Assembly: GCA_016765495.1 (NCBI GenBank)
Contig: JAESPV010000007.1
Coordinates: forward strand, 59,036 to 123,035
DNA from: Desulfocapsa sp.
Lineage (GTDB): Bacteria; Desulfobacterota; Desulfobulbia; Desulfobulbales; Desulfocapsaceae
Direction: 5' to 3'
DNA length: 64,000 nucleotides
Shown: positions 1-64,000 of the stretch, piece by piece
How the letters are laid out: every line of letters starts with the position of its first letter
Numbering within the stretch: position 1 is the stretch's first letter
The notes under the pieces: generated by a model
Database searches by the model: none
The model's input: only the letters and a program-made list of their open reading frames with translations
Told to the model about the DNA's origin: nothing
Position numbers and translations under genes: made by a program

Positions 1-1047
1 AAGCAGATAGGATGAGGTATCAGTTGTGCATAAAACAGCATCGTCTCCAACAACAGTCTTGACACTATTCAGTAGTGCTTTTTTATTTGAATCAAATTGG
101 AGAAGACCAAAAATATCCAGCTTACGCGATGCCACCTGTAACCAGCGTACCAGGACTTTCTCTGGTGCCGCCAAAGGATGATTAACAGCATCTTCAATTG
201 AACTATAATTGCAAAAAGCAAACGGCCCTCGTTTAGTGGCAACATGCAAGGCAGCCCAGGCTTTTTTTATCAGTGTTTCGGAGAGTGTTAATACGGAATC
301 CGCCTTCACAGCGCTGTTCACAAAGGGAACACTTGCGACATGAACACGTACGCTACGTTCTCTTTTTAAATAATTCACGAGTGTTGGAGCAAACTCTGCC
401 GCAAAAACAGAATCACAATTTTCACACAGGATCCCAAAACAGGATTGTCCCAGATAGTACATTGGAAAGCGATTCTCAATAAAGTTTTTCAATAGAGAAA
501 TGCTATGATGCTGATATTTATGGGCCTGAAAGGAACCGGTTCCTTTAGGGGGCAATGAAACAAGAACCATCACCCCGGTGCTGTTACTGCCAAGAGAGTC
601 CAGGTGCTCCTCCAGATGCAGACTACTTAATAATCCGGTAAGTGAATCGACACATGATCGTTTGACAAGTAACAATTCTCGATATAAAAGAGAACCAAGG
701 CCGCCAAGCCAATCATTTCCAACTTTCCTGAGCAAATAATCATCAAGCCCGCTAACTTTCGCCACGACTGTGCCATCACCAATTGCAAAAGGAAGAAGCA
801 GCATATCACCAAGGATAACAGGAGTCCCCTGCTCCACAGCCTTTTCAATCCCCTGGCGCAGCTCCCTGGCTGACTTGTTTTCTACGGGGGGTATGGCAGG
901 TTGTATTTCAGGAGGATCAAGAAAGATTAAGTCTTTAATGGTGGGAATATTATCATAAATGACTTGTCTAAATTCGCGTGAAAATCGTATAAAATCCTGA
1001 TGCTCCAACCTCTTACATGCATCATGATGAAAATAGCCTAACTTCAA
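1..1047 (-). CDS. Degenerate GGDEF-like domain protein, partial (3' end beyond window)
   Basis: An uninterrupted frame of 349 codons runs off the left edge on the minus strand. The best start is a TTG whose last two bases form part of the selA stop codon (TTGA overlap), which implies translational coupling to selA; no ATG lies nearby upstream. A central segment with SLTGLLSSLHLEEHL resembles the D-x-LTGL-x-NR opening of diguanylate cyclase (GGDEF) domains. Where the family has RYGGDEF, this protein has YYLGQSCFGIL, so cyclase activity is unlikely. The following ~100 residues could be a regulatory domain. From memory, GGDEF-like proteins occur beside selA/selB in some Deltaproteobacteria. A regulatory role near selenocysteine synthesis is inference only. 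Confidence 0.7.
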   Translation of the reverse strand, partial: MKLGYFHHDACKRLEHQDFIRFSREFRQVIYDNIPTIKDLIFLDPPEIQPAIPPVENKSARELRQGIEKAVEQGTPVILGDMLLLPFAIGDGTVVAKVSGLDDYLLRKVGNDWLGGLGSLLYRELLLVKRSCVDSLTGLLSSLHLEEHLDSLGSNSTGVMVLVSLPPKGTGSFQAHKYQHHSISLLKNFIENRFPMYYLGQSCFGILCENCDSVFAAEFAPTLVNYLKRERSVRVHVASVPFVNSAVKADSVLTLSETLIKKAWAALHVATKRGPFAFCNYSSIEDAVNHPLAAPEKVLVRWLQVASRKLDIFGLLQFDSNKKALLNSVKTVVGDDAVLCTTDTSSYLL

Positions 1048-2456
1048 TTTTTTTGTCCTTTATCTAAGTAATTTTTCAGAATGTCAATTAACAATGGAAT
1101 ATCATCTTCCAGTATCGTTCTGAGATCGATAATCATTTGTTTATCTTCTATGCGTAAAATAAGTGGAACGGTAAGTCCACGGAACCATCTTTCAAGTTCA
1201 CTTGCGGAAGTGTCTCCAGGTCGTATCACAAGCGCCCAACTATCAAGTCCATGCTCAGGCATTGCCCCACCACCAACTCTTGAAACCGTGGGCTTTAATT
1301 GGATAGTTTCTCTGAGTTTTACAGCACCACCGAGACGCCTTAGTATCCGCTGCCCCTTCTTTTTTATATTACCGGCATCATTTGTTAACATGGAAAGTGT
1401 GGGAACAGATTGCAAAGCCTGCTCAAAATCATAATATTCACGCAATACAGCTTCAAGAGATGCCAGAGTAAACTTATCTATTCGCAAAGCACGGTTCATT
1501 GGATTACTTTTGATGCGTGCAATAATATCTTTTTTGCCGACTATTATTCCAGCTTGAGGCCCGCCCAACAATTTATCTCCACTGAACGTAACAACATCAA
1601 CACCTGCCTTAACAATCTCCTGTACTGTTGGTTCTTTGGGAAGCCCCCATGGTGCGAGATCAATCAAAGATCCACTGCCCAGATCTTCCATAACGGGCAC
1701 CTGGTATTGCTTACCTAAAACTGCAAGATCAGAAGCGGACACTTCAGAGGTAAAACCGATTAGACGAAAATTAGAGGTATGAACCTTTAAAAGCAACGCT
1801 GTCTCTTCGTCAATAACCTTTTCATAATCAACCAGATGGGTTCGATTTGTGGCTCCCACCTCTACCATCAAAGCACCACTTCTTTCCATCACATCAGGAA
1901 TGCGGAAAGAGCCCCCAATTTCTACTAACTGCCCACGGGACACGACTGTCTTTTTATGAAAAGATAAAGTGTTCAAAGCAAGAAGTACAGCTGCAGCATT
2001 ATTGTTCACTACTAACGCGGCTTCTGCACCGGTAAGATCACAAATTATTTCTTCAACAAGGCTATACCGGCTGCCTCGACTCCCTGTGGAAAGATCGAAT
2101 TCGAGATTTGTAAAATATGCCCCGGCTGTTTGTAAAGCCTTAATGGATTCAGGCCCAAGTAGAGACCTTCCTAAATTTGTATGAATAACAACCCCGGTAC
2201 CATTTATTACTCTTTGCAGGTTGGGTCTGTTTTTCTTTTCGATAGCCTTAAGGAAAACATCATTCCAGTCTTTTGTGCTCCCGGGTAATTTCACATGCCC
2301 GCCTCCAAGAATCTGCACACGAAACGTATCTATGGTTTCCCGGATAGCTGATTTAACAATTGCGACCGGAATACGCTCAAGCAACAAATTCTCAAGATTA
2401 TCAAGGACAAGATCAATTTTGGGCAGTTTTCGAAGAAGTTTATTTTGTTCGCTCAT
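1044..2456 (-). CDS. selA: L-seryl-tRNA(Sec) selenium transferase (selenocysteine synthase)
   Basis: 470 residues, the usual SelA length. The enzyme is a cytoplasmic, PLP-dependent decamer that converts Ser-tRNA(Sec) to Sec-tRNA(Sec) using selenophosphate. Family features seen are the N-terminal helical region, the motif RVINGTGVVIHTNLGRSLL, and the PLP-lysine region FSGDKLLGGPQAG near residue 295. Its presence implies that the organism makes selenoproteins. selB, selD and tRNA-Sec are not visible here; selB could lie just beyond the left edge. The stop codon overlaps the TTG start of the downstream GGDEF-like gene. Confidence 0.96.
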   Translation of the reverse strand: MSEQNKLLRKLPKIDLVLDNLENLLLERIPVAIVKSAIRETIDTFRVQILGGGHVKLPGSTKDWNDVFLKAIEKKNRPNLQRVINGTGVVIHTNLGRSLLGPESIKALQTAGAYFTNLEFDLSTGSRGSRYSLVEEIICDLTGAEAALVVNNNAAAVLLALNTLSFHKKTVVSRGQLVEIGGSFRIPDVMERSGALMVEVGATNRTHLVDYEKVIDEETALLLKVHTSNFRLIGFTSEVSASDLAVLGKQYQVPVMEDLGSGSLIDLAPWGLPKEPTVQEIVKAGVDVVTFSGDKLLGGPQAGIIVGKKDIIARIKSNPMNRALRIDKFTLASLEAVLREYYDFEQALQSVPTLSMLTNDAGNIKKKGQRILRRLGGAVKLRETIQLKPTVSRVGGGAMPEHGLDSWALVIRPGDTSASELERWFRGLTVPLILRIEDKQMIIDLRTILEDDIPLLIDILKNYLDKGQKN

Positions 2457-2727
2457 ACAAATCCAGAAGTAAGTGATTAGGTGAATTATTGGTAAAACTC
2501 AATTTATTATATCATTCAATACTACGCCTTAACTACACGAGATGCAAATAAATCCGATCCAGCGAAGGAACTATTCCCACAACTGTCCCCTTTCCTATGC
2601 ATTACCATAAATCCTTAGATTTGTTTTAATAACAAACACTGCAGACTTTACAAAGGAACAAAAACTGACTACTTTTTATTTCATATACACAGAACCATAA
2701 ACTTCACACTTCACCCAACGAAATCTT

Positions 2728-3657
2728 ATGAAAAAAGAAATCCTTGTTGCCATCGACGGTTCAGTATACTCCAATCAGGCACTTTCTTACCTTTCCACTC
2801 TTTTTAAAGATCAGGATGATATTTATTTTCACCTCTGCACCATTGTCACGGAAGGTGCTTCTGTTATGACATCAGTTGTAGATCCCAACAATTCCCTCAT
2901 GCCTTCCAGTAGTGCACAAAATCGAAAAAATATTTCTGCCAACCGCTATTTACACAAGGCCAGTGAAAAACTTAACCGCGCTGGAATTGATTCCGAACGA
3001 ATCAAAACATCTATCCACACATCCGGATATAATATTGCGAGAACTATTCAGCAAACGGCGACCAAAGAATTAGTGGATTCCATTCTGGTGGGCAGGCAAG
3101 GCCTGAACGCCATCAGTGAAATGCTTATGGGCTCAGTGTCAGCTACCCTTTTTCAAAAATGTCGAGATACTCCTCTGTGGATCATTGACGGAGAAGTTAC
3201 ATCAAACAATTTTATGATTCCTGTAGATGGGTCTGCAAACTCACTGATGGCCGTTGACCACCTTTGCCACATACTGGAAAAGAGAGATGATATCCAAATA
3301 TACCTTTTTCATTGCCGCTCCCTGTTTTCTAAAAAGTCACAATGCAATATTGAACTCTTTCATAACAAATGGGACAAAGATTGGTGTAACAAACACCTCT
3401 CCGGGGATGATTGTCTCTTTAACGGGCCTCGTCAACTGCTGCTGGAAGCAGGAATCCCTACGTCCCAAATCCATATTCTTCCTGAAGTATCCGATCTTGA
3501 AGAATCACGTGGTATCATCCGTGAAGCAAAAAAACAGCAATGTGGAACGATTGTAATGGGAAGAAGAGCTGCAGGCATGGCCAAAGGTTTGTTTGGCGGG
3601 GTATCCGATAGAGCCATCAAACGTGTCCAGGATATGGCTCTATGGATTGTGGGGTAA
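2728..3657 (+). CDS. Tandem-domain universal stress protein
   Basis: 309 residues with two UspA domains in tandem. Domain 1 (about 1-155) opens with ILVAIDGS and closes with a nucleotide-loop motif GRQGLNAISEMLMGSVS. Domain 2 (about 160-309) opens with FMIPVDGS and closes with GRRAAGMAKGLFGGVSD. Both loops fit the G-2x-G-9x-G-(S/T) ATP-binding pattern, clearly in the first and more loosely in the second. No signal peptide or membrane segment, so it should be cytosolic. Such proteins act in stress and energy-limitation responses, often binding ATP or AMP. It is divergent from selA and stands alone; no strong ribosome-binding site precedes the ATG. Confidence 0.9.
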   Translation: MKKEILVAIDGSVYSNQALSYLSTLFKDQDDIYFHLCTIVTEGASVMTSVVDPNNSLMPSSSAQNRKNISANRYLHKASEKLNRAGIDSERIKTSIHTSGYNIARTIQQTATKELVDSILVGRQGLNAISEMLMGSVSATLFQKCRDTPLWIIDGEVTSNNFMIPVDGSANSLMAVDHLCHILEKRDDIQIYLFHCRSLFSKKSQCNIELFHNKWDKDWCNKHLSGDDCLFNGPRQLLLEAGIPTSQIHILPEVSDLEESRGIIREAKKQQCGTIVMGRRAAGMAKGLFGGVSDRAIKRVQDMALWIVG

Positions 3658-3730
3658 GGAACGTATCCGAAACACCTGATTTTTTTTTACCTTACAACCG
3701 CCACCATAAATGAGGGAAGCCTTTCCAGCG

Positions 3731-6559
3731 TCACTCAGGAACCACGCTGATGGTAGCTGCTTTTTCGGGTTTCAAATATCTGGCACCAAGAGTTTTAATG
3801 TCTTCAAGAGAGTAACTTTTAAAGTCCTGGAGAATTGTTGTGGGCCACAACAGCTGCTCAGGATTTCTTGCAGACATGGCCAGAACAGATTTAAGCCAAT
3901 ATCTATTACTACGAACCATATCTTTTAAAGAGGTAAGCATTGGCCGCTTGGCTCGCTCAAGCTCCGTTTCAGTTATCTTACCCTTCCACATATCATGAGA
4001 AATCTTCAACACTTCTTTCCTCAGCAGTTCTATCTGGTCAGGGTCAACAATGAGAATTGCCTGCATTAACCCATAATCTTTGTAGATCCTGCTTGAAGCA
4101 TTGTAAACCTGTGGAGAGTAGGTGGCACTGAGTTTTTCACGAATCACACGCCGCATCTTATCGGAAAATATTTCTGCCAGCAGATGCAGTCCTCTAGTTC
4201 GGTTAATATCCCAGTAATCATCGGTTTTCCAGGCGAGTACCAGCATCCCCTTATCAATAGATGATGGAACAGTCAGGGCAAGACTTTCACCTTCCGGAAA
4301 AGAGACTTCTCTTTCCGGCATCTCCTGCTCACTCCTTTTTGGTAAAACCGAAAAGTACTTTTCAGCCATTGTTACTACTTTCTTTTCATCGAAATCACCT
4401 ACAATTGAAATCTCAAGAGCGCCGCTTTGAGCAGCTGGAAATATCCATTTTTGAATCTGCTCACTCGTGAGTTTTGAGAACTCAGCCCATGGTGGCAGCC
4501 CGAAGAACCGACTCCCTCCCGCAAGAAATTTGTCTCCATGAAGTGTCATTGCACTTCGCACATCGTTTGCCATCATATCATAGGATTGCTTGAATCTATC
4601 CATGCTCACCCCAAAGGAAGCTGCATCTACACCCGGATCAGCAAGTACACTCTGAACAACCTGAAAAAGGAGTTCCATGTCCTTATTTAGCGCCTTTCCC
4701 TGCCAGTTAAAAGATGCCGGATTAATCCGAAAAGTTAACTCTACGCTGGAATCTCCGACAATTCTGTCCAATGCGTTCTTACTCAATGTTGCGGTGCCTG
4801 ATTGTCCAATTACCACCTCACTCAAACGTGCTAACCCAGGGATCGGTTCACTTGATTTGCCAAATCCAAAATCTACAGAAACCTGCAGTTCATTTTCCTG
4901 AAAAGAAGTCTTTTTGAGGTTTAAAACAACATTATTCCCAAAAACAACTCGCTTGGCATTGATATCAGGAAAGTCTTTTTGACTCGTTATGGCTTGTATA
5001 TTTCCGAGATGAAGATACGGAAATTCCTGTAAGCTCTCCCCCTTATATGCTGTTACCTGTTCTTTTGCCGCACTCGTATAGATTGCCATAATTATCGCCA
5101 ATGGATCTTTTCCCTCAATTACAGCATTCCCATTTACCTTCACCATACGGCTTGACTTTGACCAGGTCTCACGGAAATTCTGTTCAACTTCGGCAAGACT
5201 CATCTTCTGGAGAACCGGTGCCATGAGTTCCCGTTCCTGCTTCGGAGACTGCATTACTCGATTATTATTAGCATTTCTTATTATTGTTGCTGTCAGTTTT
5301 TTGGAATTACGACTATTGGCTGTGAGCACTGCGGAATCAAGCTCAGCAAGCAGTTCTTTTTTAACACGTTGAAGTTCATCTTCGGTGAATCCGTAAACCA
5401 GTGCCTGACGGAGAGTATTCTCTATAACAGTAAGAGTCTCTTTCCACTTCTCAGGATCACTTTTGGCAGAAATTGAAGCATAGGCAAACCGTTCCAGAAA
5501 TATGCCTGCATATATTTTGGCAGAAGTAAAAGGAGTGTCACTTTTGCTTGCCAGTTCATCGAGTCGATACTGAAGGATTTTACTCCCCACATAACGAGTT
5601 AATTCCCTTACCTGCAAAGCAGAAGAATCATTTTCAGGTTTCACATTCCACATTGATTCAATGGAAATCTCAGTAATTCCCATTTCTGATTCATAATGAT
5701 AAAAGAATTCAAGATCATCACGAATCATTTGACCAATATCGGGACACTCGGGTTTTTCACCAGCTTCTGTAAGATTTGCAAATTGTTTTTCAATCAGGGG
5801 TTGAACACTTTGCGGATCAAAATCACCAACCATGACAAGAACCATATTTTCAGGACGATACCAGGCATCATAAAAATTTTTCATGATGGCATGATTTGCC
5901 CCACTTATAGTTTTCAGAATACCAATAGGCATCCTGAGAGGTAATAATGTTCCCTGCATGGTGAACTCTGTTTCTTTCACATGCGCGCGATATCCTGCAG
6001 AGTCACGACTTCGTTTTTCAGCAAGTATCACCCCGCGTTCCCGATCAATTTCTGATTGTAAAAGCAGTGCTCCACGCGCGTAATCGGAAAAGACAAGCAG
6101 CCCCTTTTCAATATCCCCCCTGTTCCCATTGGGCAGGATAATGTCGTAAACTGTTTCATCGTATCCTGTATGGGCATTGGTATCTCCACCAAAGTTCATA
6201 CCAATGGATTGGAAATATTCCACAAGTTTCCCGGGAGGGAAATGTGTTGTCCCATTAAAGAGCATATGTTCAAGAAAATGTGCAATCCCTCGCTGTTCAT
6301 CCGTTTCATTAAGAGAGCCAGCCTGAATATTAAGGGACATGGCTACACGATTTTTTGGTTCTGTGTTATTCTTGAGCACATATCGAAACCCATTATCCAG
6401 CCTGCCAAAAACAACGCTTGGATCCGGCTTCAGATCACTCTGCTCATGGGGCCATGCCGTTGAAAAACAATCACCAAAAGAGGGGGACAGGAAAAAACCA
6501 AAGAGAGAGCAACACCCAACAAGCAGAACTGTTATTATTTTTTTATACAGAACCATCAT
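3731..6559 (-). CDS. Periplasmic M16 family zinc metallopeptidase (pitrilysin/insulinase-like)
   Basis: 942 residues. An N-terminal hydrophobic segment (about 6-26) is a signal peptide, so the protein is probably periplasmic or membrane-tethered. The inverted zinc motif HFLEH lies at residues 94-98 in the context RGIAHFLEHMLFNGT, followed by the downstream glutamate region typical of M16A. The length fits the PqqL-like form: an active M16 half followed by an inactive homologous half (YFSVLP..., SATYSPQVYN...). It degrades small peptides. The start is supported by AGGAGG just upstream of ATGATG; either ATG may be used. Convergent with the upstream usp gene and monocistronic. Confidence 0.93.
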   Translation of the reverse strand: MMVLYKKIITVLLVGCCSLFGFFLSPSFGDCFSTAWPHEQSDLKPDPSVVFGRLDNGFRYVLKNNTEPKNRVAMSLNIQAGSLNETDEQRGIAHFLEHMLFNGTTHFPPGKLVEYFQSIGMNFGGDTNAHTGYDETVYDIILPNGNRGDIEKGLLVFSDYARGALLLQSEIDRERGVILAEKRSRDSAGYRAHVKETEFTMQGTLLPLRMPIGILKTISGANHAIMKNFYDAWYRPENMVLVMVGDFDPQSVQPLIEKQFANLTEAGEKPECPDIGQMIRDDLEFFYHYESEMGITEISIESMWNVKPENDSSALQVRELTRYVGSKILQYRLDELASKSDTPFTSAKIYAGIFLERFAYASISAKSDPEKWKETLTVIENTLRQALVYGFTEDELQRVKKELLAELDSAVLTANSRNSKKLTATIIRNANNNRVMQSPKQERELMAPVLQKMSLAEVEQNFRETWSKSSRMVKVNGNAVIEGKDPLAIIMAIYTSAAKEQVTAYKGESLQEFPYLHLGNIQAITSQKDFPDINAKRVVFGNNVVLNLKKTSFQENELQVSVDFGFGKSSEPIPGLARLSEVVIGQSGTATLSKNALDRIVGDSSVELTFRINPASFNWQGKALNKDMELLFQVVQSVLADPGVDAASFGVSMDRFKQSYDMMANDVRSAMTLHGDKFLAGGSRFFGLPPWAEFSKLTSEQIQKWIFPAAQSGALEISIVGDFDEKKVVTMAEKYFSVLPKRSEQEMPEREVSFPEGESLALTVPSSIDKGMLVLAWKTDDYWDINRTRGLHLLAEIFSDKMRRVIREKLSATYSPQVYNASSRIYKDYGLMQAILIVDPDQIELLRKEVLKISHDMWKGKITETELERAKRPMLTSLKDMVRSNRYWLKSVLAMSARNPEQLLWPTTILQDFKSYSLEDIKTLGARYLKPEKAATISVVPE

Positions 6560-6770
6560 ACCTCCTGTTCCGTTTTATTATTACGATTTCACTTCCACTG
6601 GAAAACATGGAATGACTGCCTGGAATATGTTACTTTCAATTTCTATCCCTTGAAAGAAAAAAATCCTTACCAATACATTAATCACTTGCTGAGAAAACAA
6701 AATAGCTGCAAAAACATTCGCAGAATGTTTTTGTTTTTTTCCTCACACACGATACAAACGAGAACAATCA

Positions 6771-7601
6771 ATGAAACTATCAGGAAAAACAGCTCTTGTA
6801 CCCGGGGCATCACGGCCAATCGGCAGAGCGATTGCCAGAAAGCTTGGTGAAGCGGGTGTCCAGCTTATTCTCCCGACCTTTGACTGGCCGGAATCCATAA
6901 TAGAAATGGAAGACGAATTTAAACAATCCGGTTTTTCCCACATGTCCATACCTGTGGATTTACGATCAGAAGAGGCGGTTAAAGAGCTTATGCAGAAAGT
7001 TGCCCGTCGCTTTAAAGCTATTCATATTCTGGTAAACAATATCGAACGTGGTGGAATGCCCATTATTCACGGAAGCTATGACCTGCCGCATAATTCAGAT
7101 CAATGGGATCTTGAAATTGCTTCCACCTTAAAAGCTAAATGGCTTCTCTTTCATCATTCTTTACCATTAATGCAATCCGCAAAAGAAGGTGCCGTGGTAA
7201 ATATTTCATCAGTCTCTGCAATGCTTGGACGTAGCAGTGCCACGGCCCCCTTTTTCAATGATGCCTACAGCGCAGCAAACCGGGCAATTTCTTCTTTTAC
7301 TGAAACATGGGCACGAGAAGCTGCACCAACTATTCGAGTTAATGAGCTAATGCTTGGACTTATTCGAAATAGGCATGGAGAAGACACAAGAGGATGGGGT
7401 GAACTCAATGACCGGGAGAAACGAGAGATTTTCAGCCAATGTCTACTGGAACGAACAGGAACCCCTGAAGAAGTCGCAACTGCCGCACTTTTCCTCATTA
7501 GAGATGCCGACTATATGACAGGCAGTGTGGTAAGAATGGACGGTGGTGTAACGTTGGGGAGCCAGAATGTGCCTCCAATGCCGGATGGAATACTGCAGTA
7601 A
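6771..7601 (+). CDS. Short-chain dehydrogenase/reductase-like protein with altered catalytic motifs
   Basis: 276 residues with a classical SDR layout: nucleotide-binding segment at 10-25, NNIE near 90, NISS at 144-147, an active-site Tyr in AYSAAN (Tyr166), and a C-terminal MTGSVVRMDGG typical of SDR ends. Two hallmark motifs are changed. The dinucleotide loop reads PGASRPIG instead of TGxxxGIG, and the catalytic YxxxK lysine is Asn (codon AAC, residue 170). It may therefore be inactive, use an unusual proton relay, or serve in binding. The fold is distantly reminiscent of FolM-type pteridine reductases, but I cannot assign a substrate. Divergent from the M16 gene. Confidence 0.85.
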   Translation: MKLSGKTALVPGASRPIGRAIARKLGEAGVQLILPTFDWPESIIEMEDEFKQSGFSHMSIPVDLRSEEAVKELMQKVARRFKAIHILVNNIERGGMPIIHGSYDLPHNSDQWDLEIASTLKAKWLLFHHSLPLMQSAKEGAVVNISSVSAMLGRSSATAPFFNDAYSAANRAISSFTETWAREAAPTIRVNELMLGLIRNRHGEDTRGWGELNDREKREIFSQCLLERTGTPEEVATAALFLIRDADYMTGSVVRMDGGVTLGSQNVPPMPDGILQ

Positions 7602-7685
7602 GGAAAATGTCTGAAACCAGATTCCTCCATAGAATACTGTGCAGTATTCCGTGTTCGATAATCGTTATTTGATATTCGACATCCG

Positions 7686-7940
7686 TTAGATGTCCAATGC
7701 CCAATCAGGGATATGTTTTAAAATATAATCCTGAAAAAACTCTTTCTGCTGATCTTTCGGAACATTTCCAACCGCTTTTTCCAATTCCTCAAAATCAAAC
7801 CAGCACAATTCACGATTGTCATGATTGTACACTGTCAGGATACGTCTACCCTGATGATGGATATTTTCTTCTTCCTGAATGGCTGCTACAATTCCTTTAG
7901 CCTCTTCAAGAGGGAGAAACTTTACAACATCGCTCATCAT
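7686..7940 (-). CDS. Small hypothetical protein (84 aa)
   Basis: A short cytosolic protein rich in charged residues, not recognised. It begins MMSDVVKFLPLEEAKG and ends HIPDWALDI, with a run FDFEELEKAVGNVPKDQQKEF that looks alpha-helical. A strong AAGGAG sits just upstream. Two consecutive ATGs (7940 and 7937) and an in-frame TTG (7943) are possible starts; spacing favours one of the ATGs. It lies downstream of rpmB, separated from it by the rpmB terminator hairpin. Coding status is supported by the ribosome-binding site and sensible composition. Confidence 0.65.
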   Translation of the reverse strand: MMSDVVKFLPLEEAKGIVAAIQEEENIHHQGRRILTVYNHDNRELCWFDFEELEKAVGNVPKDQQKEFFQDYILKHIPDWALDI

Positions 7941-7950
7941 CAACTCCTTT

Positions 7951-7992
7951 AAAACAAGAAAAGGGTGATCAGGATCTGATCCTCATCACCCT
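7951..7992 (-). terminator. Rho-independent terminator of rpmB
   Basis: On the minus strand the arms AGGGTGAT...ATCACCCT (7985-7992 and 7962-7969) enclose a second near-perfect stem (GAGGATC/GATCCTG). The hairpin is followed by a T-rich stretch (TTTTCTTGTTTT). It lies 120 bases past the rpmB stop and just before the ribosome-binding site of the next small gene. Confidence 0.75.
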
Positions 7993-8113
7993 CAAAATCT
8001 TTAAACTTCACCAAAAATTTTCTGCTCAAAGAGACGCATCTAATAAGAATTTCACCCCTTAAGAGTAGTGAAAGAAGTCAGCTTCTGCATGGCTTGAACA
8101 TGCAAACTTCGCT

Positions 8114-8308
8114 TCAGGCAGGTTTAACCACCGACCCGGAGCGGATACAACGGGTACAGACACGAGCTCTTACAGCACTGCCATTTTCTGCAACCATACG
8201 AACTCGTTTCAGATTTGGCAACCAGCGACGTCGAGTTTTATTGTGAGCATGGGAAACATTATTTCCTGTGGCAGGCCCTTTACCACAAATCTGACAAACT
8301 TTAGCCAT
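8114..8308 (-). CDS. rpmB: 50S ribosomal protein L28
   Basis: 64 residues, normal for bL28. It starts [29 protein letters not shown], the family signature. It is the zinc-binding (C+) type, with Cys pairs CQIC near the N-terminus and CTRC near the C-terminus. It binds 23S rRNA late in large-subunit assembly. AGGAGA precedes the ATG. It appears to be transcribed alone, with a terminator about 120 bases downstream. Confidence 0.97.
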
Positions 8309-8879
8309 GACAATCTCCTATATGGTCTGATACCGAAAAACATAGTAACTTTTGGATATCATAAAAATAATTTATTCGTTTAAATTACACAAAATGAGAA
8401 ACTGCTCTTTATACCTGTTTCCCACAATAATGGCAAGTATTTTTCATAAAAACACCGTAACAGATATTCTCCTCTGGCAACGCCACACCTGACAACCCCA
8501 AACCCATCACTGACAGTAATAATTCTGTCTGGTAATTTCTTTTATGACAATTTTGATGCCTTATTTCATACCTCCTGAAATAAAAAGCAATACGATGGAG
8601 AGAGGTTTAAAACGAACACCGTTGCTGAGCGGTAAAGCAGAACTCTTTTCTGCACTTCCCTGAAGAGTGTAAGCGCCTTCACCAAATGATCATGGCCTAT
8701 AGCAAAATAGTGCTATGGAGACCTCGCGATGGGAACGTTCGCATTCAAATTGGATTGCAATCACCCCTTACACCGTGGTATATACTTCTGTCAACCCTTC
8801 ATCACACCTGACAGGTAATACTATTTTACCGGGAACGTTGATAAAGAAAATAATATAACAAACAAAACTGAAGGTTAAA
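8309..8879. other. 571-bp intergenic region, no gene seen
   Basis: This spacer separates divergent rpmB and resB and should hold promoters for both. I found no ORF with a convincing ribosome-binding site, no tRNA-like fold and no strong terminator. The only plus-strand ATG frame of note (about 8595-8660, 22 codons) has no ribosome-binding site. Confidence 0.6.
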
Positions 8880-10199
8880 ATGTACAAAAAGAATCCTGTA
8901 TTCCGCTTTTTCTCTTCTGTAGAATTGGCACTATTTACTCTTTGTCTCCTTGCGCTTACTTCTATCATCGGAACGGTTATTCCACAGAAAGAGAGTATGA
9001 GCTGGTATATACAAAACTATAGTGAATCCACTGCAAAAATTTTCCAGGTTCTCTCTATTCCCGACATGTATAATTCGTGGTGGTTTCTAGGGTTGCTTGG
9101 CCTTCTCTCCTTAAACCTTATCGTCTGTTCCATCGACCGCTTTCCCGGAGTATGGAAACAGGTTAAAGCAGACAATCTTGCTACGGATTTGAAACGACTC
9201 CCCAAAATGCGCTTAAAGGCGAATTGGGTCTCCAGTGTTAGTGAAAAAAATCTTAGTACAGCTCTATCGAATACGCTTGCTTCCAACGGTTGGAAAACTG
9301 AGCAGCGCACGCGTGACGATGCGTTGCTTCTCTTTGCCCAGAAAGGTGCCTTGAGTCGAACCGGTGTATATATTGTTCATGCCTCCATCCTGTTTATTTT
9401 TCTGGGCGCCATAATTGGCGAACGTTATGGATTCAAGGCTTCTGTCATGTTGCCGGAGAAGGAGGAAACCAGCATAGTTTATCAAACTGGCACAGGCAAA
9501 CCCATTGAACTTGGTTTCACCCTTCGCTGTGATAGATTTGACATTGAATTCTATGAAACCGGCATGCCGAAAACGTACCGATCCAAACTTATAGTCACTG
9601 AAAATGGAAAGGTTACTCTGGAAAAATCAATTGTCGTTAACGACCCATTGGATTACAAGGGCCTCACTTTTTATCAATCAAGTTATCGAGGGTATCAAGA
9701 CTTTCTTTTAACCATTACCGACCAGGAATCAAACATAGCTGAAACAGTAATCCTTCCTTTTCAGGAACAGAAGGCCCTCACAAAACATAATGCCACCATT
9801 GGTATTATTAATGCCCAAGCCATGGGAGAGACCATTACCAACATGAAAGTCTGGTTTAAAGATGATAGTAGCCCTGCCTCTGTCTTCTGGGTTGACGCGG
9901 GTGATAAGGTCACTGTAGAGCGTGAGGGGAAAACATTCACCATAGCCGGAAAACAGATGTATGCCACGGGGCTTCAGATCGCAAAAGATCCGGGAGTATG
10001 GGTTGTATATACAGGATGTGGTTTAATGCTTCTTGGTCTTTATGTGGCCTTTTTTATGTCTCATCGGCGTATCTGGCTGTTGATACGAAAAGAAAATGGC
10101 GAAACCACTGTTCTTATGAGTGGAAGTACCAATAAAAACAAAACCGGCTTTGAAACGACATTCAGGGCTTTATCCACAAAACTTAAAGCTGATACCTAA
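8880..10199 (+). CDS. resB: Cytochrome c biogenesis protein ResB (Ccs1)
   Basis: 439 residues. Membrane segments lie near residues 15-32, 65-83 and 160-180, followed by a large periplasmic domain and a last helix near 375-395 (WVVYTGCGLMLLGLYVAFF). This is the ResB/Ccs1 topology. With CcsA it forms the system II cytochrome c synthase, which moves heme to the periplasm and attaches it to CxxCH apocytochromes. The family landmarks SVELALFTLCLLALTSIIGT and FLGAIIGERYGF are present. It is followed, after a 186-bp gap containing a large palindrome, by ccsA and then by a multiheme cytochrome, a likely client. Confidence 0.94.
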   Translation: MYKKNPVFRFFSSVELALFTLCLLALTSIIGTVIPQKESMSWYIQNYSESTAKIFQVLSIPDMYNSWWFLGLLGLLSLNLIVCSIDRFPGVWKQVKADNLATDLKRLPKMRLKANWVSSVSEKNLSTALSNTLASNGWKTEQRTRDDALLLFAQKGALSRTGVYIVHASILFIFLGAIIGERYGFKASVMLPEKEETSIVYQTGTGKPIELGFTLRCDRFDIEFYETGMPKTYRSKLIVTENGKVTLEKSIVVNDPLDYKGLTFYQSSYRGYQDFLLTITDQESNIAETVILPFQEQKALTKHNATIGIINAQAMGETITNMKVWFKDDSSPASVFWVDAGDKVTVEREGKTFTIAGKQMYATGLQIAKDPGVWVVYTGCGLMLLGLYVAFFMSHRRIWLLIRKENGETTVLMSGSTNKNKTGFETTFRALSTKLKADT

Positions 10200-10225
10200 T
10201 AATTTATATAGTGTTGATGACTTGA

Positions 10226-10293
10226 CCACCTTGTACTTGAAAAAACGTTACACACCACAGGTAGCAGGTAACGTTTTTAAAAGTACAGGTGGC
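10226..10293. repeat. Long imperfect palindrome between resB and ccsA
   Basis: Two arms of about 25 bases read CCACCTTGTACTT...AAAAACGTTAC and GTAACGTTTTT...AAGTACAGGTGG around a 16-base centre. The inner 11 bp (10241-10251 with 10268-10278) pair perfectly, and outer pairing continues with small mismatches. It could be an attenuator-like RNA hairpin that sets the resB:ccsA ratio, or a small palindromic repeat element. No T-run follows on the plus strand beyond the inner TTTTT. Confidence 0.75.
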
Positions 10294-10385
10294 GGACAAC
10301 AATGGCTAAGTGAGATGTTTATGCCATATCTTGCCGAGCCCCTTAGTTGGAATCGTAAAAAAACAACGTTGAAATGGAAGCATAT

Positions 10386-11240
10386 ATGGACAGTTCACAA
10401 CTCTTGGGTATCACAACATTTACATACATGCTATCAACCATTCTTTATGCCGCAATCTTTATATTTAAGGCAAAAAAGCTTGGGCCGGCAACGACAATAT
10501 TCACAATAGTTGCCTTTCTTATTCAAACTGCCGGCCTTCTCCTTCGCTGGAAGGAGTCATATACAATTGGATATGGTCATGCACCACTGACCAATATGTA
10601 TGAATCAGTGGTCTTTTTTGCCTGGACCATTATTTTGATGTACCTGGTAATCGAATGGAAGTTTAAAACCAGAATTATCGGAGCGTTTGCAGTACCGTTT
10701 GCATTCCTGGCCATGGCCTATGGATCGTTTGCCACAGGGATCAATAAAGAAATCAGTCCACTGATACCTGCCCTGCAATCCAACTGGCTCCTGGCTCACG
10801 TAGTCACTTGTTTTATTGGTTATGCTGCCTTTACCGTTGCAGCCGGCCTCGGGGTCATGTATCTGGTCAAGAACACAAGTGACTCCAAAGAAACCACCAA
10901 TGATGAAACTCTACGTGGCGCCCTCCCACCGTTAAAAGTTATTGATGATATTACCCACAAGTGTATGGTATTTGGCTTCCTCTGGCTCTCAGTTGGAATT
11001 ATCACTGGGGCTATCTGGGCAAACTCTGCCTGGGGGACATACTGGAGCTGGGATCCTAAAGAAACATGGTCACTAATTACTTGGTTTGTCTACGCTATTA
11101 CTCTGCATGCCCGTTACACTCGAGACTGGGGGGGAGTACGTATAGCATGGCTTGCAATTTTGGGTTTTGTTTCTGTCATTTTCACCTACTACGGAGTCAA
11201 TTTTCTCCTTTCAGGCCTTCACAGCTATGGTTCCAATTAA
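10386..11240 (+). CDS. ccsA: Cytochrome c biogenesis protein CcsA (ResC/CcsB family)
   Basis: About 284 residues with eight predicted membrane segments. The periplasmic heme-handling WWD motif is complete: WGTYWSWDPKETWSLITW near residue 220, with flanking conserved His (e.g. YGHAPLTNMYES, TLHARYTRDWGG). It partners ResB in system II holocytochrome c synthesis. I prefer the ATG at 10386 because GGAAG lies five bases upstream; an in-frame ATG at 10374 adds four residues. It follows resB on the same strand and precedes the tetraheme cytochrome gene. Confidence 0.94.
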   Translation: MDSSQLLGITTFTYMLSTILYAAIFIFKAKKLGPATTIFTIVAFLIQTAGLLLRWKESYTIGYGHAPLTNMYESVVFFAWTIILMYLVIEWKFKTRIIGAFAVPFAFLAMAYGSFATGINKEISPLIPALQSNWLLAHVVTCFIGYAAFTVAAGLGVMYLVKNTSDSKETTNDETLRGALPPLKVIDDITHKCMVFGFLWLSVGIITGAIWANSAWGTYWSWDPKETWSLITWFVYAITLHARYTRDWGGVRIAWLAILGFVSVIFTYYGVNFLLSGLHSYGSN

Positions 11241-11350
11241 ATCCTCCATTCCTTGACAAGGCACCCCAAAGAAGATATAAATCTTGTTGAAAGTGAACAG
11301 GCATTCAGTTTAAGCTGTGTGCAAAATTGCAACAGGAGGAGAAAAAGAAA

Positions 11351-11758
11351 ATGAAGAAAATCACATTGTGCGCCATGGGAACTGCTTTGGCCGTTGGACT
11401 CTGTTTTGCAGGAGCAGGTATTGCTACAGTTGATCCTGGACCAGCTGAAATGATACTTGAATCAACCATCGACAAAGCAAAAAAACCAAAACCAGCCATT
11501 TTCAACCATGCCAAACATCAGGAGACATTGAAATGCGGCGATTGCCATCACGCCAAAGGTGCCGATGGAAAGAAAACCGATTATGCTGAAGGGCAGAAAA
11601 TTGAGAAGTGCGAATCCTGTCATAATAAAGCTGCAGGAATGCCACCAAAACTCACTACTTTCAAGGAAGCAGCCCATGCAAGCTGTAAAGCCTGCCATAA
11701 AGCCAAAGACAAAAAACTGGCTAAATGTAGCGTGTGCCACCCTAAGAAGAAGAAATAA
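11351..11758 (+). CDS. Tetraheme cytochrome c (class III, c3-like)
   Basis: 135 residues. A cleavable signal peptide (about 1-23) sends it to the periplasm. Four CxxCH heme sites occur at residues 62-66 (CGDCH), 87-91 (CESCH), 112-116 (CKACH) and 126-130 (CSVCH), with extra His (FNHAKH, AAHAS) suitable as distal ligands. The size, spacing and Lys-rich surface fit cytochrome c3 proteins, which shuttle low-potential electrons in sulfate and sulfur reducers. An excellent AGGAGG-type ribosome-binding site precedes the chosen ATG; an upstream in-frame ATG at 11327 would spoil the signal peptide. It sits beside its maturation genes and ends before a strong terminator. Confidence 0.93.
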   Translation: MKKITLCAMGTALAVGLCFAGAGIATVDPGPAEMILESTIDKAKKPKPAIFNHAKHQETLKCGDCHHAKGADGKKTDYAEGQKIEKCESCHNKAAGMPPKLTTFKEAAHASCKACHKAKDKKLAKCSVCHPKKKK

Positions 11759-11790
11759 TTATCTCAATGGGTTAAGAGCTGCTTGAAAAC

Positions 11791-11832
11791 AAAAAAAGGT
11801 TCATCTTTAATTTCTAAAGATGAACCTTTTTT
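11791..11832. terminator. Bidirectional rho-independent terminator
   Basis: Stem AGGTTCATCTTTA (11797-11809) pairs perfectly with TAAAGATGAACCT (11815-11827) around a five-base loop. It is flanked by an A-run on the left and a T-run on the right, so it can stop both the plus-strand cytochrome transcript and the minus-strand glyS transcript. Confidence 0.92.
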
Positions 11833-11889
11833 CGTTCACGGGAGCACTATTACTCCATGAGCAATAGACAGGTACGTTATTGTCTCATG

Positions 11890-13962
11890 CTACTGTTGCA
11901 TTTTAGAGATATCGCCCACCTTCAGGAAAAGAACAGAAATTGCAGTAAGTAAATTAAGACGATTACTGCGAACTAACTCGTCTTCATCCATCACCATTAC
12001 TTCATTGAAAAATTCATCAACTGGAGCTTTGAGAGCAAGCATTGCTGCCAATGCCTTATCATAATCATGGGAGTCAAGCATTGGCTGAACGTCAGTATCA
12101 AGACGCATAAATACAGCTGCCAGTTCTTTCTCTGCGTCTTCTTTAAGTAAAGCTTTATCCACATCAGTTGTTGTATTATCCTTAATAATATTACGAATTC
12201 GCTTAAAGGAAGCAGCAAGAACTGCAAAAGCATCCTCTCCACGAATAGCAGCTAATGCTCGAATTTTCTTAAGACTATCATTTACATCATCAAACTGTAC
12301 CGATATCACAGCATCTACTGCCTCTCCATCAAGGCCAGCCCCGAGCTGATCATTAACAAATCGGCCACGAATAAAGGTCACGACCTGTTCAACGGTCTCA
12401 GCACCACCGTTAACTTTGTCACCATAGAGAGAAAGTGCTTTATAGACAATGTCCTGAAGTGACAGAGTCCAGCCAAATTGTTCCACAATATGAAGGATGG
12501 CAAGTGATATTCTGCGCAAGCCAAAAGGATCAGTGGTACCAGTTGGAATTTGTCCTATTCCGAAACATCCACTTAAGGTGTCAAGTCTATCAGCCAGGCC
12601 AACCACTGCACCAAGAGCTGATGATGGGAGTTCTGCTCCTGCACGTTTAGGGAAATAATGTTCCTGAATAGCCAGTGCAACATCTGCTGTTTCTCCATCA
12701 TTCAAGGCATAAGCTCCTCCCATATTCCCCTGAAGTGAAGGAAACTCGCCAACCATGTCTGTAAGAAGATCGGTTTTACAAAGCCGGGCTGCACGACATG
12801 CGTCGTCCACACTATCTGGTACAAATTGCTCGGCCAGCAGTCCTGTCAGTTTCACAATGCGCTCTGTTTTATCAAGCATGGTTCCCAGTTTTTCCTGGAA
12901 AATAATGCCTGTTAGATCATCGAATCTATCAGCAAGTTTTTTCTGTTTATCGCCTGTAAAGAAAAAGAATGCATCTTCAAGGCGTGCCCGTAAAACACGT
13001 TCATGTCCGGTGCGGGTCAAATTAATATCTTTTACTTCAGTATTATTTACCGCGACAAAATAGGGGAGGAGCTGATTATCCTGATCTACAACCGGAAAAT
13101 ATTTTTGATGCTCCCGCATGGAAGTAATCAGAGCTTCATCGGGCAACTGAAGAAATTTTTCATCAAAGCTGCCGCATACACCGAAGGGTTTTTCGACCAG
13201 ATTACAAACAGTATCTACCAGAGCTTCATCAACAGCAACTTTTGCAACATTTGGATCAAGAGTACCCGCAACGGCCTTTTGAATTTCACTGAGTACACTG
13301 TTACGTCTCTCCTCTGGGTCAACCTGAACAGAAACATTCTGAAGAATCGTTCTGTACCCGGCAACGCCATCCATAACAACAGGCTCATTCGCCATAAACC
13401 GATGTCCACGGCTCATATTTGACGCATCCACCCCTTCATGGCTATATGGGACAGTCTTGCCGTCATAGAGCGCTACAAGCCACTGAATGGGACGGGCAAA
13501 ACTTGACGTATGATTTCCCCAACGCATGGATTTGGCAAAAGAAAAACCAGACATCAGCTCTTCAAGAATGCTCGGGAGTAGCTCTACAGTTGCAACACCC
13601 TCACGCTCCTGAACAAGCATCAGATATTCCCCCTTGGCTGTCGCAACAACTTTCAAGTCAGAAACATCAGCACCTTTAGACCTGGCAAATCCCATTGCAG
13701 CCTTAGTTGGGTTACCCTCAACATCAAACCCTGCCTGTTTAGACGGTCCCAGCAGTTCTTCTCTGGCATCTGGCTGGGAATCTGCAAGGCCTTCTACAAG
13801 AAGTGCAAGACGACGTGGTGTGCCAAGAGTTTCAACGAGACCATGAGCAAGATTTAAATCCTTTGCCTGCTTGATGAAGTTCTTCTTTAACTGTGCAAGT
13901 GCGGGTTTTTGAAATCCGGCAGGCAGTTCTTCTGTTCCAATCTCAAAAAGTAATTCAGACAT
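11890..13962 (-). CDS. glyS: Glycyl-tRNA synthetase, beta subunit
   Basis: 690 residues, typical for the bacterial beta subunit. The N-terminus MSELLFEIGTEELPAGF is diagnostic, and the C-terminal part has the DALR-like helical anticodon-binding region (DVDKALLKEDAEKELA...). It works as an alpha2beta2 tetramer with GlyQ, which holds the aminoacylation centre. An upstream extension of the frame runs through a palindromic repeat and is not credible, so I chose the ATG at 13962, although its ribosome-binding site is weak. glyQ is usually immediately upstream but is replaced here by a FolE2-like gene, so it must lie elsewhere. Confidence 0.96.
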   Translation of the reverse strand: MSELLFEIGTEELPAGFQKPALAQLKKNFIKQAKDLNLAHGLVETLGTPRRLALLVEGLADSQPDAREELLGPSKQAGFDVEGNPTKAAMGFARSKGADVSDLKVVATAKGEYLMLVQEREGVATVELLPSILEELMSGFSFAKSMRWGNHTSSFARPIQWLVALYDGKTVPYSHEGVDASNMSRGHRFMANEPVVMDGVAGYRTILQNVSVQVDPEERRNSVLSEIQKAVAGTLDPNVAKVAVDEALVDTVCNLVEKPFGVCGSFDEKFLQLPDEALITSMREHQKYFPVVDQDNQLLPYFVAVNNTEVKDINLTRTGHERVLRARLEDAFFFFTGDKQKKLADRFDDLTGIIFQEKLGTMLDKTERIVKLTGLLAEQFVPDSVDDACRAARLCKTDLLTDMVGEFPSLQGNMGGAYALNDGETADVALAIQEHYFPKRAGAELPSSALGAVVGLADRLDTLSGCFGIGQIPTGTTDPFGLRRISLAILHIVEQFGWTLSLQDIVYKALSLYGDKVNGGAETVEQVVTFIRGRFVNDQLGAGLDGEAVDAVISVQFDDVNDSLKKIRALAAIRGEDAFAVLAASFKRIRNIIKDNTTTDVDKALLKEDAEKELAAVFMRLDTDVQPMLDSHDYDKALAAMLALKAPVDEFFNEVMVMDEDELVRSNRLNLLTAISVLFLKVGDISKMQQ

Positions 13963-14004
13963 GTTAGCATTCAGACAAAATTTTAAATTAGTGGGAGTTG
14001 TTGA

Positions 14005-14057
14005 GGAACGTACACGAAACAACATGAACATCTTACTTGTCCAACTTATCTCGTTCC
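14005..14057 (+). repeat. Palindromic repeat element, copy 1
   Basis: A 53-bp intergenic element starting GGAACGTACACGAAACAAC and ending TTATCTCGTTCC, with inverted terminal GGAACG/CGTTCC. It aligns almost end to end with the element at 23553-23604. It lies between glyS and the FolE2-like gene. Confidence 0.75.
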
Positions 14058-14062
14058 TGCTC

Positions 14063-14794
14063 CTAAGAAGTAGAGTCCATGGTGGCAAAAATGGAATACC
14101 CACTTGCCAGATTTTCAACTTTTAACGAAAACGACTTGATGGCCTCTTCACAGTCAAGACTTTTTGCAATTCTTCTGGTGAGGGATTCTACAGTCATACT
14201 GTTTTCTCCCTGAATAGGTGCCATGTTCTGTTCCTCATCAATTGCTCCTTCAATAAGCGTGATAAGATCTTCTATCCATATAAAATTTCGAAATTTCACA
14301 GCAGTCACAGCTCGTCCCCACTGTCCAGCAGAACGAGGAAGCCCGTCTCCTTTACTTTCAACAAGAGGGAGAGCTACTGGAACCACAACCCTGAATTCAA
14401 GATCAGCATCTTTTTCAAGAGAGCCATGCATACAGCACTCATACCTGCAGGATTTTAAGAATTCGGGATTTTCCTTTTTGCCAGTAAGAAAATAGGTAAA
14501 GCACATCTCAATATGAGCTGCCTCAGCTTCGAGTTTTTCTTTCATTTGTTCAAGAATATAACGAAACTTACTAATATCAATGGCACCGTGAAAACGGTTT
14601 AGAATTTCAATAAATCGGCTCATATGCGTTCCTTTGAAATGATGCGGAAGGCTCACATACATATTTACCGTTGCGATGGTTTGTTGTTTAGATCGTGCCT
14701 TATCAAGCACCGTGATTGGGTAGGAAATAGTTTTGACCCCTACCTTCTTGATATTGATTCGGCGGTGATCCTCCTGGCTCTGGATATCTTTCAT
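14063..14794 (-). CDS. FolE2 (GTP cyclohydrolase IB)-like protein lacking the metal-site signatures
   Basis: 243 residues. The first half matches FolE2 closely: MKDIQSQEDHRRINIKKVGV at the start and GTHMSRFIEILNRF at about 56-69, as in the Thermotoga and Bacillus enzymes recalled from memory. The second half keeps the frame (KFRNFIWIEDLITLIE, FSLKVEN). The catalytic signatures are gone. The CPCSK...HNQR metal-site region reads LPLVESKGDGLPRSAGQWG, the DEKxVTE region reads GENSMTVE, and the terminal ESIHxH reads ASGYSIF. It therefore probably cannot open GTP to start folate synthesis and may have a structural or ligand-binding role. Downstream of a response-regulator gene and upstream of glyS. 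Confidence 0.85.
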   Translation of the reverse strand: MKDIQSQEDHRRINIKKVGVKTISYPITVLDKARSKQQTIATVNMYVSLPHHFKGTHMSRFIEILNRFHGAIDISKFRYILEQMKEKLEAEAAHIEMCFTYFLTGKKENPEFLKSCRYECCMHGSLEKDADLEFRVVVPVALPLVESKGDGLPRSAGQWGRAVTAVKFRNFIWIEDLITLIEGAIDEEQNMAPIQGENSMTVESLTRRIAKSLDCEEAIKSFSLKVENLASGYSIFATMDSTS

Positions 14795-14856
14795 AATAGA
14801 GATTAGGAAATAAACGTCTAAAAGATGACTATTAAATAGATGAAATAGGTAAACAG

Positions 14857-15207
14857 TTACGAAAGATATTTACGGACTGCCTTTTTCAGGTCATTAATGT
14901 CAGAAGATTTGACAACATACTCATCACTGGCCCAGGCTCCAAGATCTTGTTTATACTCGCTATATGCTGAGCTCAAGATAACCGGCAGCTGGGGGTTATT
15001 CATTTTCATCTGGCGCAGTGTCTCAATACCGTTCATACCTGGCATCTGAATATCAAGAATAACCAAGTCGGGAGATTCCTCCTTAAATTTCTGCAATCCC
15101 TCTTCACCAGTATAGGCAGAAATCACCTCATACCCGTCATCTTCCAGTTCCTCACGATAGAGCATCTGGATACCTTCTTCGTCATCAACAAGTAAAATCT
15201 TTTTCAT
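14857..15207 (-). CDS. Single-domain response regulator (CheY-like receiver)
   Basis: 116 residues forming only a receiver domain. The acidic pair is in LLVDDEEG, the phospho-acceptor Asp in LVILDIQMPG, the switch Ser in VILSSAYSE and the conserved Lys in YVVKSS. No output domain follows, so it acts by protein-protein contact or as a phosphorelay step. The ATG at 15207 has GAGGA upstream and overlaps the 3' end of galT by ten bases in a different frame; a longer frame starting at 15300 would lie inside galT. No sensor kinase is adjacent. Confidence 0.93.
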   Translation of the reverse strand: MKKILLVDDEEGIQMLYREELEDDGYEVISAYTGEEGLQKFKEESPDLVILDIQMPGMNGIETLRQMKMNNPQLPVILSSAYSEYKQDLGAWASDEYVVKSSDINDLKKAVRKYLS

Positions 15208-15215
15208 AGGATCCT

Positions 15216-16223
15216 CTACGATATTCGTTCCAGTGATTCCCGCAGATAGGCCGCAGCTTCTTCTGGGGGCATGGGATTGATATAGAAACCTGACCCCCAT
15301 TCAAAACCTGCAATGGCAGTAAGTTTCGGTACAATTTCAAAATGCCAGTGAAAATGGTCCAAATGCTGGGAACGCAGTGGCTGCGTGTGAAGCACGAAGT
15401 TATAGGGAACATTGGGAATACATCCGTCAAGCCGACTAAGACTTTCAGAAAAGATCTCAGCGAGCGCCAGCATCTCCTTTTCATTCTGCTCATGATACGC
15501 AGAAGAATGTTTAACGGGCAATATCCACATCTCAAAGGGAGTTCTGGGAGCAAAAGGTGTGATGGTGATAAAAAACTCATTTTTACAAACCACCCGCACA
15601 TCCTGCTTCAACTCCTGATGAATGATATCACAATAGACACATCGTTCTTTATATTTATAATAGGTAAGGGCACCAGCAAGTTCAGACTCTATTTTCCGTG
15701 GTAATACTGGGAGTGCAACAAGCTGGGAATGGGAATGCTCAAGGGATGCCCCTGCAGCTTTTCCGAAATTTTTAAACACAAGGACATAACGAAATCGTTC
15801 ATCCTTTTCCAGATCGCGAATACGCTCCTGAAAGGCCTTAAAGACGAGAATCGTCTGTTCAGGGGGCAACTCGGAAAAAGTATCTTCGTGCCGGGGCGAC
15901 TCCACAATAACCTCATGGGCACCAATCCCATTCATCTTGTCGTAAAGCCCTTCTCCCTCACGATTCAAATCTCCTTCAATGACAAGTGCCGGATATTTAT
16001 TAGGGACAACCCGTACCTTCCATCCCGGAGAATTCGGAACATTTGAGCGACGACCATATACCAGTACTTCATTTGGGGTAGTATTTTCATTTCCCGGGCA
16101 AAGAGGACAAAAACCACCCGTTGTGACTGATTCTGCAATAACAAAATCCGAAGGTCGTTTCGCTCGTTCCTGGGCGATAATAATCCATCTTCCCAGTACT
16201 GGATCTTTTCTTAATTCTGGCAT
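15216..16223 (-). CDS. galT: Galactose-1-phosphate uridylyltransferase family protein
   Basis: 335 residues, HIT superfamily. The nucleotidylated active-site His lies in EHSHSQLVALP, the GalT H-x-H-x-Q signature. Zinc ligands are likely in CPLC near residue 39 and CVYC near 194; the C-terminal half has the second conserved region LDHFHWHFEIVPK. It exchanges UMP between UDP-glucose and galactose-1-phosphate, supplying sugars for envelope polysaccharide. No other Leloir gene is near, so a related nucleotidyltransferase specificity is possible. Only five bases separate it from dksA upstream, suggesting cotranscription. Confidence 0.92.
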   Translation of the reverse strand: MPELRKDPVLGRWIIIAQERAKRPSDFVIAESVTTGGFCPLCPGNENTTPNEVLVYGRRSNVPNSPGWKVRVVPNKYPALVIEGDLNREGEGLYDKMNGIGAHEVIVESPRHEDTFSELPPEQTILVFKAFQERIRDLEKDERFRYVLVFKNFGKAAGASLEHSHSQLVALPVLPRKIESELAGALTYYKYKERCVYCDIIHQELKQDVRVVCKNEFFITITPFAPRTPFEMWILPVKHSSAYHEQNEKEMLALAEIFSESLSRLDGCIPNVPYNFVLHTQPLRSQHLDHFHWHFEIVPKLTAIAGFEWGSGFYINPMPPEEAAAYLRESLERIS

Positions 16224-16228
16224 TTACG

Positions 16229-16591
16229 CTATTTCCTCTGGGACTTTTCCTTAGATTCCTGAGCAGTTTTACACTCGATACAAAGTGTAGTAACCGGCCT
16301 GGCTTCAAGTCGCTTCAAACCAATAAGCTCATCGCAACTGTCACATTCACCAAAGTTGCCATCTTCTATTCGCTGCAGAGCTTCTTCGATCTTAGAAAGC
16401 AGTTTCTGTTCTCTTTGCCTGATTCTAAGCTCAAAATTACGGCCTGATTCGGCACTGGCACGATCATTAGGATCGGGAATATTTCCAGACTGATCAGTTA
16501 ACTCTGACAAGGTTCGTTCCGCTTCTTTCAGAATCTCATCACGCTTGGCTGTAAGTTGTTCCCGGAAGCTATCCAGTACTTTCTGTTCCAT
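16229..16591 (-). CDS. dksA: DksA/TraR family transcription factor
   Basis: 120 residues. A coiled-coil N-terminal part is followed by a four-cysteine zinc finger (CDSCDELIGL ... CIEC), the DksA layout. It binds in the RNA polymerase secondary channel and, with ppGpp, adjusts rRNA and amino-acid promoters. ATG at 16591 is preceded by AGGGG; an in-frame TTG three bases earlier is less likely. The coiled-coil tip region DPNDRASAE carries the acidic residues expected for activity. First gene of a tight dksA-galT pair. Confidence 0.93.
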   Translation of the reverse strand: MEQKVLDSFREQLTAKRDEILKEAERTLSELTDQSGNIPDPNDRASAESGRNFELRIRQREQKLLSKIEEALQRIEDGNFGECDSCDELIGLKRLEARPVTTLCIECKTAQESKEKSQRK

Positions 16592-16660
16592 CAAAGACCC
16601 CTTGTTTTAAATATAATACATTACGTAAAAATTTGAAATATTATATGACCCGGCAGATAA

Positions 16661-16680
16661 GGAACGTACACTAAATAACG
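16661..16680 (+). repeat. Palindromic repeat element, partial copy 2 (left end only)
   Basis: Left-end sequence GGAACGTACACTAAATAACG matches the start of the element at 23553 for at least 19 bases. No matching CGTTCC right end follows. A separate inverted pair GGCAGAT/ATCTGCC (16652-16658 and 16693-16699) brackets it. It lies in the gap between moaC and dksA. Confidence 0.7.
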
Positions 16681-16733
16681 TCAAAGCTTTTCATCTGCCT
16701 TGTTACCATCAACATTCAATATAAAAAGAGACA

Positions 16734-17234
16734 CTATTCAGGTCGAATAAACGTCCCGCTCTTTCCGCCAGTTTTCTTCTTTAAACAAATGTCACTAATA
16801 ACCATTGCTTTATCAACAGCCTTACACATATCATAAATGGTTAGTGCCGTAACTGAAACTGCTGTCAAGGCTTCCATTTCGACTCCTGTTTTCCCAGTGA
16901 TGCCAACAACTGCTTCTATTTCAATCTGTCTGCTGTCATCATTATATGAAAAATCAATGTTGATCTTCGTGACAGCCAGGGGGTGGCAAAGGGGGATAAG
17001 ACTGTCCACTTTTTTGGCAGCCATTATCCCTGCGATCCTGGCAACACCAAGGACGTCACCCTTAGCCATGGATCCGCTTTTCACAAGATCATAAGCGTCC
17101 TGTGACATAGTAATTCTGCCCATGGCTGTTGCCACTCGTTCTGTCTCATTTTTTTTGCTGACATCAACCATAATGGCATTGCCCTCAGCATCAAAATGAG
17201 AAAATTCTGGATTAGTATTAGTATTATCAGCCAT
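16734..17234 (-). CDS. moaC: Cyclic pyranopterin monophosphate synthase
   Basis: 166 residues, the normal MoaC length. Hallmarks are [40 protein letters not shown] and [26 protein letters not shown], with the active-site Lys in [20 protein letters not shown]. It turns the MoaA product into cyclic pyranopterin monophosphate in molybdenum/tungsten cofactor synthesis, needed by formate dehydrogenases and similar enzymes. moaA is not nearby. It sits directly downstream of dnaJ (21-bp gap). Confidence 0.97.
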
Positions 17235-17255
17235 GCGTATTAATTTGATTCGTAC

Positions 17256-18392
17256 CTATGATTCTTTATCTTTTTTCCCAATAACTTCATGAAAAAGTTT
17301 GGAAAAGAAGCCTTCATTTTCTTTATGCTGACCATGTTTCTGACAGAGTTCGTCAAAATTCTCCAAAACCTTCTTCTGCTCGTCACAGAGATTAGTCGGC
17401 GTTTTCACGATTAATTGTACTATCATATCACCCCGACCACCGCCGCGAAGATTGGGAACACCTTCTTTTTTAAGAGTATACCGTTCTCCCGACTGACTGC
17501 CTGCCGCAATATTCATCTTTTTCTTGCCGTGAATCGTTGGAACATCAACCTTGCAGCCAAGTGCCGCCTGAACCATGGAAACAGGAAGCTCACAATAAAT
17601 TGTATGACGGTCTCGCTTAAAAAATTCGTGTTCCTGAACATGTATAACAACATACAAGTCACCGGAAGGGCCACCTCGCCGTCCACCTTCCCCCTCACCT
17701 CGTAAACGCATCTGCGCACCAGTATCGACACCGGCTGGGATCTTCAGTGAAACCTTCTTTTTCTTATCCACCAGTCCGCTGCCGTTGCAATCATTACAGG
17801 GTTCTGTCACAACTTCACCCTCCCCATGACACTGGGGACAAGCTGATGAAACCTGGAAAAACCCCTGTGATCGTATCACCTGTCCCCTGCCGTTACAACT
17901 GCGGCAGACCTCACGTTTGTAGCCAGGACGACAACCAGTCCCCTCACACGTCCAGCAAGTATCACGACGATTTATTTCCACTTCTTTAGCAAGCCCGTGT
18001 ACGGCTTCCATAAAGCTTATTTCAATGTCGTAGCGAAGATCATTTCCAGGTAACGGGCCATTGCGTCGTGCACGTGCTCGATTGCCACCACCACCAAAAA
18101 GATCTCCAAAAAGATCTCCCAGCCCTGAAAACATATCCTCAAAATTACCCGGAGCCTGATAACCGCTGTTTTTTAAGCCTTCATGACCGTAGGTATCATA
18201 GATCTTCCTTTTCTGAAGATCACTGAGAACCTCATAGGCCTCAGAACATTCTTTAAACGCGGCCTCAGCTTCCTTGTTGTCAGGATTACGATCCGGATGA
18301 TACTTCATGGCAAGCTTGCGATAAGCTTTTTTAATTACAGCACTGTCAGCAGTTTTACTAACAAAGAGTATTTCGTAATAACATTTTTGCAT
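17256..18392 (-). CDS. dnaJ: Chaperone protein DnaJ
   Basis: 378 residues with the complete type I layout: J-domain at 1-70 with HPD at about residue 32, a Gly/Phe-rich linker ([20 protein letters not shown]), four zinc-finger repeats ([32 protein letters not shown]) and the C-terminal substrate-binding domain. It delivers unfolded clients to DnaK and stimulates its ATPase. dnaK and grpE are not adjacent. It lies 19 bases downstream of rpoZ. The N-terminus [13 protein letters not shown] differs slightly from the usual DYYEVLGV. Confidence 0.97.
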
Positions 18393-18411
18393 GATTCTTT
18401 TCTTTCTTAAA

Positions 18412-18684
18412 CTAGGCTGCTTTTTCTTCTTCTACAGTTTCTTCTGCTTCAACTACTTTAGCTGCTTCATCTGCTGCATTGGGTAAACCCTTAATATTTT
18501 CAAAGCTAACTTTACCGGCAGCCACTTCACGAAGGGTCATAACCACTTCCTTATTTTTTCCTTCAACAAGGTAGGGTTCACCGTGTCTGTGCTGGCGAAT
18601 TCGCTCAATTGTAAGATGCACAAGGTCAAAACGTTTATTTTCACCGACGGTTTCCAGACAATCTTCAACAGTAATTCTTGCCAT
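18412..18684 (-). CDS. rpoZ: DNA-directed RNA polymerase omega subunit
   Basis: 90 residues. The start [22 protein letters not shown] is the omega signature, followed by a short conserved core and an acidic tail rich in Glu and Ala. It aids assembly and stability of RNA polymerase by clamping beta-prime, and in other bacteria forms part of a ppGpp site. Its place two genes upstream of dksA's cluster is of interest but may be coincidence. It lies between purA and dnaJ. Confidence 0.95.
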
Positions 18685-18851
18685 TTACAAGCCTCTATAA
18701 GTAATTTATTGCCTTATTCCTCTTATCAAAAAACAAGGAAAAGGAAACAGTTATTTTTAACCAATACGTTGGACATACGATCCTGCGGGCAGAAGGTATT
18801 CGGTATCAGGTATCAGGGTCAGTGTTCTGCATGACCAATTTTGTATTCCTG

Positions 18852-20634
<1,783 letters not shown>

Positions 20635-21087
20635 ATGTTTGGCATTGGCTTACCTGAGCTTATCCTTATACTTGCACTTGCCCTGATTGTGGTCGGCCCT
20701 GACAAATTGCCGGATCTCGCAAGATCCCTTGCCAAAGGGATTCTTGAACTGAAAAAGACTGCCAGCACTCTGAAAGAAAGCCTGACAGAAGATGGAAATC
20801 CCCTTGCTGACATCAAGCCAGAGCTTGAGAAAGCTGTTAAATCCCTAACCGATGACATCACCGATGAAGATGATAAAAAATGGACAGAGTCCGATCGTAA
20901 AAAGATTTACTATCCTAAAAATGGCGGAGACAACAAAGCTTCTCAAATAATTGATGTGGAGCCTGAGACAACCACAAAAAGCACAGAAGACGAACAAAAG
21001 GCCACACTTGAAAAGAAGCAACCGGCAGACAACTCAAAAACTGAAGAAATCAACAAAACACAGACCAAAGAGGGGCAACAGAACTAG
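20635..21087 (+). CDS. tatB: Sec-independent translocase subunit TatA/TatB-like
   Basis: 150 residues. An N-terminal membrane helix (FGIGLPELILILALALIVVGP), the conserved FG/P hinge, and an amphipathic helix (DLARSLAKGILELKK) define the Tat A/B family. The long acidic, low-complexity tail (to residue 150) and the absence of another A/B gene next to it fit TatB better than TatA, but one protein may serve both roles. It exports folded proteins through the inner membrane with TatC. Its stop TAG overlaps the tatC GTG start by one base. AGAGGT precedes the ATG. Confidence 0.88.
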   Translation: MFGIGLPELILILALALIVVGPDKLPDLARSLAKGILELKKTASTLKESLTEDGNPLADIKPELEKAVKSLTDDITDEDDKKWTESDRKKIYYPKNGGDNKASQIIDVEPETTTKSTEDEQKATLEKKQPADNSKTEEINKTQTKEGQQN

Positions 21088-21830
21088 TGTCTCTCATCGT
21101 CAGAAGCCTTGAGCAATTCCGACCACACCATAAGGAACTGCGCCAGAGGCTCATCAGGGTTTTTATAGGGCTGGTTCTCTGTTCGGGGATTGCCTATATC
21201 TTTTCAGAGGAGATTGCCCGTTTCTTTATGGTGCCATTGTTTGACGCCAGCCCCCACCTGGACAGCCTGGTTTATACCAGTCTCCCTGAAGCCTTTCTCT
21301 CGTACTTGAAATTATCACTTCTTGTCGGAATCGTTGCCAGCTTTCCTTTTACACTCTACCAAATCTGGATGTTTATAGCCCCAGGGCTTCGCGGAAATGA
21401 AAAAAAGTTTGCAGTGACAGTTGTATTCTGGGCCACTCTTCTTTTTGCAGCAGGCGCCTTATTTGCTCTGTTTGGAGCATTGCCGCGCATGCTGCTTTAT
21501 TTTATGAGTTATGCAAGTGACAACCTGGAACCGCTTCCCAAATTTGGCTTATATCTCACCTTTGTTGCCCGTACAGTACTGGCTTTTGGCCTCTCCTTTG
21601 AGATTCCTTTTTTAATGGTGATGGCTGGAAGGGCAGGATTTGTCAAAGCCAAATATTTTCGCAGTAAACGCCTTTATTTCTATGCAGCAATTGTCTCTTT
21701 GGCCTTTTTGCTTACAACCGGTGATTTCATGGCCACAGGGCTTCTTGCCGTCCCTCTCTTTTTTCTCTACGAAGCAGGAATATTTCTTACACTATTGTTT
21801 GGGAAAGCAAAGCCAAAACCTTCTGTTTAA
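21087..21830 (+). CDS. tatC: Sec-independent protein translocase TatC
   Basis: 247 residues with six membrane segments. It opens FRPHHKELRQRLIRV (TatC N-terminal signature) and contains FPFTLYQIWMFIAPGLRGNEKK, the cytoplasmic loop that reads twin-arginine signals. GTG start, coupled to the upstream tatA/B stop. TatC with the A/B protein moves folded, often cofactor-loaded redox enzymes, which fits a respiratory anaerobe. It converges on the methyltransferase gene with two bases between them. Confidence 0.96.
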   Translation: MSLIVRSLEQFRPHHKELRQRLIRVFIGLVLCSGIAYIFSEEIARFFMVPLFDASPHLDSLVYTSLPEAFLSYLKLSLLVGIVASFPFTLYQIWMFIAPGLRGNEKKFAVTVVFWATLLFAAGALFALFGALPRMLLYFMSYASDNLEPLPKFGLYLTFVARTVLAFGLSFEIPFLMVMAGRAGFVKAKYFRSKRLYFYAAIVSLAFLLTTGDFMATGLLAVPLFFLYEAGIFLTLLFGKAKPKPSV

Positions 21831-21832
21831 CA

Positions 21833-22468
21833 TTAGACTTTTCGATACAACATCACATCATTTCCTATCAAAACGCACTTTACCTGCCACTTTTCTGCAA
21901 GCCACTGCATTGTTTTTTCAGAAAAGAAACACACGTGTGTGGGATCGTTTTTATAATGCCATTCGGAAAAAGCTGCTTTATCCAGTGCAAGCTTAGTCAT
22001 AATCCCCAACCAGCCGCCAGTTCTCAACAAAGCCCAGAGGAGTTCAAGATCTTTTGCTGGATCGTGAAGATGTTCAACGACTTCACTGGCAGTTATAAAA
22101 TCATACTTTCGGGTTAATTTCCGTGTATTCGGAGCATAAAAAGGGTCAAACAAAGACATTTCGTGCCCCGCTTCCTCAAACATTACAGACAGTGTGGGAC
22201 CTGGCCCGGAACCAAAATCAAGGCCAGAACTATTTGCATGTATGCGTGTTTGAAGGGGAATAAACAGACGAGAGAGAAAATTTCGATACCCCTGGTCATC
22301 CGGGGAATTTTGATGTTTATCGTATTCAGCCTTCTCAACTTCTCGTGCAGGCAATTGCAATGGAGGGACAAAAGTTAAATCACAAATGGAGCAGCGGTGG
22401 TATTCACGATGCCTATCACTGTAGAACAAGGCATTACTCTCCATTGTTTTACACAAAGGGCAACGCAT
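21833..22468 (-). CDS. Class I SAM-dependent methyltransferase with N-terminal Cys pairs
   Basis: 211 residues. CPLC and CSIC in the first 30 residues form a likely zinc ribbon, followed by a Rossmann methyltransferase core with motif I GLDFGSGPGP and ASEVVEHLHDP (motif II/III). The substrate is unknown. Similar Cys-pair plus methyltransferase proteins act on rRNA, tRNA or small molecules. It is the last gene of a minus-strand group with a radical SAM protein (31-bp gap) and a deaminase. Confidence 0.85.
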   Translation of the reverse strand: MRCPLCKTMESNALFYSDRHREYHRCSICDLTFVPPLQLPAREVEKAEYDKHQNSPDDQGYRNFLSRLFIPLQTRIHANSSGLDFGSGPGPTLSVMFEEAGHEMSLFDPFYAPNTRKLTRKYDFITASEVVEHLHDPAKDLELLWALLRTGGWLGIMTKLALDKAAFSEWHYKNDPTHVCFFSEKTMQWLAEKWQVKCVLIGNDVMLYRKV

Positions 22469-22499
22469 AAAAATATCTCCAGGAATCTATTTTACCTTC

Positions 22500-23510
22500 T
22501 TAACCAGGCAGGATTTCCTGTTTCAGGAGACAGCAGGAAATCCTGTGGTTTGGTTCGCCTTTATCATCATAAGAGATGGTTTCCGGCTGCAGAAGCTTAT
22601 TCATGACACACCCTTCAACAATATTCAGCTGAAAGAAATTATCTTCAGTCAAGCCTGTCCTGTGAACAAGCTTATCGTTCTTAATTTCAAGTGCGTGGAT
22701 AGGATGATCCTCACAAAGAGGACAGCGATAGACACGTCCATTGGGAAAAATAAAGAAATTTTCCGTCACAATCCCGGCACATTCAAAAACCTCGGTCTTA
22801 TCGAGAAAGACCTTTGGAAATGTTACATGGATACCTGCTCTAGCAGCCTGTGTTGCAACGCGAGGTACAACGTCAAGCCACTGTTCAGGACTCACCTGCC
22901 ACCCTTGTCCCCCAGCGAACTCCTGAGCGGAATTTCCACGAAGCCCTATCACCTGAATAAAAAATCGATCCACACCAATTTCAGTGAGGAGTGGTATCAT
23001 TCTATGGAGATGCCCGATATTCAAGCTTGATACTGTATAGATCACAGACACATTGTATTGCATCTTAACAGCCCTGCGCATATTAGCCGTGCATATATCA
23101 AAAACACCTTCCCCACGAATGGGATCGTTCACCATTGCATCAGGGCCATCAAGACTAAAGCTTAAATAATCAAGCAGTTCAGGACTTGTTTTCCCAAGCA
23201 GATCATGAAACAGGTAACCGTTTGAATCAACAGTAACCGCCATGCCCAATTCTTTTGCTCTGCTAATACCGTGAGCAAGATCAGGATGCATGGTGGGTTC
23301 TCCGCCCAAAAATATCACGTTGGTTTTTTTATGCGGATTGGCAAAAAGTTCCAGCCATTTTTCCATGGTTTCCCGTGACAGAGTAGCTGTACCATGTTGG
23401 CCGGTATTGATATAACAGTGTCGGCAGGAGAGATTGCAGGCAGTAAGAATATGAAAGAAAACATTTCGTTCTCCGGCTTGAAAGCCGACGGTTCTGGCAT
23501 TTGAAGTCAT
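22500..23510 (-). CDS. Radical SAM protein with SPASM/Twitch-like Cys-rich C-terminus
   Basis: 336 residues. The 4Fe-4S motif is CNLSCRHC near residue 24, followed by the glycine-rich SAM region FLGGEPTMHP. The C-terminal part has extra cysteines (FECAG, YRCPLCED, EGCVMN, ISCC), as in SPASM/Twitch auxiliary cluster domains. Such enzymes modify peptides, proteins or cofactors. I chose ATG 23510 because a longer frame would read through a palindromic repeat at 23553-23604. The ribosome-binding site is weak. It lies between the deaminase (upstream) and the methyltransferase (downstream); the substrate is not known. Confidence 0.88.
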   Translation of the reverse strand: MTSNARTVGFQAGERNVFFHILTACNLSCRHCYINTGQHGTATLSRETMEKWLELFANPHKKTNVIFLGGEPTMHPDLAHGISRAKELGMAVTVDSNGYLFHDLLGKTSPELLDYLSFSLDGPDAMVNDPIRGEGVFDICTANMRRAVKMQYNVSVIYTVSSLNIGHLHRMIPLLTEIGVDRFFIQVIGLRGNSAQEFAGGQGWQVSPEQWLDVVPRVATQAARAGIHVTFPKVFLDKTEVFECAGIVTENFFIFPNGRVYRCPLCEDHPIHALEIKNDKLVHRTGLTEDNFFQLNIVEGCVMNKLLQPETISYDDKGEPNHRISCCLLKQEILPG

Positions 23511-23552
23511 TTTTTCAGGTGGCAAGCTAAAGGTGTGAACACTAAGCAATAA

Positions 23553-23604
23553 GGAACGTACACTAAATAACTTGAACAAATCAACGTTATTTATCTCCCG
23601 TTCC
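23553..23604 (+). repeat. Palindromic repeat element, copy 3 (complete)
   Basis: A 52-bp element with left end GGAACGTACACTAAATAAC and right end GTTATTTATCTCCCGTTCC. Terminal GGAACG/CGTTCC and inner TAAATAAC/GTTATTTA are inverted, so it can fold as a hairpin. It sits between the deaminase and the radical SAM gene. Confidence 0.85.
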
Positions 23605-23624
23605 CAAGGCGTCAATTTATCAAT

Positions 23625-24134
23625 TTACTGGTTCAGTGTATAGTTGGCAAGCAGGGAATCTTTCCAATAGAGATTCTCGCGATTTGAGAAAAATTGTTGA
23701 AACAACTCAAGGCTCTGCCCACGAAGAACATCTGAAATAATTTTTATTTTCATTTCAGCATAGAGGGGATTTAATTGTTCGAGTGGGAGATTCGTTCCAC
23801 CTCCCATAACATCCTCATAAGCATACACCATATTTCGGATACCATTCAAGATCATGGTGGAATAACACATGAGACATGGCTCCATGGTGGAATACACAGT
23901 CACTTCTGCTACCGGTATAGTAGTCTCTTGTGCCAAAAAACTTCGCAGAGCAAGGATTTCTGCATGATCTGTTTCATTTACCGTCTCTTTCAGTTGCTGC
24001 GTATGGGTGCGTTTACCACTGGCAATGACCTGCCCCTCATAAACGCAAACTGCCCCCACGGGAAACTCTCCCTGCTCCAAAGCTTCTTGTGCCTGCTGAA
24101 GTGCAACATGCATGTATTTTTCGTGATTTCCCAT
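23625..24134 (-). CDS. Nucleoside/tRNA deaminase family protein (TadA/guanine deaminase-like)
   Basis: 169 residues of the cytidine-deaminase-like fold. The catalytic zinc motif HAE (DHAEILALR) near residue 77 and PCLMC (TMEPCLMCYSTM) near 105 are intact; the start is YMHVALQQAQEALEQGEFPVGAV, close to TadA. It may edit A34 in tRNA-Arg or deaminate free bases or nucleosides. GGGGGAG lies five bases before ATG 24134; an in-frame ATG at 24176 also has a G-rich stretch upstream, so the start is uncertain by 14 residues. It follows a 38-residue ORF. Confidence 0.88.
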   Translation of the reverse strand: MGNHEKYMHVALQQAQEALEQGEFPVGAVCVYEGQVIASGKRTHTQQLKETVNETDHAEILALRSFLAQETTIPVAEVTVYSTMEPCLMCYSTMILNGIRNMVYAYEDVMGGGTNLPLEQLNPLYAEMKIKIISDVLRGQSLELFQQFFSNRENLYWKDSLLANYTLNQ

Positions 24135-24181
24135 GGCTGCTCCCCCCTGCTGAATTTTTTCCTGAGTGAGTGTCATAGTAT

Positions 24182-24298
24182 TTACCCCCCATTTAATTTC
24201 ACCCGACCACCCTCTGGAAAACGACGAACCAGCTCTTTTCCTGTTTCATCAAACCACTCTATGTTTTCAAGAAAGACCGCACTGTCAAACTGGTTCAT
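24182..24298 (-). CDS. Small ORF (38 aa), SPFH N-terminus-like or short peptide
   Basis: A short frame starting MNQFDSAVFLENIEWFDE and ending GGRVKLNGG, preceded by a very good AGGAGA ribosome-binding site. The segment ENIEWFDETGKELVRRFPEGG resembles the opening of SPFH/prohibitin-domain proteins (which read IEW...D...RxP), but the rest of that domain is absent. It may be a genuine small protein, a truncated SPFH remnant, or, more speculatively, a precursor peptide for the radical SAM protein two genes downstream. It ends just before the possible upstream start of the deaminase. Confidence 0.5.
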   Translation of the reverse strand: MNQFDSAVFLENIEWFDETGKELVRRFPEGGRVKLNGG

Positions 24299-24320
24299 AT
24301 CTTCTCCTATGTAAAAAACA

Positions 24321-24390
24321 GGAACTAAATAACTTGAGCATCTCGAAATCTGCGTTTACCTGCTGTTCAACCAGTGTTAGTGTACGTTCC
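24321..24390 (-). repeat. Palindromic repeat element, copy 4 (longer, inverted orientation)
   Basis: Read on the minus strand, a 70-bp element begins GGAACGTACACTAAC and ends GTTATTTAGTTCC, so it shares both ends with copy 3 but has a different, longer centre. It lies in the divergent gap upstream of the 38-residue ORF and the 115-residue hypothetical gene. Confidence 0.75.
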
Positions 24391-24481
24391 TAAGCCTTCA
24401 GCGTATTGCATCTTTGTATGACTGGGATTATAGTACAACAGAGCCTTGGGAAAAAGGAAAATTCATGAAGATGAGGAAAAT

Positions 24482-24829
24482 ATGGAACTAAAAGATACAT
24501 GGGATGTCGATTCCGCGATGCAGATTCTACAACATCAGACAGTGGATGCCAAGCTCTGGGCAGAAGCCGTAGAATGGCTGATTCTCTATGGCCCCGATGA
24601 AATACGGGAAATACTTCTCAATTCATCTGGCACAGCAACCCATAAATGTTTTCCTGAATTACAGGCAAAAGGTTACGCCCCTGACGGCCAACCCTGTTAT
24701 AATGTTGGAGACTTGGCTAAAAGTCTGCAAATCAGTGAAGCTGAAGCAAGAGAGATGATTCAGAAGAAGGAGAAAAGCCATCAAATCCACCATTTTATTG
24801 ACGAAAAAGACACAATGAAAGTACAATAA
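24482..24829 (+). CDS. Hypothetical protein (115 aa)
   Basis: Not recognised. A soluble, acidic protein starting MELKDTWDVDSAMQIL, with helices such as AKLWAEAVEWLILYGPDEIREILL and a C-terminal NVGDLAKSLQISEAEAREMIQKKE that looks like a helix-turn-helix or adaptor-like segment. AGGA precedes ATG 24482; the upstream in-frame ATG at 24446 is less well supported. It is divergent from the deaminase group. A weak hairpin (ACCGG/CCGGT, 24841-24864) with CTTTT follows and may terminate it. Confidence 0.75.
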   Translation: MELKDTWDVDSAMQILQHQTVDAKLWAEAVEWLILYGPDEIREILLNSSGTATHKCFPELQAKGYAPDGQPCYNVGDLAKSLQISEAEAREMIQKKEKSHQIHHFIDEKDTMKVQ

Positions 24830-24919
24830 AAAAACCTGACACCGGTGATGAACGATACGCCGGTACTCTTTTCAGCCCTCCCTTGAGTACTGGGAACCTT
24901 TAAAATCAGCGGTTTTAAC

Positions 24920-24964
24920 ACGTAAGAAAAAAGAAGATGCTCCTACCCGACCATTGCATCTTCT
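24920..24964 (-). terminator. Hairpin with minus-strand T-run
   Basis: AGAAGATGC (24932-24940) pairs with GCATCTTCT (24956-24964). On the minus strand it is followed by TTTTTTCTTACG, as a rho-independent terminator would be. This implies a minus-strand transcript from 25.0-25.4 kb, or read-through protection of the plus-strand gene. Confidence 0.45.
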
Positions 24965-25030
24965 CCTCCATGTATGGATCAGCCATGGTGACCATGGGGT
25001 GCAATTATATAACGAATACTCTTCTTGTAA

Positions 25031-25243
25031 AATCCTTTATTACCAGAAAAAACAGACAATACAATTTCAACCAAAGAAAAACTGGCCTGGACAGGCGGAA
25101 CACTTGTTTCATTAAGGATCATCTTTTGGCTTCTGCTTGGAATAACACCGGCAATCAAAAAAGACCAAAAAGGTCTGATACAGCAAAGAACTGAACAAAG
25201 CTCTTCTGTAATACCGCCCGGTGATGCCAAAAACAGATACGAA
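25031..25243 (+). pseudogene. Possible gene remnant without a start codon
   Basis: An open frame of about 70 codons between two TAA stops reads like protein: KLAWTGGTLVSLRIIFWLLLG, then ITPAIKKDQKGL and SSSVIPPGDAKNRYE. It has one likely membrane helix. It has no ATG, GTG or TTG start, and no credible coding frame continues upstream. I do not recognise a family. A decayed gene upstream of the flavoprotein is the most I would claim; the rest of 24830-25417 shows nothing else apart from TATAAT-like boxes near 25283 and 25300. Confidence 0.25.
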
Positions 25244-25417
25244 TAATTTGTAAAGTTTATCTGTTTATTGCGACTTAATTTATATAATCAATTATCAGTA
25301 TAATGAAACAGCAACGTTGTTACGAGAGCAATGCGCCACTGCAAAGAATTGCAGTGAATGAATGTCGTCAGGAGGGATTCCAGTAATACCCTCTTTTCAT
25401 CACAGAAAGGATACGAA

Positions 25418-26884
25418 ATGGCAAACTTTGATTATGACATTGCAGTGATTGGCGGTGGAGCAGCAGGACTGACGGTGAGCGCTGGAGCAGCACAACTTGG
25501 AGCCAAAACACTCATCATCGAAAAAGAACCCACCCTGGGAGGCGACTGTCTTCATTTTGGTTGTGTGCCGTCCAAAACCCTGATCAAGTCGGCACATGTT
25601 TATCATACCATGCAGAGAACCGCTGATTACGGTCTGCCGGGACTCGAGCTTCCACCAGTTGATTTCAGCCTGGTTGCAGCCCGAATCAAATCCGTGATCG
25701 ACAAGATTCAGGTTCATGACTCTGTGGAGAGATTTTGTAAACTGGGAGTCAAAGTAGAATTTGGAGCCCCCAGATTTCTTGATGAGCACGCCGTGGAGCT
25801 AAACGGCAAAACCGTTTCTGCCAAAAACTGGGTGATTGCAACTGGTTCCTCCTCTTCAACACCACCCTTCCCAGGCCTTGAAAACACGCCTTATATTACC
25901 AATAAAGAAATTTTCTATCTCGATACTCTCCCAAAATCGCTCATTGTTTTAGGGGCTGGTCCCATTGCAGTTGAGATGGCTCAGGCTTTTGCCCGGCTGG
26001 GAAGTGAGGTCACTGTGATCCAACGCTCCAGGCAAATTTTAAGTAAAGAGGATAAGGACATGGCCGATATTGCCATGGCATCCATGGAAGCTGATGGGGT
26101 TTGTTTTTACCTGGGAGCCGGGATAAAACAGATAAAAGATCTTGGAAATGAACGGCAGGTTGAAATTACCGACGTCCAGGGAAACGATGTGCGCCTGACA
26201 GCATCAACGCTGCTGGTGGCTCTTGGGCGTCAACCCAACATTGAAAGCCTGGGACTGGAAGAGATTGACATCAACATGACCAAAAAAGGTATTATAGTTG
26301 ATAAAAAAATCCGAACAAACCATTCCCATATCTATGCTCCAGGCGATGTCAATGGTTCCTATCAATTCACCCATGCTGCAGGATACGAAGGAGGCATAGT
26401 GCTGAGCAATGCCATCTTCCATCTTCCACGTAAGGCTGACTTTACCTGGATGCCCTGGGCCACCTATTGCGACCCGGAACTGGCCTCCATTGGGGTGAAT
26501 GAAAAAGCAGCCAAAGCAGCAGGACTCGACTATCAGATCTGGACAGAGAATTTTGCAGAAAATGACCGGGCCATTGCCGAAGGTGAAGAACGCGGCAAGC
26601 TCAAAATGATCCTCGACAGTTCTGAAAAACCTTTGGGTGTCCAAATAGTCGGACCCAGAGCTGGGGATCTTATTGGTGAATGGGTTGCTGTTTTAAACGG
26701 CAAGGTGAAGCTCTCGACTCTTGCCGGCGCCACCCATCCATACCCAACTCTTTCAGAGATTAATAAGCGCGTTGCCGGTTCCTTTTTGTCGCCCAAGATC
26801 TTTTCGCCCACTATCAAAAAAGGATTGAAGTTCTTCTTTAATTTAAAAGGGGCCGCTTGTGAACCCTCATCAGAGATTCGTTAA
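25418..26884 (+). CDS. FAD-dependent pyridine nucleotide-disulfide oxidoreductase (MerA/Lpd-like)
   Basis: 488 residues. FAD-binding VIGGGAAGLTVSAGAAQLG, redox-active disulfide GGDCLHFGCVPSK (Cys pair four apart), NAD(P)-binding VLGAGPIAVEMAQ and the second FAD motif YAPGDVNG are all present. The C-terminal dimer segment has HPYPTLSEI as in MerA-like proteins, rather than the HxxxxE of dihydrolipoamide dehydrogenase. It lacks the N-terminal HMA domain and C-terminal CC of true mercuric reductase. AAAGGA precedes the start. It heads a group with TVP38 and a truncated DUF547 gene. A close paralog lies at 48826-50334. Confidence 0.92.
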   Translation: MANFDYDIAVIGGGAAGLTVSAGAAQLGAKTLIIEKEPTLGGDCLHFGCVPSKTLIKSAHVYHTMQRTADYGLPGLELPPVDFSLVAARIKSVIDKIQVHDSVERFCKLGVKVEFGAPRFLDEHAVELNGKTVSAKNWVIATGSSSSTPPFPGLENTPYITNKEIFYLDTLPKSLIVLGAGPIAVEMAQAFARLGSEVTVIQRSRQILSKEDKDMADIAMASMEADGVCFYLGAGIKQIKDLGNERQVEITDVQGNDVRLTASTLLVALGRQPNIESLGLEEIDINMTKKGIIVDKKIRTNHSHIYAPGDVNGSYQFTHAAGYEGGIVLSNAIFHLPRKADFTWMPWATYCDPELASIGVNEKAAKAAGLDYQIWTENFAENDRAIAEGEERGKLKMILDSSEKPLGVQIVGPRAGDLIGEWVAVLNGKVKLSTLAGATHPYPTLSEINKRVAGSFLSPKIFSPTIKKGLKFFFNLKGAACEPSSEIR

Positions 26885-27031
26885 TCAGGAACGGGAACGA
26901 AATACGTTGTTATGCTCACAAGGTACTAGTAAACCAGCAATGGCAATGAAGATCTTGAGGTCGCATATACGTTCAGTCATCAATCAGGATAATAGTTCTA
27001 CGACTATTGCCGGTTAACGGAGAAAGCTAAA

Positions 27032-27721
27032 ATGAACAAAACTCTCATTAATAAAATAGCAATGCTAGCTGCTGGTGGAGTTCTTGTGGCCATCTTTTTC
27101 ACCCTTGATCTCCAACAGTATCTTACTCTTGGCTATCTCAAAGAATCGCAGGCTCGTTTTTCCACTCTTTATCAGCAAAGCCCTGTTCTTGTAATTGGCG
27201 GCTATATGGCGATATATATCCTGGTTACTGCACTCTCTCTCCCGGGTGCCGTCATTCTCACCCTGGCTGGAGGGGCACTGTTTGGCCTCACCACAGGGCT
27301 CATAATTGTCTCTTTTTCCTCCTCCATCGGTGCGACCTTAGCCTGTTTTGTAGCCCGTTTTGTCTTGCGTGACTGGGTACAAAACAAATTTGGCGACAAG
27401 TTGAATACCATCAACGAAGGCATTGCCAAAGAGGGTGCCTTTTACCTCTTTACCCTGCGCCTGATTCCAGTGTTTCCTTTCTTTGTTATCAACCTGGTTA
27501 TGGGCCTGACCAAGATACCACTCTTCACTTTTTATTGGGTTTCCCAGCTTGGAATGTTGGCTGGCACGGCTGTTTTTGTTAACGCTGGTAAGGAACTGGC
27601 CAAGATTGACTCTTTATCGGGAATTCTTTCTCCCGGCTTGATTGGATCTTTTGTTATCCTCGGGCTATTCCCCTTAGTTGTCAAAAAATTGATAACCTTC
27701 ATCAAAGGAAGAAAAAAATGA
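27032..27721 (+). CDS. TVP38/TMEM64 family (DedA superfamily) membrane protein
   Basis: 229 residues with about five or six membrane segments. The family core LTLAGGALFGLTTGLIIVSFSSSIGATLACFVARF and the region FTLRLIPVFPFFVINLVMGLTKIPLFTFY are clear. DedA-superfamily proteins are linked to lipid flipping and membrane homeostasis. Its stop overlaps the next ATG (ATGA), so it is coupled to the truncated DUF547 gene. Pairing with a MerA-like flavoprotein and DUF547 protein recurs in other proteobacteria, from memory. Confidence 0.93.
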   Translation: MNKTLINKIAMLAAGGVLVAIFFTLDLQQYLTLGYLKESQARFSTLYQQSPVLVIGGYMAIYILVTALSLPGAVILTLAGGALFGLTTGLIIVSFSSSIGATLACFVARFVLRDWVQNKFGDKLNTINEGIAKEGAFYLFTLRLIPVFPFFVINLVMGLTKIPLFTFYWVSQLGMLAGTAVFVNAGKELAKIDSLSGILSPGLIGSFVILGLFPLVVKKLITFIKGRKK

Positions 27722-27942
27722 AAATGTTTCGCTTAGCTGCTTTTATCATGAGTTTTTCGTTTTTCACTACTCTCTTTGGAGATACAGTTATGGCAGAGGA
27801 TAAAACCCCACTGTATGCCGAACTTCTGCAGCAATACGTTGTAAATGGCCAGGTGGATTATACCGGCTTCAAGGAAAAAAAGGCTCAACTGGACATATAT
27901 CGTGATTACCTTGCCGAAACTGCTCCTGCACAAACCTGTTGA
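27718..27942 (+). pseudogene. Truncated DUF547-type protein (N-terminal fragment)
   Basis: 74 codons: a signal peptide (about 1-26) and the start of a DUF547-like domain (LYAELLQQYVVNGQVDYTGF...KAQLDIYRDYLAE). Full-length relatives are about 250 residues, so roughly two-thirds is missing. It ends at TGA preceded by a Cys codon. The same frame then stays open for 96 bases into the citrate synthase start, with no further DUF547-like sequence. A deletion joining the gene to the citrate synthase leader is the simplest reading. Selenocysteine read-through is conceivable since selA is present, but I see no good SECIS. Confidence 0.6.
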
Positions 27943-28038
27943 CCAGGAAGGTACACTCTGGATTTACGTTTAACAAAGTATTACTTTAAAGGGAGTAGTC
28001 ATCCTTACTTGACCATTACACACTACCGGGAGATCAAC

Positions 28039-29220
28039 ATGAAAGAACCAGTCAATGTTAAAAATATTGGATTGCGCGGAGTAACTGTTGCCGATACCAA
28101 GGTAAGCTTTATTGAAGGCAATAAAGGTGTGCTTGTCTACCGAGGGTACCGTATTGAAGATTTAGCTCAAAACGGAACATTCCCGGAAATTGCCTATCTA
28201 TTACTCTATGAAACGCTGCCAAACAACAATCAATTAGCTGATTTCAATAAACAACTGCAAGAAGCAAGTATTCTCCCCGCCTATATTTTCGGTGCATTTA
28301 AGAACTACCCTGCAGGAGCAAGTCCCATGGATGTACTCCAAACCGGAATACCACTGTTAGCAATGATTGACCCTGAGTTGAATAATGATACAAAGGAAGC
28401 CAATCTAAGAAAAGCCGTGAGACTTATCGCCAGGCTTCCGATGCTGGTTGCTGCCTGGCATCGTATCCGACAGGGTCTTGAGCCTCTACCTGCTGATCAC
28501 AGCCTTTCCCATACGGCCAATTTTCTCTGGCAGTTGAATGGAGAGAAACCTTCAAAGAAAATGACCGACATACTTGATACCTGTCTCGTCCTCCATGCGG
28601 ATCACACCTTTAATGCCTCAACTTTTTCATGCAGGCAGGTTGTATCAACAAGAGCACATATGTATGCCGGAGTTACCGCTGGTATTGCTGCCCTTTCTGG
28701 AAGCCTGCATGGTGGAGCCAATGCAAAGGTTATGAAAATGTTCCTCTCCTTAGAGGAAGAAAAGGATGTTGCAGGCTGGGTCAGGGAACAACTTGAAAAG
28801 GGTGAGAAGATCATGGGAATGGGACATGCCGTCTACAAAACCATGGATCCAAGAGCAATCTTTTTAAAAGAGATGGCACTCAACCTGGGCAAAGAAACCG
28901 GTCAGGAAAAACTGATTAAACTTTCCCTGGAAATAGAGCAAACCGCATTAGCCGAATTTGAAAAACGCGGCAAGACTGAAATCAAGCCCAATGTGGATTT
29001 TTACAGTGCCTCTGTCTATCACCTTCTGGGAATTCCACTGGATCTCATGACACCCATTTTTGCCATCTCCAGGATTGCAGGATGGACTGCACATATTATT
29101 GAAGAGAAAACCGGTGAGGCCCAGGTAAAACCAGCTCTTTACCGGCCTAAAGCAGAATATGTCGGGCAATACTGCGGTTTGATGGGTTGCAAATTCGACC
29201 CGTTGGAAAAAAGAAAATAA
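28039..29220 (+). CDS. gltA: Citrate synthase
   Basis: 393 residues. Catalytic residues appear in LHADHTFNAST, SLHGGAN, MGHAVYK and the C-terminal Asp in PNVDFYSASVYHLLG. It condenses acetyl-CoA and oxaloacetate, the entry to the TCA cycle, and the length fits the short dimeric type. GGGAG six bases before ATG 28039 fixes the start. It heads the plus-strand fatty-acid oxidation block, so acetyl-CoA made by the thiolase can be oxidised. A 2-methylcitrate synthase activity cannot be excluded. Confidence 0.95.
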   Translation: MKEPVNVKNIGLRGVTVADTKVSFIEGNKGVLVYRGYRIEDLAQNGTFPEIAYLLLYETLPNNNQLADFNKQLQEASILPAYIFGAFKNYPAGASPMDVLQTGIPLLAMIDPELNNDTKEANLRKAVRLIARLPMLVAAWHRIRQGLEPLPADHSLSHTANFLWQLNGEKPSKKMTDILDTCLVLHADHTFNASTFSCRQVVSTRAHMYAGVTAGIAALSGSLHGGANAKVMKMFLSLEEEKDVAGWVREQLEKGEKIMGMGHAVYKTMDPRAIFLKEMALNLGKETGQEKLIKLSLEIEQTALAEFEKRGKTEIKPNVDFYSASVYHLLGIPLDLMTPIFAISRIAGWTAHIIEEKTGEAQVKPALYRPKAEYVGQYCGLMGCKFDPLEKRK

Positions 29221-29278
29221 CCATGTGAGCCATTACACCTTGCCTCATGCAGAATGTTTGCAAGCTTAAGGAGACAGT

Positions 29279-29398
29279 ATGAAAACACTACTCTTTATAA
29301 TCCTGACCATGTTTATCATGATGCCCATGGCAAACATAGCTTCAGCAAACACTTCTGCTGCCCGCAACTCTAATAAACAAAAAAACCATGCTCCCTGA
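29279..29398 (+). CDS. Small secreted peptide (39 aa)
   Basis: Frame MKTLLFIILTMFIMM... with a hydrophobic signal peptide and an AxA-type cleavage site near residue 23, leaving a mature tail of only about 16 polar residues (ARNSNKQKNHAP). AAGGAGA stands seven bases before ATG. Either a tiny exported peptide or a leader fragment of a lost gene. It lies 58 bases after citrate synthase and overlaps the next small ORF by 11 bases. Confidence 0.5.
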   Translation: MKTLLFIILTMFIMMPMANIASANTSAARNSNKQKNHAP

Positions 29399-29576
29399 AC
29401 AAGTTGATTCGCGTTCAGGATGGTCTGCGCTCCAAGCTGATTTTTTTTCCCTTAATGGTGTTTTTCTTTACCTGGAGAGTTACTACTGGCTACTATCATT
29501 GCCAGTAGTGCTGCCTTACTCTATCTCCGTTATCCTTTACGGAAAAGATGATTGTATCATTAAAAACAAATTGTAA
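29388..29576 (+). CDS. Small hypothetical membrane protein (62 aa)
   Basis: A 62-codon frame with one hydrophobic stretch (GVFLYLESYYWLLSLPVVLPYSISVIL). It overlaps the 3' end of the 39-residue ORF and may be translationally coupled to it, but no clear ribosome-binding site is visible. No family recognised. Low confidence; if false, the 29399-29677 gap is simply the leader of the acyl-CoA ligase gene. Confidence 0.3.
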   Translation: MLPEQVDSRSGWSALQADFFSLNGVFLYLESYYWLLSLPVVLPYSISVILYGKDDCIIKNKL

Positions 29577-29677
29577 GGATCTTTCCCCTGAAACGACTTA
29601 CATTATGTAAACAAGCGTTATTATCTTATGTAGCATCTTTTTCAGACACTTCTCTGTTGTAGAAAAAGGAGTCACCT

Positions 29678-31429
29678 ATGAGAAAAGATATTCAAACTTT
29701 TGCTGCTCTTTATGCTGATATTAGTGTTTTGCCGGAAAATGCTTCTTTTTCAAATCATAGAGAGTCAAACAAATGGAAAACATATTCGAAGGCCGAGTTT
29801 ATTACAACGGTACGTTACCTTTCCTTAGCCTTTGAAGCTGAGGGGTGGCGTGGAAAACAAATTGCCATCGCAATAGCACCATCAAGCTATTGGCTTCTTA
29901 TTGATTATGCCTTGATGCTGAGCGGTGCGGTAAGTGTTCCTCTTTTTACAAATATTTCCAGTAAAAATCTGCGATTTCAAATTGCGGATGCAGATCTTCA
30001 CACTGTTTTTACCCAAACCGCTGAACAGGAACGAATCATACTGAATGTCGATAGCACAATAAACTGTATTGATATTGACAATACTGACCTAAGCCATCAA
30101 TCACTGAAGAGTTTTATCGAAAAAGGTACAGAAATTGACAAACAGGCACCTGACAAATTTGAGACAATACTTTCAAGAATTACTTCAGATGATTTAGTCA
30201 CAATCGTTTACACTTCAGGCACTTCCGGCTTACCAAAAGGGGTTGAGTTATCCCATCTCAATCTCATATCCCAAATCATAGATACTTCCATCAAATACAG
30301 GCTTAACAGAAGAACAGATTCTGCTCTGAGCCTGTTACCTCTAGCGCATATCTTTGAGCGCATGGTAATGCATTTTTATCTCAGTACCGGGATAAGTGTC
30401 TACTTTGCTGATGATGTCAGAAATATTGGGAACTTACTGCGTGATGTACATCCCACAATCATGACCGTTGTACCAAGACTTTTGGAAAAAGTTTGTTTCA
30501 GGATGCACAAAAAAGCAATGGAAGGAACTCCTGTTAAAAAGTTTATCGCGATGATCGCTTTTAAGAGAACGTATCAAAAAGAACCACACGCCCCAAACTC
30601 CTGGCTTGACAATATGCTTGACAAGCTTGTTTATCAAAAACTACGAGCATCACTTGGTGGAAACCTCCGTATGATGATCTCGGGTGGCGCACCGCTTGCC
30701 GATGATCTCTATCGTTTTTTTCTTAACATTGGCATCCCCTTGTATCAAGGATATGGACTCACTGAAACGAGCCCTGTGATCTGTGCAAACGCACCAGGGG
30801 AAAACAAGGTGGGCACCTGCGGCAAACCATTTAAACAAACGGAAGTGAAAATAGACAAAGATGGTGAGTTGTTTGCCAGAGGACCGGGTGTCATGAGAGG
30901 CTACCACAACAATCCAAAAGCTACCGGGGAAGCGATAGACCATGATGGATGGCTGCGTACCGGGGATCTTGCAACCATGGATGATGAAAAGTATATCTCC
31001 ATTACAGGGAGAAGTAAGGAACTCTCAAAAACATCCACGGGAGAGTACATCTCAATTCATTATATTGAACATCTCTTAATGGTAAGCGGCTGGTTCGATC
31101 ATGTCCTGATAGTTGGAAATAATCGACCCTTTGTCGTAGCACTTTTAATGCTGGACGAAACTGCAGCCAACGAGTTTGCAGAATCTCATAATCTGGCAGA
31201 CAAAGAAGAAGTCGTTCAATCCCGACGATTTCAAAAAATTATCAATGAACTCATCTCCAAAATAGACAAAAAACTGAATCACTGGGAACGAATAAGAGCT
31301 TTTCATCTTATCTCTGAGACACTCAGCATTGAAAATGGAGACTTAACACCATCTATGAAAATTGCACGTGACCATGTCCAGGCACATTTCAAAGGTGAGA
31401 TTGAAAACATGTACAAAGGACACATATAA
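29678..31429 (+). CDS. Long-chain acyl-CoA synthetase (AMP-forming)
   Basis: 583 residues of the ANL superfamily. ATP loop TIVYTSGTSGLPKGVELSH, the GYGLTETSPVIC motif, WLRTGDLATMDDEKYISITGRSKEL and the catalytic-lysine region LSKTSTGEYIS are complete. It activates fatty acids to acyl-CoA at the membrane face, the first step of beta-oxidation. AAAAGGAG precedes ATG 29678. It starts the run ligase-thiolase-FadJ-acyl-CoA dehydrogenase-acyltransferase, with short gaps or overlaps. Chain-length preference cannot be read from sequence. Confidence 0.93.
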   Translation: MRKDIQTFAALYADISVLPENASFSNHRESNKWKTYSKAEFITTVRYLSLAFEAEGWRGKQIAIAIAPSSYWLLIDYALMLSGAVSVPLFTNISSKNLRFQIADADLHTVFTQTAEQERIILNVDSTINCIDIDNTDLSHQSLKSFIEKGTEIDKQAPDKFETILSRITSDDLVTIVYTSGTSGLPKGVELSHLNLISQIIDTSIKYRLNRRTDSALSLLPLAHIFERMVMHFYLSTGISVYFADDVRNIGNLLRDVHPTIMTVVPRLLEKVCFRMHKKAMEGTPVKKFIAMIAFKRTYQKEPHAPNSWLDNMLDKLVYQKLRASLGGNLRMMISGGAPLADDLYRFFLNIGIPLYQGYGLTETSPVICANAPGENKVGTCGKPFKQTEVKIDKDGELFARGPGVMRGYHNNPKATGEAIDHDGWLRTGDLATMDDEKYISITGRSKELSKTSTGEYISIHYIEHLLMVSGWFDHVLIVGNNRPFVVALLMLDETAANEFAESHNLADKEEVVQSRRFQKIINELISKIDKKLNHWERIRAFHLISETLSIENGDLTPSMKIARDHVQAHFKGEIENMYKGHI

Positions 31430-31473
31430 AAACAATCACCTATCATTCTGTTTTTTTGAAGGGAGACCACCAG

Positions 31474-32760
31474 ATGGAACGTATAGCTATCATATCAGGA
31501 CTTAGAACAGTCATGGCAAAGGCAGGTGGAAGTTTTAAAACCCTTCAAGCCGATACCCTTGGCAGCAAACTTGTACGTGAAGTTATGTTACGCTCACCCA
31601 TTGATTTTGCTGAAATAGATGAAGTTATCATCGGCAATGTTGCACAACCCATTCATGCGGCGAATATAGCAAGAGTAATAGCACTCCGTGCAGGATTTCC
31701 TGAAGCTACTCCCGCAGTTACCGTTCATAGAAACTGTGCTTCAGGGATGGAAGCCATTACAACAGCAGCGGCCAGGATTCATTCAGGAGAGGGCAAAGTC
31801 TATCTTTGCGGTGGAGTGGAATCCATGAGTAATATTCCTTTGGTCTACTCCCAGAAAATGACAAATCTCTTTACAAAGCTATCCAGATCAAAAACAGCAT
31901 TTGATCGCGTACATGCTCTGCTTGGATTTCGTCCAACATTCTTAAAACCAATTGTAGGGTTGATGTCTGGTCTTACCGATCCGGTAAGTGGACTTTTGAT
32001 GGGATCAACGGCAGAAGTGTTAGCCAGAGATTTTGGTATCAGCCGGGAAACACAGGATGCATTTGCCCTGGAAAGCCATCAGAAAGCACTAAAAGCAAGT
32101 GAGAGCCAAAGATTCTCCCAGGAGAGTATGGCGATTGTCTATGATGATTTCAAAGGTGCAATTCTTGATCATGATGATGGGATCAGAAAGGCACAATCCC
32201 TCCAAAAACTGGCACGCCTGAGACCTTTTTTTGACAAACGAAATGGAACTGTGACGGCGGGTAATTCATCACAGATAACTGATGCAGCTGCAGCCGTGGT
32301 TGTTATGAGCGAAAGTGAAGCAAAGAAAAGAAACCTCTCCCCGCTTGGATATTTAAGAGCATACAGTTATGCCGGGCTTGATCCAAAACGTATGGGCCTG
32401 GGTCCTGTCTTTTCCACCCATGAACTCTTTGAACAAACAGGGCTTGGCATGAAAGACATGGAACTTGTGGAGATCAACGAGGCGTTCGCAGCTCAGGTGC
32501 TGGCATGTTTGAAGGCCTTTGATTCCAAATCATTTGCCAGATCACACTTTGAAAGTGCAGAAGCTGTGGGTGCAATCGATCCGGAAATATTGAATGTGAA
32601 TGGTGGAGCCATTGCCTTGGGACATCCGGTGGGAATGACCGGTACCAGACTCGTACTTTCAATTTTGCATGAACTGAAGAACCGTGGTTTACAAAGAGGA
32701 CTAGCAACACTTTGTATCGGCGGTGGTCAAGGTGCTTCGCTTCTTCTGGAGGTGGAATAA
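31474..32760 (+). CDS. fadI: Acetyl-CoA C-acyltransferase (3-ketoacyl-CoA thiolase, FadI/FadA type)
   Basis: 428 residues. Nucleophilic Cys in VHRNCASGMEAI near residue 90, catalytic His in GHPVGMTGTR and second Cys in LATLCIGGGQG define the thiolase family; the length and region with SRSKTAFDRVHALLGF fit the FadI-like form. It cleaves 3-ketoacyl-CoA to acetyl-CoA and a shortened acyl-CoA. ATG 31474 has GGGAG upstream; an in-frame ATG 18 bases earlier is less likely. Its stop TAA shares its final A with the next gene's ATG. Confidence 0.93.
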   Translation: MERIAIISGLRTVMAKAGGSFKTLQADTLGSKLVREVMLRSPIDFAEIDEVIIGNVAQPIHAANIARVIALRAGFPEATPAVTVHRNCASGMEAITTAAARIHSGEGKVYLCGGVESMSNIPLVYSQKMTNLFTKLSRSKTAFDRVHALLGFRPTFLKPIVGLMSGLTDPVSGLLMGSTAEVLARDFGISRETQDAFALESHQKALKASESQRFSQESMAIVYDDFKGAILDHDDGIRKAQSLQKLARLRPFFDKRNGTVTAGNSSQITDAAAAVVVMSESEAKKRNLSPLGYLRAYSYAGLDPKRMGLGPVFSTHELFEQTGLGMKDMELVEINEAFAAQVLACLKAFDSKSFARSHFESAEAVGAIDPEILNVNGGAIALGHPVGMTGTRLVLSILHELKNRGLQRGLATLCIGGGQGASLLLEVE

Positions 32761-34889
32761 TGGAAGCTACAATACAATACTTCGAAGTTACAATAGATTC
32801 ACAAGGTATAGGAACACTAACATTTAACACTCCGGAAAAACGTGCCAATGTGTTTACTCATGCAGCACTCAAGGAGTTTGAAGCACATCTGGATACACTC
32901 AAGCAGGACAGCGCTATAAAAGCACTTTTTATCGAGAGCGCTAAAGAGGCTATTTTTATCGCAGGCGCTGATATCCATGAGATACAAGCCGCCAATGATG
33001 AAAAGAATATCACCGTTCTTGTCCAGGAGGGGCAAGAGATCTTCACCAAACTCGAGAACCTGCCCTTTCCAACCATTGCCATTATCGATGGTGCATGTTT
33101 AGGCGGCGGCCTGGAAATGAGCCTTAGCTGTACTTATCGCATCGCCACCAGTCATCCACATACCCGTATCGGATTACCGGAAGTCAACCTTGGAATTTTA
33201 CCGGGATTTGGCGGCACTCAAAGACTTTATCCCCTGGTGGGATACGCCAAAGCCATGGAGCTTATCGTTGGTTCCAAACTTCTTAAAGGTGAGAAAGCAC
33301 TCAAGCTTGGTGTTGTTGATGCCTGTGTTCCCAGGGGATACCTTGGTTTTAAAAAGCAAGAATTCAGTCAGAAGATTTTGGCTGGTACTCTAAATAAAAA
33401 ACTCCTGGCAAACCGAAAAGGCATCACCTGGTATGAAAAGTTTGCCCCCGTTAGGAGTCTTATCGGGCAGCTTGCCAGGAAACAGGTGTTAAAAAAAACA
33501 CATGGTCACTACCCTGCCCCCCTGGCAGTTATAAAAGTAATGCAGGAAAGCTTTGGTAAATCCTTGCTTGACGGTCTCAAAATTGAACGGGATGCTGTCA
33601 CCAAACTTGCACTTACACCAATCTCCAAAAATCTCATCAATCTTTTTTTCATCTCAGAGAAACTCAAAAACGAGACTTTCAGTACTGCCAGAGGAAAAGA
33701 AATCCGGCAAAGTGCCATTGTTGGAACAGGAGCCATGGGCAGCGGTATTGCATGGGCTTTAGGCAATCAGGGCATCAATGTCCGCTTGAAAGACATAAAC
33801 ACTGCCAGTGTGGGCAGGGCAATAAGCACAATACGAAAAATTTATGAAGGAATCAAAAAACGAGGTCGTTTAACCGAACGTGAAATAGCACTGAAGATGG
33901 ACAAAATCACTTTTACAACCGAGTACGTGGGGTTTGACACAACCGATTTCCTACTGGAAGCAGTGAGTGAAGATATAAATCTAAAACAAAAAGTCTTTCA
34001 AGAATTTGAAGTAGTCTTAAAACCTGAAGCTATCATCGCTTCAAATACCTCCTCCATCTCTATCAGTGAGCTGGCTGCAAAACTACAATATCCAAATCGT
34101 TTTATTGGTATGCATTTCTTTAACCCTGTTAATCGTATGCCTCTAGTCGAAATCATCAGTGGAGAAAAAACCGATGATGAAACAATTGCAACGGTTGTGA
34201 AGCTCACAAAAAAAATGGGAAAAACCCCTATCAAAGTCAAAGAATCAGCTGGTTTTTTGGTCAATCGTATCCTTTTGCCATACCTTAAAGAAGCTGCAAC
34301 CATATTTGAAGAGGGAGAAGATATCAAAAGAATAGACAGGGTTCTCCTGGATTTTGGCATGCCCATGGGGCCACTGGCATTAATAGATAAAGTGGGAGTG
34401 GATATCGGCGAAAAAGTCTCACATATTCTTCATCAGGCCTATGGAGAACGCATGGCTCCTGGCACTCTCCTGACCAAGATGGTTGAACATGGCTGGCTGG
34501 GCCAAAAGAGTGGGATGGGTTTTTATAACCACAAAAGTAACGGTACTGAGATCAACAAAAAACTCTTAAAGCTAAAAACTGATCATGTAAAACTTGATAA
34601 AAAAACAATCAAAAATCGTGTACTTTTAATCATGATCAACGAAGCCGCAAGATGCCTTGAAGAAGATGTGGTGGATAATCCCGGATATCTTGATATGGCA
34701 ATGATTATGGGGACTGGTTTTCCACCATTTCGTGGAGGTTTAATGCGCTATGCAGATGAAATCGGTATCAACCACATTATTACCAGCCTTAAACAGTTGC
34801 AAAAACAACATGGTTATCGATTTGCCCCATGCGACCTTCTCCTCGGCATGATTGAGAATAATGAAAGCTTTTACGGAGGCACATCATGA
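32760..34889 (+). CDS. fadJ: Bifunctional enoyl-CoA hydratase/3-hydroxyacyl-CoA dehydrogenase (FadJ type)
   Basis: 709 residues. The N-terminal crotonase domain (1-190) has the oxyanion loop IAGADIHE and GACLGGGLEMSLSCTYR with catalytic acids in LPEVNLGILPGFGGTQR. The dehydrogenase domain begins GTGAMGSGIAWALGNQG, with the catalytic His region FIGMHFFNPVNRMPLVEII and the C-terminal helical parts. It hydrates enoyl-CoA and oxidises the hydroxyacyl-CoA with NAD+. Start chosen at 32760, overlapping the thiolase stop by one base; its end overlaps the acyl-CoA dehydrogenase start (ATGA). Confidence 0.95.
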   Translation: MEATIQYFEVTIDSQGIGTLTFNTPEKRANVFTHAALKEFEAHLDTLKQDSAIKALFIESAKEAIFIAGADIHEIQAANDEKNITVLVQEGQEIFTKLENLPFPTIAIIDGACLGGGLEMSLSCTYRIATSHPHTRIGLPEVNLGILPGFGGTQRLYPLVGYAKAMELIVGSKLLKGEKALKLGVVDACVPRGYLGFKKQEFSQKILAGTLNKKLLANRKGITWYEKFAPVRSLIGQLARKQVLKKTHGHYPAPLAVIKVMQESFGKSLLDGLKIERDAVTKLALTPISKNLINLFFISEKLKNETFSTARGKEIRQSAIVGTGAMGSGIAWALGNQGINVRLKDINTASVGRAISTIRKIYEGIKKRGRLTEREIALKMDKITFTTEYVGFDTTDFLLEAVSEDINLKQKVFQEFEVVLKPEAIIASNTSSISISELAAKLQYPNRFIGMHFFNPVNRMPLVEIISGEKTDDETIATVVKLTKKMGKTPIKVKESAGFLVNRILLPYLKEAATIFEEGEDIKRIDRVLLDFGMPMGPLALIDKVGVDIGEKVSHILHQAYGERMAPGTLLTKMVEHGWLGQKSGMGFYNHKSNGTEINKKLLKLKTDHVKLDKKTIKNRVLLIMINEAARCLEEDVVDNPGYLDMAMIMGTGFPPFRGGLMRYADEIGINHIITSLKQLQKQHGYRFAPCDLLLGMIENNESFYGGTS

Positions 34890-37054
34890 GTGTTCTCCAA
34901 AAATTACGAATACAATTCTTTACAAAACCTCTTTTAAACGTTCTTAATTCCCAAGGATTCTTGCCCTCTATCTCAGAAACAGAAAAAACGGCTTTACGAG
35001 CAGGGGGGGTCTGGATAGAAGGTGATCTTTTCAGCGGGCGTCCGGATTTTGCTAAAATATTTGCTAATCCCTACCCAAAACTAAGCGATGAAGAACACTC
35101 TTTTTTGGATAATGAAGTCGACGAGCTCTGCTCAATGACAGATGACTGGGAGGTTTTTCAAAAAAGGGACTTACCGGAAGAAGTCTGGAACTATCTCAAA
35201 GAAAAACGGTTTTTAGGGATGATTATCCCCAAGGAGTTTGGCGGACTTGGATTCAGCGCCTACGGACATAGCTGTGTGATCGAGAAACTGGCGACACGCT
35301 CACAGGTGCTTGCAATCTCAGTGATGGTTCCAAATTCGCTTGGGCCCGCTGAACTGCTGCTGCATTATGGTTTGGAACAACAGAAAGAACACTACCTGCC
35401 CCGCCTGGCAGATGGCCGCGAAATCCCATGCTTTGCTCTCACTGAGCCTGCGGCTGGCAGTGATGCCGGTTCCATACAATCACACGGTATTCTTTTTAAA
35501 GACAGTACCGGCGAATTAAAAATCAAGCTGCAGTTTGAAAAACGTTACATCACCCTCAGTGCTATTGCCACGGTCATTGGACTTGCCTTTGTCTTAAAAG
35601 ATCCCGATAATTTACTTGGCCGAAGTGAGAATTTAGGCATCACCTGTGCCCTGGTCGATACTGCAAAAGAAGGTGTGGATCAGAGCAGACGCCACGATCC
35701 GCTGGGAATCCCTTTTGTTAATGCACCACTTACAGGAAAGGATGTGACAATCAGTATTGATGATATAATCGGCGGGCATAAAGGCATCGGCAATGGCTGG
35801 AAAATGCTGATGGAATCGCTTGCTGTGGGACGTGGCATCTCCCTCCCCTCCACGAGCACCGGGGGAAGCAAACTTGCCCTTTTCACAGCCTCAACCTACT
35901 CTGCTGTGCGATATCAATTTGGTATCGCCATCGGTAAATTTGAAGGTATTGCTGAAGTGATCGGACGAATGGGAGCTGACACCTATCTTCTGGATGCTGC
36001 AAAAACCTTCACAATCGGCGCAATTGACAATGGAGAAAAGCCGGTTGTTGCAAACGCAATCATGAAATATCAAAGCACTGAAAAGTTTCGCAGAATCATT
36101 ATCGATGCCATGGATATCCTTGGCGGTGCAGCAATCAGCCTTGGCCCTAAAAACATCCTTGCCCATGCCTATTTTGGTGCGCCAGTGGCCATTACCGTAG
36201 AAGGAGCAAATATCATGACACGTACGTTGATTCAATTCGGACAGGGAGTGATACGTTGCCATCCTTATGCATATGGCCAGATAGAAGCGCTTGAAAAAGG
36301 AGACATCAACACCTTTGACACACTGTTTTTTGCACATATAAAGCATGTGATACGAAATGGAATCAGATCTTTTTTCTTAGGTCTCAGCAGAGGGTACCTG
36401 CATCGGCCGGTTCAGGGGAATGTCACTGCCAGATATGAACAAAAGCTTTCCTGGGCATCAGCAAAATTTGCATTCTTAAGCGATGTAGCACTCGCTATTA
36501 TGGGAGCAGGCCTTAAACGAAGAGAGTCTCTCTCTGGACGCTTTGCTGATATTCTTGCCCAGATGTATATGCTCACAGCAAGCCTGAAACGATTTCAAGA
36601 GGAAGGTGAAAGAAAAGAAGATGAAGTGCTTCTGAAGGTTGCCATGGCAAATGGATTTAACGAGATAGATAAAGCATTTGCAGGTATCTATCAAAACCTG
36701 TCCCAAGGCGCTTTGGGACTGATTTTCAAATCCATGGGTTTCTACTCTAAGCTCAACTCCTTTGGTTCCGTAATACAAGATACTGATTTACATAAAATTT
36801 CTGCCCTGTTGACCACAAATGGTGCAGTGCGAAAGCGTGTTTGCAACAATCTTTACCTAGGTGGGCGAATCAACGAACTCCTTGAAGCTAACCAGGCGAT
36901 GCTTGAGGCACAACAGGCTGTATCTAAATTAAAGCATTCAGGCGAACAGGCGCTGGATGAAACTGAGAAAGATCTCATCAAACGGGCCAGAAAACTGCAA
37001 AATGATGTTGTAGCAGTAGATTCCTTCAATCATGATGAGTATTTCCGATGTTAA
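34886..37054 (+). CDS. fadE: Acyl-CoA dehydrogenase, FadE type
   Basis: 722 residues, the long FadE class. FAD/acyl-CoA motifs CFALTEPAAGSDAGS, GGHKGIGNGWKMLMESLAVGRG and the VEGANIMTRTLIQFGQGVIRCHPY segment carrying the catalytic Glu are present, plus a long C-terminal helical extension. It makes trans-2-enoyl-CoA, the first oxidative step of beta-oxidation, probably passing electrons to ETF or the membrane pool; no etf genes are in view. Coupled to fadJ by ATGA and overlapping the acyltransferase start by seven bases. Somewhat shorter than the ~815-residue E. coli FadE, mainly at the N-terminus. Confidence 0.93.
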   Translation: MSVLQKLRIQFFTKPLLNVLNSQGFLPSISETEKTALRAGGVWIEGDLFSGRPDFAKIFANPYPKLSDEEHSFLDNEVDELCSMTDDWEVFQKRDLPEEVWNYLKEKRFLGMIIPKEFGGLGFSAYGHSCVIEKLATRSQVLAISVMVPNSLGPAELLLHYGLEQQKEHYLPRLADGREIPCFALTEPAAGSDAGSIQSHGILFKDSTGELKIKLQFEKRYITLSAIATVIGLAFVLKDPDNLLGRSENLGITCALVDTAKEGVDQSRRHDPLGIPFVNAPLTGKDVTISIDDIIGGHKGIGNGWKMLMESLAVGRGISLPSTSTGGSKLALFTASTYSAVRYQFGIAIGKFEGIAEVIGRMGADTYLLDAAKTFTIGAIDNGEKPVVANAIMKYQSTEKFRRIIIDAMDILGGAAISLGPKNILAHAYFGAPVAITVEGANIMTRTLIQFGQGVIRCHPYAYGQIEALEKGDINTFDTLFFAHIKHVIRNGIRSFFLGLSRGYLHRPVQGNVTARYEQKLSWASAKFAFLSDVALAIMGAGLKRRESLSGRFADILAQMYMLTASLKRFQEEGERKEDEVLLKVAMANGFNEIDKAFAGIYQNLSQGALGLIFKSMGFYSKLNSFGSVIQDTDLHKISALLTTNGAVRKRVCNNLYLGGRINELLEANQAMLEAQQAVSKLKHSGEQALDETEKDLIKRARKLQNDVVAVDSFNHDEYFRC

Positions 37055-39192
37055 AGCTGGTTCTCTGCATTTCTTCAATATTTCTTTTTATAATAAAGAA
37101 ACTCAGTGGAGCAAACTTTACCACAAGCGGGGAAGCCCTGCCCGATGGACCTATTCTTTTTCTAGCAAATCACTTCACCCGTTTTGAAACCTTTGTTGTC
37201 CCATATCTGCTTTTTAACAAACGTAATCGCATTGCAAGATCCCTTGCTGATGACACCGTTTTTGTTGGATGGCTCGGTGGCTATATGCGTCTTGTTGGCT
37301 CAATATCCACAAAAAACAAAGCAAGGGATTGTATCATTGCCGATGATTTTCTTTCTGGAAGAGCCGATTGGATCATCTACCCGGAAGGTCATATGGTCAA
37401 AAACAAACTGATCACTTTTGACAACGGGGAGTTCTGTATCCATACGGCCGAGCGTCAAGGCCCAGTTCATACCGGAGCTTCCGTTCTAGCATTAAAGGCA
37501 GAACTGATGAGACAGAAGGTAAAAGAATCCGATGATAATGAAAAAATCAAACGATTTTGTTCAGCCCATGAAGTGGATATCGACAGAACAATGATTAATA
37601 CAGATGTCACCCTCAACATTGTACCACTCTCCATAACTTACTATCCGGTTCGACCTGGAAAAAACAAATTGCTGCTTGGGCTTGATAAGTTGTTTAACCT
37701 TCGCGGGACCAGATTCTTTGAAGAGCTCGAAATTGAAATTAATCTCTTGATGGATGCCAATATGCATCTTCATTTTGGTACAGCCGTCCCAGTGGAAAAA
37801 TATATTCAGGATTACAAAGATGAACATAATGTTTCCCTTGAGGATAAGGACTTTAGCGCCGAGCTTTTTGATAACCAGAGGAAAAATATAATTAACGATG
37901 CCATGAAACAAGTATATGGCAAAATGCAGGTTAATTTTGACCATATCTTTATCTTGAGCCTTGTCACAATGCCAACATTAAGAGTGTGTCCCAGCTACCT
38001 CAAAACACTCATCTATAAAAATGCCAGAGAGCTTAGAAAAATTAATGGTCTCAACCTCCACCCTGAATTAAAAGAAGAACTCTTTAAACTGATCCTTGAT
38101 AAAAACTATGCACCGTTTGTCTCTGCTATCAAACTGGCGGAAATGCAGAAAGTCCTCTTCCAAGATAGCGGGGGAGAGTATCTCTTAGACAAGAATCTTC
38201 TTGAAAAAGAATACGATTTCAATAAGATAAGAGTAAAAAACACCCTGCAAGTTATACTCAACGAAATTAAATGGCAGCGTGACATTGTTGAGCTTGCAAA
38301 TCATAACGCCACATACAAAGAACAGGAACTGCGAATTGACAATTTCGAACATATTCAACAACAGGATTGGAATTGCTACAAAAAAGAGTATCTTATTTAC
38401 CATGACAACGTGCCGGCCAAAACCAATATTGGTGCTCCTGCACTATGGTTTGATGCAAAAAACAGCGTAGGCCTGGTCTTTTCACATGGCTACATGGCGG
38501 TTCCCGCAGAAGGCAGAAAACTGGCAGAATACCTTTTTGATAAAGGTATCAATGTCTATCTGCCACGACTAAGAGGACATGGCACAAACCCTGAAGCTTT
38601 AAAACATGTGAGTGCAGGTGACTGGGAACTTGATTTTGAATGCGCATTTACAATGATGCGGCAGGTGTGTGACAAGGTCTTTATCGGCGGATTTTCAACA
38701 GGCGGGTTGCTGGCTCTTTTGCACGCTGCACAGTATGAAGTGGATGGTGTAATCGCTATTAATTCGGCGTTAAAACTTAACAACCTTCAGGTAAGTTACA
38801 TTGTGCCGACCCTGCATGCATTTAATGAAATGATCGGTTACCTGCACGCTAAAGGAATAAAAGAGTGGATCGACAATGATACTGAAAACCCTGCTATCAA
38901 CTATACCAAACACCCCTTAGCCTCCATCGCCCAAATGGAAAAGGTTATGACGCAAGTGGACAAAACACTTGAAAAAATAACAGATCCCATATTGGTTCTG
39001 CAAGGAGATAATGATCCGGTTGTTAATCCTAAAAGTGCACAGCTTATCTACCATCGTGTAAATGCTTCAATAAAAAAACTGGTTTTGGTACCAAGAAAAA
39101 ATCATATCATTGTCACAGGTGAGGGAGCAGATGAGATTTTCCAAAGTGTCCACCGTTTTATCGAAGATGTCTTAAAGAGAACCCATCATTAA
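37048..39192 (+). CDS. Acyltransferase-alpha/beta hydrolase fusion protein
   Basis: 714 residues in two enzyme-like halves. The N-terminal half (about 1-320) is a PlsC-type acyltransferase with a leading membrane helix, the motif NHFTRFE (residues 41-47, an H-x4-acid variant) and IYPEGHM. The C-terminal half (about 450-714) is an alpha/beta hydrolase of carboxylesterase/monoacylglycerol-lipase type: oxyanion FSHGYMAVPAEG, nucleophile elbow GFSTGG (Ser550), acid in LQGDNDPVVNP and His in KNHIIV. It may remodel or release acyl chains next to beta-oxidation. Overlaps the acyl-CoA dehydrogenase stop, so likely cotranslated with it. The exact substrate is unknown. Confidence 0.85.
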   Translation: MLKLVLCISSIFLFIIKKLSGANFTTSGEALPDGPILFLANHFTRFETFVVPYLLFNKRNRIARSLADDTVFVGWLGGYMRLVGSISTKNKARDCIIADDFLSGRADWIIYPEGHMVKNKLITFDNGEFCIHTAERQGPVHTGASVLALKAELMRQKVKESDDNEKIKRFCSAHEVDIDRTMINTDVTLNIVPLSITYYPVRPGKNKLLLGLDKLFNLRGTRFFEELEIEINLLMDANMHLHFGTAVPVEKYIQDYKDEHNVSLEDKDFSAELFDNQRKNIINDAMKQVYGKMQVNFDHIFILSLVTMPTLRVCPSYLKTLIYKNARELRKINGLNLHPELKEELFKLILDKNYAPFVSAIKLAEMQKVLFQDSGGEYLLDKNLLEKEYDFNKIRVKNTLQVILNEIKWQRDIVELANHNATYKEQELRIDNFEHIQQQDWNCYKKEYLIYHDNVPAKTNIGAPALWFDAKNSVGLVFSHGYMAVPAEGRKLAEYLFDKGINVYLPRLRGHGTNPEALKHVSAGDWELDFECAFTMMRQVCDKVFIGGFSTGGLLALLHAAQYEVDGVIAINSALKLNNLQVSYIVPTLHAFNEMIGYLHAKGIKEWIDNDTENPAINYTKHPLASIAQMEKVMTQVDKTLEKITDPILVLQGDNDPVVNPKSAQLIYHRVNASIKKLVLVPRKNHIIVTGEGADEIFQSVHRFIEDVLKRTHH

Positions 39193-39239
39193 TCAATCTG
39201 ATAAACCAATAGTTGCAAAATTCGACAAAAGGCTGCCCT

Positions 39240-42044
39240 ATGAACAATTCCGATTCCACACAAATCGACACACGAAAACAATTACAGATTAACGGTAAAG
39301 AGTATACTATTTACTCGCTTCAAACCTTAAAAGATAACGGTTTTGACAATATCGATTCCCTCCCCTTTTCCATTCGCATCCTGCTTGAAAACCTGTTGCG
39401 CCATGTCCATACCAAGATGGTGAATGAAGAAGATATTGTCAATCTGGCCTCCTGGCAGCCGGTGATGCCAGCCCCCAAAGCCATCCCATTTATGCCCGGT
39501 CGTGTCGTTCTACAGGATTTCACCGGCGTGCCTGCACTTGTTGATCTGGCAGCTCTTCGGTCTGCCGTTGCCAAAGCCGGAGGAGATCCGGAAGCAATGA
39601 ACCCCTTTATTCCAGCAGATCTCATCATAGATCATTCTATCCAGGTTGATCGCGCAGGTGATGCAAGTGCTTTTTCCTACAATGTACAACGAGAGTTTGA
39701 ACGAAATCAGGAGCGTTACACCATGCTGCGCTGGGGGCAGAAGGCTTTTACGAATTTTCGGGTAATACCACCCGGTACCGGAATTGTTCACCAGGTAAAT
39801 CTTGAATATCTTGCCTCAGTTGTGAGAACAGTTGAAAGAGATACGACACTGCTTGCCTTTCCGGATACTGTTATAGGCACGGACTCTCATACCACCATGA
39901 TTAACGGCCTGGGGGTACTTGGATGGGGTGTCGGGGGGATTGAGGCAGAAGCAGTCCTTCTGGGACAGCCCTACTCCATGCAGATTCCAGAAGTTGTCGG
40001 GGTAAGACTAACAGGAAAACTCAAGGAAGGAATAACAGCAACCGATCTGGTACTCACCATCACTGAATTCTTAAGGAGTAAAGGTGTTGTCACCCGTTTT
40101 GTCGAATTTTTCGGCGCAGGTCTCAAAGAACTCAGCCTGCCAGACCGGGCAACGATTGCCAATATGTCTCCTGAATACGGCGCAACCATGGGTTTTTTCC
40201 CTGTAGACGAAATAACTCTTAACTATCTCCATGAAAGTGGCAGAGATACCAAACTCATCAACCTTGTAGAACAATATAATAAAGAACAGGGGCTCTTCCT
40301 TTCCCAGGACAGCCCTGAACCGATTTACAGCACCACTTACGAAATTCCCCTCGACCATGTCGAGCCAAGTCTTGCCGGGCCCCGAAAACCCCAGGAGCGA
40401 ATTTCCTTATCAGGGATGCACGATGCCTTTATTACTCAACTGACAAAAAAAAACAATACTCAGAAATCTGCGGATATAAATCGCTGCAACTGCTGGGATG
40501 ATGAGGGTGGTTCCTGCCAATTTATTCCATCGAATAATGGCTACCCGATAAAACCCGGTCACACATTACGGGGTGGCTACTTTGATCTCAATGGAGAACA
40601 AACATATATTAATGATGGCTCCATTGTTATTGCTGCCATTACAAGCTGTACAAACACCTCAAATCCAGCAGTTATGATCAGTGCCGGCCTTCTGTCCCGT
40701 AAAGCTGTTGAACTTGGCCTGCAGACAAAACCATGGGTGAAAACCAGCATGGCCCCCGGTTCAAAAGTTGTCAGTCGCTACCTTACTGACGCCGGACTCA
40801 TGACACCACTGGAAAGCTTAGGGTTTCACATTGTCGGCTACGGCTGTACTACATGTATCGGCAACAGCGGCCCTCTGAACAAAGAGCTGGCCGCACTTAT
40901 CGAAAAGAAGCAATTACTGACAAGCTCTATTTTGAGTGGCAATCGTAATTTCGAGGCACGTATACATCCTCTTGTTCATGCTAATTATCTCTGTTCACCG
41001 CCGCTGGTAGTTGCCTACGCCATTGCTGGTACTGTGAATATAGATTTAGTCAATGATCCTCTGGGAACCGATCAAAATGGTTCCCCTGTATACCTTAAAG
41101 ATATCTGGCCAACTACTGAAGAGATTCAAGCTGTTGTTACCGAGACAATTACTCCCGAATTGTTTACATCAAGCTACTCTGATATTTTTTCCGGTGATGC
41201 AACCTGGAATAATCTGAAAATTTCTGACAGCAAACTGTTTGATTGGCAAGATGACTCATCATACATTAAAGAACCACCGTTTTTCAAAGATATATCCGGA
41301 GAACCTCCAGCACGGCATGACATAAACAATGCTGCCACCTTAGCCATTTTTGGTGATACTATAACAACCGACCACATCTCTCCCGCAGGAGCAATCCCAC
41401 CAGACAGTCCAGCCGGACAATATCTTCAAGACCTGGGTATAGTACCTGAAGATTTCAATAGTTACGGATCACGACGCGGTAATCATCAGGTCATGGTACG
41501 CGGTACCTTTGCAAATATTCGTATCCGCAACCAGATGGCAGATAAGGAAGGTGGATTCACCCGTTATATGCCGGATGACGAAGCAATGAGCATCTATGAC
41601 GCAGCTATGAAATATAAGCAAACTAAAACACCATTGGTTATTTTTGCAGGTGATGATTACGGCACCGGAAGTTCACGGGACTGGGCAGCAAAGGGTACAT
41701 TACTCCTTGGGATAAAAGCTGTTTTTGCAAAATCATACGAACGCATCCATCGAAGCAATCTTGTGGGAATGGGAGTGTTACCACTCCAGTTTGAGGCGGG
41801 AACAGACACTGATTCTCTGGGAATTGACGGCAGCGAAAAAATTACGATAACAGGAATCACCAAGGGACTGACTCCTGGCGGAAAAGTCACAGTAACAATT
41901 CAGAAAAAAGATGATAAAAACCCAATCTCTTTTACAGCTTCTGTGCGCCTCGATAATGATATGGAAGTAGAATACTATCGTCATGGCGGCATCCTGCACA
42001 AGGTACTCCGGCAAATACTTGCACAGGAAACAAACTCAGAGTAA
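39240..42044 (+). CDS. acnA: Aconitate hydratase AcnA/IRP1-type
   Basis: 934 residues. Fe-S ligands appear in ITSCTNTSNPAVM and YGCTTCIGNSGPL; other AcnA signatures are VIGTDSHTTMINGLGVLGWGVGGIEAEAV and DDYGTGSSRDWAAKG. It isomerises citrate to isocitrate through cis-aconitate. ATG 39240 gives the usual N-terminus; an earlier in-frame ATG at 39213 lacks a ribosome-binding site. An insert-like stretch around residues 415-450 (SADINRCNCWDDEGGSCQF) carries extra cysteines not typical of the E. coli enzyme. Lies in the TCA/beta-oxidation block. Confidence 0.95.
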   Translation: MNNSDSTQIDTRKQLQINGKEYTIYSLQTLKDNGFDNIDSLPFSIRILLENLLRHVHTKMVNEEDIVNLASWQPVMPAPKAIPFMPGRVVLQDFTGVPALVDLAALRSAVAKAGGDPEAMNPFIPADLIIDHSIQVDRAGDASAFSYNVQREFERNQERYTMLRWGQKAFTNFRVIPPGTGIVHQVNLEYLASVVRTVERDTTLLAFPDTVIGTDSHTTMINGLGVLGWGVGGIEAEAVLLGQPYSMQIPEVVGVRLTGKLKEGITATDLVLTITEFLRSKGVVTRFVEFFGAGLKELSLPDRATIANMSPEYGATMGFFPVDEITLNYLHESGRDTKLINLVEQYNKEQGLFLSQDSPEPIYSTTYEIPLDHVEPSLAGPRKPQERISLSGMHDAFITQLTKKNNTQKSADINRCNCWDDEGGSCQFIPSNNGYPIKPGHTLRGGYFDLNGEQTYINDGSIVIAAITSCTNTSNPAVMISAGLLSRKAVELGLQTKPWVKTSMAPGSKVVSRYLTDAGLMTPLESLGFHIVGYGCTTCIGNSGPLNKELAALIEKKQLLTSSILSGNRNFEARIHPLVHANYLCSPPLVVAYAIAGTVNIDLVNDPLGTDQNGSPVYLKDIWPTTEEIQAVVTETITPELFTSSYSDIFSGDATWNNLKISDSKLFDWQDDSSYIKEPPFFKDISGEPPARHDINNAATLAIFGDTITTDHISPAGAIPPDSPAGQYLQDLGIVPEDFNSYGSRRGNHQVMVRGTFANIRIRNQMADKEGGFTRYMPDDEAMSIYDAAMKYKQTKTPLVIFAGDDYGTGSSRDWAAKGTLLLGIKAVFAKSYERIHRSNLVGMGVLPLQFEAGTDTDSLGIDGSEKITITGITKGLTPGGKVTVTIQKKDDKNPISFTASVRLDNDMEVEYYRHGGILHKVLRQILAQETNSE

Positions 42045-42059
42045 GCGAATTATACGATC

Positions 42060-43418
42060 ATGCCAAACTTACAGCGATATCAGGTTGCCTCCGGCACGTA
42101 TTATTTGGCTAAGTCAGTACCGCTGATACTTAAAGCCTCGCTGGGAACCTGCGTTGGGGTGGCACTCTATGATCAAGAGAACGGAATAGGTGGAATAATT
42201 CATCTGCTGCTTGACAAACCACCATCACATGCGGGCAGTTTCCAGCCAGAGAAATATGCCCAAACCGGACTACCAGTTTTTTATAATGCGCTTTTAGATC
42301 TGGGAGCTTCACGGAAAAATCTTAGTGCCTTTGTTGCCGGAGGTGCACTCGTTGGTCCTTTGCAGGAATATGATTTGGCATTTGATATTGGTGGACGCAC
42401 AACCGAACGCGTTATAGAATTTCTCGCCAGAAAACGCATAGACATTATAAAATCAGAAACCGGTGGTTTTTTCACATGTGTTTTAAGTCTCAATATGAAA
42501 ACCTGGGAATGCACCATTGAACCGACTGGTTTTGAACAATATGGCCTGAACGATCGTGTCCAGATATCTACTGCGGACGAAATAAATCTCTCAATGGAGA
42601 AATTGCTACCTATTCCACAGGTTGCATTGAAAATATTGCGGCTCATTAATGAAGATGACTATGAAATCTCATTATTGACTGAGGAAATGCGTAAAGACCA
42701 AGTTCTTAGTGGTCTCACGATAAAGCTTTGTAACTCAGTTTATTTTCCGAACAGAAACACTATCGACTCCATGGATCACGCATTGGTCTATTTAGGGCAA
42801 AAAAAATTGGTCAAATTTGTAATTGTTGCTGCCATAAAATCATTTTTCAATCAAGCAGGTATGGGATATTCTTTATGTAAAGGAGGCATTTATCATCATG
42901 CAGTCGGAACTGCCATCATCGCGGAAGAGATCGCCAGAGCAACTGAAAAAGTAGATCCTTCTTTGGCATATACCGCAGGGTTGCTGCATGATATAGGTAA
43001 AGTCGTTTTGGATCAACATATCCAGACTGTGTTGCCGCTTTTTTATAGACAGTTTTATGAAGAAGGGAAATGTTCTTTAGAAATTGAAAAATCCATTTTT
43101 GGCATTGATCACCAGGACGCAGGCAGTACCCTGGCTCAACGATGGTCATTTCCACAATCACTGATTGAAATCATAAAGCACCACCACCAACCCGAAAAGA
43201 GTGTGCAATACAAAGTCCTTGCCCATATCATTTATCTGGCAGATCTTCTCATGTCCAGATTTCATGTGGGCCTAGAGCTTGAGCGCTTACATACTGATGC
43301 ATTAACGGAACGTCTGGCGGTATTAGGGTTTTCAATTAATTCATTTTCGGATATTGTTGATATGATTCCCGTTAAAGCTTTGGAATCTTCATCAAACATG
43401 GCCTTGACAAGTGATTAG
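42060..43418 (+). CDS. CheD-HDOD fusion protein
   Basis: 452 residues. The N-terminal ~160 form a CheD domain with catalytic Cys31 in SLGTCVGVALYD and His48 in GIIHLLL, the pair used for chemoreceptor glutamine deamidation. The C-terminal part (about 170-450) is an HDOD domain beginning LPIPQVALKILRLINEDD, with SIFGIDHQDAGSTLAQRW and an HD pair in GLLHDIGK still present. CheD is normally a stand-alone chemotaxis protein; joining it to a HDOD signalling domain suggests that receptor modification is tied to a second-messenger or stress signal. It lies directly upstream of a sensor kinase (35-bp gap). No ribosome-binding site is obvious at the ATG. Confidence 0.9.
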   Translation: MPNLQRYQVASGTYYLAKSVPLILKASLGTCVGVALYDQENGIGGIIHLLLDKPPSHAGSFQPEKYAQTGLPVFYNALLDLGASRKNLSAFVAGGALVGPLQEYDLAFDIGGRTTERVIEFLARKRIDIIKSETGGFFTCVLSLNMKTWECTIEPTGFEQYGLNDRVQISTADEINLSMEKLLPIPQVALKILRLINEDDYEISLLTEEMRKDQVLSGLTIKLCNSVYFPNRNTIDSMDHALVYLGQKKLVKFVIVAAIKSFFNQAGMGYSLCKGGIYHHAVGTAIIAEEIARATEKVDPSLAYTAGLLHDIGKVVLDQHIQTVLPLFYRQFYEEGKCSLEIEKSIFGIDHQDAGSTLAQRWSFPQSLIEIIKHHHQPEKSVQYKVLAHIIYLADLLMSRFHVGLELERLHTDALTERLAVLGFSINSFSDIVDMIPVKALESSSNMALTSD

Positions 43419-43453
43419 TTTGAAAAAAATAATACTTACAGGATCTAAGAAAT

Positions 43454-45517
43454 ATGACTCATGCTGGCTTTTACAATTCATTTTTTTATCGATCGCTGTT
43501 CCATATTATTTTTTTTATTGTTCTGTGTATATCAACCACAAGCGTTGCCAGTCCGAATCAAGCTTCACAGGAAAAAACTCTTTTAATTGGAACTAACAAA
43601 GACTTTGCCCCTTTTGAATTTATAAATTCAAAAGGAGTACCTGATGGATTTACAATAGATTTAATGTCAGCTGTTGCCAAGCAACAGGGGCTGAGTATTA
43701 AATTTATGCCCGATACATGGAGTAACGTTCGCCGTGATCTGAAGGACAGGAAAATCGATGCAGTCACAGGGATGATGTATTCAAAAGCAAGAGATACAAT
43801 ATATGATTTTTCTGTGCCCAATGTAATCATCCCCTATATATTAATCAAACGTAAAGGTACCCAGATACAGTCTCTTGATGATGTTAAAGAGCAGGAAATC
43901 ATCGTCGTTGAGAATGTTTATGCGCACGATTGGTTGCTTGAAAACAAAATCACAAATTCGATCATTACTGTAAAGAGCCCCACCGAAGCACTCCGACTTT
44001 TGGCATCTGGTAAACATGATTGTGTCATTATTCCTCGCCTGCATGGACTGGATCTTATAGATGATTTAAAAATAAACAATATAGAATCCACTGGCCCTCC
44101 TATTCTGGCACACAAATTGAGTTTTGCCGTGATTGAAGACAATTACGAACTTTTAGCAAAACTAAATGAAGGGATATTTGCATTACACCAAACAGGTGAG
44201 TATGACGAAATTTATCTTAAGTGGTTTTCCGTCACTAAACAGAGCAAGCAAATCCGTAAAATAACAAAGTATGTTTTACTCTTCTTTGCCCTGATTATTC
44301 TTTTATTGCTAATGGTTTTATTTTGGAATTGGCTGCTGAAACGAGCGGTGCACCGTAAAACAGAAGAACTGTGTCAAAATGAAGCCAGGATGAAACAAAT
44401 AGTGGAAGGAATTCCAATCCCTACGTATGTGGTTGATGAAAATCGTAAAGTAACCCATTGGAACAGGGCTTGCGAATTATTAACAGGTAAAACAGCCGAT
44501 CAAATAGTTGGCACAAAGAATTACTACAAAGCATTTTATGCTAACAAAACATACTCAATTGTTGATCTTTTATTAGATAATGTTTTAACGAAACGTGTGC
44601 AACAACACGACAGTACAACCTATAGAGAATCATCTGTATTAAAAGGAGCCTACGAGACAGAACTGTACTTCAGTGATCTAGGTGTAGATGGCAAATGGCT
44701 CTATGGAACAGCTGTACTGCTTAGAGACGAAACCGGAGATATCAATGGCGCCATTGAAACCTGGCAGGATTTAACAGAGTCCAAACAATTAGAGAGACAG
44801 TTCATTCAATCGCAAAAGATGGAGGCTATTGGAACACTAGCCAGCGGTATCGCCCATGATTTCAACAATATTTTGACAGTGGTAAGCGTCCATGCACAAA
44901 TGGCCTTATTAAACTCGTCAAAAGAATCATCAGTAGTTGAGAATCTGGAACACATCCTTTCCGCTGGTAAACATGCAAAAAATTTAGTTAACCAGATCCT
45001 TACCTTTAGTCGCCAAGCTGAAATTGAGATCGAGCCCATTCAACTCACTGAGACAGTGGAAGAAACACTCAAACTATTCAGATCGTCATTACCACCGAAC
45101 ATCAAAATGCAACAAGTGATACAATCCGATGCTTTGGTTATGGCCGATGCAACTCATATCCATCAGATAGTAATGAATTTGTGTACCAACGCAAAACATG
45201 CAATGGCAGACACAGGTGGAGTTCTCGAGGTTGGGTTATCTGACGTGCAGATAGATAAAGATCAAATCAGCCCCCAAGTCAACCTGATATCAGGAAAATT
45301 TATTAAATTGACGATCAGTGATACTGGTCATGGCATTCCATTGGAAGTCCAAAATAAAATTTTAGATCCGTTTTTTACAACTAAACAAAGGGGAGAAGGT
45401 ACCGGCATGGGGCTATCCGTTACCCACGGAATTGTAACACAATACGGCGGGACAATTGATTTTAAGAGTGAACTCGGCAAGGGGACAGTGTTTCACATAT
45501 ATTTACCAATTGTATAA
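43454..45517 (+). CDS. Hybrid-type sensor: periplasmic solute-binding domain, PAS and histidine kinase
   Basis: 687 residues. A signal/anchor helix (about 10-32), a family-3 solute-binding domain (about 45-270: LIGTNKDFAPFEF ... GVPDGFTIDLMSAVAKQ), a transmembrane helix near 280-300 (YVLLFFALIILLLLMVLFW), a PAS domain, then HisKA with phospho-acceptor His in GIAHDFNNIL and a complete ATPase domain (NLCTNAKHAM, DTGHGIP, GTGMGLSVTHGI). It should sense an amino-acid-like ligand outside the inner membrane. No receiver domain or adjacent response regulator follows, so its partner is elsewhere. Likely cotranscribed with the CheD-HDOD gene. Confidence 0.92.
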   Translation: MTHAGFYNSFFYRSLFHIIFFIVLCISTTSVASPNQASQEKTLLIGTNKDFAPFEFINSKGVPDGFTIDLMSAVAKQQGLSIKFMPDTWSNVRRDLKDRKIDAVTGMMYSKARDTIYDFSVPNVIIPYILIKRKGTQIQSLDDVKEQEIIVVENVYAHDWLLENKITNSIITVKSPTEALRLLASGKHDCVIIPRLHGLDLIDDLKINNIESTGPPILAHKLSFAVIEDNYELLAKLNEGIFALHQTGEYDEIYLKWFSVTKQSKQIRKITKYVLLFFALIILLLLMVLFWNWLLKRAVHRKTEELCQNEARMKQIVEGIPIPTYVVDENRKVTHWNRACELLTGKTADQIVGTKNYYKAFYANKTYSIVDLLLDNVLTKRVQQHDSTTYRESSVLKGAYETELYFSDLGVDGKWLYGTAVLLRDETGDINGAIETWQDLTESKQLERQFIQSQKMEAIGTLASGIAHDFNNILTVVSVHAQMALLNSSKESSVVENLEHILSAGKHAKNLVNQILTFSRQAEIEIEPIQLTETVEETLKLFRSSLPPNIKMQQVIQSDALVMADATHIHQIVMNLCTNAKHAMADTGGVLEVGLSDVQIDKDQISPQVNLISGKFIKLTISDTGHGIPLEVQNKILDPFFTTKQRGEGTGMGLSVTHGIVTQYGGTIDFKSELGKGTVFHIYLPIV

Positions 45518-45632
45518 TTATGGCGCAAAAGGGTCATATGGGCAACGCAGGGTACCAGGAAATTATTTTGAGATTTGAGCATAACAGGAAATAAAGTTTC
45601 CTAATCCATCTAATTCAAGCAAGCACATTTCT

Positions 45633-47024
45633 TTAGCCCTTGGGCAAAATCATCTCTTCCGGAACTATCAACTGGTCAAATTGCTCAGCAGTTACAAGAC
45701 CAAGCTTCACAGCCGCTTCTTTTAAGGAACACTTATCACTGTGGGCAGTCTTTGCGATTTTTGCACTGTTTTCATAACCTATATGCGGGTTCAAAGCTGT
45801 GACCAGCATCAGAGAATGAGCAAGGTTGTCTTTAATCTTATCCAGTTCCGGTTCAATTCCCACCGCACAATGATCGTTGAAAGAGCGCATAGCATCAGCA
45901 AGAAGCGTGGTGGATTGCAAAAAATTATAAATAATAACCGGTTTGAAGACATTGAGCTGAAAATTCCCCTGACTGGCAGCAAACGCGATGGTGGAATCAT
46001 TGCCAAATACCTGGCAGGCTACCATGGTCAGAGCCTCAGCCTGGGTAGGATTCACTTTTCCAGGCATAATTGAGCTACCCGGTTCATTTGCAGGAATTGT
46101 TATTTCACCGATTCCGCAGCGAGGGCCACTGGCAAGCCAGCGAATATCATTGGCTATCTTCATCAGGTTGGCAGCAAGGGCCTTTAGGGCACCACTTGTT
46201 GCAACCAGCGCATCATGGGAAGTAAGTGCCTGAAACTTATTGGGCGCAGAAAAAAATCGCTTCGCTGTATATTCTGAAATTTTTCCAGCTACCCGATCAC
46301 CAAACTCGGGATGAGCATTTATTCCTGTTCCAACAGCAGTACCTCCGATTGCAAGTGCACGTACATACTCCAGCGTATCTTTTAATTGATTTTGATTACT
46401 GTCAAGCATCGCAACCCAGCCACTGATTTCCTGCCCCAGAGAGAGCGGTGTTGCATCCATCAAATGGGTTCGTCCTATTTTAATTATACCTTTATACTGT
46501 TGCGCCTTGTTATCCAGTGTGTTGCGTAAAAGGGACAGTGCAGGAACGAGAATGTTTTCCACTTCGACAACAGCCGCAATATGCATGGCAGTGGGAAACG
46601 TATCATTAGAACTCTGTGACATATTGACATCGTCATTTGGGTGAACCAACCTGCCTCCGGTAAGATCACCACCCAGGATCTGGGTAGCACGATTGGCTAT
46701 CACTTCATTACAGTTCATATTGGTCTGGGTGCCACTACCAGTCTGCCAGACAGAAAGAGGAAATTCATCGTCATGCTTTCCGGCAAGAATCTCGTCACAG
46801 GCGCATACAATCGCCTCCTGCTTTCCGCGGTCAATTTTTTCCAGATCAAGATTTACAGAAACACAGGCTTTTTTTAACTGCGCAAATGCATAAAGTAAAG
46901 CTAATGGCATTTTTTCCATTCCGATTCGGAAATTTTGCAGGCTGCGCGCAGTCTGTGCCCCCCACAGGCGATCTGCAGGAACCTGCATATCACCCATGGT
47001 ATCTTTTTCAATACGATAATTCAT
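45633..47024 (-). CDS. fumC: Fumarate hydratase class II
   Basis: 463 residues. The signature [16 protein letters not shown] and the segments [33 protein letters not shown] and [19 protein letters not shown] identify the fumarase C branch of the superfamily (against aspartase or argininosuccinate lyase). It hydrates fumarate to malate without an Fe-S cluster, in the TCA cycle; some sulfur reducers also run it in reverse. GGAGAA precedes the start. Convergent with the sensor kinase. Confidence 0.95.
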
Positions 47025-47038
47025 ACATTCTCCATAAT

Positions 47039-47353
47039 TTAAAAAGACAATACAGAAACAAAACAGATCCTGCAGGATAAAGCTATTATGCTGCCTTCTA
47101 AATTTCCGCTTAAAAATCCCTTTGTCCTTGCAGGAATGTACTTGTAGGTGTAATTGTAGTTATCATGACGCACCTCCAAATGGATTATTTTCTGGTGAGC
47201 CCCCTGAGGAGTTCCCATTTCTAACCAAAAATAACCATTCCTACAGCCACCGCAAGTGACATGTACCACATCGGTTTCAACAGGAAAAAGAAAAGAATAG
47301 CGTTTAGTGACCAGACGTTGACAATTCAACGAATTGTGAGAAAAAGCTTTCAT
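47039..47353 (-). CDS. Possible small Cys-pair protein, uncertain
   Basis: A 104-codon frame in the 352-bp gap between divergent fumC and eno. The central part ([20 protein letters not shown]) has a CxxC knuckle and reads like a zinc-ribbon protein, loosely recalling small 'HxxCxxC' families. There is no convincing ribosome-binding site at ATG 47353, and an alternative start at 47383 overlaps the eno start. If it is not a gene, this gap holds only the two promoters; no terminator or RNA fold was seen. Confidence 0.35.
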
Positions 47354-47367
47354 TACTGAAAAATTGA

Positions 47368-48657
<1,290 letters not shown>

Positions 48658-48676
48658 CACCGGTGTTGAACAGTAA

Positions 48677-48764
48677 AAACGCTAAGCATGGCATACACAA
48701 TACGGAGACCTGAAAGCAGAGCATTCAGGTCAGGTATTGTTTTCGTAGTGCTTAACAGGCGTTT
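48677..48764. terminator. Large imperfect hairpin after eno
   Basis: Nested inverted pairs fold an ~88-base structure: AAACGC/GCGTTT, TAAGCA/TGCTTA, AATAC/GTATT and a tip stem GACCTGAA/TTCAGGTC (48707-48714 with 48724-48731). The tip stem is followed by a short T-rich stretch. It lies between convergent eno and the flavoprotein gene, so it may terminate one or both, or be a small mobile palindrome. Confidence 0.5.
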
Positions 48765-48825
48765 GAGGATCTGGAATCAACCGATGAAGTCCATTTTTGA
48801 CATAGGGCGCAGGACTGGTTGCGCT

Positions 48826-50334
48826 TCAAGACGGTTTTGTTCTTGATTCATTGCATCCGTTCTCTTCACACACTGTTTCTGGTCCACAGGTACAGGCTCT
48901 TCCTTTAAGGTTGAAGAAAAATTTCAAGCCTTTGCGCACAGTATTGGAAAAGATTTTCTTGGAAAAGATTGAGCCAACCACCTTTTTATTGATCTCGCCC
49001 AAAGTGGGATAGGGATGGATTGCTGCAGCAACTTTTGACAATCCGACCTTAGCATTCATGACAGCTACCCATTCACCGAGAAGCTCACCTGCGTGTGGAC
49101 CAAGAATCTGAACCCCTAAAGGCTTTTCCTTGGTATCCAGCAGCAGCTTGATTCGACCAACAGTCTCTCCCTCGGCAAGTCCTCTGTCGTTGTCGGAAAA
49201 TTCCTCTGTCCACGTGGTATATTCGATCCCTGCCGCCTTAGCACTTTTTTCATTCATGCCGATACTGGCCAGTTCCGGGTGAGTGTAGGTACACCAGGGA
49301 ACATTGCTATAGTTCGTTTTTTTGGGCAGATGGAAAACAGCATTACTGAGAACCACTCCGCCTTCATAGCCTGCAACATGGGTAAACTGATAACCGCCAA
49401 TAACGTCACCTGCAGCATAAATATGTTTGTGTCGGGTTTTGAGATACTGGTTGACTTTGATGCCCCTGCGGTCAAATGGAATATCAATATTTTCCAATCC
49501 CAAACCTGAAACGTTGGGAGAACGGCCCAGAGCAACAAGAATCGCGTCCCCCTTGAAGCTGATAGTGCTGCCAGTTGCGGTCTCTACAATGACTTCCCGC
49601 TCATCACCCAGATCCCGGGTGCGGATAATCGAAGTACTAATGTGAAAAACAACCCCCTCGGCTTCAAGTGTCTTTTGCACAAGAGCTGCCATGTCTTGAT
49701 CTTCCTGGCCAAGTATCTGACCGGCTCCCTCGATCACCGTCACTTTGGTGCCGAGTCGACAGAATGCCTGGGCCATCTCGATGCCGATTGGGCCTCCACC
49801 CATGATAATCATTGAGGCGGGTAGCTTGTTGAGAGTAAAGATATCGCGGTTGGTCAGGTGTGGAGTTTTGTCAAGGCCTTCAATTGGCGGCACAGCCGCT
49901 GAGGAACCTGTGGCAACAACCCAGGTTCGAGCAGAAATTATTTTACCGTCAAGTTTAATGGAATGTTCATCCTTGAATACTGGATCGCCGAATTCCACCT
50001 GGACACCGAGTTTGCAGAATCGTTCTACAGAGTCGTGTTTTTGGATAACGGAGACCACCGATTTGATTCGCCTGGAGATTTCCCGAAAATCTACAGGTGG
50101 TGGTTCCATGGCCGGCAGACCAAATTCAGGCCCGCTTTTCATAAGATGATAGACATGAGCTGTTTTGATTAAAGTCTTGCTTGGTACACAGCCATAGTGA
50201 AGACAATCGCCTCCCAAAGCCTTTTCTTTTTCAATCACTACTGTTTTAGCGCCCAGTTGTGCCGCTCCGGATGCCACGGTCAGGCCAGCTGCACCGCCAC
50301 CAACAATACCAATATCATAATCATAGCTCGCCAT
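48826..50334 (-). CDS. FAD-dependent pyridine nucleotide-disulfide oxidoreductase with Cys-rich tail
   Basis: 502 residues, a close paralog of the protein at 25418 (shared GGDCLH(Y/F)GCVPSKTLIK, HPYPTL, similar length and spacing throughout). FAD and NAD(P) motifs and the disulfide pair are intact. The difference is the C-terminus: after FFNLKGRA it ends in CTCGPETVCEENGC, four cysteines that the paralog lacks apart from one. This tail could bind a metal or pass electrons to a thiol partner, as the C-terminal CC does in mercuric reductase. GAGGAG precedes the ATG. No operon partner is adjacent. Confidence 0.92.
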   Translation of the reverse strand: MASYDYDIGIVGGGAAGLTVASGAAQLGAKTVVIEKEKALGGDCLHYGCVPSKTLIKTAHVYHLMKSGPEFGLPAMEPPPVDFREISRRIKSVVSVIQKHDSVERFCKLGVQVEFGDPVFKDEHSIKLDGKIISARTWVVATGSSAAVPPIEGLDKTPHLTNRDIFTLNKLPASMIIMGGGPIGIEMAQAFCRLGTKVTVIEGAGQILGQEDQDMAALVQKTLEAEGVVFHISTSIIRTRDLGDEREVIVETATGSTISFKGDAILVALGRSPNVSGLGLENIDIPFDRRGIKVNQYLKTRHKHIYAAGDVIGGYQFTHVAGYEGGVVLSNAVFHLPKKTNYSNVPWCTYTHPELASIGMNEKSAKAAGIEYTTWTEEFSDNDRGLAEGETVGRIKLLLDTKEKPLGVQILGPHAGELLGEWVAVMNAKVGLSKVAAAIHPYPTLGEINKKVVGSIFSKKIFSNTVRKGLKFFFNLKGRACTCGPETVCEENGCNESRTKPS

Positions 50335-50460
50335 GGTATTTCTCCTCTTTTTGTATTATACAATTTCTGCATTATGCGAGAAATGAACAATAACTCTTTT
50401 TTTTGACAAGGTCATCAACAGTGAATAATCGTTTGTATAAAGTAAGTCGCATGTGGGGAA

Positions 50461-50514
50461 CAAACCTTACAAACCTTACAAACCTTACAAACCTTACAAA
50501 CCTTACAAACCTTA
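50461..50514. repeat. Tandem repeat, 9 bp x 6
   Basis: Six exact head-to-tail copies of CAAACCTTA. The unit length is a multiple of three, so every frame across it stays open. No CRISPR-like spacers. It may vary in copy number between strains. Confidence 0.95.
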
Positions 50515-50766
50515 TTGAACTTAACCCGTCGCATTGTGTACAGTAAAATGACCGTGACATTCCAGATTGAAGGCGGCAGGAACTCTCGCTGATTCAAATG
50601 GTCATATACTGAACTAGAACGAGGTTTATAACACCTGGAGCATATTGGCTTACTTTTTTCCCTCGGTACAACTGAAACTAAAACTCTGTTTGTATCACGA
50701 CATAGGCAAGAATTCTGAAAAACAAAACTCTTGAATTCTGTCGTATCATTGAGCAAGGTTTTTATG

Positions 50767-50835
50767 TGCATTCAGTCCTCCTTTTTAGGATCTTGCAGAG
50801 GTCAATGAACGTTATCATTGATCGGACTGAATGCA
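50767..50835. repeat. Spaced 12-bp perfect inverted repeat
   Basis: TGCATTCAGTCC (50767-50778) and GGACTGAATGCA (50824-50835) flank 45 bases. It could be the ends of a tiny non-autonomous element or a hairpin linked to the nearby IS110-like remnant. Confidence 0.7.
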
Positions 50836-51007
50836 TACTTTGATTCAAAACATTTTGTTTTGAAAAACAATAATTACAGATTGAGCATGGATTAAATTGG
50901 AATCAAGGTTCGCGCAGCGACCTGTAGGGCTTGACCTTCAATTCAATGTAATTCATGCTATTTGACTTATTTTACCCACAGATTCGTTTAAAGAGCCAAA
51001 AAAACGA

Positions 51008-51367
51008 GTGGATCTGCTAATGCCCATCTCCAACAAGAGAAACAAACACTTGCAAACAGTGCCGATAGAAGCAGTTAAACTCGTACCACGCTACAACCCC
51101 GAACTGGTCAGCATCCATGAAAAGGTGCTTGGCAAAGGGAAATCGAAACAGAGCAACACTGGCAATAGCACGAAACTGGTCGCCTACATGTTGGCTGTTG
51201 AGTCTTTCGAATTGGGGACTGTGCGAACCTTCGGGGGAGGCACCCATGGTCTATTTAAAGATCGGCAGGTTTTTCCCCAAACTCAATCTTCTGTGACGAC
51301 CAATAGCCTGAGACAGCAAATAGATGTCTGGTCACGAGCCTTTGCGTTGAGCCAAGGAATAGTATAA
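51008..51367 (+). pseudogene. IS110-family transposase remnant
   Basis: Codons from 51020 to about 51205 read MPISNKRNKHLQTVPIEAVKL..., LVPRYNPEL and LVAYMLAVES. This matches the C-terminal part of IS110/IS116 transposases, where SKxGNKxLRxLLxEAAxL and KLVAYLLAV recur. The expected leucines and arginines are eroded (LQTVPIEA), the N-terminal catalytic DEDD domain is absent, and the tail after ES is unrelated. A dead fragment of an insertion sequence. Confidence 0.6.
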
Positions 51368-51419
51368 AAAATGCGAGTTGTAATGCCTAAAAAAAATTCG
51401 AGAGCTGTTTGTTCCCTCC

Positions 51420-51482
51420 CGTTTTTGAAAATCACAACACTACGAATTTATGAGGTTTTTCGTGTTATGATTTTCAAAAACG
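51420..51482. repeat. 21-bp inverted repeat (20/21), strong hairpin
   Basis: Left arm CGTTTTTGAAAATCACAACAC (51420-51440, shown here only as positions plus ends CGTTTTT and CAACAC) pairs with 51462-51482 with one mismatch, around a 21-base loop. It lies downstream of the mcp stop on the minus strand and may act as its terminator, although no clear T-run follows. Confidence 0.85.
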
Positions 51483-51503
51483 AGCTGCGTGGAAAAGTGC
51501 CAC

Positions 51504-51576
51504 TGGGAGGACAGGAAATCTCCGTTTTCTTCTTGCCTTTACTTATCATAGATGTCCCGGATTGTTTGCAGATACT
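51504..51576 (+). repeat. Flanking inverted repeat, copy A (left of mcp)
   Basis: Plus-strand sequence GGGAGGACAGGAAATCTCCG ... ACTTATCATAGATGTCCCGG matches the reverse complement of 53423-53487 over about 65 bases with roughly one mismatch in five. It ends about 20 bases from the mcp stop. Confidence 0.75.
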
Positions 51577-51597
51577 GCAAGAGCGAACGTATCAAAC

Positions 51598-53283
51598 TTA
51601 GACCCGGAACTGATTCATAAGATCGCCCAACTGTCCAGCAAGTCTTGAAAGATCATCGGACTGGATGTTTACGTCATTACTCTTTCCGGAGAGTTGCGAG
51701 GTAACCTCACTCACTGCCGCAATTTCACTGGCGATTTCACCCGAAACAGAAGAGCTCTGGGCCACGTTTTCATTCACTTCGTTAATGCCTTGGGCAGCCT
51801 GGGCCACATTGGCTGTTATTTCATCGGTAGCGGCCGACTGTTCTTCCACTGCCGAGGCAATGGTGGTCACGATTTCATTAACATCCTTAATGACACTACT
51901 GATCTCCTTGATCTCATTGACTGTGAGGTCCGTTGAGGACTGAATATCTTCGATTTTCGACTTAATCTCCTGGGTAGCCTCTGATGTCTGCTTGGCCAGT
52001 TCCTTAATCTCATTAGCAACAACAGCAAACCCCTTACCTGCCTCTCCTGCCCGTGCCGCCTCAATAGTGGCATTCAGGGCAAGGAGGTTGGTCTGTTCTG
52101 AAATTTCTGTGATGACCTCGGTCACCTTGCTGATCTCTCTGGCGGCGCTGCCAAGTTTGTCAACCCGACTGGTGGCCCTGTCCGTACTGGTGACGGCCTT
52201 TTCAGTAATCGTCCTTGCCTTGGCTGTATTGTCTGCAATCTCACTCACTGTGGCACTCATCTCTTCGGTGGCAGAAGCAACCATATTAACATTGACAGAA
52301 GCCTGCTCACTGGCTGCAGCCATAGCATTCATGTTTGCACTCATCTCTTCGGCGGCAACTGCAACGGTGGTGGAACGGCTGTTGGCATCTTCAGATCCTG
52401 CTAACAACTCACCTGCCAGAGAGGAGAGTTCCCTGGAAGAGTTGTTGATGGTGCCAATATTGGTCTTGACCTGTCCGATAATGTCCTGCAATTTCTCCAC
52501 AAAAGTATTAAACCACTGAGACAGCTCTCCCGTTTCGTCGTTACCGACCGAGAGTCTTTGGGTCAGATCCCCTTCGCCCTGAGCAATGTCTTTGATCATC
52601 TCACTGGCAAGGTTAATGGGTGAGAGGATGGTACGGGCTGTCATCCAGATTATCCCTGTAGCGAACAGTGATATCATAAGAATAAAGAGCCTCCTGTAAA
52701 GGGTGAGGGAAGCAATTGTTTGGTGCATATGGTCATTTGCCTCAAGTTTTTCCTCGGTCATCGATTCCTTTGTTTTCACCAGGGCCTCACTGATTTTTCC
52801 ATGCAGGTTATCAATACGATCATCCAACTCGGTAAAGACCTCATCTCCGGCACGGTCTTGAATGCCTCTAAAGAGATCTTTGAGAATTGCCTCTTCCAGT
52901 TTGGTGTATGTCTGGACAATGGTTTCTGCCAACTGTTTTTCTTCTGCAGTATGTGCAAGCTCCCGGACCATTGGCAGGGTATCCTTGATCAGCTTGGTTG
53001 CAGCATTGCTCCCCTCCATGAGTTCGGGGGCAACACTCCCCTCATCTTTGTCAACTATGGCATCCATGGCAACCAGAGTGAACTGCAGGAGGGAGACATC
53101 CAGGCTGGTGAGGGTGTCGAGCTGTGTACCGTGGAGAGTATCCTGTGCAGTAGCTTGGTCAAGGGTACGCTGTGCGTAGGAGGAAAAAGCCTCCATGGCC
53201 AGCATTGCGGCAATAAAGAGGATGGCAATAAAAATCAATTTGGCCTTGATGGTTGACAGCAAGCGGGATGTAGCAATAGCCAT
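51598..53283 (-). CDS. Methyl-accepting chemotaxis protein
   Basis: 561 residues. First membrane helix about 13-32, a periplasmic four-helix-bundle type sensor (about 35-190), second helix near 198-218, a HAMP domain ([24 protein letters not shown]), then the cytoplasmic coiled coil with the hairpin tip [28 protein letters not shown], which contacts CheA and CheW. It reports ligand or redox state to the flagellar or pilus motor. No CheW/CheR-binding pentapeptide is at the C-terminus (ends LMNQFRV). Flanked on both sides by inverted copies of a ~65-bp sequence. Confidence 0.95.
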
Positions 53284-53422
53284 GGGAAACTCCAGATAAT
53301 GAGGTATTAAAAAAAAAGAATGATTATTGAATGATTATCTCCCCAGAGGTTTTATTTGTCAAGAAGATATAAAAAAAGGTTTAAAACCCTTTCCGACTGT
53401 CCCCTGGCGTAATTACCCACGT

Positions 53423-53487
53423 AACAATTCGAGACATCTATGATAAGTTAAGTCAAGAGGAAAACGGATATTTCTTGTCCTTCCGGT
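53423..53487 (-). repeat. Flanking inverted repeat, copy B (right of mcp)
   Basis: Reverse complement of copy A: on the minus strand it reads GGAAGGACAAGAAATATCCG ... CTTATCATAGATGTCTCG. With copy A it brackets the chemoreceptor gene about 140 bases upstream of its start. Confidence 0.75.
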
Positions 53488-53744
53488 GATGTTTTTAGCA
53501 TGTAGTTGACATAACTGTCTGGCGAAAATGGTCGAAAGAGCATCCTGAATCAAAAATACTCAAACAGTACTGGTTATAAGGCGGCAGGAGGGCAAGATAC
53601 TTTTAAAAAAGAGATTGCCCAAAGACAAAAAAACTGCGATGCAGTCCGCATAGTTGTCCACATTATCCTGATTTGCTTATCGCCCCCGTGGAAGGTGGCT
53701 TATCTGTGTGAATCGATCGGGTGGAAAGAGTGGAAAGGGTGGAA

Positions 53745-53792
53745 ATATCAAACAAAACACAGGGTAGAATCAACTGAATGCCCCTACCCTGT
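53745..53792 (-). terminator. Terminator of the 54-64 kb gene train
   Basis: On the minus strand ACAGGGTAG (53792-53784) pairs with CTACCCTGT (53767-53759), followed by GTTTTGTTTG. It lies 50 bases past the metalloprotease stop and closes the train. Confidence 0.75.
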
Positions 53793-53842
53793 TGCTCGAC
53801 GACTAGCTTTGAGCCACTGTAAGCGCCCAAACAAAAAGTCTG

Positions 53843-54862
53843 TTACGTACTTACTTTGATAGTGTAATTACCAGTGCCTCCGGATTGATTATAGTGCCTG
53901 AGTTGTACAAAATATTGACCTGCAACGAGGTCTACAACAATTCTTGAATTGCGTCCAATTCCGCCATCATCATCCTCGGCAATCAATGCAGTTTGACTTT
54001 CTGGCCCAAACAGTTTCATCACAACATCTGTTTGTCCACCTGTTTCTATCGTATAACGACCATCCGACTTCGCAGTGAAAACAAAAAGATCTTCTTCTCC
54101 AGGCTGGCCTATGCTGGCCGATACTCCTGTAGTATCGATAACAGGAACCTCGACAGGATCTCCAGCCACATCCGGGTACGCTTCAGCACCTGCAATAAAA
54201 GCCTTGTCTACATCCGAGAGTGTCTCATTTTCCTTGGTGCCCTCACCACTTGCGACCCAACTATCGGGAAAGAAATACAGCATAATTGAATCACCATCAA
54301 AAATAGTGCCTCGTATCTGGTCGGACCTATACTTATTAAGAACATTACTTCTGATCTGTGCCTCAGTCCAGGAATTTGGTGGTCCACTCAAATCACGGAT
54401 CACAATTTCCTCATTCCATTCGATTCCACCAGCAGGGTTCTGATGTTCATGGGCAAGGCCAATAGCATGCCCAAATTCGTGCAGAACAACACCCTGGTCT
54501 TGCCATCCAAGGTTCATTGTAGGTTCGTTCTGAGGGATTCTCTTGGCATCGGTACCGACCCACGACCACGCCCCATCATTAGCATTGAAAACGATACGGA
54601 TCTCCGCATCAGGTGCATCGGTGAATTCAAACTTCAGGTTGGCATGCTCAGTCCATTCCGGAGCGAAATCCCTGACAATTTGTTGCTGTTGATCTGTGCC
54701 ATCCAAAAATCGGATGCGCAGGGTCGACCCGTTAATCCACATTTTTTTAAATTCAATTATTGCGCGTGAAGCACCTCCTCCCGGGGAAGCTATCAAACGC
54801 TGTGGAACATGCATTTCGTGCGGTAAAATACGTTCAAAGCAAATTCTTGGATAGTCAGTCAT
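53843..54862 (-). CDS. Leaderless zinc metalloprotease (astacin/matrixin-like) with PPC domain
   Basis: 339 residues. Zinc motif HEFGHAIGLAH at 128-138 (HExxHxxGxxH) and a Met-turn SIMLY near residue 194, close to astacin SIMHY, mark a metzincin. The C-terminal ~100 residues (SASIGQPGEEDLFVFTAKSDGRY ... NQSGGTGNYTIKVST) form a bacterial pre-peptidase C-terminal (PPC) beta domain. No signal peptide is present. AAGGAG sits seven bases from ATG 54862 (MTDYPRICF), which fixes the start. As the last gene of the tail-like train, it may be a delivered effector, which is inference. Confidence 0.88.
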   Translation of the reverse strand: MTDYPRICFERILPHEMHVPQRLIASPGGGASRAIIEFKKMWINGSTLRIRFLDGTDQQQQIVRDFAPEWTEHANLKFEFTDAPDAEIRIVFNANDGAWSWVGTDAKRIPQNEPTMNLGWQDQGVVLHEFGHAIGLAHEHQNPAGGIEWNEEIVIRDLSGPPNSWTEAQIRSNVLNKYRSDQIRGTIFDGDSIMLYFFPDSWVASGEGTKENETLSDVDKAFIAGAEAYPDVAGDPVEVPVIDTTGVSASIGQPGEEDLFVFTAKSDGRYTIETGGQTDVVMKLFGPESQTALIAEDDDGGIGRNSRIVVDLVAGQYFVQLRHYNQSGGTGNYTIKVST

Positions 54863-54969
54863 AACCATTCTCCTTTGTCTTTGTTTTACGCTATTCTCCA
54901 ACACAGTGTTGAAGTATTTTGTCCAAATACAACAGATTTCCCACCGAACAAAACAGACGTGACGAACAA

Positions 54970-55941
54970 TTAGTCATCATCTGGCTTGCTGCCTAGCTTT
55001 CGCACATGTGCTTCATCCACATCGACCGACTGGTGAAAATATGAGTCTCTCCCCAGTTCTTTGTCTCTCATGCTAACTGTTTTTACATGCTGAAAATTAT
55101 CCGGTGGTCTAACATCTCCTTTTGTTTCTTCATAAAGAGAAAACCAAGGTAACCCGTGTTCGGTATAGGTTTTGGCATCAATTGACGTAGGCGGTGGCTC
55201 CTGACCGGTGATTTTTCGAAATTGGCCAGTATTAAGAATATGTATTGTGATCCGCCCACTGCTATCCTGATTCCAGACATTAATGCCGTGAATATCCGGA
55301 TAGATCTTCTGCTTCATTATCCCACCGGCTCCGATCCCCATCTGTTGTGTTACCGGAACTGCCGACTGTGGCCTGCCAAGTCTGCCATGCTCAATGGTAG
55401 TTTTTGGAGGCGGTTTATCAGGGAATATTCCTGGTTTAGGTTCAAATACAGTCAGCTGGATACCCCCGAATTCTTCAGTACCAGTAACCAGAGATTCAAC
55501 TGTATACCCTAGCCCTAAGGGCATAGCCACGAACTGACGAATCGTTCCATGACCAGCATTGATTCCATCGAGCCAGATTTGTTCTGGACTCACGATGTAA
55601 TCCTGTGGCTCGTTCAATGTGTAACTATGGTCGAGCTTACCGGAAATCACATTCACACCACCGACTGTTATCTTCACTGCATTTGGTTTCCAGGCCGCAG
55701 CTCTGAATCCGAGCCAAAGAGCTTCACGCTGATACATCGGAATAAATGCCCCACCCTCTTCCAACCAATCCGGCGGTATTTTGGCAGCATAATCTTTCAC
55801 ATCAAAAATAGAGATACGGCCTAAACCGGGAGGTAAGGGGTAAGCACGCCCATCATCAGGAATACGCAGGGTACGGTAGAAGGCAACAGCAAAACGTGTC
55901 CCTATCTGCACCATATTTTTATCAATCACGACATTGAGCAT
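54970..55941 (-). CDS. Conserved hypothetical protein (RTLRIPDDG...YPLPPGLG family)
   Basis: 323 residues, no signal peptide or membrane segment. The N-terminal ~190 residues carry RTLRIPDDGRAYPLPPGLG, FIPMYQREALWLGF and WKPNAVKITVGGVNVISG. I recall this pattern in uncharacterised proteins of actinobacteria, cyanobacteria and myxobacteria, but know no function. The middle is proline-rich (KPGIFPDKPPPKTTIEHG) and the C-terminal third (GINVWNQDSSGRITIHIL, LPWFSLYEE) looks like a separate beta domain. It lies 108 bases upstream of the metalloprotease on the same strand. It could be an immunity, adaptor or surface-binding protein; unassigned. Confidence 0.8.
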   Translation of the reverse strand: MLNVVIDKNMVQIGTRFAVAFYRTLRIPDDGRAYPLPPGLGRISIFDVKDYAAKIPPDWLEEGGAFIPMYQREALWLGFRAAAWKPNAVKITVGGVNVISGKLDHSYTLNEPQDYIVSPEQIWLDGINAGHGTIRQFVAMPLGLGYTVESLVTGTEEFGGIQLTVFEPKPGIFPDKPPPKTTIEHGRLGRPQSAVPVTQQMGIGAGGIMKQKIYPDIHGINVWNQDSSGRITIHILNTGQFRKITGQEPPPTSIDAKTYTEHGLPWFSLYEETKGDVRPPDNFQHVKTVSMRDKELGRDSYFHQSVDVDEAHVRKLGSKPDDD

Positions 55942-56077
55942 TATTGACCCCTGTTGCTCTTCTGTTTTTTTGTATTGAAATTGCAGCGTAATATGCTCAA
56001 CTTATTTCGTACACGTTCCTTCTCCCTGAGCTTGCTGGCTAATCACAATGTACATTGCAAAAAACAAACTGAAAAAG

Positions 56078-57031
56078 TCACGTATCCATCAAATCACCAA
56101 GAAGTACCTTTTGTAATCGGGCATCATCAAGGGCGACCTGAAGAAGAGCTAATTCCTCCTGCAATTGAGCTAACATTTCAGCAGTAAAATCCGGAGATTC
56201 CATTTCACTAACGATTCTTTCTGGATGCTGAATTAGAAGATTACTGATTGTATAGTAAGACAACTGGGCAAATGGTGACAAGGTCACCTTTAGAGTCATG
56301 ACTAACCTGGCCTTTGCGTGTAATTCTCTTAGTTTGACAAGTGGTATACCTCCAAGAGGAAGTAGTGGATCAATATTTATTAGATCACCAATTGTGTGTA
56401 TTCCTTCTGCGTCAAAATCATCTCCATATCCCTTACCAACACCGTCTATGCTAAGAACTGGAAATGCAGCACCAAATCCAGTTATTTCCTCCCTTGGCGC
56501 CCCCCCTCCTACAAATGTCAGGCGTAACTCTCTATTAAGAGTAAGTACCGGGGTGAGGTCATAACGTTCATGCATCACGTGGTTTATCATGTAACCTGAG
56601 TTTGCCTGATCAGTTGCATTTCCACCGAAGAGCCCGAATTCCCGCAAGGGTTGCGAGCCGTTTGTGACAACTTCCTCTCCCTGTACCTCCATAGTTATAG
56701 ACAAAAAGCTTGTGGGATACTCAACGGGTTCACCATCGTTGTTGAGATAAATAATCTGATCAACAGGAATGGGCTTGCGATATACCTCATTTGTCAATTG
56801 TGTATCTGTCAAGAGAGGGACAGGACGAGTTACATCCCATGATGTTTCCCCTTCTCCCATGGCAAGATAGAGAATGCCCTTTGTTTCTTCATGACCTTTC
56901 ATCAGCATGGACAAAAGTGTATTGCACTGTCGGACAATACGATTTGATTGCCATGGACTTTTCAGGATGTGCGAACCGCCCTTATGGCTAAGCACATCCT
57001 GAAAAGAGCCCTGTAGAAGATTTATCTGCAT
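56078..57031 (-). CDS. LREFGLFG-family tail-like protein with helix-hairpin-helix-like C-terminus
   Basis: 317 residues. The N-terminal ~170 residues are paralogous to the protein at 62220-62744: (I/D)R(Q/C)xxLL...MKG, a short LAMGEGETSWD segment and LREFGLFG...YMI(N/D)(H/Y)V. This looks like a tail-fibre or baseplate-type beta domain. The C-terminal part (VLSIDGVGKGYGDDFDAEGIHTIGDLINIDPLLPLGG...KLRELHAKARL) resembles the helix-hairpin-helix 'GIG...GI.TI.DLA..DP' fold, often a protein or DNA contact. The last ~50 residues form a coiled-coil-like helix. Ribosome-binding site weak. Confidence 0.75.
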   Translation of the reverse strand: MQINLLQGSFQDVLSHKGGSHILKSPWQSNRIVRQCNTLLSMLMKGHEETKGILYLAMGEGETSWDVTRPVPLLTDTQLTNEVYRKPIPVDQIIYLNNDGEPVEYPTSFLSITMEVQGEEVVTNGSQPLREFGLFGGNATDQANSGYMINHVMHERYDLTPVLTLNRELRLTFVGGGAPREEITGFGAAFPVLSIDGVGKGYGDDFDAEGIHTIGDLINIDPLLPLGGIPLVKLRELHAKARLVMTLKVTLSPFAQLSYYTISNLLIQHPERIVSEMESPDFTAEMLAQLQEELALLQVALDDARLQKVLLGDLMDT

Positions 57032-57073
57032 AACAATAACTGCCTGTTATTATACCTGTTCATTTCTGGAGAC

Positions 57074-60000
57074 TTAAAAGCTAAACACCAGCCCAAGTGT
57101 CGCCTGTGAATTTGTTGTGGATCCGCTCCCCATGACATTATCAACCTGCAAAACCCGGCCATCCAGTCTCAGTCCAAAAGAATTATTCAGTTTTAAAGTT
57201 GCACCAACACTGCCTTGATAGGCGAAAGCTTCATCGTCATTGCCAAATCCTCTGAAAAATACATATCCGGCACCAGCGGATACATAAGGGGTCAGTTGGC
57301 CATATCTCGTGTTAGCGGTGGTAATATCGTAACGTGCACTCAGCAATGTCTGAATCATGTTGCCCGAATTGCCTGAAGTTGTTTCTGTTAATGTAATACC
57401 AACTTCAGCTTCCAGATACAGCTGCTTGAGCAGTGCCACGTTAAAACGGCCGCCAAACACTATATTATCATCTAACCCTAAGGCACTATCGAAAAAAGAT
57501 ATGCCCACAAACGGTACTAATTCATAAACACCGCCACCAAGGTTTACTATTTTTTCAAAACCACCCTCTTCATCAACAAAAGTCACAGTGGGCTTTCTGC
57601 CGTTTTCAGAATAACGCACTTGCTGTAAATAGGTGCCGTTGTTGAGATCCTGCAAACTGCCATCTAAATTACCACCTTGGATAGTGACTTTATACCGATG
57701 CGCAAACCCCGGACCAACATAGTTGCCCTTTTGGTCGCGTGGCAGAAAATAAACAGATAAAACCTGCCAACCATCAATAACCGATCCGCTAAGTGAAGTT
57801 ACCTCAGAATTATCCTCATCAGGCAGAATCCCCACAAATTGTGAGAGCATGCGGGTACGCGAAAACTTTAAGCCATCACTGGTTGTTCCACGTACATGAA
57901 ATCGAAAAGTGTAACTGCCTTCTAAATCCGTATTTGCATAACTTAGGCCATACATTCCATCATTTGCTATTGAATCGCCATGGCTACCGTCGTCATAGAG
58001 TTTTAAACCGGGAAGAGTATCCTGATCCAGACCATCTTTTTCGCAGCGATTGAAATGATACTCTGCCAAGGCATAACGACCAGGGATAGGATCATTACTG
58101 CCAGTTACTGAAACAGTACTTGTAAAAGCATTCTCTCTTGTGGGAGTTTTGGCAGGCAAACAACCGGGAACATTTGTCAATCCATAACATGACAATCTGA
58201 TATCATCATCTTCATCAGAGGGTAGTTGGGGATTTTTTTTCTCACAATTCTGTTGTACAGTTGACAGATAATTCCCCAGGCCCTCACCTGGCTTCGCGAC
58301 TTCCACGCTGACTTCAGCGCCAAGCAACGGACTTGCCATATCTTTTAAGTTTACCTCTAAAAGAAGTGACTCACCTGCATTATATGGTTTCTGCTCAACT
58401 AAAAAACGGGCCATGACCCTGAGATCAGCCAGTACATATTCATTGTCTGGAGCTGTGCCACCGCTGGCACCATCAATTTCCCAGCTACCGCTCAAGTCAT
58501 CACCTGGTGAATCAGGATTAATATATACAGAAGCTGCGTACCCAATATGAGTATTCTCATAATGTGCAACAGGTGTCATTGAAATAAAATTCCGTTTCAC
58601 CACCAATTGGGACGCATCACTGGCAGTGTTCCAGACACCGATAAACACCAATTTATCTGGTGCACCGGCATTGTAAAAACCACCGACTTCTCCCACCTGA
58701 TTGATAGCTAATGGTGCCTGCAAAGCTTCTAGATAGGCACGTAATAAATCATCAAAAGCATCCGTTTGATTATACTTTGCTTCATGGGTATAGGCTATAC
58801 CTCCATTAAAGGCCGTTGCGATATTAGCTAGTAAAGTGGTATCGGCAATTCCGTCCGGTCCAATGGAAATAGTACGCACCTGTGAAAACGCTTTCTCAGC
58901 GGCCGTATGGTCGGAAGCCGGGTTGTAAGGCACGTGGGCCGGGGGCATATTATGCAGACCATCACTTAACAAGATAGCAATCCGGTCTTCTTTAATGCGA
59001 TCAGCAGGAAGAGGATTTACAAAGCTTAATTGATCATTCAAAGCAAATTCTACGCCACGCCTTATTGGAGTGCAATTATTGCCGGCAGGATCTGCAGAGT
59101 TACCGGAAGTCAATGAGCTGGTACCAGTAGGCGGGTTTGAAACATCTACCAACGCTGTTCCGGCACCGATACCCGGCACAGAGCCAGTAGTGTCCCCGGT
59201 TGCGTTGTTTCCGCTGCATGACCAGGAATATTGAGCTATGCTGATTTCATCATCAAACATATTATACGGATCTTTAAACAGGCCAAGAGTGGCAGAAAAC
59301 AAATCAGCTGCCCGCTTGGCTCTTGTCCAGCGATTATCCGTTCCACTATCCATTGCAAGCATACTTCCTGAGTTGTCAAGCGTTACTGCGTACTTAACTG
59401 GATATCGTAGTTTTAAATTAGCCCAGTCAGCGGCATTGACATTGTTTAAGTTACAATCAAGTGACGTTGTAGGAGAGCAGGCATTATTGAAGGGATAGCT
59501 TGCCTGCGGAGCAGGAGCACCACCTGAACCATCTGCATTAGTAATAGCATTGGCGCCATCGGATTTTGCAGTTATAAGTAGCCCCACAACCTGGGGAAAA
59601 TAGCCCCAACCCAAATCAGCAGGAGTTAATACCAACTCACCGGCCCAGCCGCTCTGTAAACCTGAATCAGCCGTACTATATTCACCGGCATGGTCAGCAA
59701 TAACCTGAGCGTTGCTTATGGAGATCTGAGAACCGGTGGAGAAGAGCCCTCCACTACGACTTATTCGTTCGATTGAACATGACCCAGGCGCACCACAACT
59801 AGTCCGTCTTATACGCAACATAACGTCCTCTGCGGCACTATCACTGATACCGCTGCCATGATTATGTAAGCGATCAAAAACAAACTCAATACTATCGCCA
59901 CTATTATTTGACGTGTCGTGCACGGAATAATAGATTCGCAATTCTTCATCTCCGCTGCCGCTGCGGTAACGTTTCATAAAGACCTTGGCTTCCATATACA

Positions 60001-60211
60001 AAGAGCCACCTAGCTCCACCATTTCCGCTGAGCTGTATTGTGTGCCACCAGTATTCACACCATCAGCAGTAAATGTAATGCTGTTATCCCGCATTACTGT
60101 GTGATTAGTGTTGACATCAGTGGGATTGGTGGTGGCAAAGGAAATCTTGGCAAATAATAACAAACTAAATAACACAAAATACCAACATCCCTGTCTGGTT
60201 TTGTTTCGCAT
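57074..60211 (-). CDS. von Willebrand A domain protein fused to an outer-membrane beta-barrel
   Basis: 1045 residues. A signal peptide (about 10-26) is followed by a beta-rich N-terminal domain, then a VWA domain whose metal site DNSGS is at 279-283 (YAVTLDNSGSML) with AILLSDGLHNM near 410. The middle (about 500-850) is a run of Ig-like domains of PilY1/TadG flavour, with a Cys-rich insert. The last ~155 residues form an OmpA/OMP-like eight-strand barrel (FNVALLKQLYLEAEVGI, QLTPYVSAGAGYVFF, FGLRLDGRVLQ), ending in the outer-membrane terminal Phe (LGLVFSF). It should anchor in the outer membrane and expose the VWA part. AAGGAGA precedes the start. Sits between the DUF6519-like and LREFGLFG-HhH genes. 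Confidence 0.88.
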   Translation of the reverse strand: MRNKTRQGCWYFVLFSLLLFAKISFATTNPTDVNTNHTVMRDNSITFTADGVNTGGTQYSSAEMVELGGSLYMEAKVFMKRYRSGSGDEELRIYYSVHDTSNNSGDSIEFVFDRLHNHGSGISDSAAEDVMLRIRRTSCGAPGSCSIERISRSGGLFSTGSQISISNAQVIADHAGEYSTADSGLQSGWAGELVLTPADLGWGYFPQVVGLLITAKSDGANAITNADGSGGAPAPQASYPFNNACSPTTSLDCNLNNVNAADWANLKLRYPVKYAVTLDNSGSMLAMDSGTDNRWTRAKRAADLFSATLGLFKDPYNMFDDEISIAQYSWSCSGNNATGDTTGSVPGIGAGTALVDVSNPPTGTSSLTSGNSADPAGNNCTPIRRGVEFALNDQLSFVNPLPADRIKEDRIAILLSDGLHNMPPAHVPYNPASDHTAAEKAFSQVRTISIGPDGIADTTLLANIATAFNGGIAYTHEAKYNQTDAFDDLLRAYLEALQAPLAINQVGEVGGFYNAGAPDKLVFIGVWNTASDASQLVVKRNFISMTPVAHYENTHIGYAASVYINPDSPGDDLSGSWEIDGASGGTAPDNEYVLADLRVMARFLVEQKPYNAGESLLLEVNLKDMASPLLGAEVSVEVAKPGEGLGNYLSTVQQNCEKKNPQLPSDEDDDIRLSCYGLTNVPGCLPAKTPTRENAFTSTVSVTGSNDPIPGRYALAEYHFNRCEKDGLDQDTLPGLKLYDDGSHGDSIANDGMYGLSYANTDLEGSYTFRFHVRGTTSDGLKFSRTRMLSQFVGILPDEDNSEVTSLSGSVIDGWQVLSVYFLPRDQKGNYVGPGFAHRYKVTIQGGNLDGSLQDLNNGTYLQQVRYSENGRKPTVTFVDEEGGFEKIVNLGGGVYELVPFVGISFFDSALGLDDNIVFGGRFNVALLKQLYLEAEVGITLTETTSGNSGNMIQTLLSARYDITTANTRYGQLTPYVSAGAGYVFFRGFGNDDEAFAYQGSVGATLKLNNSFGLRLDGRVLQVDNVMGSGSTTNSQATLGLVFSF

Positions 60212-60244
60212 CTCTTTCTCCTTGTTTGGTGAATATCCAATTTC

Positions 60245-62203
60245 TTAAGGTGTCATACCTACGACAATGGGCAATTCGATTAATTTCGTCTTACCGGCCA
60301 TCACCGGTGCCCCATCAGAATGAGTTAAAGTGGCAGTGATGATCAAAGTGAAGTTAATGTCCTCTGAGACACCACTTAGACTCGGCGCAAAAATGGTTAT
60401 AGTGACGGGTTGATCAGCATCGGATACAACAAGATTCGACTGTTCCTGTGGCGACGGGGGCAACCAGGCCCCTGGGTTCACACCAGCTGGCGATGTTGGC
60501 GGCCATTGTAACTCATGATTTAAGCGGAAGGTATGTTCCTGGCCCGTAACGCCACCGCCGCTACTGTTAACCAGGGTAAAATTCACATCGTATGTTTTGT
60601 TTTCAATTTGGGCGCGTGAGATAATCAATACGCCACCTGATAATGGAACATTTCCACTGTAATAGAAAAAGGTCGCTCCTGGCGGAGGAGAACCAATAGT
60701 AAATGTCTCCGCCGGAAGTACGGACTTTATACTCGAACGTCGATGCGCACGGGCAATCAAATTGACTTGCGCTATTTCACCATTGGCCAGGCTATCATCC
60801 GGATCAACGCTCATGACCACCTCTTCACTCTGACCAGGTGCCAGAGTAACGCTGCTTTTGTCCAAAGTAATCGCCCATCTCACATCACTGCCATAGGCTT
60901 CCAGGTCAAACTGCTCTGCTGTGGTGGGAATCTGCAAGTCACTTTCTACCCGATAGGTTATTGTAAAACCGGTTAATGGATCTATTGCGGTTGAAGGAGC
61001 TACTTCTTTCATACTGACAAGCACATCTCCTTCGGGCAAATTCCCGGTGCTTAAACTCAAATACTCAATTAATGCCTCTTGTTCCTTAACAGTAGTAAGA
61101 AAATCCTGGTCATTGATTGCCGGTTGAATCCCACCTATATTTTTCCCCGAATCACCATTGATATAGGATTCATATAATTTATAGATATCCGGATCCCCAC
61201 TGCTAATGGAACGTAATGCCGTAATCATTCGTTTTTGTGCATTCACCAGACTTTGCATGACTTTCAACCCGTCGCTGTTATCCAGGTTTAAAGTGTCACT
61301 ATTCACCTCGGCTGCTGAGGTAAAATAATACAAATCATTAAAGGCGTTTTGGTAAATAATGAACACATTTAAGCCGGATGTACCACCAACTGGAAATAAA
61401 ATATTTTCCTGCCAGATTCTCAACACACTACGCAATTCAGACAGCATGGAAGAAAAGCGTTCCGGGCCGAGTTCTTCGCTCCCGCGCTTGATGTACATAG
61501 GAGCCTTTACAGCATCGGCTAGCGTCAACCCCATTCGTCGTAAATCCATACTCATATAGGGCTGAATACGTATGCTGTCGCTGCGGAAAAGTTTTGCCAG
61601 AGGTAAGTATTTATGGCCACTTTCATTTAAAATGAGATTATCGAAATCCGTCTCATTTTCCGCCACCCACACAGTCCAGCGCCGTTCCTGACGCAAAGCA
61701 GTTTCCACTCCAATAGTAGCATTCACTAATCGGGCATCGCTGTAATCACCGCTATTAGCACTGGTTTCCTGCTCCCATACATCGAGATAGACTATATCTG
61801 TCCGATCTCCTGATGGCGTTGTTAAATCAGTACCCGTTGAAACACCATTGCTATCCAGAAATCTGGGCTGTTGTGAATACTGGATACGTTGTGGATTGAA
61901 TACCTGCCAGCCCCCAAGCATTACTACACCAGCTTCGATGGCGAAGTCATTATCCACCTCTATTGACGATATCGCAAATCCTTGACCTTTCCCCGGTACT
62001 CCATTGCCAATCACATCGCGAAGAAGCAATTCAATTGTATGCATGGGTATATCAACAATTTCATTCAAATCTGAATCAAGCACCGGCACACCCTGCTGCA
62101 TCCTGACGCCAACATAATGCCTTGGGTTTACAACCGTTTCCTTAGTAACAAATTGATGCATTACATTGGTCAACTTGAATGTATCTCTTGAAAAATCACT
62201 CAT
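60245..62203 (-). CDS. DUF6519-like phage-tail-associated protein
   Basis: 652 residues, no signal peptide. The opening MSDFSRDTFKL and the segment HYVGVRMQQGVPVLDSDLNE match the SRDTF...HYxxVxMQQGRVxLDADWNE start of DUF6519 proteins, which I recall from actinobacterial and myxobacterial phage-tail-like (contractile) gene clusters. The middle is helical (LLSELRSVLRIWQENILF ... NAQKRMITALRSISS), and the C-terminal ~250 residues form beta-sandwich domains (WAITLDKSSVTLAPGQSEEVVMSVDPDD). It may be a tail fibre or baseplate-associated adaptor. GGGGGAAA precedes the ATG. It is 16 bases downstream of the LREFGLFG paralog gene. Confidence 0.75.
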   Translation of the reverse strand: MSDFSRDTFKLTNVMHQFVTKETVVNPRHYVGVRMQQGVPVLDSDLNEIVDIPMHTIELLLRDVIGNGVPGKGQGFAISSIEVDNDFAIEAGVVMLGGWQVFNPQRIQYSQQPRFLDSNGVSTGTDLTTPSGDRTDIVYLDVWEQETSANSGDYSDARLVNATIGVETALRQERRWTVWVAENETDFDNLILNESGHKYLPLAKLFRSDSIRIQPYMSMDLRRMGLTLADAVKAPMYIKRGSEELGPERFSSMLSELRSVLRIWQENILFPVGGTSGLNVFIIYQNAFNDLYYFTSAAEVNSDTLNLDNSDGLKVMQSLVNAQKRMITALRSISSGDPDIYKLYESYINGDSGKNIGGIQPAINDQDFLTTVKEQEALIEYLSLSTGNLPEGDVLVSMKEVAPSTAIDPLTGFTITYRVESDLQIPTTAEQFDLEAYGSDVRWAITLDKSSVTLAPGQSEEVVMSVDPDDSLANGEIAQVNLIARAHRRSSIKSVLPAETFTIGSPPPGATFFYYSGNVPLSGGVLIISRAQIENKTYDVNFTLVNSSGGGVTGQEHTFRLNHELQWPPTSPAGVNPGAWLPPSPQEQSNLVVSDADQPVTITIFAPSLSGVSEDINFTLIITATLTHSDGAPVMAGKTKLIELPIVVGMTP

Positions 62204-62219
62204 CGCGCGATTTCCCCCA

Positions 62220-62744
62220 TTAAAAAATTAAATGAATTGTTCTGTCCAAAATATCAGCCGCCTGTTTATGAATAACCGGATGACGAACATAATCGATCAT
62301 GTACTCCTCTGTTCCAAACAGGCCAAAAAGTCCAAACTCCCGTAACGGGTACGACGTTTTTCCGCTTGGAATTGGCGGAGTACCAGCGTCAAAGGTAAGT
62401 GTAATTCTTAATCGCTGTGTTGGGCCTGGAGTACTCTTTCCCGTAGCATCCAGGTATTCTATCTGGCTAGATCCTATCGGTATATCAATTGGACTGGGAT
62501 CGGTAAGTTGTTCAATAATTCTTGTCGGAGACTCCGGGGAGATACTGTCCCAACTTTCAAGCCCCCTTCCCACCTTTAATGTTTGTATTCCGATTGAAGT
62601 ATCACCCTTCATAAAAGCGGCCAACAGGTAGCGGCAACGATCAACAATGATATTAGAACTCCAGCCAAAATCTATGACCCGATTTCCAGCACGAACTAGG
62701 CGATCTTGATAAATCCCCTTTGGCAATATACGTTGCAATGTCAT
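62220..62744 (-). CDS. LREFGLFG-family tail-like protein (short paralog)
   Basis: 174 residues, equivalent to the N-terminal half of the protein at 56078-57031: RCRYLLAAFMKGD, LKVGRGLESWDS, RLRITLTFDAG and YPLREFGLFGLFG...YMIDYVRHPV. No helix-hairpin-helix tail. This arrangement resembles phage tail-fibre N-terminal or baseplate modules where an 'LREFGLF' turn is recurrent. GGAGGA precedes ATG 62744. It lies between the beta-propeller-like gene and the DUF6519-like gene and is probably cotranslated with both. Confidence 0.78.
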   Translation of the reverse strand: MTLQRILPKGIYQDRLVRAGNRVIDFGWSSNIIVDRCRYLLAAFMKGDTSIGIQTLKVGRGLESWDSISPESPTRIIEQLTDPSPIDIPIGSSQIEYLDATGKSTPGPTQRLRITLTFDAGTPPIPSGKTSYPLREFGLFGLFGTEEYMIDYVRHPVIHKQAADILDRTIHLIF

Positions 62745-62770
62745 GAATACACATCCTCCTACTCAATGTG

Positions 62771-64000
62771 TCAGGAGATATCTTCTCCTGGACCTGGGAT
62801 TACTTCTTCTACAGTGCTAGTCAGAATATCACTGTGTGACTCATTGATGAAGCTCGACCCCTCTGACAATGGCAAGCCATAGCTATAGACCCATTCCCTA
62901 TGCACATCCTGTTTTGTAATAAAAACTGCCCGGTCAGTAATAGGTATAAATTCACTTAAAACCTTCTCAATACGCTTAATCCCTGCCTCAACCTGTTCTT
63001 TATCCATTGTATTGTTTTCCAGATAAAGACCGATGGTATCGCGAGCATACCAAGCATCATTAGTTTTTCTCACATCATAGGTATACGCTTGAAAATCCCC
63101 AAACTTCTGACGGAGGCTAATTTTATCACTATTTCTTGTATCAACTGTGGTGCATCCGGAATAGCGAAAATCCCGTGTTTCTGTTGCGTTATAGACTTCA
63201 CTACGATATGTCACACTTGCATTGGAATGATGTATGAGCATCAGACTGGTATTATTGATGGACAGAGGGAAAGGATCACGCTGAGAATGTGGCCCACCTG
63301 TCACCTGATTCGCATTTGCCGCATCATTTGTCTCAATATCATCGAGTGTATCACCCCATATTGACCAGCTGCCATTTCTGTTTGAACTCCAGAAGAGTTC
63401 GACGTTCCCACTCCTCACCAGAGCAGCTGGTTCACGGTCATGATACAATGCATCAGTTGGATCTTTCGGCAGGGTCTGGACAGCTCCCCAATCAGATACA
63501 GTCGGGTCAAGCCCCTGTTTAAATCGATATACGATTACCCAGCGTTTTCTGTCCGGATCGCTACTTGCTTCTTTTCTTGACCAGAAAATATAAATGGGCT
63601 GTGTCACATCACCTGAGTGAAAGAGGACAAAAGGATCTTCCATGAAATTTCCATCCATTGGAAAATCTGCCGGAGTGGATAGTTGCCAGACTGTGCCATC
63701 ATGTCTGTTATATTTCATCTGCCAGAGATCGGCTTGACGTTCAAGCCAGAATAGCCACACACCTCCAGAGCTATCTGACATGACCAGAGGCCTCTTACGT
63801 TCTGCATCAATTCCTGCAAAAGGGGCATCATTCTCCGGCGACCATATCTGGTCAACCATGGACCTGGATTCGATACTCCAGGTATTATTTTTTTCACTGT
63901 ATGTACTCCAGAAAAGCCAGAGTTTGTCGCTCTGCATGGCAGCAGTGGGGTGTTTATCAATACTCAGACGATTTGTAATCGGTTTACTCGGCGACCACCC
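62771..64000 (-). CDS. Beta-propeller-like repeat protein, partial (5' end beyond window)
   Basis: At least 409 codons, open to the right edge. The segment VWLFW..., IYIFWSRK, VELFWSS..., with WSPENDAPF and WSIW..., gives about six imperfect repeats of W(L/I)FW(S/L)xRxxxxWxI, the look of a YVTN/NHL-type or sialidase-like beta-propeller used for binding. The C-terminal ~120 residues (EVYNATETRDFRYSG..., DTIGLYLENNTMDKEQVEAGIKRIEKVLSEFIPITDRAVF) form a different, helical domain and end in an acidic tail. It would be the most upstream visible gene of the train and may recognise a target surface. Confidence 0.75.
   Translation of the reverse strand, partial: GWSPSKPITNRLSIDKHPTAAMQSDKLWLFWSTYSEKNNTWSIESRSMVDQIWSPENDAPFAGIDAERKRPLVMSDSSGGVWLFWLERQADLWQMKYNRHDGTVWQLSTPADFPMDGNFMEDPFVLFHSGDVTQPIYIFWSRKEASSDPDRKRWVIVYRFKQGLDPTVSDWGAVQTLPKDPTDALYHDREPAALVRSGNVELFWSSNRNGSWSIWGDTLDDIETNDAANANQVTGGPHSQRDPFPLSINNTSLMLIHHSNASVTYRSEVYNATETRDFRYSGCTTVDTRNSDKISLRQKFGDFQAYTYDVRKTNDAWYARDTIGLYLENNTMDKEQVEAGIKRIEKVLSEFIPITDRAVFITKQDVHREWVYSYGLPLSEGSSFINESHSDILTSTVEEVIPGPGEDIS

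What the first reader, a model, noticed from the sequence alone, without database searches (positions are those of the whole stretch)
53843..64000. Uncharacterised minus-strand gene train resembling the accessory end of a phage-tail-like or contractile-injection system
Seven genes in one direction end at a clear terminator (53745-53792): beta-propeller-like, LREFGLFG protein, DUF6519-like protein, vWA-OM barrel fusion, LREFGLFG-HhH protein, conserved unknown, leaderless metalloprotease. No other operon in the window is like it. DUF6519-type proteins are, from memory, associated with contractile tail-like clusters. The mix of tail-like parts with an outer-membrane-anchored vWA protein and a leaderless toxin-like protease would be new to me. 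No sheath, tube, baseplate or ATPase is visible, so this is inference about an incomplete locus.
Basis: partly seen in the sequence, partly recalled or inferred. Interest (0 to 1): 0.75.

Follow-up and report, generated by a model that had tools for sequence, protein, structure and literature searches.

The report
Injection machine with matched envelope protein
The genes are the fibre end of a complete phage-tail-like injection machine, and the odd membrane-anchored protein beside the fibre gene recurs next to one kind of fibre in distantly related bacteria, so it may help hold or recognise the machine at the cell envelope.

Summary
The window stops inside an operon. The next 16 kb of the contig hold sheath, tube, gp25, baseplate J, AAA ATPase, Pvc16 and eCIS_core genes: a complete extracellular contractile injection system (eCIS). 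The "beta-propeller" is the C-terminal half of a 795-aa tail-protein-I-like adaptor. LREFGLFG plus DUF6519 is a fibre module shared with tailed phages (24 of 26 viral-contig loci). DUF6519 is already published as eCIS fibre anchor eBAP5.

The new part is the vWA protein. Full-length homologues turned up in only three further genomes (Halomonas ramblicola, Candidatus Brocadia, one more of the Brocadia family), each directly behind a DUF6519 fibre gene of an eCIS. Fibre tip and next gene change together: three tip classes match three next-gene classes in 11 of 11 loci of these classes, and two close relatives differ from a sharp point inside the fibre gene onward. The vWA protein looks like the cognate, exported, membrane-anchored partner of one fibre tip, with exchangeable anchors. 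Its role (dock, exclusion factor or adhesin) is inferred.

The last two genes (unknown plus astacin-type protease) also occur together without an eCIS and are probably a separate module.

The parts
62771..64000 (-). C-terminal half of a 795-aa tail-protein-I-like baseplate adaptor with a repeat (propeller-like, by eye) region; gene continues to L002:3193
   Evidence: open frame; of six homologues scanned, four match Tail_P2_I at 20.2-21.9 bits (cut-off 20.6), two do not; the window protein itself matches no Pfam family
62220..62744 (-). LREF1: LREFGLFG protein, candidate baseplate-fibre adaptor
   Evidence: PHROG 5417 9.5e-9; LREF directly before a DUF6519-type fibre in 24 of 26 viral-contig loci; fused to the adaptor's C-terminus in L092
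60245..62203 (-). DUF6519 (eBAP5-type) tail fibre, 652 aa
   Evidence: PF20129 22.8 bits; clade with the three other vWA-linked fibres 100/99, with long-branch warnings; shared N-terminal insert LTNxMHQ
60248..61537 (-). C-terminal region of the fibre (tip), which co-varies with the next gene
   Evidence: all-against-all BLASTP of tips and tblastn of next genes
57074..60211 (-). vWA protein, 1045 aa: signal-peptide-like N-terminus, region aligned with a CBM9-like domain of L041, vWA with intact metal-site residues, choice-of-anchor X domain, C-terminal OmpA-like barrel
   Evidence: full-length homologues seen only next to eCIS fibres
58712..59404 (-). vWA domain (about residues 270-500) with DxSxS...T...D metal site (motif recalled)
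   Evidence: D279 S281 S283 T381 D417 invariant in the three-row alignment A2
57893..58003 (-). choice-of-anchor X domain (residues 737-773)
   Evidence: NF041940 9.3e-11, 41.3 bits against cut-off 25
57077..57535 (-). C-terminal beta-barrel (residues 893-1045), ends in Phe
   Evidence: PF13505 4e-4, below cut-off; matches N-terminal parts of OmpA-like proteins in G054
56078..57031 (-). LREF2: second LREFGLFG protein with an extra C-terminal region; probable last gene of the eCIS operon
   Evidence: PHROG 5417 7.9e-7; also behind the fibre region in L017, L025, L027, L037, L038, shorter in L039; not found in L030, L031, L035, L041, L053
54970..55941 (-). Conserved unknown, first gene of a probably separate two-gene module
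   Evidence: homologues on six plasmids, up to 54% identity; next to an M12-type protease gene in Kovacikia and Bradyrhizobium
53843..54904 (-). Myroilysin-like astacin metalloprotease with PPC domain and no signal peptide
   Evidence: PF01400, PF04151; 5czw 1.4e-38; hydropathy
53760..53791 (-). Terminator-like hairpin followed by TGTTTTGTTT
   Evidence: fold z -3.46 for the 108-base stretch; not listed by the consensus scan

Best explanation
SHOWN by sequence: the operon is a complete eCIS of the tail-protein-I plus DUF6519 (eBAP5) fibre type. In its relatives the fibre tip and the gene directly behind the fibre gene behave as an exchangeable, matched cassette. In the window's class that gene encodes a protein with a signal-peptide-like start, a membrane anchor and a vWA domain with intact metal-site residues. 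INFERRED: the vWA protein binds the tip of its own fibre (probably by the metal site) and acts as the producer's envelope dock. Particles assembled in the cytoplasm meet it when the envelope is breached, or siblings capture released particles, so the machine is held at, displayed on, or fired at the producer's envelope instead of only drifting free. The anchor can be an outer-membrane barrel or a C-terminal helix because only attachment matters. Estimated probabilities: eCIS 0.98; fibre and vWA are a functional pair 0.8; dock or receptor on the producer's envelope 0.35.
For: eCIS core. Full-length vWA homologues: 4 genomes in all, the gene 20-33 bases behind a DUF6519 gene of an eCIS in each. 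In the family of the Brocadia genome the close baseplate J gene (E about 1e-271) occurs in 2 of 33 genomes and the vWA gene in the same 2; 5 more of the 33 have only distant baseplate J matches (1e-21 to 1e-24) and no vWA match. Tip class equals next-gene class in 11 of 11 loci: 135-aa gene in L017, L028, L037, L038; 199+236-aa genes in L025, L027, L029; vWA in window, L039, L041, L053; none of these next genes matches in another of the 16 loci searched. L028 against L029: 73-93% identity in five upstream proteins, fibre N-domain 87%, next 45 residues 89%, remaining tip 25%, different next gene. The concatenated core rejects one clade for the second class (p-AU 1.5e-54) and for the first (2.0e-5), so tip and gene moved together. 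The four vWA-linked fibres form one clade, 100/99. Metal-site residues invariant in three aligned rows. Long fibres of L030 and L035 are also followed at once by proteins with a hydrophobic start and a helix, without vWA. Published precedents for CIS-membrane links: CisA, tCIS fibre and baseplate extensions, Hbor_38620 (passages). VWA and Invasin_D3 domains are reported inside eBAP4 fibres (PMC12923769 section 9).
Against: No contact between vWA protein and fibre was tested; structure prediction was off. For the vWA class alone, discordance with the core is not significant (p-AU 0.07), so shared descent could explain the linkage there. Only four vWA loci, two of them close relatives. The fibre tree carries long-branch warnings that include the window's row. 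L035's tip is a distant relative of the vWA-class tips (E 1.7e-16 to L041, 4e-11 to the window) and L030's a weaker one (9e-7 to 8e-4), yet neither has a vWA gene, so the class border is one of degree. Tips of the first two classes share a 44-57-residue stretch before the break. An 8-strand barrel (strand number not determined) would put the vWA domain in the periplasm, and the helix tails leave only about 5-10 residues in the cytoplasm, so a CisA-like grip on cytoplasmic particles is unlikely. Export rests on hydropathy, not on a signal-peptide predictor. Distant proteins with the same choice-of-anchor X plus barrel-like or helix ending exist away from eCIS genes, so the last third is a general surface module.
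Confidence: 0.45

Rival explanations
1. Self-exclusion: the vWA protein binds or masks what the fibre tip recognises, so that siblings of the lysed producer are not hit, as superinfection-exclusion proteins do for phages (recalled).
For: Matched change of tip and next gene is what a tip-specific protection protein would show; hydrophobic start and membrane anchor in the four homologues.
Against: The next genes of the two other tip classes have no hydrophobic start in the 7 loci measured (two have one internal hydrophobic stretch), so the slot as a whole is not an exclusion slot; a large multidomain protein is more than masking needs.
Confidence: 0.25
2. The vWA protein is an ordinary surface adhesin carried in the operon that brings cells to the same target; it never touches the particle.
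For: vWA, CBM9-like and choice-of-anchor X domains are common in surface proteins (recalled); larger partial relatives occur without eCIS genes.
Against: Full-length family seen only behind DUF6519 fibres; pairing with one fibre class.
Confidence: 0.2
3. The vWA protein is an injected effector; vWA (PF00092) is named among eCIS-associated toxin domains in PMC8213781 (passage).
For: [quoted passage not shown]
Against: Signal-peptide-like start and membrane anchor in the four homologues do not fit cytoplasmic loading into the tube.
Confidence: 0.05
4. CisA-like firing adaptor on the cytoplasmic side of the inner membrane.
For: Same functional need and place near the baseplate genes; CisA is needed for contraction inside Streptomyces cells (passages).
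Against: CisA has about 285 cytoplasmic residues; here the bulk is exported and the helix tail is a few residues; the barrel version has no inner-membrane helix.
Confidence: 0.07
5. The protease and its partner are eCIS cargo and a loading or immunity factor.
For: 3' end of the operon, leaderless, where eCIS toxins tend to lie (PMC8213781 passages). Protease matches also occur some kb from two other eCIS: L017 (8e-6, opposite strand) and G564 (9e-32, L054:6643-8691), but both have a hydrophobic N-terminal stretch and neither has the partner gene.
Against: The same two genes lie side by side on Kovacikia and Bradyrhizobium plasmids with no match to any other eCIS protein in the stretches read (20.9 and 12.9 kb); 136-base gap to LREF2; the pair was not found in the flanks read of the other eCIS loci.
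Confidence: 0.12

Closest known systems
eCIS with eBAP5 (DUF6519) fibres, PMC12923769
   Same: DUF6519 fibre downstream of baseplate J and a Tail_P2_I-like adaptor; eCIS_core, Pvc16, CIS_tube present
   Different: The passages and the one section read do not mention a matched next gene, LREF proteins or an exported vWA partner; the rest of the text and the supplements were not read
CisA of the Streptomyces coelicolor CIS, PMC12237407
   Same: Membrane protein encoded in the CIS cluster just downstream of baseplate genes
   Different: CisA has a long cytoplasmic part and sits where fibres usually are; the vWA protein is almost all exported and lies beside a fibre
Thylakoid-anchored CIS (tCIS), PMC8894136
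   Same: Fibre region used as a link to the producer's own membranes
   Different: The anchor is an extension of fibre and baseplate parts, not a separate exported protein
Haloarchaeal membrane-bound CIS with Hbor_38620, PMC11566945
   Same: Candidate cluster-encoded membrane anchor found with a subset of CIS
   Different: Hbor_38620 has six helices and a cytoplasmic domain of about 150 residues; no vWA mentioned in the passages
Tailed-phage baseplate/fibre module with PHROG 5417
   Same: gp25 - baseplate J - tail-I-like - LREF - DUF6519-like fibre in the same order where the pieces reach that far
   Different: No frame in the 26 viral-contig pieces has the vWA protein as best match, and the vWA alignment found nothing in viral contigs
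Myroilysin (astacin family M12A)
   Same: Protease domain of the last gene, 1.4e-38
   Different: No signal peptide here; PPC domain; paired with a conserved unknown

Membership tests
eCIS | Contractile sheath and tube genes | tested here: met
   Phage_sheath_1 48.7 bits, Phage_T4_gp19 146.4 bits
eCIS | Baseplate (gp25, baseplate J, hub and spike) | tested here: met
   GPW_gp25, Baseplate_J, Phage_base_V above cut-off; Phage_GPD 28.3 against 30.1; no PAAR family at E 0.01 or better
eCIS | Pvc16-type terminator protein, AAA ATPase, eCIS_core (DUF4157) | tested here: met
   Pvc16_N 136.3, AAA 118.1, eCIS_core 80.3 bits
eCIS | No capsid or packaging genes | tested here: inconclusive
   ORF lists of the flanks show none by eye; no profile search for head genes was made
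eCIS | Particles free in cytoplasm, released by lysis | not testable with these tools
   -
DUF6519/eBAP5 tail fibre | DUF6519 N-terminal domain above cut-off | tested here: met
   22.8 against 22.4 bits in the window; 37.4, 26.6, 37.9, 39.1, 29.9 bits in L041, L039, L030, L035, L053
DUF6519/eBAP5 tail fibre | Downstream of baseplate J and a Tail_P2_I adaptor | tested here: inconclusive
   Place met. Tail_P2_I: no match in the window's adaptor; of six homologues two reach or pass the cut-off (L030 21.9, L035 20.6), two fall just short, two do not match
vWA domain protein | vWA profile match and complete metal site | tested here: met
   VWA_2 above cut-off in L041 and L053 (29.1, 29.2 against 27), below in window and L039; five metal-site residues invariant in window, L041, L039
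CisA-type membrane adaptor | Long cytoplasmic N-terminus, single helix, extracytoplasmic C-domain | tested here: not met
   signal-peptide-like N-terminus; C-terminal anchor
T6SS | Trans-envelope complex and TssBC sheath | not tested
   No T6SS-only family appeared among Pfam hits, but no dedicated search was made
astacin (M12A) | Astacin profile above cut-off | tested here: met
   39.7 against 22.5 bits

The most novel reading that the evidence does not exclude
eCIS fibres come as cassettes with a cognate second protein. In one class that protein is an exported, envelope-anchored vWA receptor that binds the machine's own fibre tip, so a nominally free-floating injection machine is docked on the producer's envelope by a plug-in receptor whose membrane anchor can be swapped (outer-membrane barrel or helix).
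Probability: 0.3. Interest if true: 0.85.

Novelty: new variant of a known kind. Interest (0 to 1): 0.6.

Why it matters
How contractile injection systems attach to, or spare, the cell that makes them is open outside a few models. A fibre-matched, membrane-anchored protein that recurs in probably three phyla gives a concrete candidate. The cassette rule (fibre tip plus the gene behind it) would let others predict partners of eCIS fibres from sequence. The phage comparison also gives PHROG 5417, of unknown function, a likely place between tail-I adaptor and fibre.

Tried and rejected
Close relatives of the vWA protein by peptide pattern: none in genome contigs (13 pattern matches, 0 confirmed), none in viral contigs with the three-row alignment (84 pattern matches, 0 confirmed), none on plasmids. 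DUF6519 in viral contigs by single sequence: nothing. With the single vWA sequence 56 relatives were searched: 3 matched, the own genome and two partial hits. With the alignment in 19 genomes: 3 full-length, 4 partial or weak. Solved structures: nothing for the conserved unknown, LREF proteins (only a chance match at E 2), the vWA alignment or the adaptor (only E 0.85). LREF1 in phage records: nothing; LREF2: Bacillus phage G gp190, two records of the same phage, whose neighbours carry no names. A sigma-54 promoter before the sheath gene: 8 matches with two mismatches in L002 against 10.2 expected.

Idea that vWA-linked systems are one clade of the core and simply inherited together: neither shown nor rejected (p-AU 0.07). 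The classes tested were defined by tips and next genes, but after the core tree had been seen. The concatenated core is itself mosaic (AAA of L027 is 57-58% identical to L029 and L028 while baseplate J is 87-92%) and L017 fills 43% of columns, so the AU values are rough; the identity drop inside the fibre gene is the sturdier evidence. Six of the 18 loci (L024, L026, L032, L033, L034, L036) end before or in the fibre and were left out of the core tree and the tip comparison. L018 was dropped as the same contig as L028. The 15 rows of the core tree include L030, L031, L035 and L040, which fall in none of the three classes and are not in the 11 of 11. L019-L023 (distant DUF6519 loci of the own phylum) were also left out: their fibres are 965-1359 aa with other genes behind them, and no vWA match. 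In the first baseplate J tree loci that end too early to tell were labelled 'no'; one search was made without them.

Shared CBM9-like N-domain between the vWA proteins and the L030/L035 proteins: only weak (hmmsearch E 4e-4 and 7e-4 against two sequences; hhalign probability 2% or less), not claimed. 'A membrane protein follows every long fibre': 6 of the 7 fibres of 630 aa or more among the 15 rows; L031 (874 aa, other architecture) is the exception. L035's C-terminal helix passes only with a 15-residue window, and L030's helices lie inside the protein. The 24 of 26 viral count is not corrected for near-identical contigs, and includes L092, which is itself an eCIS-like contig. LREF1 is not universal: no match in L032, L040, L041, L053.

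Full report
WHAT IS THERE. The window is bases 59036-123035 of a 283-kb contig of its genome. The seven minus-strand genes are as described. Reading on (L002) shows that the operon continues for about 16 kb beyond the window: after the 795-aa adaptor come baseplate J, gp25, a 119-aa protein, the gpV-like OB protein, the gpD-like hub, a 265-aa protein, a CIS_tube protein, an eCIS_core (DUF4157) protein, AAA ATPase, Pvc16, an unknown 384-aa protein, a T4_baseplate protein, the tube and the sheath, and then a sigma-54-type activator gene. [quoted passage not shown] Base composition of the operon (43.6-44.8% G+C) is close to the flanks (42.8-43.3%).

THE FIBRE MODULE. DUF6519 is already in print as eBAP5, one of five fibre anchor domains of eCIS, in systems that use Tail_P2_I adaptors (PMC12923769, passages). 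The LREFGLFG proteins match PHROG 5417, unknown function. In 26 viral-contig loci with an LREF protein the next gene is a DUF6519-type fibre in 24; tail-I-like, baseplate J and gp25 genes lie before it in many of the pieces that reach that far. In L092 LREF is fused to the end of the adaptor. LREF1 is therefore best read as an adaptor between tail protein I and fibre (inference). LREF2 is a second copy with an added region, behind the fibre in six other loci.

THE vWA PROTEIN. A pattern-based scan of the genome collection with a three-row baseplate J alignment gave 18 loci from many phyla (48 pattern matches). Gene maps showed homologues of the vWA protein directly behind the fibre gene in Halomonas ramblicola (E 3e-61) and Candidatus Brocadia (3e-86). 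Searches with the three-row vWA alignment at E 1e-20 or better found 2 of 294 genomes of the Brocadia phylum, 1 of 201 of the Halomonas family, 1 of 395 of the window's phylum, 0 of 150 and 0 of 148 in two further phyla, 3 of 175 of the Halomonas class of which two are partial, and 2 of 33 of the Brocadia family; these sets overlap. The full-length ones are four genomes in all, and in each the gene lies 20-33 bases behind a DUF6519 fibre of an eCIS. All four have a hydrophobic, signal-peptide-like start and a choice-of-anchor X domain; the vWA metal-site residues are intact in the three aligned. The anchor is an OmpA-like barrel in the window and a single C-terminal helix with basic tail in the others. 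Partial relatives with the same last third and either kind of ending lie elsewhere without eCIS genes in the stretches read (13-19 kb).

THE PAIRING RULE. Behind the fibre gene the loci carry different genes. Three tip classes (BLASTP of the part after the DUF6519 N-domain) and three next-gene classes (tblastn) coincide in 11 of 11 loci of these classes: a 135-aa gene (L017, L028, L037, L038); 199+236-aa genes (L025, L027, L029), the second with an AbiEii-type nucleotidyltransferase match above cut-off in L025 and below it in L027; and vWA (window, L039, L041, L053). L028 and L029 are close relatives, 73-93% identical in five proteins and 87% in the fibre N-domain, yet their tips share only 25% beyond a sharp point and their next genes differ; L027 and L029 share both tip (82%) and next genes. 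The core tests reject grouping by class for the first two classes. So fibre tip and next gene are exchanged together, as tip and partner gene are in phages (recalled). For the vWA class the fibre tree gives one clade (100/99, with long-branch warnings), while the core test is only borderline (p 0.07). Against a strict rule: L035's tip is a distant relative of the vWA-class tips (1.7e-16) and L030's a weaker one, and both lack vWA. They are, however, also followed at once (6 and 10 bases) by proteins with a hydrophobic start and helix.

MECHANISM. If its signal peptide works, the vWA protein cannot be an inner part of a particle built in the cytoplasm, nor loaded as cargo. It is most simply an envelope protein matched to the fibre tip. 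I favour a dock or receptor for the producer's own machine; exclusion of siblings' particles is the main rival. Topology is open: an 8-strand barrel would leave the vWA domain in the periplasm, whereas choice-of-anchor X domains often precede surface-sorting signals (recalled). Precedents that a CIS may need a membrane partner are CisA (PMC12237407), tCIS (PMC8894136) and Hbor_38620 (PMC11566945), all seen as passages. The catalogue paper reports VWA and Invasin_D3 domains inside eBAP4 fibres (section 9), which fits a fibre-vWA link; weak Invasin_D3 matches, below cut-off, occur in L041 and L053.

THE LAST TWO GENES. The conserved unknown and the astacin-type protease occur side by side on plasmids of Kovacikia minuta and Bradyrhizobium barranii, and the unknown without the protease nearby in Miltoncostaea and Euzebya (the hits in Streptomyces and Bosea were not opened). 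Those stretches hold no match to the other eCIS proteins. Protease matches without the partner gene lie some kb from the eCIS of L017 (8e-6) and G564 (9e-32). I treat the pair as a separate module.

NOVELTY. eCIS, DUF6519 fibres and vWA domains in eCIS are in print. Four text searches and the passages read gave no paper describing an exported vWA partner of DUF6519 fibres or a tip-plus-next-gene cassette in eCIS. Only top listings and passages were seen, and supplements, subscription papers and preprints were not available, so this is limited. I file the finding as a new variant of a known kind.

Noticed in passing
L092:3535-6528: Tail-I-like adaptor and LREF protein fused in one 997-aa frame on a viral-contig record that looks like an eCIS locus.
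   Followed up: partly
L025:16499-17209, L027:16649-17371, L029:16541-17311: AbiEii-like nucleotidyltransferase gene (above the Pfam cut-off in L025, below in L027, L029 not scanned) in the slot behind the fibre in one tip class, with a 199-208-aa partner; a toxin-antitoxin-like pair inside eCIS operons.
   Followed up: partly
L027: AAA ATPase is only 57-58% identical to L028/L029 while baseplate J is 87-92%: recombination inside the eCIS core.
   Followed up: no
L057:8044-12561: 1505-aa M36-peptidase-like protein with choice-of-anchor X domain and a barrel-like end (by eye), in the same genome as the L027 eCIS but on another contig.
   Followed up: no
window 53843-54904: The protease matches NCBIfam 'beta-glucuronidase AbsR1' (1.9e-53, far below that model's cut-off) over the astacin and PPC region; that name and the astacin fold do not fit well together. 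The related paper (PMC9705864) was seen as a search listing only.
   Followed up: partly
L039:18909-19538: LREF2 of Halomonas ends in a short cysteine-containing stretch instead of the usual C-terminal region.
   Followed up: no
L003:10995-12407: Transposase-like gene (IS66-like, recalled) inside a respiratory cytochrome gene region upstream of the eCIS.
   Followed up: no
window 50415-50771: Small frame with a KVC simple repeat (KVCKVCKVCKVCKVC).
   Followed up: no
L002:19198-20000 and L003:2-598: Sigma-54-type activator gene upstream of the sheath gene, same strand, about 860 bases away; no sigma-54 promoter above chance was found.
   Followed up: partly
L100:11029-12094: The protease of the pair on the Kovacikia plasmid lies in two overlapping frames, so that copy may be broken.
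   Followed up: no
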